Positions 1 to 64,000 of a stretch of DNA of 64,000 bases are shown here, in pieces. Position numbers and translations under genes: made by a program. Positions within the stretch are counted from its first letter, which is position 1, and every line of letters starts with the position of its first letter. Location of the stretch: contig NC_011687.1 of the NCBI RefSeq assembly GCF_000150955.2, forward strand, positions 372,001-436,000, read 5' to 3'. Origin of the DNA: Phaeodactylum tricornutum CCAP 1055/1 (Eukaryota > Bacillariophyta > Bacillariophyceae > Surirellales > Neidiaceae). The notes under the pieces were generated by a model. That model saw only the letters and a list, made by a program, of their open reading frames with translations, ran no database searches and had not been told where the DNA came from.

Positions 1-2
1 CA

Positions 3-2102
3 ACCAGTTCCTCCCCCGGCTGTCACGCTTTGTTCGCCATGGAGGGAACACCGGCAGACAAATCCTCGCTGGATCCAGTACAGCTCTATCCGAATTCCAA
101 GTCGACCGTGCTCACGATTGCGACGGCAACAATTGCGGAATCCATCTGTGTCGCGATTGTGGCCATTTTTTTGCTCATGCGGATCGGTCGCGACGGCTTT
201 TCTTTAAAGCGGTACCTTCGACCCGGCACGGCACAGATAAGTCGCGTCGTACAACTTCTCTGTGTGATTTTTCTGGTGATAGGATTACTGACTGGCGTGA
301 CGATGCACCATCCGTACGTGCGTTTGGCGATTTTACTGAGTCTCTCGCCAGCCGCGCAACGCGATATCGGAGTGCTCGTCAAAATGCTTCCCGAAGTGAT
401 GAATATTTTGCTGATTTTGGGAGTCTTTATGGTGTTTTACGCGTGGTTCGGCACGGTCATGTTCGTGGGCACAGAAGAAGGGTCGATGCACTTCAGCAGT
501 TTGATTGAGTCCATGTGGACTCTGTGGATCTGCGTCACGACGGCCAACTATCCGGACGTGATGATGCCCGAGTATAATCAAAACCGCTGGGTTACGTTGT
601 ACTTTATCTCCTTTATGATCCTTTCCTTTTTCTTTCTCATGAACCTGGTGCTGGCGGCAGTTTTCAATGAATACCAGTTGGCCTTTCAGACGCGCAAGCA
701 AGATAGAACCAAAGCTTCGGACGAAAACTTGCGCAAGGCGTACGCCTTGATGGACTCTGAGGGAATGGGTCGGATTGATCAAGAAACCGTCATGGCTCTC
801 TTTTGCATTCTCAATGAAGATTTCCCGGAATTCCGCACGCTATCTGATGAAGATACAAAGCTCTTGTTTGCTATTCTTGACAAGGACGGATCTTCGACGA
901 TAACAGAAGAGGAATTCATGGATTTCGGTAGTGTCCTGTTACTGGAATTTGTCAAAACAAGCGCGTATTCAACATTTGTTGAACTACGACTCCCCAAAAT
1001 TTTCCATTCCAGCCTGTACCAGACCTTTTGTACGGTCGTCAAGTCCAATCTGTTTGAGTACTCCATTGATGCTATTTTAGTCATGAACGCTGTGGTGATT
1101 GGCATCCAATCATATCCAGAGTTGTCGGGACAAGCGGTCCAAATCGATCCCAAGTACTGGGACGGATCCATCGATACCATTTGGGAAGGAGTCGAATCTG
1201 TTTTTACAGTCATATATGCGTTGGAAGTGGTGGTCAAAGTCTTGGTTCTGGGATGGCGAGCGTATACGGAAAGTTACAAAAATGTGTTCGATTTCACGAT
1301 TACAATCCTTGCCGTGATCAGCTCGAGTATTGTCTATTATCCCAACGAGTTCAGTGACAGTCGCTTGATTCGAATGATTGTCATGGCTCGCGTATTACGG
1401 CTGATTCGTTTGTTGACTGCCATGAAACGATTCCAGTTGATTGGTATCATCTCAGTGGAGATTCTTCCCGCCGCGTCTAGTGCTCTTATGGTCCTGTTTT
1501 GTATCATGTACTTTTTCTCCGCATTGGGAATGCATCTGTATGGCGGTCTCATTACCCGTGATCCCGCGAATTCGTTAGCTTATTTGCTTTTGGGTACCGA
1601 CTTTTCTGAAAACGACTACTGGGCGAACAACTTCAACGATATGATCAGCGGGATGAACGTGTTATTCAATATGCTGGTTGTAAATAACTGGACGGAGTGC
1701 GAAGTCGGCTTCGAGGCGACAACGCAGGAAAAGTGGGTCAGATTCTTCTTTCTCTCTTTCCACGTGTGCGGTGTCATCCTCGTTAACAATTTGGTCATTG
1801 CCTTTATCATCAACGCATTCTTCGAAGAGTTGGCTATATATCGTGAGCGCACGGACGAAGAAATTGTCGGTGACGGCGAAGCCGTAATACGCAACCGACG
1901 CGCCGTGTTTGACGCGTCGGAAGTGACGGGGACAAAGACAATGCTATCGGGTGGGTACGTAGCGAGGTTGCGGAGTCATCATTCCGATGTCGGTGATGGT
2001 CACGAGCAGGACCGGCTCCGACAGCTGTTCACTCATCGGAGCAGCAGCATGGAAATCAAGACGTCCAGTGAGCGCTCTTCGTTGACGCCGACGGACGATT
2101 GA
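3..2102 (+). CDS. Two-pore voltage-gated cation channel (TPC family), 5' end beyond the window
   Basis: A cation channel with two six-helix domains joined by an EF-hand linker, as in plant and animal two-pore channels, which act in vacuolar or endolysosomal membranes. Numbering is from the TTG at 30. Domain I shows pore helix and filter (TTANYPDV, about 170-177) and S6 (187-216). The EF-hands lie at about 234-260 and 276-300; the second is canonical (DKDGSSTITEEE), the first degenerate. Domain II follows, with an S4 rich in Arg (about 444-467), filter LVVNNW (549-554) and S6 (571-599). The filter pair is the diagnostic feature of TPCs. No stop lies upstream in this frame before the left edge and the first ATG is at 39, while S1 of domain I is not visible, so the real start is probably outside the window. 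The C-terminal tail is hydrophilic. The 3' end lies 363 bp from a copia insertion. Confidence 0.88.
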   Translation, partial: TSSSPGCHALFAMEGTPADKSSLDPVQLYPNSKSTVLTIATATIAESICVAIVAIFLLMRIGRDGFSLKRYLRPGTAQISRVVQLLCVIFLVIGLLTGVTMHHPYVRLAILLSLSPAAQRDIGVLVKMLPEVMNILLILGVFMVFYAWFGTVMFVGTEEGSMHFSSLIESMWTLWICVTTANYPDVMMPEYNQNRWVTLYFISFMILSFFFLMNLVLAAVFNEYQLAFQTRKQDRTKASDENLRKAYALMDSEGMGRIDQETVMALFCILNEDFPEFRTLSDEDTKLLFAILDKDGSSTITEEEFMDFGSVLLLEFVKTSAYSTFVELRLPKIFHSSLYQTFCTVVKSNLFEYSIDAILVMNAVVIGIQSYPELSGQAVQIDPKYWDGSIDTIWEGVESVFTVIYALEVVVKVLVLGWRAYTESYKNVFDFTITILAVISSSIVYYPNEFSDSRLIRMIVMARVLRLIRLLTAMKRFQLIGIISVEILPAASSALMVLFCIMYFFSALGMHLYGGLITRDPANSLAYLLLGTDFSENDYWANNFNDMISGMNVLFNMLVVNNWTECEVGFEATTQEKWVRFFFLSFHVCGVILVNNLVIAFIINAFFEELAIYRERTDEEIVGDGEAVIRNRRAVFDASEVTGTKTMLSGGYVARLRSHHSDVGDGHEQDRLRQLFTHRSSSMEIKTSSERSSLTPTDD

Positions 2103-2113
2103 CTCACAGTCAA
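2103..2113 (-). promoter_or_regulatory. TTGACTGTGAG motif directly after the channel stop codon
   Basis: An 11-base match on the minus strand, starting one base after the TGA stop of the channel gene. It is one of eight copies of the core 9-mer in the window. Function unknown. Confidence 0.3.
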
Positions 2114-2460
2114 TGATTGTTTCGAGTCGTGCTTTTCGTGCAGTACTTGTAAAATTATTCTTTGCAGATCTCATCGTTACTATCTCGCGTTGTCCTGTAC
2201 TTGAATGTAGAGACTTTGTAGGAAGTAGGGACAGTACTTGCGCATGAGATGGAACATCCAGGGATTAATGCTTATTGCATCGTTGACGCGCTGTACCAAT
2301 AATATGCACCAAAGCTGGAATGTAAATCGATTGGAACTTCTTGTTACATTCGATATGACGGCAAGCCTCTGGTTGATGTCTTTACAGTGAGTTGACGTTA
2401 AGAGTAACCATATATTATTTATTTTCGAAACGTCGACAAACTGTTCCAACCTGTAAGAGA
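2114..2460. other. Intergenic, 3' flank of the channel gene
   Basis: No gene seen. It holds the 3' untranslated region of the channel and the left flank of the retrotransposon insertion. Confidence 0.6.
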
Positions 2461-2465
2461 AATGT
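2461..2465. repeat. Target-site duplication AATGT, left copy
   Basis: The same 5 bases directly flank the other end of the element at 9110-9114. A 5-bp duplication is usual for copia integrases. Confidence 0.9.
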
Positions 2466-2955
2466 TGTCGTTATAGCAGTAATATTTGCACTACTACTAA
2501 GGCTTGTACGATAATCTAACAGTCGAGTGCGTTCAATTGCTAAATTATGATCTCTTGTTTGCACAAGTCGTATTACTTCCTTCGATAGGATTTGTACTAA
2601 GCTAACGTAGTTCGACGTAAAAATGATAATTGACGAGATCCACTTGATTGAGGAATTCTTGCCAAGTTCACATAAAACTTCGTAGGAAAGGTCGTTGTTC
2701 ACCTCACCTTGAACATCTCATTTGCATACGTAATGAGTACTTCTCACTGTTCGCGCTGACCAGTGAAACTCGTTTCGAACAAGCTCCATAAGAACCAATG
2801 GCTTGCGATAGCTTTGTTCCTTATGGATTGTAGTGCTGCGACACTTGAGTTTCTTGATTAGGTTTTGCCGGCGCCTGAGACATAACGAATCTTCGAGTTC
2901 GCTTATGTATCTCCGACTCCCAATCGATGTCACCTAAATTTGTTAATAAGTAACA
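2466..2955 (-). repeat. 3' LTR of the copia element
   Basis: 490 bp in direct repeat with 8620-9109 at constant offset 6154, no indels and two mismatches by eye. TG..CA termini. Confidence 0.95.
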
Positions 2956-2964
2956 CTCCCTCTC
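2956..2964 (-). other. Polypurine tract
   Basis: GAGAGGGAG on the minus strand, directly beside the 3' LTR where plus-strand priming occurs in this class. Confidence 0.7.
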
Positions 2965-2981
2965 GACGGTGAAGGCGTGTA

Positions 2982-5900
2982 TCAAGAATTCGCGAGAGAC
3001 CAACCCATGACTGCCTCACAATGTTGATGAAACAAAGAAGACTCACTCATCTTGGTAAGAAAGTCAGCAATCTGGTCTTCAGAGTCAACATGTTGTATTG
3101 TGATATCTCCATTGTCTACGTGCTGTCGGAAGTGATGGTACTTGACGTTGATGTGCTTCGTTCTTGGCCTCATCTTCGGAACTAGTGCTATTTCGATAGC
3201 GCCCATGTTGTCGTCGAAGGCTTTGCAATGAACCGTAGGAACTGTAACTGAGATATCGAACCCCAGAGAGGACATTTCCTTTGCCAATCCAATTAACGGT
3301 AATGCCGTTCTTAGTGCCGTGCTCAGACTCACAAACTCAGACTCTGTTGTTGATAACGAAATCTCAGTTTGTAGTTTCGACTGCCACGTAACTGGGCAAC
3401 CTGCATAGAAGATGGCGAACCCGGTCCTTGAACGAGCTGTATCGGGATCGTCGGTTGCTTCCTCTCGGTCCCAATTGCCTGAAAAATCCGCATCTGCGTA
3501 GACCTCGAAAGACTCATCTTTTGGTCGTAAGATGATGCCTTTGTCTCTGGACGCTAGCAGATATCTTCCAATCCACTTTATCGCTTTCCCATGTTCTGCC
3601 CTTGGATCAGCAGAGAAACGGGCACACTGATGCACAGCGAACGCAATGTCGGGGCGAGTCGACTTCTCCAGGTAGTTGAGTTTCCCGATAACCGACCGAT
3701 ATTCGAAGTGCTGATCGAATGGAGCTGAATCAAGATGACGACGAAGACGGTTCGTCGATGATGCTGGGGTCGTTTTGGTTGCAACACCGGGGATGTTTAG
3801 CCTCAAATCGTCTAAGATAGAATTGATAAGATGTGGCTGTGTTAGATGAATTTCGTCACCCTTTCGATCGATTTTCACTCCCAAGAAGTCGGATACTCCT
3901 GGTTCGCTAGTCAATTTTAGCCCTGAATTAGCCATATCGATCTTGATTTGTTCGAGTTCTTCCAAGTCTGGACCTGCAAGTATACTATCGTCGGTGTATA
4001 GAACGTATACGGATCGCCCGCGGTAAAACAAACATTGATCATGCTCACTTTGCTTGAAACCGCATTCCTGAAGTTTAGAAACTAAATGTTGATTCCAAAC
4101 TCGACCGGCTTGTTTGAGTCCGTAATAATTCTTCTTGATACGTAAAACATATTCCTCGGAATTGTCGTGTTCAACTGTGAACCCTTTAGGAATTTTCATG
4201 AACATTTCACATTCTGCTTCGGCTTGAGTATAGGCTAAAACAAAATCAATTTGCTGCATATGCCAGCGGTTGATAAGTGCAAGGGTGAGAATGTAACGAA
4301 TTGTAGGCCAAGATGCGACTGGCGCGTATGTCTCCCAAAAGTTGACTCCGTGTATTTGTTTTGACCCGTCAAATGCTAATCTAGCTTTCCACTTGTAAAC
4401 TTCGCGTGTAGAAATGCGTCTCTTCCTTTTCATTGACCAGACTGCAGGTATGATAGGAGTACCTTGTGGAACTAAACGTCTAGGGTATAACTCCCACAAT
4501 TTGTTTTCTGTGTGAGCCTGAACTTCTTCCTGCATTGCCTTTAGAAACTGTGCCTTGTCGGGTTGCTTCATTGCTTCGTGAAGATACATTGTGTCGGGAT
4601 CTGCTGACGCTGCGAAAACCTCAAGTGGGTGTAGATCATCTTGAGGATCTATGTCAGCACTTTGATATGCTATCGTCTCGTATGCTACGAAACTAGGATT
4701 CTTCTGTTCCAAGTACTGTAAGTACTTCTCGGTAACCACTCGTTGTCTTGCTGATCGCCTCAGAGGCGACCCGTCTTGCTGCGTTACGATTGGTGGATGT
4801 GAATTTTGAATCTGTGAGTCCTGCTTGCCTCCCTCTGAAGCTCCGTCTTGAACAATGAGCTCTCTATCTGTGTCATTTGCTTCATCCGGAAAAATTGTGT
4901 CCGTTCCCGTTTGCGGCGGCGTTTCAGCACATGCTGCTCGCTCTGAAGGTTGTGTTGCTGGAGTTTTCGATTCGCCACTGCTTAATCCGATTCCGAGCCT
5001 AAAACCACACTTTGATTGCCATTGAGATTTTGGCGGTCGATTGCCAAAACTAGCTCTCATAGTTTGAAACGTAGAGTCTACTCGAATGTGGAACTGTGGT
5101 GAGGTAAGTCCCGTACCGATATCTAAGACCAACGGAACCGTCCTTGCATGCTGTGGGCTGAGACCCAGGTACACGCCGACTCTTGAACGATCAGACCACT
5201 TGTCGATATTTTGACCTGCTTGCATTTGTCGATCTAATGTGTAGATTGGTGCACCAAATGCGTAGTAATGTGCCGGGTTGAAGGCTACTTTGCTCTGAGC
5301 GAATATTTCGATTGGAGGAACGGATCCCCTTAACGATGGCAAATGATTGTGTAGCTCATTCGCCATCCGTAATGCGTACGGCCATAGATGTGAGTCTATT
5401 GCGTCAGGCCATCGCTTCGTAGCATGTATGAGCATTGTTCGAGCGTGATCTTGGAGTTCTCGGATGCGACGCTCGGCTATCCCGTTCTGGAAATGGGCAT
5501 TGACTCCGCAAAATGACAAAGTTTGTCTGTCTTCCTTGACGGCTTCACGAAACTTGTTATCCGCAAAGATGCCGTTGTCGGCGTGATAGTGTTTAGTAAC
5601 TACTCCGTGTGACCTTGCATACCTTTCGAACGCATGCTTGGCCTGTATTGTTTCCTCTGCTGATGTCCCCTTTTGTACGTGGACGTAGCTAAGCCGAGAA
5701 AAGTTGTCAACGAAAACGGTTGCGGCGTGGTACCGCTTTAACGTAGGTCTACCGCGAAGCTGTGCAATATACCCTGGCGTTGTTGATACCAGTTGGTCTA
5801 CAGAGATGCACTGTCCTGGACCGTTGACCTTGTGAATTGATCTTGTGGATGCTGTAGATGATCCCTTAGTACGCCAGGGCCTGCGAGTGGCTTTGCCGTA

Positions 5901-7193
5901 GAGGCAGCTGGTGCACAGTGGAATTTGACATTCCTTTAGAGAGGCTGGTAAGAGTCCGACTTTAGCAAGCATACGAATCTTGGTCATTGATGCATGTCCA
6001 AGTCGATGGTGCCATCTCAAAAATAGCGCTGATGGGTTCCTTTGTGATTCTAGATCTCCTTCGTCCTCTATAACGGAGGTTGTTGCTTCCGTACCATCGG
6101 CTTTGTTGGATTGTTCCGGGCCGTCGAGAGAGAAATCTGTATTTATTGGACCCGGTCGTAGAGTACTCGGAGCGCCAGTTTTGAAGTCCGCAACTTCGTT
6201 GTCGAAGCTGGAGTGAGCTTCATGGTATTGATCATCAAGATCATCTCCATTATCCCCCTCCTCGCTGTCGGATACGTAGGAGGAGTTCAAAATGAGTGGT
6301 TTGACATCAAGTGCTTCGTTGTCGATAGAGCAATCGGTACAAAAAGCATTGAACTTCTCGTAACCGGCAGCGGTTGCGAACGTGGCGACGTTGCTCCCTC
6401 TAGCGTCCAACGGTATTGTCCGTCGGTGTCTTCGTTGTTCCCACTCAAGAACGATGCAGTCCTCATATGTTACACATCGTGTGCCCCTAGGTAGAGGTCT
6501 TATGTCCCTTGCCGACTGGGACCAATGCTGTGGTGATAGGAGCCGAGTCGGTGACGAAGGGATTAGGAACGACTTTGGAAGTCGTATTTTGTGAGGTTTG
6601 CCGTGGTCGTCCGCAATTGTCCATTCAATCGTTACCTCGAACATTTCCGTGACCTTGACGCCGCCGATCCCTTTTACCTTTCGCATAATTGGCTTCATGG
6701 GTCCGATGCAGTCGGCTTCAGAATTGGTAATGCTACGGGTTGCACAATTGTCGACATGAATTTGTTTTGAGTCGGTGTCGAAACCGACTTGATGAGCTGC
6801 TCTGAGAGGAGCATTTGCGCTCATTGTCACTAAGGTGGCAATGGCAACGGCCCTTGCTATGTTGAACCTTGGTTTGCGTTCCGGTTTGTGGGAGTAGTGT
6901 CTAGTTGAATGAGGTCTGCGTCTTGTTGTTCGAATTGATTCAATGCATTTGACTACCCTTGATCCCATTTCGTAAAGCCGCCTTCTGATAGGTTTCCAGC
7001 GCGTCTTGAGTCGCTTGATCCATTTTGATTGCGGTTGGTAGTTTGGTGGGTAGGAGTTGGGTTCAGGCAGTTCATACAAAGCTATATAACTATATATGAC
7101 CACCGTCATTAAAACTCTAATCCGTGCTGTGTCGATGAGCGACTGAATGATTTGGAGCGCAAATTTGATAATAACTGTTGGTAGTCCATGCAT
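2982..7193 (-). CDS. Copia pol polyprotein (protease, integrase, reverse transcriptase, RNase H)
   Basis: One open frame of 1403 codons. In order: a divergent aspartic-protease-like region, a GAG-pre-integrase zinc-binding segment (about 395-430), a retroviral-type integrase core with the D-D-E pattern, a copia reverse transcriptase with a YTDDS active-site box, and RNase H at the C-terminus. The integrase before reverse transcriptase order fixes the family. It follows gag by about 25 bp; how the two frames are expressed together cannot be told from sequence alone. Confidence 0.93.
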   Translation of the reverse strand: MHGLPTVIIKFALQIIQSLIDTARIRVLMTVVIYSYIALYELPEPNSYPPNYQPQSKWIKRLKTRWKPIRRRLYEMGSRVVKCIESIRTTRRRPHSTRHYSHKPERKPRFNIARAVAIATLVTMSANAPLRAAHQVGFDTDSKQIHVDNCATRSITNSEADCIGPMKPIMRKVKGIGGVKVTEMFEVTIEWTIADDHGKPHKIRLPKSFLIPSSPTRLLSPQHWSQSARDIRPLPRGTRCVTYEDCIVLEWEQRRHRRTIPLDARGSNVATFATAAGYEKFNAFCTDCSIDNEALDVKPLILNSSYVSDSEEGDNGDDLDDQYHEAHSSFDNEVADFKTGAPSTLRPGPINTDFSLDGPEQSNKADGTEATTSVIEDEGDLESQRNPSALFLRWHHRLGHASMTKIRMLAKVGLLPASLKECQIPLCTSCLYGKATRRPWRTKGSSTASTRSIHKVNGPGQCISVDQLVSTTPGYIAQLRGRPTLKRYHAATVFVDNFSRLSYVHVQKGTSAEETIQAKHAFERYARSHGVVTKHYHADNGIFADNKFREAVKEDRQTLSFCGVNAHFQNGIAERRIRELQDHARTMLIHATKRWPDAIDSHLWPYALRMANELHNHLPSLRGSVPPIEIFAQSKVAFNPAHYYAFGAPIYTLDRQMQAGQNIDKWSDRSRVGVYLGLSPQHARTVPLVLDIGTGLTSPQFHIRVDSTFQTMRASFGNRPPKSQWQSKCGFRLGIGLSSGESKTPATQPSERAACAETPPQTGTDTIFPDEANDTDRELIVQDGASEGGKQDSQIQNSHPPIVTQQDGSPLRRSARQRVVTEKYLQYLEQKNPSFVAYETIAYQSADIDPQDDLHPLEVFAASADPDTMYLHEAMKQPDKAQFLKAMQEEVQAHTENKLWELYPRRLVPQGTPIIPAVWSMKRKRRISTREVYKWKARLAFDGSKQIHGVNFWETYAPVASWPTIRYILTLALINRWHMQQIDFVLAYTQAEAECEMFMKIPKGFTVEHDNSEEYVLRIKKNYYGLKQAGRVWNQHLVSKLQECGFKQSEHDQCLFYRGRSVYVLYTDDSILAGPDLEELEQIKIDMANSGLKLTSEPGVSDFLGVKIDRKGDEIHLTQPHLINSILDDLRLNIPGVATKTTPASSTNRLRRHLDSAPFDQHFEYRSVIGKLNYLEKSTRPDIAFAVHQCARFSADPRAEHGKAIKWIGRYLLASRDKGIILRPKDESFEVYADADFSGNWDREEATDDPDTARSRTGFAIFYAGCPVTWQSKLQTEISLSTTESEFVSLSTALRTALPLIGLAKEMSSLGFDISVTVPTVHCKAFDDNMGAIEIALVPKMRPRTKHINVKYHHFRQHVDNGDITIQHVDSEDQIADFLTKMSESSLFHQHCEAVMGWSLANS

Positions 7194-7217
7194 CGGTTGA
7201 TTACATGGACAATTGTC

Positions 7218-8585
7218 TCATTCCTCTTCGCCAGCCTTGCTGATCTCGGCGGTCAGAGCTTTGCTCATCCGCATGATTGCGGCTTGAGTTTTGGAGTTCT
7301 TGTCGTCCTTCTTTTGTCCCGCAGTTTTGGGGATAGGCTTGCCACCAGAGTCCTTTTCGAGTCCGTAGCCTTTGCAGTCCTTCGCGAGGTGCGTTCCCCA
7401 AGCTTGGTGATTGGTGCAGAACGAAATCGTATCGCCGTCGAAAACTTTCGTATGTGGTTCCGACGCCGCTGGGATCTTGAGAGAAGCGTACTTGTCCATC
7501 TTTCGTTTGTCGGATTTCTTTCCTTTCTTCTTCTTTCCCTTTGTATCTCCCTTTTCCTTGGACTTTGGCTTTGGTGCCTTCTTTGCTGCGGACTGAAGCT
7601 GCTGAACTTGCGTTGTCAACGCGATTATCTTCGTTTCGCTTTCTGACGGAGCGTCCCATTCCCCCTTTTCCACCAATGTTCGGTATTTGATCGATGCCTG
7701 CGACATTAGGATCTCCGGTTGCAATGTGAGCGTTCCTTCTTCGAATTCTGCTTTCTTCTTGCGGATGTACTCCAAGAATTGCGTGTCCTTGGCTGCTTCG
7801 TAACCCTTGAATAGGTTTGGGAGTAAGTCAAGTGTCCGTTCTCCTCGTGCCGTGAGAGCTTGGAGCTGCTCGTATACGTATTCGTTGAAATTCGTCACGT
7901 TGTGCTCCGCGAGCGATTCCATGTAAGCGTCGAGCTTACTGAGTTTGGTACGCACGTGCATTGTAGTTGCGTTTGTGTCAACGTACGCTTGGCGAATGAT
8001 GACCTTGAGCATCGCAATTCCTGATGGTTGTCCGGCAACAGTCCACTCGCTTTCATAAAGGTCAATTTTGGCAATTGCTTCATGAGTAAGTGACACCTTT
8101 AAGCACTGATAGAGTGCCTCATCATCTTGAACGTCGCGTGTTTCCGTGTTCGCATACGTTGAGACGTAGTTGCGAATGTGAGCGAGGGAAATCTGACCGT
8201 ACTCCTTGAGTAACGACTTGGAACTGCCGTGGGGAGCATTGAGATTGTCCGGAATATTGAGGATTCCGTCGTTCTGGTGTGTATGCCATCCATGTTCTCT
8301 CGCGCGTAACGAAAGGCTAGAGAGCAAAGGAGTGAGTTCGCTCGCTTTGATGTCAAACTCTGTCTTCGAAAGTGGCTTTGTGGCTGCTACATAAAGCTTT
8401 GCAATTTTCGGGATGGAGTAGTCGAGGATGACTCGACGTCCTTGCGCAAGACTGGGTGAGATAGCGAAGCGCACGTTACCCATTGATTCGAAGGTTGTCT
8501 CCGAAGCAACCCATGCTTCTTCGACATTTCCCTCTTGGGGAGGTTGATCTGCCATTGGAATTGGATTAGATCTGGTGTTGACCAT
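7218..8585 (-). CDS. Copia gag protein
   Basis: A 455-codon frame beginning about 35 bp inside the 5' LTR boundary. The centre is helical, as in copia capsid proteins; the C-terminal part is lysine-rich (basic) and carries a Cys/His cluster that may be a divergent zinc knuckle. Called mainly from position between the 5' LTR and pol. Confidence 0.85.
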   Translation of the reverse strand: MVNTRSNPIPMADQPPQEGNVEEAWVASETTFESMGNVRFAISPSLAQGRRVILDYSIPKIAKLYVAATKPLSKTEFDIKASELTPLLSSLSLRAREHGWHTHQNDGILNIPDNLNAPHGSSKSLLKEYGQISLAHIRNYVSTYANTETRDVQDDEALYQCLKVSLTHEAIAKIDLYESEWTVAGQPSGIAMLKVIIRQAYVDTNATTMHVRTKLSKLDAYMESLAEHNVTNFNEYVYEQLQALTARGERTLDLLPNLFKGYEAAKDTQFLEYIRKKKAEFEEGTLTLQPEILMSQASIKYRTLVEKGEWDAPSESETKIIALTTQVQQLQSAAKKAPKPKSKEKGDTKGKKKKGKKSDKRKMDKYASLKIPAASEPHTKVFDGDTISFCTNHQAWGTHLAKDCKGYGLEKDSGGKPIPKTAGQKKDDKNSKTQAAIMRMSKALTAEISKAGEEE

Positions 8586-8619
8586 GGAGGGTCGTTGCTG
8601 TATCTGCGCAGCGGAAGCG

Positions 8620-9109
8620 TGTCGTTATAGCAGTAATATTTGCACTACTACTAAGGCTTGTACGATAATCTAACAGTCGAGTGCGTTCAATTGCTAAATT
8701 ATGATCTCTTGTTTGCACAAGTCGTATTACTTCCTTCGATAGGATTTGTACTAAGCTAACGTAGTTCGACGTAAAAATGATCATTGACGAGATCCACTTG
8801 ATTGAGGAGTTCTTGCCAAGTTCACATAAAACTTCGTAGGAAAGGTCGTTGTTCACCTCACCTTGAACATCTCATTTGCATACGTAATGAGTACTTCTCA
8901 CTGTTCGCGCTGACCAGTGAAACTCGTTTCGAACAAGCTCCATAAGAACCAATGGCTTGCGATAGCTTTGTTCCTTATGGATTGTAGTGCTGCGACACTT
9001 GAGTTTCTTGATTAGGTTTTGCCGGCGCCTGAGACATAACGAATCTTCGAGTTCGCTTATGTATCTCCGACTCCCAATCGATGTCACCTAAATTTGTTAA
9101 TAAGTAACA
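8620..9109 (-). repeat. 5' LTR of the copia element
   Basis: 490 bp, partner of 2466-2955. It should carry the element promoter, firing leftwards and away from the adenylyl cyclase gene. Confidence 0.95.
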
Positions 9110-9114
9110 AATGT
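9110..9114. repeat. Target-site duplication AATGT, right copy
   Basis: Matches 2461-2465 exactly. Confidence 0.9.
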
Positions 9115-9451
9115 AAGTTCCATCATAAATCCTACGCATGATGTACATCAGTGTTAATCAAGCATGCTCGCCGACTCAGACCCAGACCAAACGAAATGTC
9201 TTGCACAATAAATCCTTCTGAAAAGGCATAAATATACACAAACTATCTAGCTTGAGGTGTCCCCTGGTGTCTGCCATGAAGTGCCGGTTAAGGAACAGAG
9301 AGGAAGCATCGAAACGAGTTTCCAACTACCATACTGCTATACGGTTACCTTGCATTACATCATATTAGTATTTTTTGCGTATCGATTCTCTCAACCGGTG
9401 ATCCCGCTTTCTCACAGTCAGTTGACCTCGTCAATCTAACCAACTATCATT
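9115..9451. promoter_or_regulatory. 5' flank of the adenylyl cyclase gene
   Basis: 337 bp between the copia duplication and the cyclase start codon. No gene seen. It contains a TGACTGTGAG copy 33 bp before the ATG. Promoter role inferred from position. Confidence 0.5.
9411..9420 (-). promoter_or_regulatory. TGACTGTGAG motif 33 bp upstream of the cyclase ATG
   Basis: Minus-strand copy of the recurrent motif, the closest one to a start codon in the window. Confidence 0.35.
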
Positions 9452-12400
9452 ATGAAAGACAAGGTAACTGGCGCGGCATCGGAGAATGGCGACGAACCCA
9501 ACAGCAACACTGGCAAAGGCACCAATAAACCGAAAAGGCCCAGCCCCACCAATTTCGGTCGCAGCTCTCGTCATGCTTCCCATCCCAGTCGCGGTGGCGG
9601 AGCACAGCGCCGAGTGTCGTTGTATGAAAGCAGCAGCAGTGCCATCAGCGCGTTGAGCGGCAGTACCGGCGACGACGATGACGACGATTTTGACTTTTCC
9701 CACATCGCTCCGCTCGGTCGCTCGAAAGGCGAACGGACGATCAGCACTACCATACGCCTTTCCAAACAGGGCTTTCGACACAAGCGGACCGACAACTTCG
9801 CTGTTCAATCGATCCGACGGGGCAGCGAAGACTGGAAAAATCTGATCAAGCCATTCGTGGCCGATTTGGTCTTTCGCTCGCTCATTTGCCGCCGTTTTCA
9901 GTCGGAAGTCTCGTTTAGACCGTACACCGCCCACGCTGCCGTTCTCTTTATTGATTTATCCAGCTACTCCAAAATTACCACGGCCATTGCTCATCGCGGT
10001 GCGCACGCACTCAGCTCTATCGTCAACGCCTATTTGTCACGCCTGCTCCAGTTTGTGCACAGCCACGGTGGCGACGTTGTCAAGTTTGCCGGGGATGCTG
10101 TGCTTGTCGTGTGGGAAGGAGAACAGAGCGATTTAGCCATGAATGTTCTTTGTGCAGCAAGATGCGCGTTAGAAATGCAAAAAACGGCCGGGTCGCATCC
10201 GATAGACGGTAGTTCCATGATATTTCAAATACATTGTGGATTGAGTTGCGGACGTATCGAGTCGGAAATTTTTGACGCTCCGACACACGTGAACATGCAG
10301 CGTTACTATCACGCTGTTAGTGGCGAAGCACTGTTGGAAATCAGTGAGCTTGTGGATTTGGCATGTGCGGGGGAAATTTGCGCATCCGAAGCATGTCTCG
10401 GGCTCTTAGGCAGCCATGGACGGTACCGTATTATCGATCTCGCCAAGCAGACCGAAGTGGGTAAATTTGGCATGGGAAAGATTTTGACCCATCTAGATGT
10501 GGAGGAGTCCCTATCAAACGAGATGGAACTTCACATTGAAAGTACTCTCATGGATCGTATGGCGCGACGAAATAAGCATATTGAAGAGAATTTCATTCAT
10601 CCAAGTGTTATTCGCCAACTCAACCACGGTGGATTGTCACCAACACAGATTGCGCAGATGCGCAGTCTTTGCGTTCTATTTATTGCTATGACTTCCCATG
10701 GTAGTGCAGTGAATTGGTTGATGGAAGTTCAAGGGGTGTTAGACAAGTACCGCTGCCCCATTGTACAAATCATCGACGACGACAAGGGCGTTCACGTTAC
10801 CGCAGCCATCAATCTTTACGAAGCAGTTCCAGAAGCCAGTATTCTAGGTCTGGATCTTTGCAAAGAGCTGGTCGACAAGCACGTTGGCTGTGCGATTGGA
10901 ATGGCTGCGGGAGCTACATTTTGCGGCGTCACAGGCTCGAGTTCAATCGCCTGTCGCTGGGATATTACCGGAGGCCCTCCCGTTCGAGCCGCGCGTCTCA
11001 TGCAATTCGGTATGCAATTTGGTCACGAGGTTGTTCTGGATCAATCAATCTATGACGACCCAGTGGCAGCAGTCCGCATGGTTGCGTTAAACGCTGGAAT
11101 CTACATCAAAGGAACGGATGGGGTGAGTCCAATATACACACTCTCCGAGTCTACAGACTACTCAGCATTTCGAGTATTAGAGACGGTCCATGGCGCAGTA
11201 CACGACGATGTAGTCCGGAAAATTCAAAAGATGATTAACGGAGAAAGCACTCGGTGCGCGTGTTTAGTCACCGGGCCAACGCTCTCTGGTAAGAAGATTG
11301 TTTGTCAGAGGGCGGCCGGCTACGCTGACTTGGTTCCTTATCTCCACGTTTGTGAAGAAAATAGCGGCCTATTACAACTGGCGAAAACGATGGCCACTTG
11401 GTTCAAATATCTTGATGACGACGTCGTAAAGCGTGGAGCAAAGGACGTCCTTGACTACTTGGAGAAAGGCCATTGGACAAGGGCGCACGATGAATGTGTC
11501 CGACTTGTCACTTTGATCATCGACAAAGGAATGAATGCTTGTTTCGTCGTAGATCGAATCCAGTTTCTAGACGAGTTTTCGTTTTCGCTCATCCGTGAGT
11601 GTCTTCGAGGAAGAGCAAAAGTCGATCGCCTATCGAGCCGCCTCTCTGTCGGATCCGAGTCCTCCGATGGTAACGCAACTGGACGTATTTGCTTTCTTTG
11701 CACGCACGTGCCCCTCTACAACTGGATGTCAGCAACGGATATCGTGGAACATATTGCGCGTTCGCACCAAAGGATAAGAATTCCGATTTTGACTGTGGCA
11801 CAAACAGATATAGAGTCCCTTCGTACTATGTTTCGAGATTTGGCTGACATGAATGTGAGCGATCGTTGGCTCACTACGTATGCGCAAGGTTCCGGATATT
11901 GTGCTGGATATTTTGTAAGCATACTCGTTTCTGAAATTGAGAGGGATTTGACGAGAACTGAAGCTGATCAATGTATTCTTCTTCTTTTAGGTTGAACGAT
12001 CAGCAGCGTCCAGAATCTTATCTGCCCAACTATGGAATGAAGGAAAACCCGGCTATGCTGTGACGACGGAGGACATCACCCTGTACATTCCTCCAGGTCT
12101 CATGGGAAAAAATTTACACATGACAGTTCAACAAACATCAGCAGAGATTGTTATGAGATTTTCACAGGTATTCGATGAGCTTCCACCCCTCTTTCAGACT
12201 TTAGCAAAGATCCTGACGATTGCGACCCGAAGGAAATTTTTCAAGCTACCTCGCACCATTCTTTGGGAGGTATTGAATGATTTGGTGTCGGAAGGCGTAG
12301 ATTCTGAGCCAATGGCTGCTGTCTTGAACGAATTGGTAGATATGTTTCTGTTGAAGATTGAACAGGTAAAAAACGAAGAGGTGGTGTCGTTTCTTAACCC

Positions 12401-13502
12401 TGCCTTTCTGGATATTATTATTGACGTTTGCACCCCTGTGCAAATCCGAAGTATCGCGACAGCCCTTATCGAACGCCTTGAACCAATACTTAAAAGGGAC
12501 TTCCGAATCCCTCTCGTCATTGCAACGCTCCATGGGATGCTTGGGCAACTAGAATCGATGCAGAGACACATGTGGTCCGAAGGCTTCAAGGTACTCCTGC
12601 AAGAAGGCAAAGACTGGCCCGAAAGCGAAAGGATGCGGTGGTGTGAATTGATTCAAGACGAAATTTCAGCTGCAGGATTTAATGTTAACGAGATCCTCGC
12701 TGGTCAAGCGCTCTGTCAAATACCGGCAAAGAAAGCTATTAGCCATCGACTGCCTATGCTCAAAATATATCAAGGACCGATTACGATTGGACCTATGAGT
12801 CACGCACTTGGAGTTCTTTTTACAAACATCTTTCATGAATACGGCGTATTCCATGGTGCTCGAAAGTCTTCAGTTTGTCGGCTCAGAAGATCAATGGCTA
12901 GTTCATCCAGCAGATACTTACGCCAGATGGAATGCTTGGAAAATTTTCTGGACGGGTACGGACTAAGTATTTCACGTGAAGAAAAGGAAAGAGAACGCGA
13001 AATAATCACGGCTCTGGCGAAGCCTGCCAGCCGCGAAGAAGACGCTGTAGCAAAAGCTTTCGTTGTACTCGACGACTATATTCCTCAATTTATCGAACCA
13101 CGGATGGAGCGGCTCTATTCTCTAGTTGCAAAACTTAGAGAGGAAGGGATTCCTGAGGTCGTCATGAATGCGCAGCCTGCCATACGGAGAGCATATGAAG
13201 CACTGCAAGTCCCAAAAAACCGGAACGATGCTGCCCAGGATGCGCTGATGACTCTTGCCACGTTAAATTGGAAGCCTAAGCCGGTTCCGGAGCAACTCTG
13301 CCTTATCTATTACCAAACTGTTGCTCGACTTCGCAACAAAGTGCTAAAGCGCTTGACACCTAAGCAGTTGGTTGGCTTTCGACATCAGCAATCAGTTGAC
13401 GACCTGGAGGCGTTCTTGGTCGTCACACCTCTTCTGTACCGACTCCAAGCGAAAAACCTTCAGGGCATGAAGAGATCGACGAGCACTGATTTTTACGAGT
13501 GA
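9452..13502 (+). CDS. Soluble adenylyl cyclase-like protein (two class III cyclase domains plus ATPase region), two exons
   Basis: Likely makes cAMP from ATP in the cytosol, as in animal soluble adenylyl cyclase, which responds to bicarbonate. Exons 9452-11914 and 11991-13502 flank a 76-bp intron (GTAAGC...TTTTAG); both exons are phase 0 and give 1324 residues. Cyclase domain C1 (about 158-300) has both metal-binding Asp in LFIDLSS (168) and KFAGDAV (215). C2 (about 405-545) keeps the fold (GVTG, then RAARLM) but lacks the first Asp, as expected for a partner domain. Where C2 domains usually have Asn (VNxAAR) there is Val at 511. A P-loop variant, TGPTLSGKK, follows at about 607, with a long helical C-terminus as in the sAC family. 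The N-terminus is low-complexity with an acidic run at 74-79. A recent copia insertion lies 338 bp upstream. Confidence 0.87.
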
Positions 13503-13704
13503 AACATTATATGATTAAGCAGTTGAGTCTTTGCCTGTTCTGCTTCGAGTCTATGACCATTTGGATGGCGAATTCTCAAAATGTTCGCGAAAGGCCTGCG
13601 AATCGTTAATCCTATCTATCTGCGGAGACTTTTCAAAAAGATGATTTTTAGGTAGAAACCATTTCCTCAGTTCGATACACCTGATTTGTACAAACATCGT
13701 CACT

Positions 13705-15642
13705 TCAGGATATTGAATTGGAACGTTGAAGATCTCCATTCGACGCAAACTGTTCCGAATTTGCGGACGCGCTGCCTTCAATCTCACCCGATTCGTTGCT
13801 CTCGACCGTTTCGTATTGTGGATTGTTCCCCCGTCCCCAATTCCAGTTGTGACCAACCGAATGATGCGCACAGCCAAATCCATAAACGGCAACTGTCATG
13901 CTTACGTACACGACGAGCAGAAAAATTCCGAGCGCTTCGAGTTGGGCAATCAAGTACCAGTTGACAAAAATACCAATACAGGGGAGATACGGAAGCCAGG
14001 GCGTACGAAAGTACAGATGATCCGCGATGGATTCTTGTCCAGGAATGTTCAAGTGTCGATCACCGGATCTCCGTGATAGAATAGCTCCCCCGAAGGCGTA
14101 CGAAGCCGGGCATTTCCAGGCTATTCGATACAGAAAGAACAGCATACCCATGGTGGAAACAATGGCCCAAAAGTGTTGAAACGGAATGTACCAAAAATCG
14201 TTCGTCCAGAGAAGCGACGTCACGAAGCACAATGTGTTGTAAAAAACGAGGGACCATTCCAAAAGTTTGGGTTGCCGAGTCGGTGGTTCGCATCTCAACA
14301 GCAGCAAACACGAGTTGGTCATGCTAAAGGCGAGGAGAATGCCAGCGCTGATCAAATCATTTAAGTACACAAAGGGGATAAACGTTGCCACGAACGTCAT
14401 GACCAAACCAGAAACCAATGTTCCTCCTTGAAGATTTCCAGTGCTATCCACTTGGGCAAAAATTGCCGGTAGCAAGCCATCACTGGCCATACCAAAGGTC
14501 AATCGCGGCTGGGCCATAAGGGAGACCAGTACTACGACCGGTAGCGTAACGAGCTCCCCCAGCGCCGTCAGTTGCGAGGCCCACATAACGTGTCGGGTAG
14601 CAAAGGCTTCGGGAAAGCCCGACGTCGGACTAATATCGCTGTAATGCACCATACCGGTCAAGGCTAGCGCCGATAACACGTAGAACACCGTGACAATTGA
14701 AATGGTCCCCAAGACGGCTCGGGGCATGTCTCTCGCAGGATGCAAAGCTTCCCCGGCTACCACACAGACTTCATCGTATCCGAGATATCCAAAAAAGCTG
14801 GTTGTGGCGCCCCGTAAGACCCCGTCCACTCCGAACGGCGCCAACGGAGCTTGCATGTTGACTTTTTGGTAGAGGATAAAGCCACCAATGGTCATGAACG
14901 CAACAATCGCCATTTTCAGCGACGTAATCACGTTCGAAACATTCTTACTTTCTTGCACGCCAGCCAACAGCAAAAGGGTTGATCCCAACGAGACGACGGC
15001 GGCGGGAAGATTAACGCCCCAGGGCATCATCCAGGAGGCCACGGACACGCCAAAGGACGTTTGCATCCACAGCACGACCTTGTCACCCCAGGATCGTGCG
15101 ACGGCCGCCCCGGCGACGCCGTACTCGAGCGTGAGACAGGCTGCCGCCACGACGGCCGCAACTTCTCCCAGACAGACATAGGCGTACACGTAGGTCGATC
15201 CGGCGGCCGGAATCCGTGCCGATAATTCGGCGTAGCACACGCCGGAGCAACAAGCGGCGATACCGGCAATCGCAAAGGACAGAAAAGTCAAAGGACCAGC
15301 GGATTGAGCGGCAATTTGTCCCGTCAATACAAAGATCCCGGAGCCAATGGTGCCACCGACTCCAATGAGTATCAAATCCCACACCGTCAGGTGTCGGCGG
15401 AGTGTGCCGACTTCGCCGGCGAGTGGATCATCCCCGTGACTGCTGGCGGCAGCCGCGCTGTTGTGGATGCTGTTAAGCATGTCTTGTTCCTGTTGGTGAA
15501 CGACGGCGAGTGGTTTGCGAATCCACGGAGACGAAGTCGGAGTGGTAGCGTTGGACGAGTTTCCATTGCGTCCCTGGCGACTACCACTCTGGGAGGGCGG
15601 TGGTGCTGCCGTCGATGCTAAGCCAGGAAGTCCACTACTCAT
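13705..15642 (-). CDS. Cationic amino acid transporter (APC superfamily, CAT-like)
   Basis: Membrane transporter of 645 residues with about 12-14 hydrophobic segments, expected to carry amino acids, cationic ones being usual for CATs. The first membrane segment has the APC signature GVGGTIGSGIFVLTG. Further on are the conserved EALHPARDMPRA segment and a C-terminal block of extra helices (CAT_C region, after LYFRTPWLPYLP). The N-terminus of about 85 residues is Ser/Pro/Gln-rich and probably cytosolic. I chose the ATG at 15642; the open frame extends 5 codons further only through a TTG. It converges with the cyclase gene, with about 200 bp between stops. Confidence 0.88.
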   Translation of the reverse strand: MSSGLPGLASTAAPPPSQSGSRQGRNGNSSNATTPTSSPWIRKPLAVVHQQEQDMLNSIHNSAAAASSHGDDPLAGEVGTLRRHLTVWDLILIGVGGTIGSGIFVLTGQIAAQSAGPLTFLSFAIAGIAACCSGVCYAELSARIPAAGSTYVYAYVCLGEVAAVVAAACLTLEYGVAGAAVARSWGDKVVLWMQTSFGVSVASWMMPWGVNLPAAVVSLGSTLLLLAGVQESKNVSNVITSLKMAIVAFMTIGGFILYQKVNMQAPLAPFGVDGVLRGATTSFFGYLGYDEVCVVAGEALHPARDMPRAVLGTISIVTVFYVLSALALTGMVHYSDISPTSGFPEAFATRHVMWASQLTALGELVTLPVVVLVSLMAQPRLTFGMASDGLLPAIFAQVDSTGNLQGGTLVSGLVMTFVATFIPFVYLNDLISAGILLAFSMTNSCLLLLRCEPPTRQPKLLEWSLVFYNTLCFVTSLLWTNDFWYIPFQHFWAIVSTMGMLFFLYRIAWKCPASYAFGGAILSRRSGDRHLNIPGQESIADHLYFRTPWLPYLPCIGIFVNWYLIAQLEALGIFLLVVYVSMTVAVYGFGCAHHSVGHNWNWGRGNNPQYETVESNESGEIEGSASANSEQFASNGDLQRSNSIS

Positions 15643-16381
15643 GCTTGATGAAAACAAAGGGTCTTCCTTATCTTGTCAACGAGATTCATGCGCTGACTAT
15701 AGTCTCTGGGTTCTTACAGTACAGTAAAAAAGGATGGGTATATTGCTCATGGTGATTGCGCCACTATTATTACGTAATCGTCAATGGCGAGGAAAGTGCA
15801 ACCGAAGCGATAGAGTGCCTAGTTCGGGATTTTGGATCCCCTTTGTCTGGAGATGCAACAACCCCCGTAGTGCATACTGTAGGTTTCCTGTCTTGGGACG
15901 ACCCCCTACCCTGGTAGTATGGTTCAAATACCAAAGCACAGGTTTTGTTTGTTTTCCGAACGCGCAATACTCCTCCAACCTACTCTAGCTGGACAACTTC
16001 AACAGGTGAAAGTTGATCGACTGTAAAACACTTTCCGTAGCATGTCTCATTACCGTGCAAAATCTTTTCATTCCGACACCTCGCATTGCCATCATGCTTG
16101 GGAAATCCGTTCAACTCTTGTTTTAGCTACAAACGAGTCCGGTGAATTGTTGCGTGTCATGACACTTTTCGTGCTCACGAAATTCGATGCTACCGTCCGT
16201 ATTTGGCGACAAACCCGTCAAAACCAAGCAATGTTAGGCTCTAGAGACGACAACCCGTACAGTCCATAAAAAAAGGCACATTCCTAGCTAGGCAAACGAC
16301 CGCCCCGAGCATTGCGCCCGGGGTCGGAACCTTTTCGAGTGATTTACAGTGTAAAAAGGCGGGTTCGCGCTTAAAAAATCC
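15643..16381. other. Intergenic between amino acid transporter and L7
   Basis: 739 bp without a supported gene. It serves as 5' flank of the transporter and 3' flank of L7. Confidence 0.5.
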
Positions 16382-17101
16382 TTAGAGCATTTTCTTGACA
16401 AACTTGTTGATTTCGTCACCACGGGCACCGGCTTCACCGCCTTCCAAAAAGTGCAACAGCTTGGTCTTGCTGGAGAATCCTCCACGCGGACTGGACAGCT
16501 TGAAGGGCCACAAAAAGTTGTTGGCTTGCTTAAAGTGCGGTCCCACGGTGATGATTTCGTGAACGAGATCGGCGGTGCAGCGAATGTTGTACTGTCCGAG
16601 TCCTTCCTGAATGACGGTGTTGTCGGCAATGGCGATGCGTTGCTTGTGAAGTTTGCCAAAGCCGCGTTTGTAAATAAGTTTTTCCACCGTTGCGCGTGTG
16701 GGGTAACCGTAGGTGACGTAGGGTTCGATGAGTCGCAGCATGCGGATGGTGGCTTCGTTGAGTTTGACAAAGGTCGCGTTGTGCAACTGCCGGAGGCGGA
16801 AGAGCTGCATGACCTTCTTGGCCTTGGGCGAGACGCCAATGGTACCCCGGATTCGGACAATGAGCGCAAGCTTGGGTTCGGCGGGTACGTAGAAACCCCC
16901 GGCGACCTTGGCGGCCCGACGATTGTCCACCGCGGCCTTTTCCGCGGCGGCGTACTCGTCCTGGTAGGTCTGGGCCTGTTTCGCAAAGGCCTCCCGGTCG
17001 GCCACCCCCTGCGCCGTTGCCGCCGTGGTGGCTTCCGCCTGCGCCTTTTGGATCTTGGCCTGCGTCGCTTCTTTCTTGAGGACAGATTCCGGAGTCTTCA
17101 T
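16382..17101 (-). CDS. RPL7: Cytosolic 60S ribosomal protein L7 (uL30 family)
   Basis: Structural protein of the large cytosolic ribosomal subunit, 239 residues, close to the usual 240-250. The N-terminus (1-85) is charged and helical, as in eukaryotic L7. The uL30 core begins at about 95 with LALIVRIRGTIGVSPK, and the L7-specific C-terminal part ends in FVKKML. Start is the ATG at 17101 (MKTPESVL); the frame extends upstream without family similarity, so that part is 5' untranslated. Overlapping long frames on both strands are shadows caused by biased codon use in a highly expressed gene. Confidence 0.95.
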   Translation of the reverse strand: MKTPESVLKKEATQAKIQKAQAEATTAATAQGVADREAFAKQAQTYQDEYAAAEKAAVDNRRAAKVAGGFYVPAEPKLALIVRIRGTIGVSPKAKKVMQLFRLRQLHNATFVKLNEATIRMLRLIEPYVTYGYPTRATVEKLIYKRGFGKLHKQRIAIADNTVIQEGLGQYNIRCTADLVHEIITVGPHFKQANNFLWPFKLSSPRGGFSSKTKLLHFLEGGEAGARGDEINKFVKKML

Positions 17102-17582
17102 GGTGACGGAATTGTATACAAAGGAAATAGAAAGGGGAAGTGTGTGTTGTGCTAGTGCTAGTGCTGGTACGAGCAGCGGGCGAACGATTGTAGTGTGTGG
17201 GGTGTTGGTTCCGGTACAGTGTGTGATAGTTGTAACGGACTGTGGTGTTGTTAGTAAGACGAAAAGCGGTAACTCCAAACCAACAGCGGAAGGAATGAGG
17301 AATTTGGCAACTCACATCGACACACACACATACTTACACAGAGATAGAGATAGAAATCTAGGTATGTCTGTATCGACGGCGTCCTACTGGCCGTCGTACG
17401 TAAAAATAGTCGGAGTATTCCGGAGGCCGGCCTGCGCGTGTCATTGTAGTACGTGACCCCGGCATTCGTCAGTCCACGGCGGCGTATGTAGGAATGATTC
17501 CGTACAGTCTCGACCTTTCTCGATCGACGCCGAACTTTCCCCAAGCCCCCGTGACCTGTAGGTATGGTACTGTGACAGTAAA
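17102..17582. promoter_or_regulatory. Divergent promoter region, L7 and DGDG synthase
   Basis: Short region between oppositely directed genes. It contains a GCTAGT-type tandem repeat (about 17150-17168) and an ACAC/GATAGA low-complexity stretch (about 17320-17358). No gene seen. Confidence 0.45.
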
Positions 17583-17996
17583 ATGACAATAACAAAGAAA
17601 GAAAAAACACATTCACCGACCGAGCGACACACACAGACCCCAAACACAACGAAACACATGCGCAAGCAAACACACCACGTTTCTTTTCCGTTTGCGTTCG
17701 AAATCGATTACGATTCCGTTCTCTCACTTCCGGTGTTTCTCCGACAGACAGGCAATTCGTCCAAGGCAATAGTTCCCCCCACTTCCACCAAAGCAACCAA
17801 CCAGCAAAGTACCAACAACAACAAAAGTACCAGCAACAGCAACAGTGCAAGGAACACTGGTGATTGCGGTTGTTACCAGTCCAACAGGTTTCTACGACGC
17901 GTCCCGTTCCGTTCCGATCTGTTTCTCCATCCAGAGTCGGGTGTGCGTGCGTCTTGTCCCGTGGACTGTTTCTTGGTTGATCGACGAACGAACAGT

Positions 17997-20201
17997 ATGG
18001 GCAACCAAGTCGGCACACTGGGAGAGTCCGGGACGACAATGGTGGTAACGAAACGTCCCCACACGCATTCGTTCGCGGCGCGTCCGTCGCTATCGGGGTC
18101 GTTGACGGCGCCCGACGTGGACGGGACGGATTCCAGTTCCGTCGTGTCGTCCAGCACGACGGATTCGACCGATCACGACAACGTGCCGCTCACGGTGTCG
18201 ACATGCCGCCCCCACGGCACGGCACTCGCATTACAATCACCGCAGCAATCACAATCACTGCCGTTGTTACGACCACCGCACGACAAAGTTGAATCCGTCA
18301 CCTGTTCTCCGTCCGGAATTGTGCGTTTGTTATCCCGGCGAGCGAGTCGGCCCGAGTCTTTTGTCTTTCTCGATGACGACGAGGACAACGACGATACTAT
18401 GCACAGTCAAATTGACAATCACAATTCCGCCGACGACGACTCTTGGATGGTCTCCGCGTGTTCCCCACGCAACTGGAAATCATCCTGGGCGGGAGGAACC
18501 GCAACCACGAACGAGACGGGACGCTCGTTCCGAAACAGGGACCACCACCACAACTACCCAGACTCGTGCGCACCGAGAACGCCGTCTCGGTCGAGTTCCT
18601 GGCTTTCCTTCACCGCGGATGCCATGGACTACACGGACGCGGAATTGGCCCTGTCCGGTACCCAACCAACCTACGAGTCCGACTTGGCCCGACCACGTCC
18701 CGTATTCATTGTTACCACCGCGGCCTTGCCCTGGATGACGGGAACCGCCGTCAACCCATTGCTCCGGGCAGCCTACCTAACTCTGCGTAACGCTGCTCGC
18801 TGTCCACATCAGGATTGCGACGGAACCAACAATAGTAGCAACGCCATCACCAATAAAACCAACACAAACACGACGGTCACGCTGGTCATTCCGTGGTTGG
18901 AGTCCGCCGCGGATCGAGTCTTGCTCTACGGCGACGCTTGGAAACACGCCACCACCGCCGTACAGGAAACATTCATACGCGAATGGCTCGTCACCCGTGC
19001 CAGCCTAACCTCCCAACAAGCTCACAGTGTGGTCATTGTCTTTTACCCCGCCCGCTACCATCACGGACTTTCCAGTATCTTTGCCATGGGCGATTTCTGC
19101 GAACGACTCACCGTACCGGACGACGCCGTCTGTTTACTGGAAGAACCCGAACACATCAATTGCTACCGGGCTCCGGGCAAAACATCCTGGCGGAAAAAAT
19201 TTGCTCACGTCGTGGGGATTATCCACACTAACTACAAAGCCTACGCCTCTCACCACTACAGTGGTTTGCTTACCGGACCCTTGGTCGGGGTGTTGTCCAG
19301 TTGGTGTGTACGGGCCTATTGCGATAAGGTCATCAAGTTAAGCCCGGTTCTGCAAACCTACGCGGCCGAAAAGGAAACTGTTTGCAACGTCCACGGAATA
19401 CGGGACGAGTTTTTGCACACGCCGGCACCGACCGGTCCCAAAATTTATTTCTTGGGAAAGCTACTGTGGGCCAAGGGACTGGACAAGATGTTGAGGTTGC
19501 AGTATGCCTACCGCAAAGCGACCGGATCGTACTTTGCCATGGACGTCTTTGGGAGCGGGCCGGAGGAAAAGGAAATACGAAAAGCATTCTTGGGAGAAGC
19601 ACTGGAAGACGACGATGTTTCCTCGGTGGGGAGCAAGTCCACTTTTTGGAAACGACGGGTTCCCTTACCGGTACAGTTTTTGGGCCGTCAAGACCACGGG
19701 ACCATTTCGACGGACTACAAAATCATGGTCAATCCGAGTATCACCGAAGTGCTGTGCACGTCGACGGCCGAAGCTGTTGCCATGTCCAAGTTTGTCATTC
19801 TACCTACCCACCCGTCGAACGTATTTTTTGAACAGTTCCCCAACTGTCTCTTTTACGAAACACCCGCCGACTTTTGCCGTGTCCTGCAACACGCCACGTC
19901 GCACAATCCGGAACCCCTGACACCGGAGTGCCGAGACGTACTAAGCTGGTCCGCCGCCACAACACGCTTACTGGAGGCGGGGCAAGTGTCGGAACGGGAC
20001 GCCGCCCGTCGAGACCGCATCGGACAAGGAGACGAACGCATTGCCGAGATGCATTACAAAATTTTTCAAGGTCACACCGGAGACGTGCTGCGCAAGGTTC
20101 TCGGTGGTGGACCCGTGGCCGATCAGTTCAAGTACGAGTCGCAAATACGACACGAGGCAAAAACGGTCCGATCCACGTTGACAGTCGTGCCATGTGGATG
20201 A
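17997..20201 (+). CDS. Digalactosyldiacylglycerol synthase (DGD1-like, GT4)
   Basis: Transfers galactose from UDP-galactose to monogalactosyldiacylglycerol, making DGDG, a main plastid membrane lipid; in plants it acts at the outer plastid envelope. The C-terminal half matches DGD1 closely: YFLGKLLWAKG, DVFGSGPEEKE, then NPSITEVLCTSTAEAVAM (GT4 donor-site region) and HPSNVFFEQFPNCLFYETP. The N-terminal 180 residues are Ser/Thr/Asp-rich and less typical. The frame is open from an ATG at 17583, but residues encoded before 17997 look like translated leader (Thr/Asn/His-rich), so I prefer the ATG at 17997 (MGNQVGTL, 734 residues). The upstream start (872 residues) cannot be excluded and matters for targeting. 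Confidence 0.88.
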   Translation: MGNQVGTLGESGTTMVVTKRPHTHSFAARPSLSGSLTAPDVDGTDSSSVVSSSTTDSTDHDNVPLTVSTCRPHGTALALQSPQQSQSLPLLRPPHDKVESVTCSPSGIVRLLSRRASRPESFVFLDDDEDNDDTMHSQIDNHNSADDDSWMVSACSPRNWKSSWAGGTATTNETGRSFRNRDHHHNYPDSCAPRTPSRSSSWLSFTADAMDYTDAELALSGTQPTYESDLARPRPVFIVTTAALPWMTGTAVNPLLRAAYLTLRNAARCPHQDCDGTNNSSNAITNKTNTNTTVTLVIPWLESAADRVLLYGDAWKHATTAVQETFIREWLVTRASLTSQQAHSVVIVFYPARYHHGLSSIFAMGDFCERLTVPDDAVCLLEEPEHINCYRAPGKTSWRKKFAHVVGIIHTNYKAYASHHYSGLLTGPLVGVLSSWCVRAYCDKVIKLSPVLQTYAAEKETVCNVHGIRDEFLHTPAPTGPKIYFLGKLLWAKGLDKMLRLQYAYRKATGSYFAMDVFGSGPEEKEIRKAFLGEALEDDDVSSVGSKSTFWKRRVPLPVQFLGRQDHGTISTDYKIMVNPSITEVLCTSTAEAVAMSKFVILPTHPSNVFFEQFPNCLFYETPADFCRVLQHATSHNPEPLTPECRDVLSWSAATTRLLEAGQVSERDAARRDRIGQGDERIAEMHYKIFQGHTGDVLRKVLGGGPVADQFKYESQIRHEAKTVRSTLTVVPCG

Positions 20202-20385
20202 AATTTTCGGAGGGTTTGGTTGGGGAACTGTTATATGTAGAGGCACTCAAAATGCATGGAGGTCTATTCTTTTTCATAGTTGTACGGTTTTGTATCCTTT
20301 TGCGAAGGCTTATATCAATTTAATTTTGCTTACACAAATCAAGCCAAGTTGGCGTCGTAGACGGAGCGTACACACAAGCGCAAAA

Positions 20386-23300
20386 CTAGTTTGCTTCTAG
20401 CACTGCGTGTTTGTAAATGTCGTTCGGGACGGCAACTTCCGGTATGTTTCTGACGAGCGCATTCCATTGAGGCGTTTCGTTCCCTTCGTAGTGCCAAGAG
20501 CGTACGTCTGTAGGCAAACCGTGCGCGCCCAACTCACCCCAATAACACTCTCTCCATGTAACGTCGCGGAAGATCTTGGGCTTGATGCCGAAGAAATCCA
20601 CTAGCAAGCGGGTCTCCCGTATCCGGACGACAACGTTGTCCACGCGCAGCCACAATCGGGCCAGGACGTATGCGCACGAGGGCATGACACGCAGTTTGAC
20701 GGAGAACTCGACCTGTCCATTGTCGTGTAAATCATCTTCAAATAGAATAATCTCGTCAAAGAAAAGAATTGGAATGGAAGTGTCAGTCAACAGCTCGGTG
20801 CGCATGCCTGAGCTGTCGAGTTCTGTCCATTCACCCCCTTCTACCTTGCCGCAAAACGGTGTACTGAATGTCCAATCGTAGTGAAAGATGGAAGCCACGT
20901 CATTTCCTTCATCACCGTGATACTTCTTGGCTGCCCACAAAGAAGCATCTTTTGACTTCATCACAGCAACTCCTCGGCTGCCAATACTAGAACGGGTCGC
21001 TATGTCTTGATGCGCCACAGCCCATTCTTCGAGTACGTCAAGAACATCCCAACTCAACCACAAACCGTGGCCTTCGAGCGCCACATGTGCCGCAGGGAAA
21101 ACCATTTCGGGTAAACCAATCTTTCGACGCGGTCGGGGAAAGGCGCGAGACTGCGCCATCTCTTCTAAACTATCACCCATTTCCTTGTACCAGGCTTCAT
21201 CCCCTATTGGGCCCTGAGACGTACCTATGTCGAATCCAGCAATTGATAGTCCTACCAGAGCCTTTTCCCAGGTCAGAGGCTTGGCATATTTCTCCAATAC
21301 AGTCGACACGTGTCGTTTTTTGGAAGTATCGTTTGGTATGGGAGAAGCAACAGCAGCTAGTTTTGATATAGAGGAGCCAGCTGGCGTACCGTCGGTCGAG
21401 GACTCTTCCGGCGCATCGTCGACTTCGTTGAGTTCAGTTTCTTCTTCAAAAACAAGAATCCCCTGTGATGCCTGCATAAATTCTTCTTCTTCCTTTTCGC
21501 TATCAAGTTCTTTCGCGATGCTTGCTTCGGCCTCGAAAATATCGTCTTCCTCAATCTCAGATTCATCGGCGCATTCAATAGAAGCGTCTTCGGGTGCGAT
21601 GACGTTTTCCCGTTTTAGCTCTTTGGCATTGCAGCCAGAATAACTATCGGTGTCACTTACTTGATCCCCCTTAGTGACCGCGTTGGTGCTCATTGCGGTG
21701 TTCTCGCTTTGCTCTTGTTTAGCCAACATAGCCGCTGTTGCAGCAACGGTGGCGCCAGCCACAGCCCCAGCCGTCACCGCAGCGTCCATGCTCCTTTTCT
21801 GCTTCTCTTGAAGGTCGATTCCGAAATCTTCCTTGAGCGTTCCAGCTTCATTCGATATAAAGAACGCTTCCTGGAACCCCCAAAAGGATGTATCACCATC
21901 CGCTTTCACTACAAAGAATTGCGGGTACGCACCCCATCTCTTCGACAGGCCAAACAATCGGTTGCGTTGGACTCGATTGTGCGGATCCGACCCGTCCACT
22001 TCAGTGAACGGAATTTTCTTGGCAGTCAAAATCGCTGTGACCTTGTTCTGCGTCGCCATGTGCTGTGGTGAAAGCGCCTGGGACGATACCATGACTAGCA
22101 CGTGATCGCGACCTTGCAATGCTTCAGCAGATTGCGCTCCGGTCGTTGCGTCATCTTCGTCGACCTTGGCACTTTCGGGCAAACCCAACTCTTCCTTCAG
22201 AATCCCCCTTTTGAAGGCGTCGAAAAATGGTTGTAAGCCTCCCCAAAACACGGTTTCGCCAGACAAATCTTCAAAAAAGAACTGTGGATAAGATCCCCAT
22301 TCTTGCGATACTTGGAAAAGCTCATCGCGCTTGTCCCGATTCGCCACATCCGTTCCGTCAATCCTCTCAAATGACAAGTTGTTCAGCGCCAAAACAGTCA
22401 TAGCCTCTTCCTGTGCTAGGAATTGATCTTTGTAATCCGAATGACTGCAGTAGAGTACGAGTAGTTTGGAGCCGTGCGTCCGTCGAGGCTGAAACTTGAT
22501 TTCGTGCGGCTGTCCCCTAGTATGGTCACCATCATCGTTCTTGCCCTTGTCCGGAACCTTGTCTTCTGAGACTGGAACTGCCCCATTGAGTAGGCTCGTC
22601 ATATGTCCCGGGCCGAGCGCATCGCTTTCCTCCGGTGGGCCAACAAACCCTAAATCACGTCGTAGCGTTCCCGCCTCGTTGGACGCAAAGAGCCGGCTCT
22701 TGTCACCCCAAAACACGGGTGTTTCCTTGTCCATCGAGACGACGAATATTTGCGGATACGATCCCCACAGATTGGATAAACCGAATAATTTGTTGCGGGT
22801 CGTCCGTTGATCTGGATCGGACCCGTCTATAGTGGTGTAGGGCAAACGGTGGGCCCGCAAAATTGCGTCGGTTTGATCTTGGAAGGCCGTTTGTTCGCGC
22901 GACGAATTTTGCCGCGATACGAGTACGAGCAATTTGCGTTGGACTGATGCCGTTGCGCTGGGTTGCCAAGCGGACAAGTGCCCGTTGTGGACTCCCTGCT
23001 GTGGCGTTGTAGAAAGCAACGACCGGGGCGCTTCCACGGGGCCCGTCACGACGGTTTCGTTGTCCACTGTACCCGCGTCCGACGCCAGCGTCGGCTGGGA
23101 TGCGTTGCTCGGTCCCTCAGCTTCCAGCCACGTTTCGTGTACGTGAACCCATCGCCATCGGGAAGCCTTATTGATGAGGAGCGCGGTAGAGACCCGACCG
23201 AATTGGTGCAGCACCACTCCACTGCCATCGTTGCTTGGTGTACTGGCCGTCGGCTGCTGCTGCCAGGATTGCCACTCTTCGTAGGTCACGAGACACTTGT

Positions 23301-23598
23301 TGTTGTCATGCCACTGTAATTTGGTGTTGTATATATCGATTTGGAAGACACGATCTCGGTAACAACCATACTTGTCGTCAAGCTGTGACAGCAGTGCCGA
23401 CCGACCTTTCAGGACTTGTCCATTCGGGGCAACGTGCGCAAAGTCTGGCTCCAAGCGACGTTTCAGTTCCGTTGTAATATTGTCCTTCTCTCGCTTCCCT
23501 TGGAACCAACTAACAAATAGTCCGTGCAATTGCTGGACCTGACGTTCACATTCTAACGTCAACGAGTCGCCTTCCAGCTTACTCGAAAGCGAACTCAT
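20386..23598 (-). CDS. Fusion protein: SnoaL-like domain, three thioredoxin-fold repeats, TIP41 domain
   Basis: One uninterrupted frame of 1070 residues from the ATG at 23598. Residues about 15-160: SnoaL/DUF4440-like alpha-beta fold. Three repeats of about 95 residues (about 220-315, 376-468, 497-590) share VDGSDPxxRxxRxxLF, then WGSYPQFF and FWG, with SNEAGTL closing the outer two; this resembles the SH3BGR/glutaredoxin-like fold without a CxxC pair. An Ala-rich hydrophobic stretch (about 604-625) and an acidic linker (about 670-740) follow. Residues about 827-1065 are a full TIP41 domain: LPEMVF, DWTFSTPFCG, ILFFDE, DDLHDNG, VKLRVMPS, LRVD. TIP41 proteins bind PP2A-type phosphatase catalytic subunits in TOR signalling and usually stand alone at about 270-350 residues. 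The function of the added modules is unknown. Domain calls are by eye. Confidence 0.82.
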   Translation of the reverse strand: MSSLSSKLEGDSLTLECERQVQQLHGLFVSWFQGKREKDNITTELKRRLEPDFAHVAPNGQVLKGRSALLSQLDDKYGCYRDRVFQIDIYNTKLQWHDNNKCLVTYEEWQSWQQQPTASTPSNDGSGVVLHQFGRVSTALLINKASRWRWVHVHETWLEAEGPSNASQPTLASDAGTVDNETVVTGPVEAPRSLLSTTPQQGVHNGHLSAWQPSATASVQRKLLVLVSRQNSSREQTAFQDQTDAILRAHRLPYTTIDGSDPDQRTTRNKLFGLSNLWGSYPQIFVVSMDKETPVFWGDKSRLFASNEAGTLRRDLGFVGPPEESDALGPGHMTSLLNGAVPVSEDKVPDKGKNDDGDHTRGQPHEIKFQPRRTHGSKLLVLYCSHSDYKDQFLAQEEAMTVLALNNLSFERIDGTDVANRDKRDELFQVSQEWGSYPQFFFEDLSGETVFWGGLQPFFDAFKRGILKEELGLPESAKVDEDDATTGAQSAEALQGRDHVLVMVSSQALSPQHMATQNKVTAILTAKKIPFTEVDGSDPHNRVQRNRLFGLSKRWGAYPQFFVVKADGDTSFWGFQEAFFISNEAGTLKEDFGIDLQEKQKRSMDAAVTAGAVAGATVAATAAMLAKQEQSENTAMSTNAVTKGDQVSDTDSYSGCNAKELKRENVIAPEDASIECADESEIEEDDIFEAEASIAKELDSEKEEEEFMQASQGILVFEEETELNEVDDAPEESSTDGTPAGSSISKLAAVASPIPNDTSKKRHVSTVLEKYAKPLTWEKALVGLSIAGFDIGTSQGPIGDEAWYKEMGDSLEEMAQSRAFPRPRRKIGLPEMVFPAAHVALEGHGLWLSWDVLDVLEEWAVAHQDIATRSSIGSRGVAVMKSKDASLWAAKKYHGDEGNDVASIFHYDWTFSTPFCGKVEGGEWTELDSSGMRTELLTDTSIPILFFDEIILFEDDLHDNGQVEFSVKLRVMPSCAYVLARLWLRVDNVVVRIRETRLLVDFFGIKPKIFRDVTWRECYWGELGAHGLPTDVRSWHYEGNETPQWNALVRNIPEVAVPNDIYKHAVLEAN

Positions 23599-24132
23599 GG
23601 CGAGACAGTCGTGCAATTGTCACCACTTGTCGACGTTGCTTGACAGAGTAAATGATCTTGTACCTGCGTTCGTGGTAGATTTACCTTTATCTCCTCTAAT
23701 CTGCGGACGATAAACCCCTTATGCGCGTTTGAGAATGTTCGAACGCACAATCCACACACTCTGTTGACGGTGAAACCTCAAAACTCTTGGGCCTAACATG
23801 ATAGAGAGAAAGGAGGCGGACGCTGGCACGAGATAGACCTCATATCGCGCGGTGTCGCTGCCTGGAAACTGCCCTTTTCCAGAGACCGGAACGATGCACG
23901 CACGTTCAGTCATTCTCTTTTGGTCATTTGTGGCATTCGCCACGTTTCCCGAAAGACTCTACCGAACATAAATATAGGCGCAAAGGAACTTGAGAATCGT
24001 GCAAACATTTAAATACAGCAAGATACTCATAATGAAATATCTCGAAACTACTCTATAATTGTAAATCCAATTATTTGAGTTTTCTTGTAGGCAAATTAGC
24101 GATATCCCCTCCCCGCGATGCCAACTGCGCCC
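23599..24132. other. Intergenic, 5' flank of the TIP41 fusion gene
   Basis: No supported gene. AT-rich towards the GT90 3' end (23960-24080). Confidence 0.5.
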
Positions 24133-24548
24133 CTCCCTACACATAATAGTAGTCCTGCTACTTCAACGGCTTGGGATAGAATAGAAGCTCTTCCTTGACC
24201 GCAATGCCCGGTCGGAAATGCGTCTGATATCGCCGCAAAATCTCTTCATTGATTGCCGCATTGTCCCTCTCGGACTCCTCGGCGTACAGCAGGTCATGCA
24301 TCCAAAGCTGCCCCCGCAACGCAATCTCCTTCGCCTCCCTGTCGTGCTCCACGATCCATTTCATCTGCGTTTCCACGTCCGATAGATCGTCCCGCAAAGG
24401 CACGTAGTGTACGTACGGTTCCAAGAGCTCTTCCATGGCCCAAGACGAAATTGATGGCTTTGTGATCATTACAACCGAGTTGGAGTACAATCCCCATTTC
24501 AATCCGGTAGAGACATCGTTGCCTTCCATGAATATCAACGCCTTGTAC
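24133..24548. repeat. Near-identical 3' block of GT90 copy A
   Basis: 416 bp matching 27297-27712 at constant offset 3164 with no indels and nine mismatches by eye (about 97.8%). It spans the last 130 codons plus 25 bp after the stop. Flanking coding sequence is far more diverged. Confidence 0.9.
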
Positions 24549-25908
24549 TTCAACTGATCTTCCATGGAAAGACTTTCTCCACTGATTGTGATGTTGTCGA
24601 TAATTGGTGGCAGCTTGCTCGAGTCCAAAATTGTGGTAAACTTGGCATCCACATAGGACGAATTGTGGTACATCAACACTAGTCGACAACGCGGATTTTT
24701 CAGGCAGCGTTCGCGTGATGATGTTTCCGGGTGCACGAGGCCGGTAGTCGTACCCCGAAACACGGCCGCATTGCCTTTTTCTTCCCATGGAATATCCTTC
24801 TCGGGAACACTCGAAACCTTACCATAGTGCCGCTTGACCCCCATTTTCCAGATGATTGGTTCCAGGTCTTGATTATTGGTTGGCCGTGTCTCTAAAGTGG
24901 CGCAAGACTTGGTCGATATCTTCAGCATCAAGTCTCGTCCGGTCACGTTGTCCCATGCTCGTCTCACTTTTTTGAAGTGAGGTATAGAAGGTCTTTGCTT
25001 TTGACGAGTCGGGGATCCGAATTCATTCATGATTTTCGAAGCCAAGGAATCACCAACTTGAGCAAGCAGTACTGCCAGGTCTCCGGTTTGATTGGTTTGC
25101 TTTTGAAACGGTAGAAGTAAATTGTCACGGAGCTCTCTACAGTAAACTCTTTGCAAGCTTTTTCGCTGTTCGGGACGGGGATTGAATTCGCAAAGGTCGA
25201 GAGTGGATTTAGTAAGAACAAAGACGAGATCAGTCCCAGGCAGAGAAGTTGCCCGTACTGCCACCGACAAGCTGGTGTCCGTAAGCAGTGTTTGGCGCTG
25301 AAAAGAATACGAAGGAAGAAATATTGCCGCTTCGACTCCATCTTGTTCGTCCGCCGGGACAGCATGTGTTAATAACTGTGACCCCGCGACTATCGTCTTG
25401 CCTTCATGCTTCTCGTTTCCAACGTACTCAACAATTTCTAGCAACTCGCTCTCGTCACAGGGAGGCTCGTACCAGGATGACATGTAGAACCGCACTCGCT
25501 GAAAAACTGTTGGAAATCGATGCGCTCGAATTACCGAGGAAGCATACGACGAAATGGCCTTGTTTTTAGGAGCGATTGCTTTGTAGTGAACAAGCTCCTT
25601 ACAGCTTCCCTGTACCCCGTTTACGAACTAAATTTTAGAACCAGCTGCATTTCGATCCCTGCATAAAGCATGCACCATTCTTTACTTACAACACTCTTGA
25701 TTCCGTTTGAGAAATTGAGGTAAGGGTGTATGAATCCTCCGAAGCGATCCGAGGAATGTGAGCAGGAGATATCGGACGCGCGTACACGAGGATCAATGGG
25801 AGCGGAATCATTCCACAAGTTGAAACAACCGAGAATTATCACCGTGTAGATCATAGCAAGCCTCGAAGTGTGCCTTCCGCTCCCATACGGATTATCAATG
25901 CACGGCAT
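24158..25908 (-). CDS. Glycosyltransferase family 90 protein, copy A, two exons
   Basis: A CAP10/POGLUT-type glycosyltransferase, expected as a type II membrane enzyme of the ER or Golgi. Exon 1 is 25690-25908 (73 codons), intron 25628-25689 (62 bp, GTAAGT...TTTAG), exon 2 24158-25627; both junctions are phase 0 and give 562 residues. Exon 1 encodes a short cytosolic end and one membrane anchor (about residues 17-32). Exon 2 has the GT90 landmarks AVFRGTTTG and EGNDVSTGLKWGLYSNSVVM near the C-terminus. The acceptor substrate cannot be inferred. The last 130 codons are almost identical to copy B at 27322-29198; the rest matches only moderately. Confidence 0.87.
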
Positions 25909-26939
25909 GGTAGTGTCCAGCTGTACTGGTCACAATGCCGACGAAAGTGAATAGTTGGGAAACAATGAACATCCAACTTTTGAAATGCATTCACATGGCA
26001 CAGTCAATCTAACTCATCTCTCGCTCAAAGCCGTTCTAACTGTATACATCGAATCGTAAATACCTTCGTGATGGGGCTGCCGAATGGCCAACGCAAGGGA
26101 CGAAGCTGTAAGGAAATTTACGATTATTTAAGGTTTTTGCATATGTTCAGCGACTCTTGGAAAAATCGAAATTCAACTAAACGGATTAGACACATGTTTT
26201 TTATTTATCAAATTCATATATGCGGGATAGCCTTGTCCAAGTCAATAACAACACATATCCGACTATTTGCTGTTGTATTATTTGAAGCAGTACCTTAAAT
26301 TGTGTTGGAGTACATCAACAGATCCAGCTACAAAATGAAATTTCAACATTCATCAATTGATGGTACTGAATCTACGATAGTTTCCGGTCGAGAGCAGGAG
26401 CTTCCCAAATTACCAATAGTAAGCAAATAAATGCGAGTTACTCGGGGAACGAGAACAATCCACAAAACGTAGAAAACGTGACTCTATGACACCCGACTCC
26501 CTGAGGGTTTGCGAAGAGCGTAAGCCTAATTTAAGAGGGGAAAAGCAACTATCATAATTCACCGTATGGTTCGATCCAGAGAAAAGGAAAAGAATGATCC
26601 TTCATGCATGACATAGATCGCGAAGGCCCTCACCTAAATTTCTCGATAAGCTTATTGTTAGGTGCAGGGATCGGAGGTGCAAATGAAGCCCTTATTGCAG
26701 TCCAAGGAGAACATCAGATCCCAGAAGGTGTGGCGGATCTCCCCAAATTGAGCTTGGTAGACTATTGTTGGTCTATATCAACTGATTGACTTTTGGCTGT
26801 TACCTGACTATTACCTTATGAGGCTATATATCAAAAGCGGTGCCCTTGTCAATACGTGCCACCCTCGTTGAAATGGTATGTACTGAGCACAACACACCTC
26901 ACTTCCGCTTGGCTATGTGATTCGATTATCTCCACCAAT
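25909..26939. other. Spacer between the tandem GT90 genes
   Basis: About 1 kb, AT-rich, without a supported gene on either strand. Short frames (for example 26604-26789 plus) show no recognisable family. Confidence 0.45.
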
Positions 26940-27265
26940 TTAAACAGGTTTTTTATTCTTCTTTGATAACCTTGCTTTCTGACAAGCTGCTGCTATCTTC
27001 TGATCAAATTCAACTAGCTTCTTGAGCAAACCAATTGATTCTGAATCCTTTGTAAGATGCTGCATGGCTTGAAGCGCACAATGTTGTTGGCGTCCGTGGT
27101 CTCACTTTTTTGGGATAGGATGGTCCGCGTATCTTCGCGAGACAGCAAGTTTTGAGTCAGATGCAGAGTTGCTTTTCTAATCATCTTAACATTTATAGTT
27201 TTAAGCCACGTATCTTGGTAAGCCAACTGCTGTTCATCTGAATTTATTTTCTGACGAGAACACAC
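26940..27265 (-). pseudogene. Possible remnant or unspliced piece of an unrecognised gene
   Basis: Two overlapping minus-strand frames each read like natural protein. The first (27265 to about 27090) has a helical, Gln/Lys-rich composition (QQLAYQDTWLKTINVK). The second (from about 27110 to a TAA at 26940-26942) reads LLKKLVEFDQKIAAACQKAR and ends in a Lys-rich tail. Changing frame part-way suggests a frameshifted gene fragment, or two exons whose junction I cannot place. No family recognised. Confidence 0.25.
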
Positions 27266-27296
27266 AGAGGAAGTCAGGATTTACAAAATCTATATG

Positions 27297-27712
27297 CTCC
27301 CTACACATAATAGTAGTCCTGCTACTTCAACGGCTTCGGATAGAATAGAAGCTCTTCCTTGACCGCAATGCCGGGTCGGAAATGAGTCTGATATCGCCGC
27401 AAAATCTCTTCATTGATTGCCGCATTGTCCCTCTCGGACTCCTCGGCGTACAGCAGGTCATGCATCCAAAGCTGCCCCCGCAACGCAATCTCCTTCGCCT
27501 CCCTGTCGTGCTCCACGATCCATTTCATCTGCGTTTCCACGTCCGATAGATCGTCCCTCAAAGGCACATAGTGTACGTACGGTTCCAAGAGCTCTTCCAT
27601 GGCCCATGACGAAATTGATGGCTTTGTGATCATAACAACCGAGTTGGAATACAATCCCCACTTCAATCCGGTAGAGACATCGTTGCCTTCCATGAATATC
27701 AACGCCTTGTAC
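27297..27712. repeat. Near-identical 3' block of GT90 copy B
   Basis: Partner of 24133-24548. Both block edges are sharp: identity falls abruptly just after GTAC on the coding side and just beyond CTCCCTAC on the 3' side. Confidence 0.9.
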
Positions 27713-29198
27713 CTTAGCTGCTCATATCTCTGGAGATGACTGCCATTTATAGGGATACCGTCGATCGCTAATGGCAGGTTGCTCCTGCTGAGTATGTTGG
27801 TAAACTTTGCATCCACGAGAGACGAATTGTGGTAGTCCAACACAAGCCGACAGCGCTGATTTTGACGACAACGCTCGCGAGCCGGCATTTTTTGGTCAAA
27901 ATCCCCAGTAGAGGTACCCCGAAACACAGCAACATCCCGCTTCTCTTCCCAAGGTACGTCCTCACTGGGGACGTCCTCCACTCCTTTGTAGTGCCGCTTG
28001 ATTCCCATTTTCCAAATAATTGGTTCCAGTTTCCCGCGGTTAATTCGTCGTGTTTGTAAGGTTGAGCAGGACCTAGGTGATGCTTTCATTAGGGAAACTC
28101 TTGCAGTCACGTTATCCCAAGCAAGCCGTACTTTAGTAAAATGAGGTACAGTAGGTTGCGCAGAGTATCCATGTGGCTTTCCAAAATCGTCCATAGCTCT
28201 GGATGACAGGGCGTCGCCGACTTGCGCAAGTAACACAACCGAGAGCTCGTTGTTTTTTGAAGTGTTGGTTAGGCCAATTTGGTTTTGATAAGGCAGTAAT
28301 AATGTGTCTCGAAGTTCTGGACAATAGATGCTCTCCAAGATTTTCTTTTGGTCTGGTCGGGGATTAAATTCGCACGAATCGAGAGCAGATTTGTCCAAAG
28401 CAAATACGACGTCGGTATCGGCCCTAGCTGCTCCCTTGAATATAATGGAGCTGGATATTTGTGGGGATTGTACGTGCCGGTGGAGGGAGAAGGAAGGAAT
28501 GAATTGTGTCATACTGTCATCTTTTTGCTCCTCTCCGGTTTCGTTGGCCGCTGTGCTGCCTTCATTGCCCCTGCTACCAACATACTTGACAATTTCGAGC
28601 AATTCGTCCTGATCGCATGGTGGCTCGTACCAGGATGACATGTAAAATCGGACTCGTTGATCCGCTGTTGGAAAATGCTTCGAGAGCAGCGCAGAAGAGA
28701 GATTTTTCGACAGGCTCTCGCTTTCCATTTTAGATAAAGCCTCAGCCGATTTTACCTCCTGAACGGTGAATATGGAGTCTTTTGATGCATCTGATCGCGG
28801 TTGTAGTGCAGGGGAAATTGTCCTTTTTGACGAGGAATTTGCGTTATTAGGAGTGGTACTTAGATTGCTGGGAGAAGTGAAGTTTTCGTTGCCATTCTGC
28901 ACCACCACAAAAGAATTTTGACGAATAAGACCGAAAACTTTTCAATTCTTTTGCATTGCACCCACTGATCCTGACTTACACCTTTGTTTCCTTCGTGAGT
29001 ATCATTGCGGTAGGGGAGAGGAAAGCTTCGGGAAAGACTCGAGGACTGCGTGCCAGAGTTATCTGAAGATCGAATTGTTGGGTTGATTGGAGCGGAGTCA
29101 TTCCACAAATTCAAACCGACAAGAATGAGCACCAAACCGATCATAGCAATCCTTGAAACTAGCCTTCCGCCCCAGTGGTGATGAGCAAGGCAAGTCAT
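27322..29198 (-). CDS. Glycosyltransferase family 90 protein, copy B, two exons
   Basis: Tandem paralogue of copy A in the same orientation. Exon 1 is 28980-29198 (73 codons, the same length as in copy A), intron 28897-28979 (83 bp, GTAAGT...GTGCAG), exon 2 27322-28896; phase 0, 597 residues. The ATG at 29198 aligns with the copy A start; an upstream GTG is not used here. One membrane anchor lies at about residues 16-34, followed by LNLWNDSAP, shared with copy A. Exon 2 begins with about 70 extra Ser/Asn/Thr-rich stem residues absent from copy A. GT90 landmarks AVFRGTSTG and EGNDVSTGLKWGLYSNSVVM are present. Substrate unknown. Confidence 0.87.
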
Positions 29199-30330
29199 GG
29201 CTTTCAGATACCTCACCACAGCACCACAAAATGAAATGTTTGGGCAATCGTTCGCGTCAGAATGGAGCGAATAAGAAGTTTACAGTCAGGAACGAAGTTA
29301 CTATCGCCTCCCAGGTTTTCGATGGGGAGAAATTTATCACAATTTCAGCTCGTACCTCAGCCCGAAAAGCTTCCCATCATTCGTGCATAGTACTCGCTGA
29401 TAGGTCTAATCACAATGGTAAATGTCTTGCAAGATAGAATGGCTTGCGTTGTATACAATGTACGCCCGGCATGTGAAACCGTTCCATCCTAAATAGTAAG
29501 TCACGTCACAGAAACAGCCGTTGTCTTAAATGAATCTTCAAGATTCTGTATCTCGTAGGTCGTACTCATAAGGCGAGAATAACAGGGAGTGCAGGTAGAC
29601 AGTACTTTTTATCAGTCAATATACCAGTGAATACTCTTGTTAGTGTACCTTTCATTTAATGTGACGCGATCAAAAGACGTGATTTGGGATATCGCTCCGA
29701 TGTTCACTTACATTTACATCGCACTTTAACTTTGACTTTTTTGTCACTTGTGACACTTATTGCAATTTGAGGGACGGAACGGTACTGTAATCGTTTTCGG
29801 TAAGCAAACACCTACCTCATTGTCAGGAGTGTGCCTGGCGGAAAATGCATGTTAGAACGAACCCACTACGGATGGAAAAGCGAGGTCTCCTCGCAGTCAA
29901 GACAGGCCAAAAATACAATTGACTAGAGAGGCAATTTTCAATCGATTGAGAGATACCCCATATTCAGAAGAGTTTGGCGACAGACAGCAACATTCGGGAA
30001 ATGAAGGCGTCAACTTTGTTTCGGAGCAGAGTTATGATTTTCATCTGCATGACAAATTAAGCCGAGTGCAGCAATTGGCATGGCAATGTCTAGCGACAAG
30101 TTGCCTCCTGCCAGAAGAGAAAAGATAGTGAATGTTCCGCAGTGCCCTTCAGTACAGAGGCAAAGATAAATACTCAAAGTGCTAGGTTTGCTTAATAGGT
30201 CTCGTCGTTTTGATTGCGGCAGTGAGAACAAGCTTTCACGCTCACCAATGATGGCGGGAAGCTAAAGTGAGTTCAAGAACGAGAGCTTTGCGACCGGTTT
30301 TCTTGCGGAGGGTAGAATCTTTTGGAAAGC
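29199..30330. other. Intergenic, GT90 copy B to Alba gene
   Basis: About 1.1 kb with no supported gene; 5' flank of copy B and 3' flank of the Alba gene. Confidence 0.45.
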
Positions 30331-31000
30331 TCATCCATTTGATGAAATCATTGGTGTAGCGGATGTTTTGCTCGAACCAACGGTCGGATGATAATCTCCA
30401 GGATGCATCTCCTCCCGAGCCAGGGGTGTTTGATAGCCAGAATGAGAACTGTCGAGTCGTTCCAAGGAAAGGATGATTTTCATGCACGATACAAAGCGAC
30501 GGTTAGTGACCAAGTCCAAACCTTCTTCGACCGGCTCGTATACATCAATCATTTCGACGGAACTCAAACTGTTGATCTGGTGCAGAAACATTTTGCGTTT
30601 AAGAATTTCTGCGATCGTTACTGCCTTGTTGATGGCCTTTCCCATTGCTTTGAGCACAATTGTTGGCGAGCCGTCCGACTGCAGGTGAACCATGAAAAAT
30701 CAGTGAGTACAAACCTCGATGTGGCGCTAAGCTAGTTGTTTGAAAGTGTTTGACTGCACTGTGACCTGTCGAACTAAGGATGCGGCGAAATCTCACCCAC
30801 GGGAATCGCCCGCCCAAACGCACGCAATCGCTAGTGAGACTTACAAACAAATTCATGGCGTACGATATGTAGTTACGTGGCTTTCCTTGCTGCGTGATGC
30901 GGACTTCTGGAAATTCGAGCATTGACGAGGCAGCATTCGCGCCATGGGCCAAATCGTGTTCATCCGCCTTGCTTTCCTGGATCAGCCGGTACTTTTCCAT
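30331..31000 (-). CDS. Alba-domain nucleic-acid-binding protein, two exons
   Basis: Small RNA- or DNA-binding protein of the Alba superfamily, which includes the RNase P/MRP subunits Rpp20 and Rpp25 and translational regulators of plants and protists. Exon 1 is 30845-31000 (52 codons), intron 30679-30844 (166 bp, GTAAGT...CTGCAG), exon 2 30331-30678; phase 0, 167 residues. The Alba core runs from EVRITQQGKPRNYISYAMNLF in exon 1 (about 32-52) into IVLKAMGKAINKAVTIAEIL, then LHQINSLSSVEMIDVYEP and VSCMKIILS in exon 2. The N-terminus MEKYRLIQ resembles that of plant Alba proteins and supports the ATG at 31000, not the longer frame. The tail after about 120 is Ser/Pro-rich. Confidence 0.86.
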
Positions 31001-31800
31001 TGCGGATGAAACAATCTTGTGGCTGGTCGCTACCGAAGCGAAAGCACCGTGCGTGACGGAATCACTTTCCAAAGAGTGGAGATGTCACGCCTTCTTGCTT
31101 CGGATGAAGCAGCGGGGCGAGCAATCCAGGTTCCACTTTCGGAAGGCTCGGTTCCGTCTTGGAAGCAACGTCTGGATTTTATTTCGCGCTTGCGCAGGCT
31201 TGACTGTTAATTGAGAATGCCATCAACCTTGGAATTTTGTTCGCGCCGGGAAGAGAGACACATTGGCGAGAAACGTGCCGATCTTTCTACGTTTCTGTTC
31301 TTCAATATCCCATGAAACGTCACACTATGGAATGAAGATAACAAGAACGACTTGAACTTCCGTCTAATGTAGGCCCTTGTACTCTCGAAAAATAAGGGAA
31401 TCTGAAAAGTGAGAAGTACACCCATCGAACAGTGTAAACCTGGCCCAACCTTGGAAGGATTAACTTGACTGTGAGAGATGACCACCACGCGTCGGTTTTT
31501 GAAATGTCGCTTTGGCCGCCGACTTTTTCCTCTTCCTTCATCCCTCGATGGTGGACGCTTCAGCCCATATCAAACACTTGAGAGAGCGACTTTTACTCGT
31601 AGTCGACCTCACTCTTTCGGAAACCACCATTATGTACATTCATACTCAGGCGGCGTCTCTATAGAAACAGTGGTCGCCCAAGAAATTCGTCTTTTACCGC
31701 AGTAGAAAGTTGGGGGCTTCTGGATACCCTTCACTATCGCCTCGATTCTGGATCGGTCTCCTACAAACATACTTTACCCGAAATCCACTCAATTCGCCGT
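31001..31800. promoter_or_regulatory. Divergent promoter region, Alba gene and Sac1-type phosphatase
   Basis: 800 bp between two start codons pointing apart. No gene seen. It holds the TTGACTGTGAG copy at 31465-31475 and a near-match, TTGACTGTTA, at about 31200. Confidence 0.45.
31465..31475 (+). promoter_or_regulatory. TTGACTGTGAG motif in the Alba/Sac1 divergent region
   Basis: 326 bp before the phosphatase ATG and 465 bp before the Alba ATG on the other side. Confidence 0.35.
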
Positions 31801-34704
31801 ATGCAGTCCACTGTTTCACATAAGACGGAAGTGAGGGAACCCGAAGGATTCGCACGACGTCAGAAGCGACGGCGATGTCGCATCGGTCGCCGGGGTTTGG
31901 CATGGGTCCTGCTACTTTCGGGCTCTGTTTTGTTGCAACATCAAGTGTTACTCGTTGCTTGTAACCAAAACTCGTTCAGCAGCAACAAAAAGGTGGGCAA
32001 GAATGTTCGTGATTATTTCACCAGTCCTCTCCCCTCGTCTGTGGAGCGGAGCGAAGACAAGCGAGTACTGAAACGGCGATTGGCTAACAACGGTGGCTCC
32101 TCGACCGCCTTTACCACCACCAAGCTAACCGGCTACGGTAGCTCCAAGAAGCACCTCGATAGTGGTCCTTCGTCGGAATCTGACGTCGCCACTCTATGGG
32201 TCCGCCCGGTACCAATTCCGTCAGCGGAACAGCACACTCAACTCGGTAAAAATTCGGGACACCAGTCGGCGCTCAAAGTCTTTAGTGCCACACACAACGC
32301 CACTGTACAAATCGGTCCCGACCTACACCTCCAATCCGTGGAGAATGAATCCTTCCAAGCCGTTTTGCAATTAAATGAGACGACCAAGTGGATATCGGTG
32401 GAAGGCTTGTACGGGGCTTACGAACTACCGTCCGGCCATGTGTGGGTATGGATCAAAAAATCTACGCCTGTCTACCACACTGCGCCGACCGGAGGGAACG
32501 ATACGGAGCAGTGGACTCTCCGCAGAATTGATGAGTTACGTTTGCAGCATGTGGCAAATGCGCAACATGTTTTGACCAGGTCACAGCGGCAAGAAGAATA
32601 TAGGCAATTACAATTACTGCGGCAAGCCTTGAAGCATCACGAATGGTATTTTTCCCAGGGCAAAATATTGCCAGATATAACGCGCAGTCTACAGCAAAGT
32701 GTGGAGCTGGCGCAAAAGCATCGCGGCAATCAAAAGCAAGGCGAAGATGTGAACTACACCAGCACAAACGGGAGACATGTTCCGTGGTGGCAGGTTACAG
32801 ATTCAAATACGACGGAAACGTTTCCTGACTCTCGTTTTTTTTGGAACCAAGCTGTACTGGAGCCTTTATTGGATCGACGCCAAGATCCTTGCAGCCAAGT
32901 GTTACTGTCTCACGCCGTTCCTGTAACGTCCGCTTTTTGCGGTGTCCAGACCAATTTGACGACGACGGAGATGAATCACCAGACTTGCTCGTACGATCAA
33001 ATCCTGATAACTCGTCGGAGTCGATTACGGGCGGGCACACGATTTACTAGAAGGGGAGCTGACCAAACTGGTAACGTGGCGAACTATGCCGAAACCGAAC
33101 AAATCGTTGTTCTCCGGCAGCGAGAGATAGACTGTGATACCCAAACGAAGGATGGCAAGGGCAACTCCACAGCGTCAGTTCAACGGTTGGCCGCGCTTTG
33201 CAGTCATGTACAAACACGGGGTAGTATCCCTTTACGGTGGAGTAGTCCTACCGATATCAAAGCCTATCGACCACGCGTCCGAATCGGTACGGATCCATTA
33301 GCCCAAGCGCGTGCCGTCCGGGAGCACTTGGTCGATCAGGGGCGCCGGTACATTCTTCTTCCGGTACGCACAACACCACCAGCGAATCAGCGCTCCAATT
33401 TCACGGCCAATGTGACGACCAAACTGTCAATAGATCGGAAGCACGCTGGTTTGGTCTTGGTGAATTTGATTGATAAAAAGAGTGATCAGGGAAGACTGGG
33501 GAGAGCGATGGATGCCGTCCTTCAGGCTGTGCTCGATGTCTACACGATGCAACCAGATCCAGAGTATCCGTGGTTGCACCGTTCTTTGATAGAGCACGTA
33601 TGGTACGACTTTCATGCGTTAGTCAAGCACGGTCGATGGGATCGTTTGATTACTCTGCTGAATCAGGTCAAGCCAGCATTGAAAGAACAGGGCTATTTTC
33701 GGGGGGTGCCGCAGGAAGACGGAACAATACGAACAGAAAAGCTGCAGACGGGCGTCATTCGAACAAACTGCATGGATTGTTTGGATCGTACAAATGTTGT
33801 GCAGAGTCTCTTCGGGAGGTACGTGTTGTTTCATCAGCTAAAGGAAGATCATACCTCGTCAGCGTCGTTCTTGCCTGAATCTTTCCGGACAGCGTTTCGT
33901 CAAAAGCCCATGACCTTACCGTGGGCCGATGGTGAAATTGCGCACCGTCTACTGTGGGCGGACAATGCCGACGCTATTGCTCGTTTGTACGCGGGCACAC
34001 CGGCTCTCAAGGGCGACTTTACCCGGACGGGCCAGCGCACGAAAAAGGGGGCGTTGGACGATGGGATGAATTCCCTCCAACGCTACTACCTCAATAATTT
34101 TTTGGATGCCGATCGTCAAGAAGGGATGGACCTTGTAACTGGATATCAAGCTTTCAGTCACGTACGCGGAGACGACGATGCGACCGTTCCAGCAGACGTT
34201 CGTCTGTGGCAGCAATCCTTCAGTAGGGGCTCCTCGCTGCACGAAGTTGCTCGACAAATGATGCGGGGGTCGAGATCGAGCGGTGATGTCCTTCAGAGCG
34301 AGAGTGACCGTAATCACGAACGTATCAAGGTCCAGCGTGGACGCAAGTCCAAACGCAAGCGACCATTGGACCTATTGTGGTTGCCGGGCGATTTGCAATC
34401 GCAAGTCCGGAGTCTAGCCGCCAGTTTAGAGTTAGACGGCGACACCACCACTTCCGTGTTGGCAGACATTGATCGTCGGGCATCGTCAGATTTACCGTGG
34501 TGGGTGATAGCGGAGTCGTCCGATGACGATGATGCGAGTCTCACACGAATGGACGCAGTGTTGTTGGACACGGAAACAGCTGCCGGGAACAATGCCGGAT
34601 ATTTGCTCGGGGCTCTCGTGGCCGGGACGCAGGCCCCATTAACTATGGCGACTCTTGTTTTGGGTTTGGTCGGGCTAGTATCCTTTCCTAGAAATGTAGA
34701 TTAA
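31801..34704 (+). CDS. Sac1-type phosphoinositide phosphatase
   Basis: Removes phosphate from phosphoinositides such as PI4P; Sac1 proteins are ER/Golgi membrane enzymes. The decisive motif is the CX5R active site in RTNCMDCLDRTN at about residue 656, followed by VVQSLFGRYVLF. 967 residues from an ATG at 31801. A hydrophobic stretch at about 33-50 after a very basic N-terminus looks like a signal anchor, and one or two hydrophobic segments close the protein (about 925-962), comparable to the C-terminal membrane hairpin of Sac1. The N-terminal Sac region is poorly conserved and holds a long polar insert (about 230-340). Single exon. Confidence 0.85.
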   Translation: MQSTVSHKTEVREPEGFARRQKRRRCRIGRRGLAWVLLLSGSVLLQHQVLLVACNQNSFSSNKKVGKNVRDYFTSPLPSSVERSEDKRVLKRRLANNGGSSTAFTTTKLTGYGSSKKHLDSGPSSESDVATLWVRPVPIPSAEQHTQLGKNSGHQSALKVFSATHNATVQIGPDLHLQSVENESFQAVLQLNETTKWISVEGLYGAYELPSGHVWVWIKKSTPVYHTAPTGGNDTEQWTLRRIDELRLQHVANAQHVLTRSQRQEEYRQLQLLRQALKHHEWYFSQGKILPDITRSLQQSVELAQKHRGNQKQGEDVNYTSTNGRHVPWWQVTDSNTTETFPDSRFFWNQAVLEPLLDRRQDPCSQVLLSHAVPVTSAFCGVQTNLTTTEMNHQTCSYDQILITRRSRLRAGTRFTRRGADQTGNVANYAETEQIVVLRQREIDCDTQTKDGKGNSTASVQRLAALCSHVQTRGSIPLRWSSPTDIKAYRPRVRIGTDPLAQARAVREHLVDQGRRYILLPVRTTPPANQRSNFTANVTTKLSIDRKHAGLVLVNLIDKKSDQGRLGRAMDAVLQAVLDVYTMQPDPEYPWLHRSLIEHVWYDFHALVKHGRWDRLITLLNQVKPALKEQGYFRGVPQEDGTIRTEKLQTGVIRTNCMDCLDRTNVVQSLFGRYVLFHQLKEDHTSSASFLPESFRTAFRQKPMTLPWADGEIAHRLLWADNADAIARLYAGTPALKGDFTRTGQRTKKGALDDGMNSLQRYYLNNFLDADRQEGMDLVTGYQAFSHVRGDDDATVPADVRLWQQSFSRGSSLHEVARQMMRGSRSSGDVLQSESDRNHERIKVQRGRKSKRKRPLDLLWLPGDLQSQVRSLAASLELDGDTTTSVLADIDRRASSDLPWWVIAESSDDDDASLTRMDAVLLDTETAAGNNAGYLLGALVAGTQAPLTMATLVLGLVGLVSFPRNVD

Positions 34705-34828
34705 ATACCACGATCACAGGCTGGTACGGTAAGTGTCCCTACTAGGCCTACACAAATATGCTGGTGCTGCATACAGAATCCTACGGGTTTCTTCCGTTGA
34801 CTTTCTCGTCTCCGTGGCAACCAGGCCG

Positions 34829-35680
34829 CTACATAGATAGATGAATGCCTTGCTCTACCTTGAGTGTGGTATACTTATCCGTACTGGCTCGTCCAAAGGC
34901 TTCCAGGTGTCCCATAATCGGGCATTGTCTTCCGCAGGTACTCTCGTTGAATTCCACGTTGGAGGCGGTCCCCAGATACTTCTGGGTATCAATGTGAAAA
35001 AAGCGTACGGCTTCGTCCCTTTTCCAGTAGTGCCCTGCACACTCGACCATCCAGTTATCGCCCCCATCTCCATTCCCGTCGCCTTTTCCGTAGGCGGATA
35101 CTTCCTGTTGTTGTGAAAGGACGGATTTGACGCCGTGCGAGTGCAGGTTCTTGAGCGTGTCCGTGTGCGTGAGGCGGAACATGGAGCCGCACGGTACGGG
35201 TTGGGCCAATTGGCACGAGGCAGCGTCGCCCTTATCGGTGTACTCGGACGGTCCTCCGTGATGGGCGGGTCGGAGCCACCAGAGCGTATTCTGTGTCCCC
35301 GGATCCGCGACAAAGGTGACGAGCTGCTGGCCGCTTCCGGAATTGAGATTCTTGGGCTCCGAATTCAAATAGTAACCGGTGTCGACGTGGGATATTTTGA
35401 TGACTGAACCACACGTGACCAACTCGTCATCTGTAACGAGGAGACGCTGTGAGTGAAGGTTTCTCTGACAGAATTTTCAACGAAAGCTCGCGAGATAACC
35501 GCAACGATGACCACGTAACGAGAGCGTTTTGCCCGGCTCGAGAATTTCGACGAAATTCCATCCTTTCCTATTCATCCGTTCTATAAATGTCTTACCCTTG
35601 CAAACGACACCCTCTAGAAAGAGACATGCGTAGAAAAGGAACGCTGAAGTCAGCAAGGATTGTCGTCCGAGCCTCGTCAT
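34829..35680 (-). CDS. SDF2-like MIR-domain protein of the ER, two exons
   Basis: Soluble ER-lumen protein of the stromal cell-derived factor 2 family, linked in plants and animals to ER quality control and O-mannosylation partners. Exon 1 is 35596-35680, intron 35431-35595 (165 bp, GTAAGA...TTACAG), exon 2 34829-35430; the junction is phase 1 and rebuilds a GAT codon, giving 228 residues. Exon 1 is a signal peptide (RQSLLTSAFLFYACLFLEG). Exon 2 is three MIR repeats: VTCGSVIKISH..GSGQQLVTF, PCGSMFRLTHTDT..LHSHG..QQEVSAYG and a third from YWKRDEAVRFFHIDT. No HDEL-type retention signal is seen at the C-terminus (ends HLSM). Confidence 0.88.
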
Positions 35681-35974
35681 GGTCAACACCGCTTGCAATG
35701 CGGAAATGCGAAAGGGTCTTTCTGACAGTTTGCTAGAGAGTCCACATACCGTTTCGCGTAGCCGAAAGTGGTGGATCGATTCCACGAGGCATTGTTGCAT
35801 TGGTCGATCTCTCGAAGTGTGTTAAGGCTGGGGTTTAGATGTATATGCAAATCGAGAGTTTCTCTCCCTTCCGTGAATCGACACCGAAACATGACTGTAT
35901 CGTCTTTGGGGGGAACGTTGGAATTTGACTTACTGTTAGGAGTATTCTGGAAGCGACATAGTCGTTGTCGGACC
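35681..35974. promoter_or_regulatory. Shared 294-bp divergent promoter, SDF2-like and sulfotransferase-like genes
   Basis: The two ATGs are 294 bp apart and point away from each other. No gene seen. The plus-strand open frame reaching back to 35768 starts at a GTG and is read here as untranslated. Confidence 0.5.
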
Positions 35975-37357
35975 ATGGTATTGCCGGAACGGCGTCAGCA
36001 TCCAATACGGCGACGAAGTCTCCTTCGAGCAACGCATTTCCTGTGTCATCCCTTCCGGATTATATTCACTGCTCTCTGGTGTTTTTACGTCTTTTACTGC
36101 TTCCGTTATGGCGATGTCAGCAACGGTAACGGCGCCTACGCCCCTCCAATTCACGAGAATCAAGGCGGGAACCATACCGGAGCAAGCAATCCACACTATT
36201 CCAGTACTGTCATCGACGGTAAACGGAATGATTTCGTCTCACCGCAGTATGATAGATCCGTCGAGACGGTGGCCTTCAACACCACACAACAGTACATTAA
36301 GTACAACAAACGTGGTCGAGCCGTGGTCAAGGCCATTACGCGGGTGCGCCTGGAAGATCTTACCGATTTGCCGGAATCGCTCTTGGCGAAAGCGAATGCG
36401 ACCAGTCCCGCTCTCCCAGATCCCAATCGCGCGGACAAGGAACCGATTCTGCGCATGCTCCGCCAAGCCGGAATCACCGACGTGGATCCCCGCGTGATAA
36501 CGCTCTTGCCCTCGTGGCGGGACGTGACGGACTTGTACGGCGATGACGTCCCCATTGTTGGTCTGGATGAGGCGTCTTGTCGGTGGTTCCGTGACACTGT
36601 CCCCCTCCGTGACGCATACCTCGGCGCCGCCGGACTCTTCAACACGGGAACCAACGCGTTGACGTACTACCTCCGCGCGAACCTTCTCCTACCCTTCCGG
36701 GGCGAGGCACCGATTCATCGGGACGGGAAGGATTCCAATCGACAAGGAATTCTGACGCAAGTGCCCTGGGACAAACACTGGTTTGCTCGACTGCGGAATC
36801 ATCATACGGTGGATCTGTACGCCAATGTGACGAAAGCACACGTTTTGCCGATTGTCATGATTCGGGACCCGCTCTCCTGGAGTCAGTCCATGTGTCAGCA
36901 ACCGTATCTGGTCCGCTGGCGAGGTCGGACGGTACACTGTCCCGATTGGCGAGAACCCGTGCTCATTCCACACATGACTGGTGGACACCATTGGGACAGT
37001 CTCTGGCATCTCTGGAACGACTGGTACCGGGATTATTGGCAACACGAAAATCCCCGACTCATCGTTCGGTTCGAAGACTTGTTGTGGCGACCACAGCAAG
37101 TCCTACGGGCAATTCAATCTTGTGTGGGGGCGACGTGGACTACTCCCGGTACTTTTTACTACGTCGTCGACCGGAGCAAATGGGAACACGTCAAAACATT
37201 CCGGGCTCAGTCCAATATGGTGTCAGCCATGATCAAGCACGGCACGCCATCGCAGCGCGTCCGGAATCTGTCTTTGGAGGAATTGGAACAAGCCAGGCAG
37301 ATTCTGGATCCACAGATCATGGAATTGTTTGGCTATTCGGTGCCAAAACCAAGTTGA
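35975..37357 (+). CDS. Sulfotransferase-like type II membrane protein
   Basis: Probable Golgi sulfotransferase, moving sulfate from PAPS to a sugar or protein acceptor. From the ATG at 35975 it has 460 residues: a basic N-terminus, one membrane anchor (about 27-44), a stem, then a catalytic region. A 5'-phosphosulfate-binding-like loop is seen as GLFNTGTNALTYYL (about 218-231) and a 3'-phosphate-binding-like motif as MIRDPLSWSQSMC (about 295-307). A late RFEDLLWRP box also fits sulfotransferases. The subfamily is not recognised and the loops are divergent, so the reaction is inferred. Confidence 0.68.
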   Translation: MVLPERRQHPIRRRSLLRATHFLCHPFRIIFTALWCFYVFYCFRYGDVSNGNGAYAPPIHENQGGNHTGASNPHYSSTVIDGKRNDFVSPQYDRSVETVAFNTTQQYIKYNKRGRAVVKAITRVRLEDLTDLPESLLAKANATSPALPDPNRADKEPILRMLRQAGITDVDPRVITLLPSWRDVTDLYGDDVPIVGLDEASCRWFRDTVPLRDAYLGAAGLFNTGTNALTYYLRANLLLPFRGEAPIHRDGKDSNRQGILTQVPWDKHWFARLRNHHTVDLYANVTKAHVLPIVMIRDPLSWSQSMCQQPYLVRWRGRTVHCPDWREPVLIPHMTGGHHWDSLWHLWNDWYRDYWQHENPRLIVRFEDLLWRPQQVLRAIQSCVGATWTTPGTFYYVVDRSKWEHVKTFRAQSNMVSAMIKHGTPSQRVRNLSLEELEQARQILDPQIMELFGYSVPKPS

Positions 37358-37445
37358 ACTGCTAGTACAAATAAAAAGGATATCCACTACGCACAATCCC
37401 ATATATTTACTCAATTAGAAATGATGTAATTCAACGCTCCGTAGC

Positions 37446-39910
37446 CTAAACGAAACGACGCTTGTCCGATCCTGGCTTGGTATCATCCAGTCTAACGTCT
37501 TCCAATCCCGTTTCCGTCCCTTGTTCCATATTCATATCGCCAGTGCCGTCACTGTGGGTTCCGTCACGACGGTACGGCATGGGACCACGTTCTTCCTGAT
37601 CCGGGTCCAACGCTGGCATACCGTACAGCTTACCAGTTTCGCCTGTAGTGGTATCGAGCTCGCCATCTTCAATATCCACCGTGGCGGCCACCTCGAGCGA
37701 CAGATTGGCCAGCGGTTGGATAATGTTTCGTTTCAAGACCGCTTGCATGATAATGGTCCCCACCAAGGGGAAAAATCCGAGGACACCCTGAGCCGGGGCC
37801 TCTTTGATTCCCATGTACGCAATGAAGATAACTTCACCCATGTACAAACAGGCAATCAAAAAGCCGAAAAGTTTCTGCCAGGTAGCGTCACCACCGCCTT
37901 CAAACTCTTGGGCATACACGTGTAGGCATTGATGCTTCATGACCAAGTAGCTGCCGGCAAAATAGATCAAACCAAAGACCTCCATGAGTGGGACGATCGG
38001 CATGTAAAGGACTACGACGAGAAACATAAAAACCACGGGTGGGACCTTCTGTCCCCATTCAAGCGAGGGTGGCTCTTTTCCTTGGTCCAACTGCCGCTGT
38101 GTACGCATCGCCTCGGGTTGAATCATCTGCATGATCAGTTTGATTCCATAGGTAGGAAGCATGGAGAGCTCCATTCCAAAGGAACCAAAGGACGAGACAA
38201 GCATCATGTTGACGAAGAAGACGGAGGCCCCTGGCAAGGCTGACGCGATAATGTCAACGATGGCACTGATGTTGAAATCGGAAATCAAGGCATCAATTTG
38301 ATTGAAGACGCTCCCTCCAATCAAAATCAACCACAAGTTTCTGAAAAGCAATGAAAGGGAGACAGTTGAAAAATGTGAGAGGAAGTCGATACTCAACGAG
38401 CTTCGACTTGAGAACGCACTGCATTTACTTACGCAAATTGAAACAATTGATGCCAGTAGAGCGCGTAGGCGTCAACTTCAGCCATACTCTTGTAACGAAC
38501 GAATTGCTTCGCTGCTGCAACAATCGCCATATACAGGACCGCCATGAGGATGGCGAGAGCAATGACAGGCAACAAACCACTGACTAAACCATACCAAAAG
38601 GCGTCGGGGTTTGCCGAGTCCACACCGATTGACTCCAAAATGGAGTTGAGATTGGCAATGCTTGTGACAAACGAAACGGGGGCTGCCCAAAAGAGAATCC
38701 CAGCTAACCACAAAGCAGCGGCTTGGACTTGCAGAATTTTTTGCTGCGGTAGAGGTACAGAAATGTTCTTCCACAGAACGCCTTTGGGGTCGGGAGCGGG
38801 AAAGATGATCATGCTGTCAGGGTTGCCGGTCAGCTCACACTGTACCGCTGCTTGCTTGGTGCGAAGATTGGAAAAGGTTACAAATGCCGTTGAAGTATCG
38901 GCCTTGCCACTGTGCTGATCCTCAGCGGAAAAGCTAGTCTCAATATTTCCATCGTCTACGTCAACCCTCTTGGAGCTTGTTGCTTTTCCAGCCTCGGACG
39001 AATCGAACATGGAACGTTCCATATCAATGGCTTCGTTCAAACGGTCAATTTCAATCTTGTAGTGTTCGATCGCGTCGGTGGGTGAGCCTCCGCAAAGACC
39101 CATGGTGGCACCAACCTTTACCTTCGGGCGTGGCTTGTTGGGCTTGCCGTGGGTGAAGGCAACGGCCGATTCCAACTTTTCAATAGTAACTTGTCTCTCA
39201 TCAATCAAGGCTTGTAATTTGTCCGTTTTCCAAAAGACCGTAGCTTGCTCTACGGATCCCGGAAAGAGTCTCTCGAAATAATCCAAGAGAGCTTGGTCGG
39301 TTCGGTAGGCCGGAGGGATTTGCTCCACTCGTACGGCGTAGCGGTATCCTTTGGGCATATCGACATCTCCTCGGGCTAGGAATTCGTAGCGATTGTGCGC
39401 GTACAGGACCCATTCGTTCCACAGCTCGTACAAGACAAAACCCACGAAGATCCACCAGGCAATCAAGCTGGCCCAGAGTCGCTTGGAATCCGCCGAAACC
39501 CTCGCCAAGGTGAGTTGATTAAATTGTTGCGTGCTCCTACCCCGCTCTTCGCCCGTGGCGTAGGTTGGGATGAGTACGAGCGCCAGCACGCATCCCATGG
39601 TGCAGATCCGGGCTCCCAAGCGCAAAAAGCGCAGAAACATGTAGGAATCCAACCCCACGCAGCGCAAAGTTTCTTCCTGCGAGACATTCCACGCAGCCTT
39701 ATACCAGGATCCAGCAAACGGAGGCGGGGAGCGATGTTGTCGCGTGTGTTGCCGGGGTTCGTACAAATCGTACTGTTCCGCCGGAGCGTCCTTGCCGCGC
39801 CGGTAGCGGAAGAAGCTGTAAAAGACGAGCCCTTGGACGAAACTTACCAGGCCTGTCACCCAGATACCCGACCAGGAAATGACTACTTCCGTGCTCGAAC
39901 TTTCGTCCAT
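37446..39910 (-). CDS. OSCA/CSC1-like (TMEM63, DUF221) mechanosensitive channel, two exons
   Basis: Osmotic- or stretch-gated cation channel family of plasma or organelle membranes. Exon 1 is 38433-39910, intron 38341-38432 (92 bp, GTAAGT...TTTCAG), exon 2 37446-38340; the phase 2 junction rebuilds an Ala codon and gives 790 residues. Exon 1 holds the first membrane helix after MDESSST, the conserved WNVSQEETLRCVGLDSYMFLRF segment, two more helices, the long cytosolic RNA-recognition-like domain, and AFVTFSNLRTKQAA before the core. The helical core continues across the splice site through FVNMMLVSSFGSFGMELSML to a string of hydrophobic helices. The C-terminal tail is acidic. The splice site lies within the core helices, so both exons are needed. 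Confidence 0.9.
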
Positions 39911-40709
39911 GATGATGCTGTGGAGATGCAAGGATATTCCGGAGAATGATAGCAGGGGGGATGCTGTCTTGAGTCTTCGAATGAGACGAAATCGACTGTT
40001 CGTTTTGTACGGAAATCGATTCTAGGATGTCCCGTCCACGGTACTGGACGGAACAGCAATATCCGTCGAAGGTTTCCGGATAGGCGAAACTGGACAATAA
40101 ACAATCCGGTCCCGCATCATGACTGAAGGGTATGGGCTCCATAATAATCAAAAAGGCATATACGAAAGGAGGCAATGTAGAATCGGTACGGTACTGGAAC
40201 CATACAAAACCTGTTCAACGGCTGTTTGTGGGATTATCAGCTGGCTGAGCAGGATATGAACGGGATTTTGGAGAACACCTTCGACGGAGTCTCGAATCTT
40301 CTTTGGGCAATATCGCCAATACCGTTAGCTTGACTGTGAGGCTTGGCCAATGCTTGAATCGGTGACATTCAATAAAGGTCGACTATGTAAAGACATACCC
40401 GCAACGTTCTGGAGATATAATGCTAGTACACAGGTAAAGTCTTACTTTCGCAAAGCTACCATACTTCCTCCGGACCCGGAATCAGAATAAATTTGAACGC
40501 ACTAACACACCCGCTCCAAGCGCATGTTTACGTTCTCGCCTCGTCTTGCGTTTTCGAGGCCAACCCACATATTCCAAGGAATGTTGAGTAGAGGAAGGCC
40601 ACCACTGGTCACAAAATATCAAGCAAGGTCGATTACCGCAAATAGATATAGCAATCTCCAAAAACCAGCGTTGCCTACACTTTATGTTGATCTCGTCCAA
40701 ATTTCGGGA
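39911..40709. promoter_or_regulatory. 5' flank of the OSCA-like gene and 3' flank of the HIT gene
   Basis: 800 bp with no gene seen; contains the TTGACTGTGAG copy at 40330-40340. Confidence 0.4.
40330..40340 (+). promoter_or_regulatory. TTGACTGTGAG motif, 420 bp upstream of the OSCA-like ATG
   Basis: Full 11-base match on the plus strand, opposite to the downstream gene. Confidence 0.35.
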
Positions 40710-41501
40710 CTAAGTAGACTTGGTCGACGGGCGAGGATTGCGGTACGGCACCGCAGCTTCGCCCTGCTCTAGCCTACGTATGACCGTATCCACATCGGTA
40801 CACCATCGTGTGCGCACATTGTACTTGACGAACCGAAACAGCATTTGCATTCGCGAGGCGGGCGCCAATACGTGTAAATGAATGTGATCGACACTGTTAA
40901 AAGGCGGAATATGAAAGCAGAGGATATAATCCTTCTTGGAAAGCGCCTCTGGGTATCGCTCCCGGATAAGCTCGTAGGCCATGTCGCGCATAGATCTGAC
41001 CAAGTTCAAATCAGAGAGCTCAAGATCAAAGACGCTGCCGATAAAGCGTTTGGAAATTATAAGTGCGTGTAACGGAGCTTGCGGATGAGCATCTTCGAAA
41101 GCGAACAGATCATTACTTTCAGCAAAGGTTGAGGCCGGGAGTTCGCCATTGAGAATTCTCCCAAAGACCGAAGTATTGTCTCCGTAATGCACGTCTTGGG
41201 GAGGTGTGTGATACTCGCGCACTTTTGCCGGCGCCGATAACGTTTGCTCCGGAAGTGGAGTCAAAGATTTTCGGCTGATTGCAAATAGCGTAAACATAGC
41301 TAGAGCGGAAGGTAAAATTCGCGACAAAAGCATCCGTCGCCAACAAGATGACCGTCTGACGTTTCCACGAGTGGTTACGCGCTTCGGCCCAGGTACGGAG
41401 TGGCTCGACAGCACCAAAGGTGCCACCTTCGGGGGTGGTTCGATGAATCGGATTGTTACGCTCAAAGACAACAGTATGGCTTTGGAGTAGACGAAGGTCA
41501 T
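40710..41501 (-). CDS. HIT (histidine triad) family protein with hydrophobic N-terminus
   Basis: Nucleotide hydrolase or transferase of the HIT superfamily. The domain starts near SVFGRILNGELPAS (about 112-125), with the catalytic triad in VDHIHLHVLAPA (about 214-225), where the HxHxH pattern is complete. HINT-like proteins hydrolyse nucleotide phosphoramidates; the exact substrate is open. Start is an ATG at 41501 (263 residues); a second ATG at 41333 would give MLLSRILPSALAMFTLFAI, a likely signal or anchor segment, and may be the true start. A targeting role for the N-terminus is inferred from composition only. Confidence 0.82.
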   Translation of the reverse strand: MTFVYSKAILLSLSVTIRFIEPPPKVAPLVLSSHSVPGPKRVTTRGNVRRSSCWRRMLLSRILPSALAMFTLFAISRKSLTPLPEQTLSAPAKVREYHTPPQDVHYGDNTSVFGRILNGELPASTFAESNDLFAFEDAHPQAPLHALIISKRFIGSVFDLELSDLNLVRSMRDMAYELIRERYPEALSKKDYILCFHIPPFNSVDHIHLHVLAPASRMQMLFRFVKYNVRTRWCTDVDTVIRRLEQGEAAVPYRNPRPSTKST

Positions 41502-42343
41502 ATATTTATGTCAATGGTTTTCATCGTGGTCCCCAAGTTTACTGCTCATATGGGTGGAGGAAGCGCTCGGTGCTTAAATTTTACATTATAGGAATCTTCG
41601 TCATGACACGTCACGTCGAGCGATAAAAACGTCACACCCATCGAGCACCACGGTGGAAAAGTTGTTAGAACTATAGTATAGCTAGCGGGCATATTACCCG
41701 ACCGCTACTATTAAACGTAATAAATCCAAATAGAACAATGCACCGGAATTCGAGGAGATGTCTACTCCTATATTCATTGTAGTTTTGGCGCTCTTCAAGC
41801 CATTTTAGGAGTACACATTTGCCAATTATTTGAGACGCAGTACCATTGACTGTGAGCAACCATATCTACCGAAACCTAAGAAGCTGAGACTGAAGCCAAT
41901 GTGCATGCTAGTGGTCATTGTTGGGGAACCACCTTCCAATGGTTAAGTTCCACAGCCAATCTCTCCTTACAGTCATTATCCCTACATTATGACTGGAATT
42001 CCTCAATGTAGCTTAATCAACTAACCTTATAATTTTAGGATCTACACAAACCAAAAGGTCGGTTTCTCTAGGATAGTTGGTCCCAATACAATCTATCGGA
42101 CCAACTCACTCCCTTGAGAGTTCTTCCCCTTCCTTAACGCAAGGCTCCGCCTAAGTCTTTTACGGCAGGCGCGGACGCTTTCGCGACAGTCATGTCAAAG
42201 GTCAAGTATCTCCTGGCTTCTGAAGACAGCACGAGGTGATCAAGACTCGTCTGGCTTCTAACGAAGAGATACAAACTAACAAATATGGTTTTCACACAAT
42301 TGTTGTTAAGATTTATAAACTCTAGACTAAAGAGCTAATCTGT
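41502..42343. other. Intergenic, 5' flank of the HIT gene
   Basis: No supported gene. Contains TTGACTGTGAG at 41846-41856. Confidence 0.4.
41846..41856 (+). promoter_or_regulatory. TTGACTGTGAG motif, 345 bp upstream of the HIT ATG
   Basis: Full 11-base match on the plus strand. Confidence 0.35.
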
Positions 42344-42757
42344 TCACTTTCCATTTGGCCCCACAATCTGCCAAGCGCCATCGTGGTCCGTTTCACTATT
42401 CTCCATGGTGTTATACACGGCACCGTGGTCACATTCATCATAGTTACCATGCTCCTTAGCATGGCAACGTTCGAGTCCCGAGACAGTCACATCATGTTTC
42501 TGAATACTCAGCTGGGATTGCGCCTGTCCAAAACCATCCGTGTCGGGATTTGTGGCCAAACACACAAGATTAGTTTTGACAGGCTTGCCTTGGGTGCCAT
42601 AACCCAAGTAGTGCGCGCCATCGCGCGAACCGGTACTCAAAACTGTCATTCCGGTTGACAAGTCATCAGCATGGCGGAAATCCTGACTGAAGTATGACTT
42701 CCTGCACCTCTCATTGTCATCAAGCGTGGGTGTCAGAAGCCCTCTTCTTGAAAACAT
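42344..42757 (-). CDS. Hypothetical protein, about 137 residues
   Basis: Frame from an ATG at 42757. No family recognised. The composition (Gly, Asp, Asn, Thr, several Cys and His, as in ERCHAKEHGNYDECDHG) is less biased than a random frame would be, but a plus-strand frame overlaps it and no splice or promoter evidence decides. It may also be the last exon of a longer gene. Confidence 0.28.
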   Translation of the reverse strand: MFSRRGLLTPTLDDNERCRKSYFSQDFRHADDLSTGMTVLSTGSRDGAHYLGYGTQGKPVKTNLVCLATNPDTDGFGQAQSQLSIQKHDVTVSGLERCHAKEHGNYDECDHGAVYNTMENSETDHDGAWQIVGPNGK

Positions 42758-43649
42758 GAGCAAAATGAATCATAGGTAGTTTGCCAACAAGCCTGCTCCG
42801 GATCAGAATAGGTATACAACAAAGAACAGACGCATTCAAAAAGAGGGCGATTATTGTCCAGTTCTTTCAATATGTTTTCTCAGGTTGTATATTTTGCTTT
42901 TGTTTCAAGAATTGCGTTCACTTTCGCTGTAATATACGTCAACATCGCGCAAAAATAAGACATAATAATTATACTGCAAGTGGGAGGGCGAGACAATATC
43001 TACCTTTGCATGCTCAACTATCTTGGTTCGCATTTCGAATGTTTCCTTTCTCTGTTCGAAATGACCCTTGAGGTAATGTGTCGGCTCCGGTCCGCTACCA
43101 CGTCAAAGAGGGTCTTGTTCATGCAATTAATACAAAAGTAGTTTCCGCGGTTTAAGCTAGAAGCAAATCCCTAGAAAAGTTCCTTATTTCAGGGCCAAAC
43201 CATAGTCGTTTTCCTAACTTTTAGGGCGGCCTCACGCTAACCATAAGTAAGATGATTGACGAAAAACGACCGCAGCTAAAATATTCGAATGTCACAGCAG
43301 AAATAGAGTCCTCTATGATAAGCCCTTCGTGAATTCTAGTTCCTAAGAATTTTCCATGTGATCGAGAACCCGTGGAGTGCTCTAATGGGATGCGTTCACA
43401 GCTTGGGTGATGTTCAATGTAGCTAGTCGGCACAACGAAGACTGGTCTCGATGACAAGCAATACCTTCGCTTTGGCGTAATTTATGCAAGGTTAGCCAAT
43501 GAGTGGAAAATTTGGAATCAGACAGGGTTGTCTCTCTCAACTGACTGTGAAAATAAGTTGTCGGATATGTAATGGACAGGCAAAAGAAGGCGAGTCTCCG
43601 TTACGTCAGGTTCGCCAGCGATCGGAAAGGCCAATCGCTTCTTCTTCGA
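42758..43649. other. Gene-poor intergenic stretch
   Basis: No supported gene. Contains a TGACTGTGA copy at 43542-43550. Confidence 0.4.
43542..43550 (+). promoter_or_regulatory. TGACTGTGA motif, gene-poor region
   Basis: Core 9-mer, about 100 bp past the stop side of the small minus-strand ORF at 43650. Confidence 0.28.
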
Positions 43650-43883
43650 TCACTCTGATGCAGAGTCATCATTATCAGACTCTTCAAGAATCGCGAGTGC
43701 TGCTTCTAATATGCTTGCCAAAACCAATCTTCTTTGGGCTGATGAAAGTGTTCGCCTGGTTTGCTGGCTCGAAGACGGGAAGCTTGACGTCCTCATGACA
43801 ACTCCCGGTACTTGTCTTGACTGTGTTCTCATGGTACTTCGGAGGTTCATCGGTGGGGAACTTCTGTCAGTTGAAGGTTTCAT
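43650..43883 (-). CDS. Small protein A with conserved C-terminal helix
   Basis: 77 residues from an ATG at 43883. The N-terminal two thirds is Ser/Thr/Arg/Pro-rich and probably disordered. It ends with an amphipathic helix, RRLVLASILEAALAILEE, then an acidic Asp/Ser tail. The same pattern closes two other small ORFs (57429-57815 and 63005-63295), which argues that it is real. Function unknown; a short protein-binding helix is one guess. Confidence 0.4.
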   Translation of the reverse strand: MKPSTDRSSPPMNLRSTMRTQSRQVPGVVMRTSSFPSSSQQTRRTLSSAQRRLVLASILEAALAILEESDNDDSASE

Positions 43884-45037
43884 AGTTGGCGAACGCTTCT
43901 AGCGTCGCAGATAGTATTCCTTGAAAACTTCGATTGTGGAATTGAATCTTCATGCGACCGCAAAATTTGTGTCGACCTTGCCTTCTGAATCTATGGATGA
44001 TTTGGCCGATGAAGTCTGTTCAGAAATATTGAAGTGTTCTTGGTGAAACAAATAACAAACGAACGTTGGGGTCCAGTTACGGGACGGGACGGGATAACTT
44101 GATTCTATGAAGCATGAAGAACCTACTACATTAAGAGAGTCCAAATCGTTAGTATTAGTTAGACCAATGAAAATCAGAATAGCTAGCGTTCGCCTGTTTC
44201 TAGATGCCCTTACATAAGATTTACGTGTTTTGTAAAATAAGTATCTTAACAGTATAGCCCTGCAATTCAGATGAAAACTATAAAATATGGATTTATGTCG
44301 CTCCCGAGCCGCTTTTCCACAATGTGTCCCTGCAAAGAAAATACCTATATAAGCCGATTCTATGATTCAAATATATCGAACCATAAGTGGAAAAGAAAGA
44401 AGTGGTTTTCAGCAGGAACGTGAAAAATCAGATATACACGGTAGCAATGTCTACCTAGTTCACACCTTGTACAGAATTTCCCTCCTGGCAAGCTCTTCTT
44501 TTGCGGCCACAAAAGCAAAGGGTCAATAGACGATGCCATGTTGACAGTTAGCGTCGGTGGGCACACCATCAGCTACACCACGCTGTGTTCGAAACGAGGT
44601 CGGATCGTATTGACGAGTGATGCTTTGCCGAAGACGCAAATCCGATCTTTCTTCTATTTAGCAGGTAGGTACAATAAAGAGTCTGCTCTACAGAGTTAGA
44701 AACTGAGGCCGCCTAAGAAGACAGCATCTGATATACAATGAGGACATGCCGATTGAGCTACCTATTCTAAGAAGTCATGACATAGCACGTAAAGCTTATC
44801 CCTTCCCAGTTCTTTAGAATATGGGAGAGGGAAAGACATGAAAATCAATTTGTGAAGCGTATGTGTTCAGAAAAAAGACCGTAAACAACCCATTCAGCGC
44901 AATCTACCAATCAGCTCTTTTCATTCTTCCCTTTCTATCCTTGCAGATAATTGGTGATGAAATCGTCGGCACTCACATTTATATTATTAACGCTCATAGA
45001 TTTCGTCATTTGGAAGTTTGACCAGCTTCTGCTATCT
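43884..45037. other. Gene-poor intergenic stretch, 3' flank of prohibitin A
   Basis: About 1.15 kb, AT-rich, no supported gene on either strand. Confidence 0.45.
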
Positions 45038-45892
45038 TCACTTGGTATCAATTCCCAGCAGCATATTGCTGCCTCCGCCACTGCTTCCATTTCCGCCGCC
45101 AGTGTTTGGTAAGTACACGATGTTGCGAGAGTTCGCCAGCTTGCCCGCAATCTCCTTGGCTGCATCAATACGTCGCACCTCAATAATCGCGTTTCCCGTC
45201 TTCTCCATCGCCTTTGTGATGATACGGGCTGACTCGGCTTCACCCTCCGCGCGAGTTACAACTGCCTGCCGTTCCTGTTCGGCCTTCTTCACAACCCACT
45301 GCTGGCGTTCCGCTTCCTGACTGGCCACCTGCTTGGCTTCGATAGCCTTCATAAACTCTCGACCAAACGTCAAGTGCGTTATAGCAACATCATCCAGCGT
45401 AAGATGAAAGTGTTTGGCACGTTTCATCATTTCGTTCTTGATGCGCTCTGACACTTCCTCACGTTTGGAAAGAAGCTCTTCCGCGTTGTACTGCGCAACC
45501 ACAGATTTTAAGACTTCGTTTCCGATAGAAGGAAGAACGCGCTCGTCGAAATCTGTGCCCAGTTCACGGTACAGAGTGGGAAGTTCCTCTTCTATGGGTC
45601 GCCACAATACGCGAAGCTTGATATTCACCATCTGCAAATCCTTGGTACCAGTCACGGACGGCACCTCTCTTGCCTTGGTACGAATGTCCATGATGACAGG
45701 GCGCTGGATGATTGGTACAAGAAAATGCGTTCCTTCTTTGCGAATATCTGGCAGAATACCTCCACGAAGCGTATCGAACATGACGGCGCGTTCACCGCCG
45801 TCCACATTAAACAAGCACTGTGACACGGTAAAAGTTCCCACCGCGAGCACTCCCGAAGCGCGACCCAAGCGATTTAGTACTGCTTCAGCCAT
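45038..45892 (-). CDS. Prohibitin 1-type protein, copy A
   Basis: Scaffold of the mitochondrial inner membrane, where PHB1 and PHB2 form ring complexes needed for cristae and protease control. 284 residues from the ATG at 45892 (MAEAVLNRLG); the frame beyond it starts only at TTG. A hydrophobic N-terminal anchor (about 10-26) precedes the SPFH/PHB domain: GERAVMFDTLRGG, IIQRPVIMDIRT, LGTDFDERVLPSIGNEVLK. The coiled coil follows (AEERQQW-type heptads, about 175-255), then a Gly-rich tail. It differs from copy B at 58897-59742 at only about twenty residues. Divergent to RRP5, with ATGs 649 bp apart. Confidence 0.93.
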   Translation of the reverse strand: MAEAVLNRLGRASGVLAVGTFTVSQCLFNVDGGERAVMFDTLRGGILPDIRKEGTHFLVPIIQRPVIMDIRTKAREVPSVTGTKDLQMVNIKLRVLWRPIEEELPTLYRELGTDFDERVLPSIGNEVLKSVVAQYNAEELLSKREEVSERIKNEMMKRAKHFHLTLDDVAITHLTFGREFMKAIEAKQVASQEAERQQWVVKKAEQERQAVVTRAEGEAESARIITKAMEKTGNAIIEVRRIDAAKEIAGKLANSRNIVYLPNTGGGNGSSGGGSNMLLGIDTK

Positions 45893-46541
45893 GGTGATGA
45901 TAGTCAAAACAAAGTAATCAACTGATTGCAGGTAAAGAGGAGGTACGTGGATTGGTCACACAATCAAAAGTGTTGAATTTTTACGTTTTACTGTCAAGAT
46001 CGTTCTCCGCTGGCAACAACGGGGGAAGTGACAGACCCGCAGTAGGGATCCTACGAGGCTGTTCCTACTTCCTTTCTTAGGTTAGAGCTTTTTTGGTGGG
46101 GAACAACGAATAGTAGCAGCGCTGCTGGGAACTGTGATACGCGAACGGAAGGCCATCGAAGCTGTTGTTCCCGCCATAGGTTCTGAGCTCCCGACATGTT
46201 AACTTTGAAAGCTATTTGCTGTTAATAGTCAGGTAATTGAAGATTCACACCATTCGTATCGACTGTGACTAACTGTAAAAGTGAACTGTGATTGTCGCTG
46301 TGTCAAGGTACAAGAAATTGCTTTTTCTGATTTGAATTGCCGGCTTAATTTAAAGCTGACACATTTTAAAATAATCGAAATAGGTTATGAGTATGTATTT
46401 CAAGACAAGAGCCACCGAAAATGTATTGCGATGCTTGTTTCGTTCATTCTTCTACATTGATGTTGTTTCATTCGCCGTTTTCGAGTTGGCTGTCGTTGTT
46501 TGCAGGTCGTTGAAATTCCTCGTTTGACGTGCACAAAGAGC
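45893..46541. promoter_or_regulatory. Divergent promoter region, prohibitin A and RRP5
   Basis: 649 bp. It holds a cluster of ACTGTGA/ACTGTAA near-matches at 46258-46295. A good 3' splice-like site (TTTGCAG, ending at 46505) just before the RRP5 ATG suggests a 5' untranslated intron, whose donor I cannot place. Confidence 0.4.
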
Positions 46542-49500
46542 ATGGAGGAAGTAAGCTTTCCTCGCGGCCATCGCCAACGGGCTGAAAAGAAGAATGACGA
46601 GCACACCGACAAGAAGTCTCGTACCAACAAAACGAGCTCAAAGGAAAAGAAGCGCCCAGCAACGGATTTTCTATTCGGCAGCGCCGCCGACGACACAAAA
46701 GTGAAAAGGGGGCCCAAAAAGGCCAAGAATTCATCAACAGCAACATCGACGTCGATTCTTAAATCAGACCCGGCGAGCAAAAAGTCACTTTTGCCGTTGG
46801 GTGGCGGGGCCGTGGTGGTGCCGCAAAAAGGCGATCCGTACATTGAAGCGCTCAGCTTTTCCAAGTTTGCCAAGGATTTCTCGCTCTTGGCGTTTGTCAA
46901 GGAAGTTCATGAAGATCTCGCAATATTTAGTTTGCCCAATCAATGGACGGGATTTATGCTTCGTACGGAAAAAGACCCCGTAACATATGACAAAGCGTTG
47001 ATCAAGGGTCAGATCCTAAGTGTCCGAGTAGTGAAGGCCGTCCAGGAGCAAACCCAGACGGGTCCCCGTCGCCGGATTCAAGTCACGTGCGATCCGGCTA
47101 AAGTCAATCCTAAAGACGCCTCAATTAACTCGACCGGTGTTTTCGTTCGTGGTCAAGTGCTGTCGGTCGAAGATCACGGGCTATTGATTGATCTCGGACT
47201 GAAAAGGAGAGGCTTTCTGCCATTTGACGAAATCGGTGGTAGTTATATCGTAGACGAAGACAGTGGTCCTTTCAATGAAGAAAGCCGTTGTCTTTCGGAA
47301 GGAAGAATCGAGGACTTTCTTGTTCGGGGGGGAGGATCGGGTGATCTCAAGATCGTACCCTTGTCGTTACCCGCGAAGGTAGACGTGGCTAAACACTTTT
47401 TACCTGCGTCAAGTACACCAACGTTACAGACATTGCAGCCTGGTAGTTTGGTACGTGCGACAGTTGAGACGGTTGTTCGAAATGGCCTATGCGTTACATT
47501 TGCCGGTGGCATCTTTCGTGGAGCCGTGGAAGTGCAACATCTCGGAACCTTATGGATTCCGAATGGTCGTCAGGAATCGGATCATTGGAAGCCGATTTTT
47601 AACCAGAATAGATCTGTCGTGGCGCGGATTATTGCAGTCGACGCAGCGACCAAGATTATTCGACTATCTATGCTGCCACATCTACTGGATCTTCGTGTTC
47701 CGGTTCCATTACCCGCAGTTGGTAGTGTCATTCCGGAGGCGACGGTAATTCGCTTGGACTCTGGGGTTGGGGCTTTGTTAGCTTTACCCAATTTGGTTAA
47801 CGAAAGCTCAGTTGAAAAAAAGAATCGAATTCATAGTCCGGTTATAAAAGACGAATCCTACACGGAAGCATCTCGAGTCCAAGCTGTCTACGTACACATT
47901 TCGAAAGCGATTGACCACGCAGTTGGGAAGACTTCGGAAGCCGTCTTTGCGAAAGAGTTTGCTCCGTCCACCAAACACTCGGTCCGAATCTTGAGCACAG
48001 CCAACATGATTGAAGGAATTGCGTCGGGTGCCACGGCGGAGGGTATCGTGTCGGCACACATTTTGACGCATGGGGATTTGATTCCTGGACGCATCTACAA
48101 ACAAGTACCGGTCTGCGCTCAATTGGATGGCGGTGGTATACTGGTTGATTTTGGTATGGGAATTCGTGGAATGATTCCTCCGATGCAGCTTTTTGATCAA
48201 GCGGCCACCAGCGACTACCGCACCAAAATGCGCAAGGTCAAATACGCAATTGGGGCAAAGGTTGATGTTCGTGTTTTGACGGTTGATCAAGATACGAAAA
48301 AGTGTATGCTGACGGCCAAGAAGTCTCTACTGAAGGCAGAGCATATTATTACTTCCTACGATAGCCTTAAAATTGGACAAAAAGGTTCCGGCTTTGTTTC
48401 AAAGATTGATGAACGAGGTCTTTCTGTGACCTTCTTCAATGGGGTGTATGGGGTTGTTAACGCGCGAAGCCTGAGAACAGAGCTTGGTATCGAGGATCAT
48501 AGCAATAGCTATCATCTTGGTGATGTAGTTAGTGGTCGCGTAGTAAATTTGAAGCGGAGACAAGTGAACAATGCATACAGGTTAGACCAAGACGAAGCCG
48601 AGTCGGGTCCATCAAAAGCACGTGTCTACTGGGAGATGACCTTTAGCTTAAAAGGCTTGGAGGAGAAAGACATAGAGCTTGAGGACACTATGGAGCAAAA
48701 TGATGCGTATAAAATGATTCACCTCCGAGCCGGTGCAATTCTTCCCTTGAGATCAGTTCGTGTCCTGGAGTTAATTACCGGGAAGGAAAAAGACCGAGGA
48801 TATGTACCGGGACATGCTATTGTCAGTATCAAATCGAAATACGTTGTCGGTGAAAGCGATTGTGCTTCAATGCTTCCGATGATTGAATGTAAGCTACCTT
48901 ACGACCAGCTTTTGGACAACTACGAGCTTGAAGACATTGAATCGGCAGCTGCACTCGATGCATTGGCTAGCAAGTTGCTTACAGTTGGAAAAAAAGTCAA
49001 CCGAAAGGGTCTTGTGCTGAGAGACCCTCGAAAATCAAAGTCCGAGTACTTTAGCGGGACCGGAAGTCTTGCTGTTATTTCAATAAGACCGACGCTTGTT
49101 GAAACAATAGAAGCAGAAGCCAGCCGCAAAGAAGAATCGGACGATATCTTCGTTCCCTCGCCGAATTCTCATTTGTACGTTGGCGCTACCTTACAAGGTT
49201 ATGTTGCACAGATCGACAATCGCCACGGAGCCTTCGTCCAGTTTTTAGATGGTCTCACTGGAATGGTTCCGAAGAAGAAGGGTGGTTTGTTGCTCCCTTT
49301 ATTCTCAACGATAATTTCCAATGTCGTGGCCGTCGATACCATGTCCTCTCCGAAGAGAATCCTGCTGTCCGTTGGCCGCAAAATGCGCCAAATTGCTAAG
49401 AATGTTGAAATTTCTTTGAAAATTGGTGACATAATAGAAGAGGCGGAAGTTAAGACGGTCGACTTCTACAGAGCTAGTCTCAAGCTAGAAGGAGTATATG

Positions 49501-52467
49501 GTGTCGATCAAATAAAAGCTCGATTACACTGTACAATGGTAGACACGACGCCAGCGAGAGAACCTAAAACTATTCCAAGCAAAATGCGTGTTGGAAATGA
49601 GATAACGAAAGGTCATCCATTCTTTGGATGGAAGGCGGGGAAAAAAGTACAACAATTGCGGGTTGTTGCTATCGAAACTGAAAGCAAATTCGCATATGTT
49701 GAGCTATCAACCCGTTCGCCTTTCTTTCCTGACGCACACGGGATATCAGTGCCTACCTATTTTCAGGAAGCTCATCAGCTTACAGTTGGTACGAAAGTGA
49801 GTGGCATCGTGTCTGCGGTGTGTGAAAGAAGTTCAGGGCTATGGGTTATGTTGAGCCCCGGACTGTCTGGCTTTGTTCCAGCTTTCGAGCTGTCTGACAA
49901 TCCTCACGTATTGAACAACTTGAAGCTCGCTTTCCCACGTGGAAGCTGTTTGGAGTGCGTGGTTAATGGGGTTGAATCTGGTCAAAATGGCAAGGTGAAG
50001 GGGCCAGTACTTTCGGTACTGGGTGTTCGAGACCTTTACAAAAAGCCTGAGAAGGGTGACCTTGTTGTCGCCCGAGTCCATCGATCCAAGATGGCCCCGC
50101 GACCTCCCGCGCTGATGCTCGGTTTGAGAGAAGGCTGTTTTGTCCGTGTTTGTATCTCGGAGCTTGACGAGGTAGACGATTGGATCAATCTACCTCTTGG
50201 CAACAATTTGGCAGAAACAGGTAGATCCAAGTCAGACTCGATAGATAACCCCGGATTGGATGAGCAATGTAACGATGGAGTAAACGACGGAAGGTAAGCC
50301 ACTGCTTGAAGGAGTAGTATTGCGCACACGGAACGGTCAATGTCTCTATCATACTTGACTGTGAATATCCCTGGGAGGGCATGTGCAAAGAGAAAAAAGG
50401 CGGACGTGTGGAGAGGCCCGGTACTGTCTCATAGGGGTCGCAATGAAAGATCGTCGACAAAAATGGCTAATTGCTTTTATTTATTTTCGCAGCGTTGCTG
50501 GACGACAAAAGTCCTTGGCTGATAGAGTTTTTGTATCATGCCGAATTCTTTCTACTCCTTCATCTGAGAAAGGACCGTTTGAAGGCAGTTTACGATATAG
50601 CAGGATCGAGGGGGATTTAGACGATGATGATCCACCAGACGTCGGTGATACTGTGCAAGCTTTTGTGATCGATACAAACAGCAAAGGCTGCTTCGTCAGG
50701 TTGTCTCGGCGTGTCCAGGGCCGCGCGATGCTAAAAGAATTATGCGACGGTTTCCTGCCTGATCCAGCGGCGGCTTTTCCAATGGGTCGACTTGTCGTTG
50801 GAAAAGTCAAACAGATCAAACCAGCTTCCTCTTCAGAAAACAGCTTTGTGGTGGACGTTGATATGCGCGAATCTAGTCTTTTGGATAGAAAGACACAGCT
50901 ATGTTTTGATCAAGTTGAGATAGGATCGAAATACAAAGGGACCGTCACGCGTATCGAAGATTACGGTGTCTTTGTTCGACTCGAAGGTAGCGAGGTGTCG
51001 GGTCTTGTTCATAAAAGTGAGTGCAGCGATAAGTATGTCAAAACGCTGTCGACTTTCTACGATCCTGGAGATCTTGTCAAGGTGCTTGTTTTGAAGAAAG
51101 ATGAGCAGAAGAAGACTCTTGGTTTTAGTATGAAATCAAGCCATTTCGAAGATGACGAAGATTCTGATGTCGAATCTATCGATGAGGTGTCCGGGATAGA
51201 TCACAGCGACGACAACGACTCTTTTGATAACCAAAGTATTGCAAATATAGCGGCAGGAAGAGTCGCTGATGAAGCTGAAAGCGGGTCAGATGACGAGAGT
51301 GAAGGCAGTGTGGAGAATTCTGAGTCCGGATCAGATGAAGAAAAGCATGTCTCATCGGATAGTAGCAATAAACCAGACGAAAAAAGTTTTGCCGACATAC
51401 TAGACATGAACGTCGGATTTGACTGGAACGGGACAAGGTCAACGCAGTCGCATACACGAGATCAGGACTCCGTTGACGAGGACGATTCGAGTGAAGACGA
51501 AGCAAACGAAGATGAGTTGCATAAGTTAAACCATAAATCGCGCCGCAAACAAGCGCAGCGAAGACAAGAAGAGCAGGATATCGCTCGTCGTGAAATTGCA
51601 TTGGCTGATGGAACTGCCAACGATAACCCCGAGACTGCCTCAGATTTCGAACGCCTTCTAGCAAGTAGCCCCAACTCGTCAGAGCTGTGGATTCGCTACA
51701 TGGCTTTCCACCTGACCTTGGCAGATATTCCGGCTGCCCGAGAAGTTGCAGAGCGCGCTTTCCAGAGAATTGAGTTTCGTCAGGAAGGCGAAAAACTCAA
51801 CGTATGGTGCGCTCTCCTTACGCTAGAGCTGAAGTATGGGAGCTCCACATGCCTCAAAGCTACCATCGAGCGGGCTTGTCAACACAACAATCCGAAAAAA
51901 ATTCATCTTCGTGTTTGTGAAATGATGGAAAAGGAAGCAACCGAAAAATCATCCGTGGGTACAACAGAGAGAACCGACGACATGTTTAGCAAGATGTGCA
52001 AAAAGTTCAAAAGCAAGAAAACGGTTTGGTTGGCGCACGCTAAGTATCTACTTCGACTAGGGCGTCATGAAGAAGCGTACGCGCTGTCTAAACGCGCATT
52101 GCTTTCCCTCCCTGCCTACAAGCACGTTGAGCTTATGTCAAAATTTGCCCAACTCGTTTTTGAGTACAACAGCGCAGAAAAGGCTAGAACGCTTTTCGAC
52201 GGACTTCTTCAGAAAAATCCGAAACGGCTTGACATCCTTTTCGTGTATGTCGACAAAGAAGTCAAATACGGAGAAGCCGAGACTGCGCGTTCGCTTTTTG
52301 AGAAGGTTGCTGGGAAAGAGATTGATTCTCTTCAAATGAAGCTTTCGGACAAACAGATGAAAAGCCTTTTCAAAAAGTGGTTTTCTTTCGAGGAGCAGCA
52401 TGGTACTGCTAAGACGCAGGAACGCGTTAAGGAAGCTGCCCGTGCCTATGTAGAATCTTCATCTTAA
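46542..52467 (+). CDS. RRP5-type rRNA processing factor (S1 repeats plus HAT repeats), two exons
   Basis: Nucleolar protein needed for early pre-rRNA cleavage in both 18S and 5.8S maturation. Exon 1 is 46542-50293, intron 50294-50492 (199 bp, GTAAGC...TTCGCAG), exon 2 50493-52467; the phase 2 junction rebuilds a Ser codon, giving 1908 residues, close to human PDCD11 (about 1870). The start MEEVSFPRG matches the conserved FPRG near the N-terminus of RRP5. Exon 1 has a Lys-rich start, then many S1 RNA-binding repeats. Exon 2 begins with further S1 repeats (YKGTVTRIEDYGVFVRLEG, then GLVHKSE), an acidic Ser/Asp linker, and HAT/TPR-like helical repeats (FERLLASSPNSSELWIRYM onward). It converges with the Cu-ATPase gene, with only 42 bp between stops. 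Confidence 0.92.
50355..50364 (+). promoter_or_regulatory. TTGACTGTGA motif inside the RRP5 intron
   Basis: Recurrent motif placed 61 bp into the intron, about 130 bp from the acceptor and so too far for an ordinary branch site. Confidence 0.28.
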
Positions 52468-52509
52468 AAATCAAGGCGTAAGGAAACTTGAATCTACCGG
52501 CTATCTTCT

Positions 52510-55500
52510 TCACACAATATCGTGACCCATGGAATTGGTCGAAATGCTTTCGTAGCGACCGAGATATGGCTGTTGGAAACGTGAGGCCAACCGAGATGAC
52601 CAGTTTGCAAAACATCCACTCCCCCCGTGAAGTACTCCATTGTCGTCTATGGATGGGCGTTTATAGTTACGCAACAGCAGGCTGCTTGTGACAACGCTTA
52701 CGGAGCTGAAAGCCATCATCAATCCAGCGAGCTCAGGCGGCAACCGGAAGTCTGTGAATGGGTACAAGACACCAGCTGCAAAAGGTAGGGCGAAAACGTT
52801 GTAGGACATGGCCCACAAAAAGTTCATCATAATGCGACGGAAGACGACTTCAGAAAGGTGTAGGGCAATCACAACGTCGTGCAGTGACGAACGCACAAGA
52901 ACAACATCAGCGGCTTCCACAGCAATTTCGGTTCCTGCACCGACTGCAATACCGACATCGGCTCTCGCCAAAGCGACGGCATCATTGATCCCATCTCCCA
53001 CAACTGCAACACGGCGTGTCATATTTGTCGAGAGAACTTCCCGCTTAACGTTCCTTCTCCGAGTTTGCTGAAGCCTAGTTACTAGGTCAGCTTTCCCTTG
53101 TGGAGTAGTTTCGGAACAAATATGTTCCCTCGTGATTCCAACCTCGGCCGCCACAGCGTTTGCCGTCAAGACGTGGTCGCCTGTGCACATCCAAACTTCG
53201 ATTCCCATCGCCTGCAGGGCCAACACCGTACTTCGGGCCTCCGGTTCAACTGGATCAACAATTCCGAAAACTCCAACTACACGACGGATTCCTACAGGCG
53301 AGTTTGCTTCGAGAATGCTGACATATACTGCGACATGGCCCCGTTGGCGGAGTGCGGTGGCCTGGGCGTCTCCACTTATATCGGAACCTGGCTTAGCCCA
53401 CGAGTCGCTACCGACCCGCACGTAGTAGCTTCCCCAAGCCGGCCTCGTCACACGACATTCTACTCCTTGACCAGGAACAAGCTGAAAGTCTTCGATGCAC
53501 ACGCCGTCTTGCGCCCGAGTGACATCGCCACCCCACATACCTTTTGCCGCATTCACAATAGCATCCGCCAAAGGGTGTTCCGACTGAGCTTCAGCACATG
53601 CCGCTAACCAAAGAACACAGCTGGCTGGCGTTACCGGCGACGGTAAATTCTTAAATAGATCATCCGACATAGCTTTTACAAGCTCAACTCGCTCCCCCAG
53701 CACAGCTTTCCCGGTAGTCAACGTCCCCGTCTTGTCAAATATGATAGTATCAATCCCGTGCATCTTCTCCAAAACAGCACCGCCCTTTATCAGCAAGCCA
53801 TGAGTTGCACCGACGCCAGTCCCCACCATAACAGCTGTGGGGGTTGCCAATCCTAGCGCACAGGGGCATGCCACAACAACGACCGATATCGAAGACATAA
53901 AGGCTAAAAAGAATCGATCTTCCACGGCCACATTTTTGTTCATCGTGAACCAGGCAAAAAAGGTTATCAGAGCTAGACCAATAACGACCGGAGCGAAAAC
54001 CGAAGCAATTTTGTCGGCGTACACTTGGATAGGAGCCTTTTCACGTTGAGCATCTTCCATGAGGCGAACAATTTTCGAAAGCACTGTCTCGCCACCTGTC
54101 GCAGTTACTTTTACAATCACAGCGGACAATTGATTGACGGTCGACCCAAAAACTTGGTCGCCCAACGATTTAGCGACGGGAAAGGGTTCTCCCGATAAAG
54201 CTGATTCGTCCACGTACGCAGTATTCAGCTCCAGTCCCTTCTTGTGACCTGACAGCGCTGCGATGATCCCATCGGTGGGAATGCGGGACCCTGGTAACAC
54301 GCGTAAGTAATCTCCGATTTGAATATCCCTTGCATCAACCTCCTCGGTGACCAACGACGAAATATCGACCGGGCTCTCTAGCGCACCACCAGGCTGCAAA
54401 CACACCCGCGCGGCACATAATGGTTGCAATTCCATGAGAGCTTGCAGCGCCCCAGTTGTCTTGCCCTTCGCGTAAGCTTCCATGTATTTTCCGAGCGTAA
54501 CAAAGGTGAGCAGCATGGCGCCGGTCGAAAATGTTGGGGAAAGAGCCGTCATGCGACCCGTCCACAACTGGATTCCGAATAGAACTAGACTGTTGACGTA
54601 GCTGGCGGTGGTGCCAAGGACGACCAAAAAGTCCATACCCAAAACCCGCCCGTGAACTAGACCGTTCCATGCGGACCGATAAAATCTTCGGCCGACGCCA
54701 AACTGCACTAGACTCGAAAAAATAAACATCAACCACATTGCGGGGGATGGCACCATATCAGTCGGTCCGAATTCAGCATGACCGTGATGCACCGCAATCA
54801 TCGGAACAGTCAATACCAAACTAACAATCAGGAGACGCCTCCAGGATGAGAGCTCTTCAATGCGTGCACCTTCAAGCTGGGCTGCGTTTTGCTGCAAGGA
54901 GCTACCACCACTGCTATCCGAAGCTAGTGGCTGACACTCGTAGCCCGCCTCTCGGACCGCAATCACACACGCTTCCTCGATCACTTGACGATTACTTTCA
55001 AATTCATTTTCTATTTGGATGCAGGCCCGTGAGGTTGCTAGCATTACCTGTACGTCGGTGGCTCCTGGGACAGATCGCAAGGCACGCTCTACGCGTCCTG
55101 TACAAACTGCACAGCTCATGCCACCAATTTGGAAACGAATACTGGTCGACGCCTTCAAGTAATGTTCAAGCGATTGCTTACTTTCGGACTCGTTGGGAAT
55201 GACCATCAGGTTGGTTGTTAGGAGTTTTTTGGTAGAGACTCGCAATTCCTTCAAATAGGCTGTTACATCTGTAATTACGCTCGCTTCAAATCCGACACTT
55301 TCAACTTCTTCAATCGCTTTTTCAACACAATAAGCTGGCATTTTCGCGACCTTACTCGTTGCTGTGTCGGTGACACTGTTCTCAAATCTAACCCACGCGC
55401 GTTGCTCGGAGAAAATAGCTTCAGCTTGGACCGCTCCCGGCACTTCTAATAGGGCATTTTGAACTGTAGAACCACAATTTCGTTGACACATCATACCCTC

Positions 55501-55836
55501 AATCTTCAAATGAAGGATCAATGCCTGTAACATGTTTGATTCTCCTGTTGGCACAATTTTGTTAGAGGAATCGACTGTCGCTTGGTAACCAACGAGCTCG
55601 ACAGCCTCTAGTGCCTCTCGCACAATCGTATCCGTATTTTCGCCCCTTTCCTCGCGAGTGAGCTCGATCCAACCACTTCTTGTCGAAAACGTCGCTTCGG
55701 CGTTGTGCACGCCTGCGACCGTCAAGAGCGCGTTGCGGACTGTTGTAGCGCAATTCTTCTGACATATCATACCCTCCACTCGCAGAGGAACCATGACGGA
55801 CTCGGTCGACGAGAAATCTGTCGACGATGCTTGCAT
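52510..55836 (-). CDS. P1B-type heavy-metal ATPase, copper-transporting type
   Basis: ATP-driven metal pump, most likely for Cu(I). 1108 residues from the ATG at 55836 (MQASSTDFS); the upstream frame starts at GTG and is taken as leader. Three N-terminal metal-binding domains follow: the first two have CX3C motifs (GMICQKNC at 22-29, GMMCQRNC at about 114-121), the third the normal CX2C (GMSCAVC, about 239-245). Then come membrane helices, the actuator loop (SALSGEPFPV), the CPC metal site in CPCALGLATPTA, the phosphorylation site DKTGTLTTG, SEHPLADAI in the nucleotide domain, and the hinge GDGINDAVALARAD. The last helices precede a short tail. CPC with SEHP is diagnostic for copper-type P1B-1 pumps. 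Cell location (Golgi, plastid or plasma membrane) is not shown. Confidence 0.94.
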   Translation of the reverse strand: MQASSTDFSSTESVMVPLRVEGMICQKNCATTVRNALLTVAGVHNAEATFSTRSGWIELTREERGENTDTIVREALEAVELVGYQATVDSSNKIVPTGESNMLQALILHLKIEGMMCQRNCGSTVQNALLEVPGAVQAEAIFSEQRAWVRFENSVTDTATSKVAKMPAYCVEKAIEEVESVGFEASVITDVTAYLKELRVSTKKLLTTNLMVIPNESESKQSLEHYLKASTSIRFQIGGMSCAVCTGRVERALRSVPGATDVQVMLATSRACIQIENEFESNRQVIEEACVIAVREAGYECQPLASDSSGGSSLQQNAAQLEGARIEELSSWRRLLIVSLVLTVPMIAVHHGHAEFGPTDMVPSPAMWLMFIFSSLVQFGVGRRFYRSAWNGLVHGRVLGMDFLVVLGTTASYVNSLVLFGIQLWTGRMTALSPTFSTGAMLLTFVTLGKYMEAYAKGKTTGALQALMELQPLCAARVCLQPGGALESPVDISSLVTEEVDARDIQIGDYLRVLPGSRIPTDGIIAALSGHKKGLELNTAYVDESALSGEPFPVAKSLGDQVFGSTVNQLSAVIVKVTATGGETVLSKIVRLMEDAQREKAPIQVYADKIASVFAPVVIGLALITFFAWFTMNKNVAVEDRFFLAFMSSISVVVVACPCALGLATPTAVMVGTGVGATHGLLIKGGAVLEKMHGIDTIIFDKTGTLTTGKAVLGERVELVKAMSDDLFKNLPSPVTPASCVLWLAACAEAQSEHPLADAIVNAAKGMWGGDVTRAQDGVCIEDFQLVPGQGVECRVTRPAWGSYYVRVGSDSWAKPGSDISGDAQATALRQRGHVAVYVSILEANSPVGIRRVVGVFGIVDPVEPEARSTVLALQAMGIEVWMCTGDHVLTANAVAAEVGITREHICSETTPQGKADLVTRLQQTRRRNVKREVLSTNMTRRVAVVGDGINDAVALARADVGIAVGAGTEIAVEAADVVLVRSSLHDVVIALHLSEVVFRRIMMNFLWAMSYNVFALPFAAGVLYPFTDFRLPPELAGLMMAFSSVSVVTSSLLLRNYKRPSIDDNGVLHGGSGCFANWSSRLASRFQQPYLGRYESISTNSMGHDIV

Positions 55837-56838
55837 GCTAAAAGAGTAAATTTCTGCGGTCCACGCGACAGGAAGCGAAAAGAACACGAAAAAGGCCTCT
55901 CTCTGTATAAAAGACGATCTTCGTGAGATCCCTTCCTTTGGCGCTCGATACAGCACGAGGCACTAACTTAAACGAACAGAAGAACGAGATTTGCAGTTCA
56001 GTGGGTCGAAAAATAGCCGATAACCAAAACAGAGTCTAAAATCAATCCAGTAGAAGACAGTAACAAGGCAGGGTGCTAGGAATGGCCACTGTAATCTGGT
56101 CTGGCTGTCAATGTACGTTCTCACCGTCACTTTCAGGTAGTGTGCTAGATTTGGTAATGTGTGCGGACGCCCGAGCAGTTTTGCATGCCCTTGATCGTGC
56201 TTGCGCGTCCGGACTAACAGTAAAAAGCGTATATTGATACACACCTCGAGAAATGGGTCACTCCGCTCAATTCTCAACAGGCGCATCTTGCCTTGTCGAT
56301 CTAAGATATTTAAATAAAATGCCAATGGGATGGAAAAACAAGATATCCTATTAGATATATCTTGTCAAGATAATGTCAAGCGAGTATTAATTTTGGAAAA
56401 TAAATTCGATCTTGGCAAGATTCCATCACGTACTAGCGTTTCTTACATTCAGTAGTAAAACTGCACGAGAGGGGGTACTAACATATTCACATCGTCACAC
56501 AAATTACTTGTTTTGTCTGGTGCACAGTAACGCGTGTGTGATTAGTCGTGATGGCTTTATTCGAGTGTTAAAACATATGGTTGTTTGACAAAAGATGGAA
56601 ATGGCGTATTCCGGTAGTCCTGTAGCACTGAAACACTAGTACTACGTCGACAGGCGAGTGACACTATCGAACCCGCGGAACAGATTTACATTGCCGTCGA
56701 AGTGGAATCGTCAATGATTACCTGTCAGATGAGAGCTCGGCGGGATAGCTGGTGTCATCAGCGAACCAGAACTGCCGATTGCTGTCGCCTCAGTGGTAGA
56801 ATCGGGACCTTCCAACCGTTGGTAAGAATTATGGGGTT
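55837..56838. promoter_or_regulatory. 5' flank of the Cu-ATPase gene
   Basis: No supported gene. A 9-bp perfect inverted repeat, ACAAGATAT and ATATCTTGT (56338-56346 and 56357-56365, 10-base loop), lies about 500 bp upstream of the ATG. Confidence 0.4.
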
Positions 56839-57183
56839 ATGGATCATATTTACAACAAAGGAATTCCTTTTTTTACTTATAGTGAACATACCTGGGCCTT
56901 TGACGTAATAAATTACAAGCATCACCGTGCAATTCGCATAATTCAAAAATACAACTCAAGTTCGCTTGAATTCAATCTTTGGTTTCCGCCTGACAGCAGC
57001 ATCCACTTCGCCGTTAAACAATTTGTACATCACGTTCCAAACGAAGATGGTTTATTTCACTTTTCCAAGGAAATGACTTATCCAAAAAGTTCGTTTTCTG
57101 TACGGATTTTTTGGTTTCTTGGGAGGGAACTGGGCGTAGGGGAATGGGCCTATCCAAAATACTTTTCCAAAGATGCCTTTTGA
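56839..57183 (+). CDS. Hypothetical protein, about 114 residues
   Basis: Frame from an ATG at 56839. Aromatic-rich (many Phe, Trp, Tyr), no family recognised. A donor-like GTAAGAAT just upstream (about 56820) hints at splicing, but no exon model is supported. Chance is likely in this AT-rich stretch. Confidence 0.2.
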   Translation: MDHIYNKGIPFFTYSEHTWAFDVINYKHHRAIRIIQKYNSSSLEFNLWFPPDSSIHFAVKQFVHHVPNEDGLFHFSKEMTYPKSSFSVRIFWFLGRELGVGEWAYPKYFSKDAF

Positions 57184-57428
57184 ATTGGGTTCTTCGGAAA
57201 TAAAATTACTTATACAACCTTTGTTGAAGTTGATGACAATACAAACAGAACAAAAACGCTGCGAATCCTAAGAAGGAAAGGTGAAGTCTGCGGAAGATGA
57301 AAAGTCGCGACGTGAACAGCATCAAAATAGACCGCATGTTTCTCACCCTTCACGGTAACTGAGAACTATAAAAACGAAAAGCAACAAATCATTGTGAATC
57401 ACAATAGTGAACATCTGAGTAGCCAATC
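57184..57428. promoter_or_regulatory. 5' flank of small protein B
   Basis: A TATAAAAA box at 57367-57374 lies 62 bp before the small ORF start. Confidence 0.35.
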
Positions 57429-57815
57429 ATGTCATGCGGTAGAATCAACAATGACGCAACAGCGGGTGCATCGGAGAGGCCGATGGGCATTTTGCGAGAC
57501 CCTGTGTCCAGCGCAGAATCACCATTGAATATGAGCCTGACACAGGCTTGGGCCCTCCGCTTTTCCCAAGTAGCTCATTCTTCCCCATTAAGCACGCAAG
57601 AAACAGCAGACACTGGCGATCCCCGTCCTCGACCGGCTCATGAAATCAGAACCATGCACCGCACTTCCTGTATTGCTTCAAGATCTATGATCGATCGGGA
57701 AAAGCTCATTGCGATTCTCGAGTCCGCTTTGCAAATCGTTGGCGATGAAAGCTTGGACGACTCTTTCTCTAACGTCGGAAGCGAGGAGGACGCATCGAAT
57801 GAAAGGGGCGTTTGA
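57429..57815 (+). CDS. Small protein B with conserved C-terminal helix
   Basis: 128 residues from an ATG at 57429, with a TATA-like box 62 bp upstream. The N-terminal part is polar and probably disordered. The C-terminal region has the helix DREKLIAILESALQIVGDE followed by an acidic tail with DDSFSNVGSEED. The helix matches the pattern of small proteins A and C (basic pair, spaced Leu/Ile, Glu, Ala-Leu, then acids). Function unknown. Confidence 0.5.
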   Translation: MSCGRINNDATAGASERPMGILRDPVSSAESPLNMSLTQAWALRFSQVAHSSPLSTQETADTGDPRPRPAHEIRTMHRTSCIASRSMIDREKLIAILESALQIVGDESLDDSFSNVGSEEDASNERGV

Positions 57816-58896
57816 TCTCTAGTAAGGATGTCAACATTTGTTCCATCGCAGTCCCTCTCCTCCCTTCGTTCTTATGACATCAGCTTCAGGCAGATTGAAG
57901 AATCGAATTGTTGCATCTCCGTTTGCAATTCTGCTTTTATATTCAATAACACTACATTAAGATTCACTTTTTTGGGGTTGAGCCGTCCAGCACGAACTCT
58001 CATGAAAACCATGAAGAGTGATCACACATAGGTTTTGTTTGCTTTGGGTATTTACCAATGCTTCGTCATCTTGCAGTGAAATGGCTTCAAAACGAAGATT
58101 CGTGGATAACGCAATATTTTCTCTGCTGCATGGATGAACGTTCCTGGCAAAACCATATATCATGTCGTTTAATTTACATGAAAAAATTAGAAGAAACTAC
58201 TTCAATATCGAAGGCGAACCCTTACTTTGTCGTCCTAAAAGTCTCGCCCCTTTGCTATTAGGGAGCCACTTCAACGCAGCCCCACGCCTCCTTATTTCCA
58301 CCGGACTCTCTCAAGAGACGGCAAAGACTCAAATCGAATCCACAATGGTCGCTTTCCTAAGATTCCACCGTCATATGAAGGCGAAATGTGCCATGATTGC
58401 GTCGGATTGTAGAAGCAGGCGACCTAAAGGCGAGACTTTCCGCTGGATTACAATGATGTAAAGGGATTTTCTCTGCGAGCCTCGAAAGCTTACACCCCTA
58501 CTAGTGTCGGTAGTTTACTGTCACGCATGCTCGTGACGCCGCCGAAGGAGATGGGCAAGTTGACATTTTCCACTCTAGAGTAGTGAATTGGTATAATGTA
58601 CTTTGTGTCGTAGGACTACGAAGGCGTTAAACATAATATGTCTCCTTTCCTGGCAGACGACGGTAGAATCAATTCCGGATGATCAGCAAAGAAAGCCAAA
58701 TCTCCCAAACCACCACATTCGACCACGCACACGAAACTAGCCAGACCTCTCACGACAAAAGAATACGACTGGCGGGAAGATCGTGTACAATCACCTCCCT
58801 TGATCCATATCCACCATCACATCAGTATAGGCGTCCAACGATACCTTGTTCCAGCCCACACATACCTCCCAGCGACCATCACATCAAGCCACTTCG
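57816..58896. other. Intergenic, 5' flank of prohibitin B
   Basis: About 1.1 kb with no supported gene. Confidence 0.45.
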
Positions 58897-59742
58897 ATGG
58901 AAGCAGCTTTGAATCGCTTGGGGCGGGCAACGGGAGCTTTGGCTGTTGGAACCTTCACCGTTTCGCAATGTTTGTACACGGTTGACGGCGGTGAACGCGC
59001 CGTCATGTTCGATACGCTTCGTGGAGGTATTTTACCGGATGTCCGTAAAGAAGGAACACACTTCATCGTACCTATCATCCAGCGTCCGGTAATTATGGAC
59101 ATTCGTACCAAGCCACGAGAGGTGCCGTCCGTGACTGGTACCAAGGATTTACAGATGGTGAATATCAAGCTTCGCGTATTGTGGCGACCCATAGAAGAGG
59201 AACTTCCCACTCTGTACCGTGAACTGGGCACAGATTTCGACGAGCGCGTTCTTCCTTCTATCGGAAACGAAGTCTTAAAATCTGTGGTTGCGCAGTACAA
59301 TGCGGAAGAGCTTCTTTCCAAACGTGCCGAAGTGTCCGAGCGCATCAAGAACGAAATGATGAAACGTGCCAAACACTTTCATCTTACGCTGGACGACGTT
59401 TCCATTACGCATCTGACATTTGGTCGAGAATTTATGAAGGCTATCGAAGCCAAGCAGGTGGCCAGTCAGGAAGCGGAACGCCAGCAGTGGGTTGTGAAGA
59501 AAGCCGAACAGGAACGGCAGGCGATGGTGACTCGAGCGGAGGGTGAAGCCGAGTCGGCCCGTATCATCACAAAGGCGATGGAGAAGACGGGAAACGCGAT
59601 TATTGAGGTGCGACGTATTGATGCAGCCAAGGAGATTGCGGGCAAGCTGGCGAACTCTCGCAACATTGTTTACTTGCCAAACACTGGCGGTGGTAGCGGC
59701 GGAGGGGGTAGTAGCTTGTTGCTCGGAATCGATTCTAAATAA
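58897..59742 (+). CDS. Prohibitin 1-type protein, copy B
   Basis: Paralogue of copy A, lying 13 kb away in the opposite orientation. 281 residues from the ATG at 58897 (MEAALNRLG); the frame extends upstream only from a TTG. Same architecture: N-terminal hydrophobic anchor, PHB domain, coiled coil, Gly-rich tail. Differences cluster in the first 50 residues and the tail (GGGSGGGGSSLLLGIDSK), with a near-identical middle. Both copies are PHB1-like, so this is not a PHB1/PHB2 pair. Neither has a frame break; both are likely expressed. Confidence 0.93.
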   Translation: MEAALNRLGRATGALAVGTFTVSQCLYTVDGGERAVMFDTLRGGILPDVRKEGTHFIVPIIQRPVIMDIRTKPREVPSVTGTKDLQMVNIKLRVLWRPIEEELPTLYRELGTDFDERVLPSIGNEVLKSVVAQYNAEELLSKRAEVSERIKNEMMKRAKHFHLTLDDVSITHLTFGREFMKAIEAKQVASQEAERQQWVVKKAEQERQAMVTRAEGEAESARIITKAMEKTGNAIIEVRRIDAAKEIAGKLANSRNIVYLPNTGGGSGGGGSSLLLGIDSK

Positions 59743-60442
59743 TTGGGGGAGGGCGAGAATCGTCTCCGTTCAATAAGCGTCTGAATGCGTCTACTTTATA
59801 CCATTTGTACTGCCTTAAAAAGAATCTACGTTCGCGAAAGTACCGTACCTTGGAGTTATAGTAATTCTCGAAAGACTTCGTGGTAGTCTTCGGTATCCTA
59901 TGTAGATAGTAGATACCAAATTTGGCTGCAGCTGGAACCAATCATTTGCAATCACGTTGCCAAACATTGGAAGAAAGTCTCGCCTATCCGCGAACGGCGG
60001 ACATGCTGCCGAGTCCGGAGAAATTGGTGAAACGAGGAAAGGCTTTTGTCGACGACAGACAGACGGATTTGCGTTTCTATTCCGAGGACGCTGGTGGTAG
60101 ACTTAATCTCAGAAATTCTCTGGCCGTTCGTTGCAAACGCGAATCCGACCATGGCCGTCGCAGATCACTAGCATTGGGGGGTCCACTGCCCCTTCCAAGG
60201 CCATCAGGGAGCATATCGAACCTCCCTGATCTTATACGATGAATTATAGGGTCGAAAGACGGTCGCGTACTGCTCCATCGACGGATGCGAACCTTCGATT
60301 GCCGCGTTGTTCGTTGGTTTGGCAAGAGCCTTCTCGTTGCGACTTTTTCATCAAGGCTGAAGTTAGTTTTTCCGCCGGTTTTTCGAACCAAGACTCTGGC
60401 TCACAATAAAAAAAATCCACACTTTTGACATTGATATTTACA
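59743..60442. other. Intergenic between prohibitin B and the deacetylase
   Basis: 700 bp. A frame at 59922-60242 (plus) reads like protein from MLPSPEKLVKRGKAF onward (ATG at 60003) and ends in SISNLPDLIR. It has no family match and no clear upstream exon; it may be a short gene of about 80 residues. Confidence 0.3.
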
Positions 60443-62041
60443 ATGGCCAGTCCAACCTCTGTTTATCTCTGCTATGATGCTCGCATGGCTCTGCACCGTC
60501 CTCCTCCCGGCTTTGCCGACGACGATGACGCCGTAGTTGTTGCTCACGGCGACCCCAGTGTCCCGGAAGCAGCAATTCCTCCCTGCTTCGAGCGAGCCTC
60601 GCGAATCGTCAGTCTCCACGACAAAATGTTATCACTCGAACGCCGTCTACTCGCTCGTAAAGAGTATTGTAACAGCGCCTACGATCGTTTCCACCGACAG
60701 CGATTCGTTCCCATCGCTCCCACTCCCTGCCAGCGAGGTACCATCGAACTCGCACATTCCTCCGATCACTACGACAACATGTTGCGTAGTAGATTTCTTT
60801 CCGACCAAGGCCTGCGCGACATGTGCGTCGATAATGATCTCTACTTTTGCAAGGATACTTTCGACGCCGCCTCGCTTTCCGTTGGTGGCGTCGTCAACTG
60901 CGTCGACGCCGTTCTCACCAACGAAGAAACAGGCTTTGGCCCCACCCGCGCCATTGCTTTGGTTCGCCCTCCGGGTCACCACGCTACTTGTGATGCCGCC
61001 ATGGGCTTTTGCTACTTCAACAACATTGCCGTTGCCGCGAAACATGCCATACACGAGGGCCGGGCCGAACGCGTATTCGTGCTAGACTGGGATATTCACC
61101 ACGGCAACGGTATCCAAGATATCACGTACGACGATCCGAACATTTTTTACATGTCTATTCATCGTGCGGCGTTTGGGACCAGTGCAGCGTCACAACGAGA
61201 CTGGTTTTATCCGGGAACGGGGCACCCCGAAGAAGTGGGTTCCGGATTTGCAGCCGGAACCAACCTAAATATTGCCTGGGAAACCCGAGGAATGGGCAAC
61301 GTGGAGTACGCTGCGGCCTTTCAAGAAGCCGTCTTACCGGTCGTTTCGGCTTTCCGACCCGACCTGATTCTGATTGCTTGTGGTCTAGACGCGGCAAGGG
61401 GCGATTTGTTGGGTGACTGTGGGCTTTCGCCCGATATGTTCTACATCATGACAAGGAGTGTCCTGGAAGCTGGCGGAATTCATACCCCGTTTGTGGTGGC
61501 CTTGGAAGGTGGGTACGATTTGGAAACCATGTCGACGTGTATGGAAGCGACGGCGTTGGCGCTCTTGGACGAGCCCTTTACCGAACACCCCTACGCCGCC
61601 ACGGCCATGCGTTCGGATTCGGCGCGACACAAGGAACAATTTGATTTATTGCGCTATTGGGACCGAGAGGCCTTTGAAGCGGCCAAAAAGAAAAAGCGCA
61701 AAACGAAACGAGCTTTGGCGTCGATTCGAAAGTCCCTGCGAGCATTGACCAATACCGTCAAGGGACGGTGTCTCTTGGAGGGCCGCCGTTGGATTACGCC
61801 GCATCCGGTTCGAAATTTGATCACGCCGACGAGTAGCGTTGCACCTATTGTGCCGCTCTGTCATCGTCCCGTCCAGCCACGGCAAGACTACGCATTTTCT
61901 ACTATCCTGGAAGGAAGCAGTATGGATGACGACGACGATAGCGAACCAGAATTGTGGTCGGTATACGGATACTCGTCTGCATGTCAGCGGCCGCTGTCCA
62001 ACGCAAGCTACCCTTTCAAGAAAAGGAAGCTTATCGTTTGA
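60443..62041 (+). CDS. Class II-like histone deacetylase
   Basis: Zinc-dependent lysine deacetylase acting on histones or other proteins. 532 residues from the ATG at 60443 (MASPTSVYLCYDARMALH); the DARMALH box matches the class II YDxRMxxH start. Catalytic features: RPPGHHA (about 175-181), zinc ligands in DWDIHHGNG (about 215-223) and in CGLDAARGD (about 313-321), and EGGYD near the end of the domain. After about 400 comes a Lys/Arg-rich stretch (KKKKRKTKRA), a likely nuclear localisation signal, and a tail ending in KKRKLIV. One exon. Confidence 0.92.
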   Translation: MASPTSVYLCYDARMALHRPPPGFADDDDAVVVAHGDPSVPEAAIPPCFERASRIVSLHDKMLSLERRLLARKEYCNSAYDRFHRQRFVPIAPTPCQRGTIELAHSSDHYDNMLRSRFLSDQGLRDMCVDNDLYFCKDTFDAASLSVGGVVNCVDAVLTNEETGFGPTRAIALVRPPGHHATCDAAMGFCYFNNIAVAAKHAIHEGRAERVFVLDWDIHHGNGIQDITYDDPNIFYMSIHRAAFGTSAASQRDWFYPGTGHPEEVGSGFAAGTNLNIAWETRGMGNVEYAAAFQEAVLPVVSAFRPDLILIACGLDAARGDLLGDCGLSPDMFYIMTRSVLEAGGIHTPFVVALEGGYDLETMSTCMEATALALLDEPFTEHPYAATAMRSDSARHKEQFDLLRYWDREAFEAAKKKKRKTKRALASIRKSLRALTNTVKGRCLLEGRRWITPHPVRNLITPTSSVAPIVPLCHRPVQPRQDYAFSTILEGSSMDDDDDSEPELWSVYGYSSACQRPLSNASYPFKKRKLIV

Positions 62042-63004
62042 GATACAATGCAGTACAAAAATCACTTAAAGATTACTTTGCTTTGCAATAGTTCGGCTCG
62101 GTGATGCACTCCTGGCAAAAAAACGTGGTGGTATCCATTGCCACGTTTGCATCCAAAGCCAGAATTGAAGATAGCACGCATGAAACCGGTTTCGACAGAC
62201 CAAAAATTGAAGCTCGTGTCAGCGGAGATCGCAAAAGTCAAACGAACGTATCGCATTAACTTTTGACTGTGACATGCGAGTTTCAATTCACGACATGTAG
62301 TTGGAAGCAGACGTTTCCAGAGGCAAATTGGTATAAAACCTTTTTCGTGTTTCTTGGAAATGAGTATTGAAAGAAGGAACCCTGCGAGTATTCTGCTTTA
62401 CAGTTATTTAGACCCACGAAATTGCAATCCGAATGATGTTGAGGTCGCTTCAAAAATGTCTTTTCTCCAAAGTGAAAACCTATAAATGACTCTGAAAATT
62501 GGGGTCATACTTTAGGTCACATGAGAGATCAATCAAAGGACATAAACACAGCTTTTCAAATATAAAAAACATGGTTTCGACAAGGATTCCGTCAGATCAT
62601 CCCTGTAAAAACCTGTCTGTCGCGGCGAATTAGACATATTTCAAAAACATTTAATAGGCCTACTAGAGGGCACTTGAGTAGCTTCTACTAGAGGTATCAA
62701 TGCGGTAATAAATTATTTCGCATTGCTGTTTGTCGATAATACATGATCAGAAACGACATGCTCCATTTAGATGGTTTAATGACCAATGACTGCATACGAA
62801 ATTGTGCTCATTTAATAATTCTTGTTTGAATTCGGTCCTACTGTTCGACACGGAATGTCATACTCTAAAAATCCATCTGGCCTTGAAAATAACCACACGA
62901 ACGCAAATCGTGCGCATCCGTAATATTACGAGAGACTCCTCGAAGAACGATTTTTTCCCGTTTCCCTTTGCAGTAGCTCACTCAAAAGTACAAGGACGAT
63001 AACC
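62042..63004. other. Intergenic, deacetylase 3' flank to small protein C
   Basis: No supported gene. Contains TTGACTGTGA at 62263-62272 and a 3' splice-like site (TTTCCCTTTGCAG, ending about 62973) shortly before small protein C, perhaps of a 5' untranslated intron. Confidence 0.4.
62263..62272 (+). promoter_or_regulatory. TTGACTGTGA motif downstream of the deacetylase
   Basis: About 220 bp after the deacetylase stop codon. Confidence 0.28.
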
Positions 63005-63295
63005 ATGAAGCCATCAGAGCCTTCCCAAGTCACACCTGATCAACTGACACTCTTTGACTACGTCGCTAGCGCTTTGAGCGAAGAAACAGATGATCGTATT
63101 CCAGCTTTGGGTAATTCCACACGAGGTTCGAGTGGGCTAGACGTTCCACATCGCAGTGGCGGTCGAGCAAATACAAACGGTCAAGCTCAGCGGCGTTTCC
63201 TAGCCAAAATTATCGAGGAGGCCTTATCACTTACCCGAGGGGACGAATTTCGTGGTGCATCAGCTCAAAGCGACTGCCACCGACGCCAACAGTGA
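63005..63295 (+). CDS. Small protein C with conserved C-terminal helix
   Basis: 96 residues from an ATG at 63005. It opens with MKPS, as does protein A. The helix AQRRFLAKIIEEALSLTRGD is followed by a polar tail. Together with proteins A and B it forms a likely small family. Function unknown. Confidence 0.45.
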   Translation: MKPSEPSQVTPDQLTLFDYVASALSEETDDRIPALGNSTRGSSGLDVPHRSGGRANTNGQAQRRFLAKIIEEALSLTRGDEFRGASAQSDCHRRQQ

Positions 63296-64000
63296 AGAAA
63301 ATCAGATCCGGGACATCATGACAAAGCGTTCAGATTCACTACACGGAAGCAATATTTGTCTGACCCGTCCACTCAGAGCAAGCGTGGAGAGGTTTTCAGC
63401 AAATTCCTATGATACAGTAACAAAGTAGATGCCAAATCAATCAGTCTCTTAGCTTTTTATGTGTATGTCTTTTAAGGAAATAATGTCGCTGTTCCAGACA
63501 GAAGCGGAAATGGTCGATTCGAGATAGTCTCGGTCACTCCTACCACTAGCCATTGCGGAAGCCACAGTACGTAGGCTCTCCTCTCTGGCATACAGGTCAC
63601 TGTTCGCGACAAAGCGTGGCACGATTAAGCGTAGACGTAAGGACCTAACCCCATCAGCTGAACATTTTGCAATGCTCTCTGACACAGTCTTGGACGGAAG
63701 AAGCTAGCTAGTCCAATGATCAATATCGCGGTTATGATTAAATACGAGGCGTTCTAGCCTATCAAGCCATACTAGCTAGCATCGTTTCGTTCGCAAATGA
63801 TCATTTCGGCCATCGTGAGAAAGGCCTTCGTTCGGTATAGATTCTCCGTGAATTCCGTATTGGGTGAGAAATTCTGCGAAGTTCTAGGCACGGTGGATAT
63901 TTTCAGCTCCAAACACGGTTTCGTGAAAGGCCTATCGATCCACAAGGCCTTCTTCGTTCGATCAGGGACTACTGCGACACGAAAAAACGTCAAAGAAGGA
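63296..64000. other. Right end of the window
   Basis: No confident gene. A perfect 10-bp inverted repeat (GCTAGCTAGT at 63703-63712, ACTAGCTAGC at 63771-63780) encloses 58 bp. From 63797 a plus-strand frame with an ATG stays open for 68 codons to the window edge, and a minus-strand frame is also open there; neither is recognisable. Confidence 0.35.

Follow-up and report, generated by a model that had tools for sequence, protein, structure and literature searches.

The window, a 64,000-nucleotide stretch of contig C19 of Phaeodactylum tricornutum CCAP 1055/1 (genome of 27.45 Mb in 88 contigs), encodes on its minus strand a 1070-aa protein in a single frame that runs uninterrupted from an ATG at 23598 to a stop at 20386. 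The probability of as many open codons arising by chance is ~1e-23, assuming independent bases and the composition of the window. The start codon is consistent with several homologues, which open with a similar MSL..KLE.D.L. The observation of the earlier note that one frame joins all of the parts is borne out. The following features were identified:

20386..23598, minus strand: entire coding frame, 1070 aa, requiring no intron
23119..23589, minus strand: N-terminal NTF2-fold domain, residues 4-160, with the motifs YEEWQ and HVHETW
23032..23058, minus strand: short recurring stretch around ETVVTGP, residues 181-189, after the N-terminal domain
22648..22935, minus strand: SH3BGR-like repeat 1, residues 222-317
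22183..22467, minus strand: SH3BGR-like repeat 2, residues 378-472
21820..22104, minus strand: SH3BGR-like repeat 3, residues 499-593
21334..21819, minus strand: acidic linker, residues 594-755
21427..21480, minus strand: recurring linker motif around F[LM]...xGILxFEE, residues 707-724
20389..21285, minus strand: complete TIP41 domain, residues 772-1070

A glycosyltransferase-like frame at 17583-20201 (plus strand; PF00534 match weak and below cut-off) lies tail to tail with the TIP41 gene, their ends 184 bases apart. On the minus strand, the nearby frames at 24158-25495 and 27322-28908 both match glycosyl transferase family 90 and are perhaps a local duplication. Also present on this strand is a retroelement frame (2982-7193) with RVT_2 and GAG-pre-integrase domains, presumably Copia-like.

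Four Pfam families were found at E up to 1 for the 1070-aa protein, and a scan of it against NCBIfam gave nothing usable. TIP41 and SH3BGR are above their Pfam cut-offs in this whole-protein scan; for the N-terminal part only S6PP_C was found, below its cut-off. TIP41 is usually a small separate protein that regulates PP2A-type phosphatases. In this genome a single copy was found, at the end of the 1070-aa protein, and there the domain is complete, as had been proposed: Pfam TIP41 matches residues 832-1022 (E 5.7e-37; 127.3 bits, cut-off 25), and structure prediction with fold comparison extends the TIPRL fold over the whole C-terminal domain.

In the available text of PMC4973239 and PMC5741625, TIPRL is described as binding the C-terminal tail of PP2Ac, which is common to PP4 and PP6, as perturbing the active site and, with alpha4, as disassembling unmethylated PP2A holoenzymes. 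Site residues given in the available part of PMC4973239 were mapped by alignment (human number = chain number + 10). Compared with TIP41/TIPRL (PF04176; 5d9g, 5w0w), the diatom protein has the same fold, the full domain and all residues (8/8) of the PP2Ac-tail (peptide) site patches identical to human TIPRL, but it is 1070 rather than about 270 aa long, and ahead of TIP41 it carries four more folded domains as well as a recurring linker motif. Among the mutation-implicated residues near the peptide site as reported there, one of five is identical (T138); I136, F180, M196 and D198 of human TIPRL are M, Y, I and E in the diatom protein. On the opposite TIPRL face, D71 is retained and N68 is replaced by D (placed by anchor). 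K968, R970, L979 and R997 are invariant in a 32-row alignment. According to PMC4973239, none of its TIPRL mutations abolished binding to full-length PP2Ac; thus, identity of the tail site is support for the family function, not proof of binding.

Phosphatase frames in the genome end in TPEYFL (C16; L025, a PP2A-type catalytic subunit), PPDYFL (C15) and VPYFL (C17). The PPDYFL end was found by a looser tail pattern and the other two by protein search; a genome search with a tail pattern containing Thr-Pro-Asp yielded no phosphatase. The C-terminus of human PP2Ac is TPDYFL in the available text of PMC4973239. From their ends and general likeness, the three frames would match PP2A, PP4 and PP6. 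One match to the partner TAP42/alpha4 was found in the genome. A PP2A-like phosphatase gene in two pieces also occurs in two nearly matching copies (C12:6071-6845 and C47:4486-5260).

The three tandem SH3BGR/glutaredoxin-like repeats that had been described are supported by different methods. Pfam SH3BGR matches one stretch, residues 502-590 (repeat 3 only; E 1.3e-5; 25.7 bits, cut-off 21), repeat 1 has a named match by structure prediction and fold comparison, and repeats 2 and 3 are predicted with high confidence to have the same order of helices and strands. All three are also recognised by our own repeat HMM, which was seeded partly with the repeats of the query itself. We aligned 80 repeats: the query and its relatives contribute 72, and other loci of the P. 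tricornutum genome 8. The most strongly conserved columns are the Pro of YPQ (79/80), the Leu of LF (79/80), the last Phe of YPQFF (78/80) and the Gly of FWG (77/80). Deep nodes of the repeat tree are weakly supported, so no order of repeat birth is drawn.

The repeats have a thioredoxin-family fold, and the single cysteine of repeat 2 (residue 384) follows the first strand, probably near the position of the glutaredoxin active site. These features would suit a redox-regulated phosphatase regulator in which the repeats sense thiol state. However, a CxxC pair is absent from all 80 aligned repeats, any cysteine within the first 20 residues occurs in only 8, the richest cysteine column printed reaches 10/80, and repeats 1 and 3 of the query protein have no cysteine. 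We consider such a regulator very unlikely and reject redox sensing as the main reading of the repeats. The earlier note had reported the lack of CxxC, which the alignment confirms, and had raised both redox sensing and binding; the latter is the role that these counts support. In this respect the repeats resemble SH3BGR/SH3BGRL3 (PF04908; 1t1v), which have the same glutaredoxin-like fold without redox cysteines, but the diatom repeats are in tandem within a large protein and carry FWG and YPQFF motifs. The SH3-binding sequence PLPPQIF is absent from the diatom repeats, which have YPQIF or YPQFF in its place. According to the available text of PMC8356473, this sequence occurs in SH3BGR, SH3BGRL and SH3BGRL2, and SH3BGRL3 has no canonical one; on that account it does not define the whole SH3BGR family.

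Searching the genome with repeat 3 yielded at least 11 matches, including three in the TIP41 gene, three in one frame on C30 and one each on C8, C7, C13, C18 and C1. The loci on other contigs were read as frames, and domain content is given per frame:

C30 (L022): saccharopine-dehydrogenase-like (Sacchrp_dh_NADP) frame with three repeats; SH3BGR above the Pfam cut-off
C18 (L020): partial kinesin motor and a long stretch that looks coiled-coil-like by eye; SH3BGR below cut-off
C1 (L021): GRIP domain in frame; SH3BGR below cut-off
C8 (L017): C-terminal CVIL, which resembles a CaaX box; SH3BGR below cut-off
C7:1014941-1015216 (L018): IQ motifs in frame; SH3BGR not reported by Pfam
C13:12729-13004 (L019): IQ motifs in frame; SH3BGR not reported by Pfam

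The last two are near-identical copies of an IQ plus SH3BGR-like gene. Both lie no more than about 15 kb from the end of their contig, and a recent duplication is suggested. Given that the redox-dead module is attached to motors, tethers and scaffolds, it is best read as a reused adaptor. The available text of PMC8356473 describes binding of human SH3BGRL3 to the IQ-bearing neck of myosin 1c.

Between the repeats and TIP41 lies the acidic linker that had been noted, with 37% Asp+Glu at residues 656-730 and pLDDT below 50 at residues 605-697 and 711-741. The pattern G[IVL]L.[FY][ED][ED], from the linker motif, occurs in 40 of the 68 proteins that bear the N-terminal domain and in 12 of 13600 shuffles; for the stretch after the N-terminal domain, [DEN].{0,1}[ED]T[VIML].TGP, the counts are 30/68 and 0/13600. 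Because the motif-bearing proteins are related, all that follows from the shuffles is that composition does not account for the motifs. A looser pattern of the linker motif matched 46 of 119 proteins. The motif was also compared with PP2A-B56, PP1 and clathrin-box patterns, none of which fits strictly.

For the N-terminal domain, the predicted structure and its comparison with known folds support an NTF2-like alpha+beta fold, and among solved structures PA1314 (1tp6) and the CaMKII hub come closest. The domain had been called SnoaL/DUF4440-like, which is correct only as a fold class (NTF2): neither SnoaL nor DUF4440 is among the four Pfam families at E up to 1, and S6PP_C reaches E 0.003 and 17.9 bits against a cut-off of 34.4. 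The CaMKII hub family is also absent from these four. W31, F53, G60, H152, E155 and T156 are invariant in 22 aligned rows, and this is the only copy found by a search of the P. tricornutum genome.

Residues 1-165, searched against bacterial and archaeal genomes, gave 27 pattern stretches, of which 12 encode relatives (L036-L047; 11 bacterial records and one Heimdallarchaeota MAG) with 25-34% identity over most of the domain. Most are short frames, L037 being one of 391 aa, and they share HVHETW and a YEEWQ-like sequence with the diatom domain. Because WVHVHETW was one of the search seeds, invariance of HVHETW in the 12 is partly selected; the nearest seed overlaps only the end of the YEEWQ-like sequence. 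Six of the 12 frames were scanned with Pfam, and S6PP_C is the best family for all six. Unlike the diatom protein, these six frames have no TIP41 or SH3BGR family among their Pfam matches. A bacterial origin of the N-terminal domain is plausible. The likeness to the CaMKII hub (association) domain is one of fold, at 12% identity, and the diatom protein has no kinase. The domain could instead control TIP41 through a small molecule, either the product of a SnoaL/dehydratase-like enzyme or the ligand of a sensor. We regard this as distinctly unlikely, given no Pfam match above cut-off for the domain, a cut-off passed by only one of the six scanned prokaryotic relatives (for S6PP_C), and no NCBIfam match in the four scanned.

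The earlier note knew of no comparable protein, but the architecture is not a one-off. A whole-protein search, in which 7993 candidates sharing most words were scored, retained at least 49 relatives. All 49 have TIP41 by precomputed Pfam; by our own profiles (HMMs built iteratively from the same proteins) 48 have the N-terminal domain and 35 at least one repeat, with 0 to 4 repeats per protein. The one protein in which the N-terminal domain is missing, P0032, opens directly with a repeat and could be incomplete. The same domain order is found in Entomoneis (Amphiprora) paludosa and Epithemia clementina, each with the N-terminal domain, three repeats and TIP41, and in Mayamaea pseudoterrestris, which has one repeat and lacks the linker motif. 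These three genera are pennate diatoms and fall in Bacillariophycidae.

Two of the relatives bear on whether two or three adjacent genes have been read as one because the assembly is wrong or an intron or promoter was overlooked. P0014 (label MMETSP1065, taxid 265537, Entomoneis paludosa) and P0015 ('Transcript_27961 ... type:complete') each have the N-terminal domain, three repeats and TIP41 in a single frame. MMETSP is a transcriptome project. With these labels the transcript question is answered for relatives, not for the P. tricornutum gene itself, and to that extent an artefact retains some room. Nonetheless, the N-terminal domain and TIP41 occur together in 48 of the 49 matches, including both transcript-labelled proteins, and we reject a gene-model artefact as extremely improbable. 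P0014 and P0015 also continue past TIP41, and both have the C-terminus LDYLEV.

Two further searches, one of which scored only candidates sharing most words, brought the set to 191 proteins including the query, most of them metagenome proteins with predicted frames. The N-terminal domain was detected in 68, a repeat in 39 and neither in 119, although this last class may be overcounted because introns may cut predicted frames. In a tree of 140 near-complete TIP41 domains, in which several inner nodes are weakly supported, proteins of Skeletonema, Mediolabrus and Thalassiosira (centric diatoms) have TIP41 without a detected N-terminal domain or repeat. One lineage, with Nitzschia and Cylindrotheca, mixes TIP41-only proteins and those that add the N-terminal domain. 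P0048, P0133, P0135 and P0137, with the N-terminal domain and TIP41 and neither motif nor repeat, are sister to the clade with motif and repeats (the joint clade has support 1.00 and the other side 0.92). The repeats are evolutionarily optional: in thirteen of the 191, which fall among the repeat-bearing proteins in the tree, the N-terminal domain, linker motif and TIP41 are present and no repeat was detected. P0037, P0039-P0047 and others of this kind adjoin one-repeat proteins inside the motif and repeat clade, and repeats were therefore probably lost in this group; P0031 may be a second loss. In P0039, the N-terminal domain, motif and TIP41 follow in one frame, with an acidic stretch at the place of the repeats. 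Our reading is stepwise accretion of the architecture, with the reservation that support is weak at several inner nodes and that intron-cut models could hide N-terminal domains.

This variation would also suit an ordinary TIP41 that does its usual job and carries passive passengers, tolerated and with little role in phosphatase control. Repeats range from 0 to 4 and have been lost within the family, and the Skeletonema, Mediolabrus and Thalassiosira proteins show neither extra domain. Against this, the N-terminal domain is retained in 48/49 full-query matches, its six invariant columns hold across 22 rows, and the repeat-less P0037 and P0039-P0047 still keep the linker motif. Passive passengers are possible on this evidence, if unlikely.

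We think it probable that the gene encodes the TIP41 orthologue of this organism as part of a scaffold protein, for localised and possibly multivalent inhibition and recycling of phosphatases. By analogy with TIPRL, the TIP41 domain would bind the tail of PP2A-type phosphatases and, with TAP42, inactivate or dismantle their complexes. The N-terminal domain may hold the protein as a dimer or larger hub, or bind a ligand, the SH3BGR-like domains may be adaptors by which it docks to particular structures in the cell, and the acidic linker with its GILxFEE motif could be a flexible tether and additional docking site. Inhibition and recycling of PP2A-type phosphatases would then be localised, possibly multivalent, rather than diffuse. 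A bolder version, which we find quite doubtful, makes the TIP41 of raphid diatoms an oligomeric, multivalent hub for phosphatase recycling: a bacterial-derived NTF2 domain would assemble several chains in a CaMKII-like manner, the non-catalytic repeats would dock to motors, Golgi tethers and calmodulin-binding scaffolds bearing a repeat of their own kind, and the TIP41 arms would capture and silence PP2A, PP4 and PP6 locally.

We class the protein as a TIP41 orthologue whose architecture is new; none like it stood out among the matches listed in the literature on TIP41, SH3BGR, PP2A/TOR, diatoms and domain fusions, a coverage that leaves out most subscription journals. In P. tricornutum the SH3BGR-like redox-dead glutaredoxin fold is a reused module that shares frames with kinesin, GRIP, IQ and dehydrogenase domains. 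This reuse, with IQ motifs and the module in one frame, offers a way into the SH3BGR family, which is poorly understood. The relatives, from those that have TIP41 alone through those that add the N-terminal domain and the linker motif to those with one to four repeats, form a natural series for testing each addition. TIP41, known as a small separate protein, was found here only as the tail of a multidomain scaffold, whose parts suggest localised, perhaps multivalent, inhibition of PP2A.
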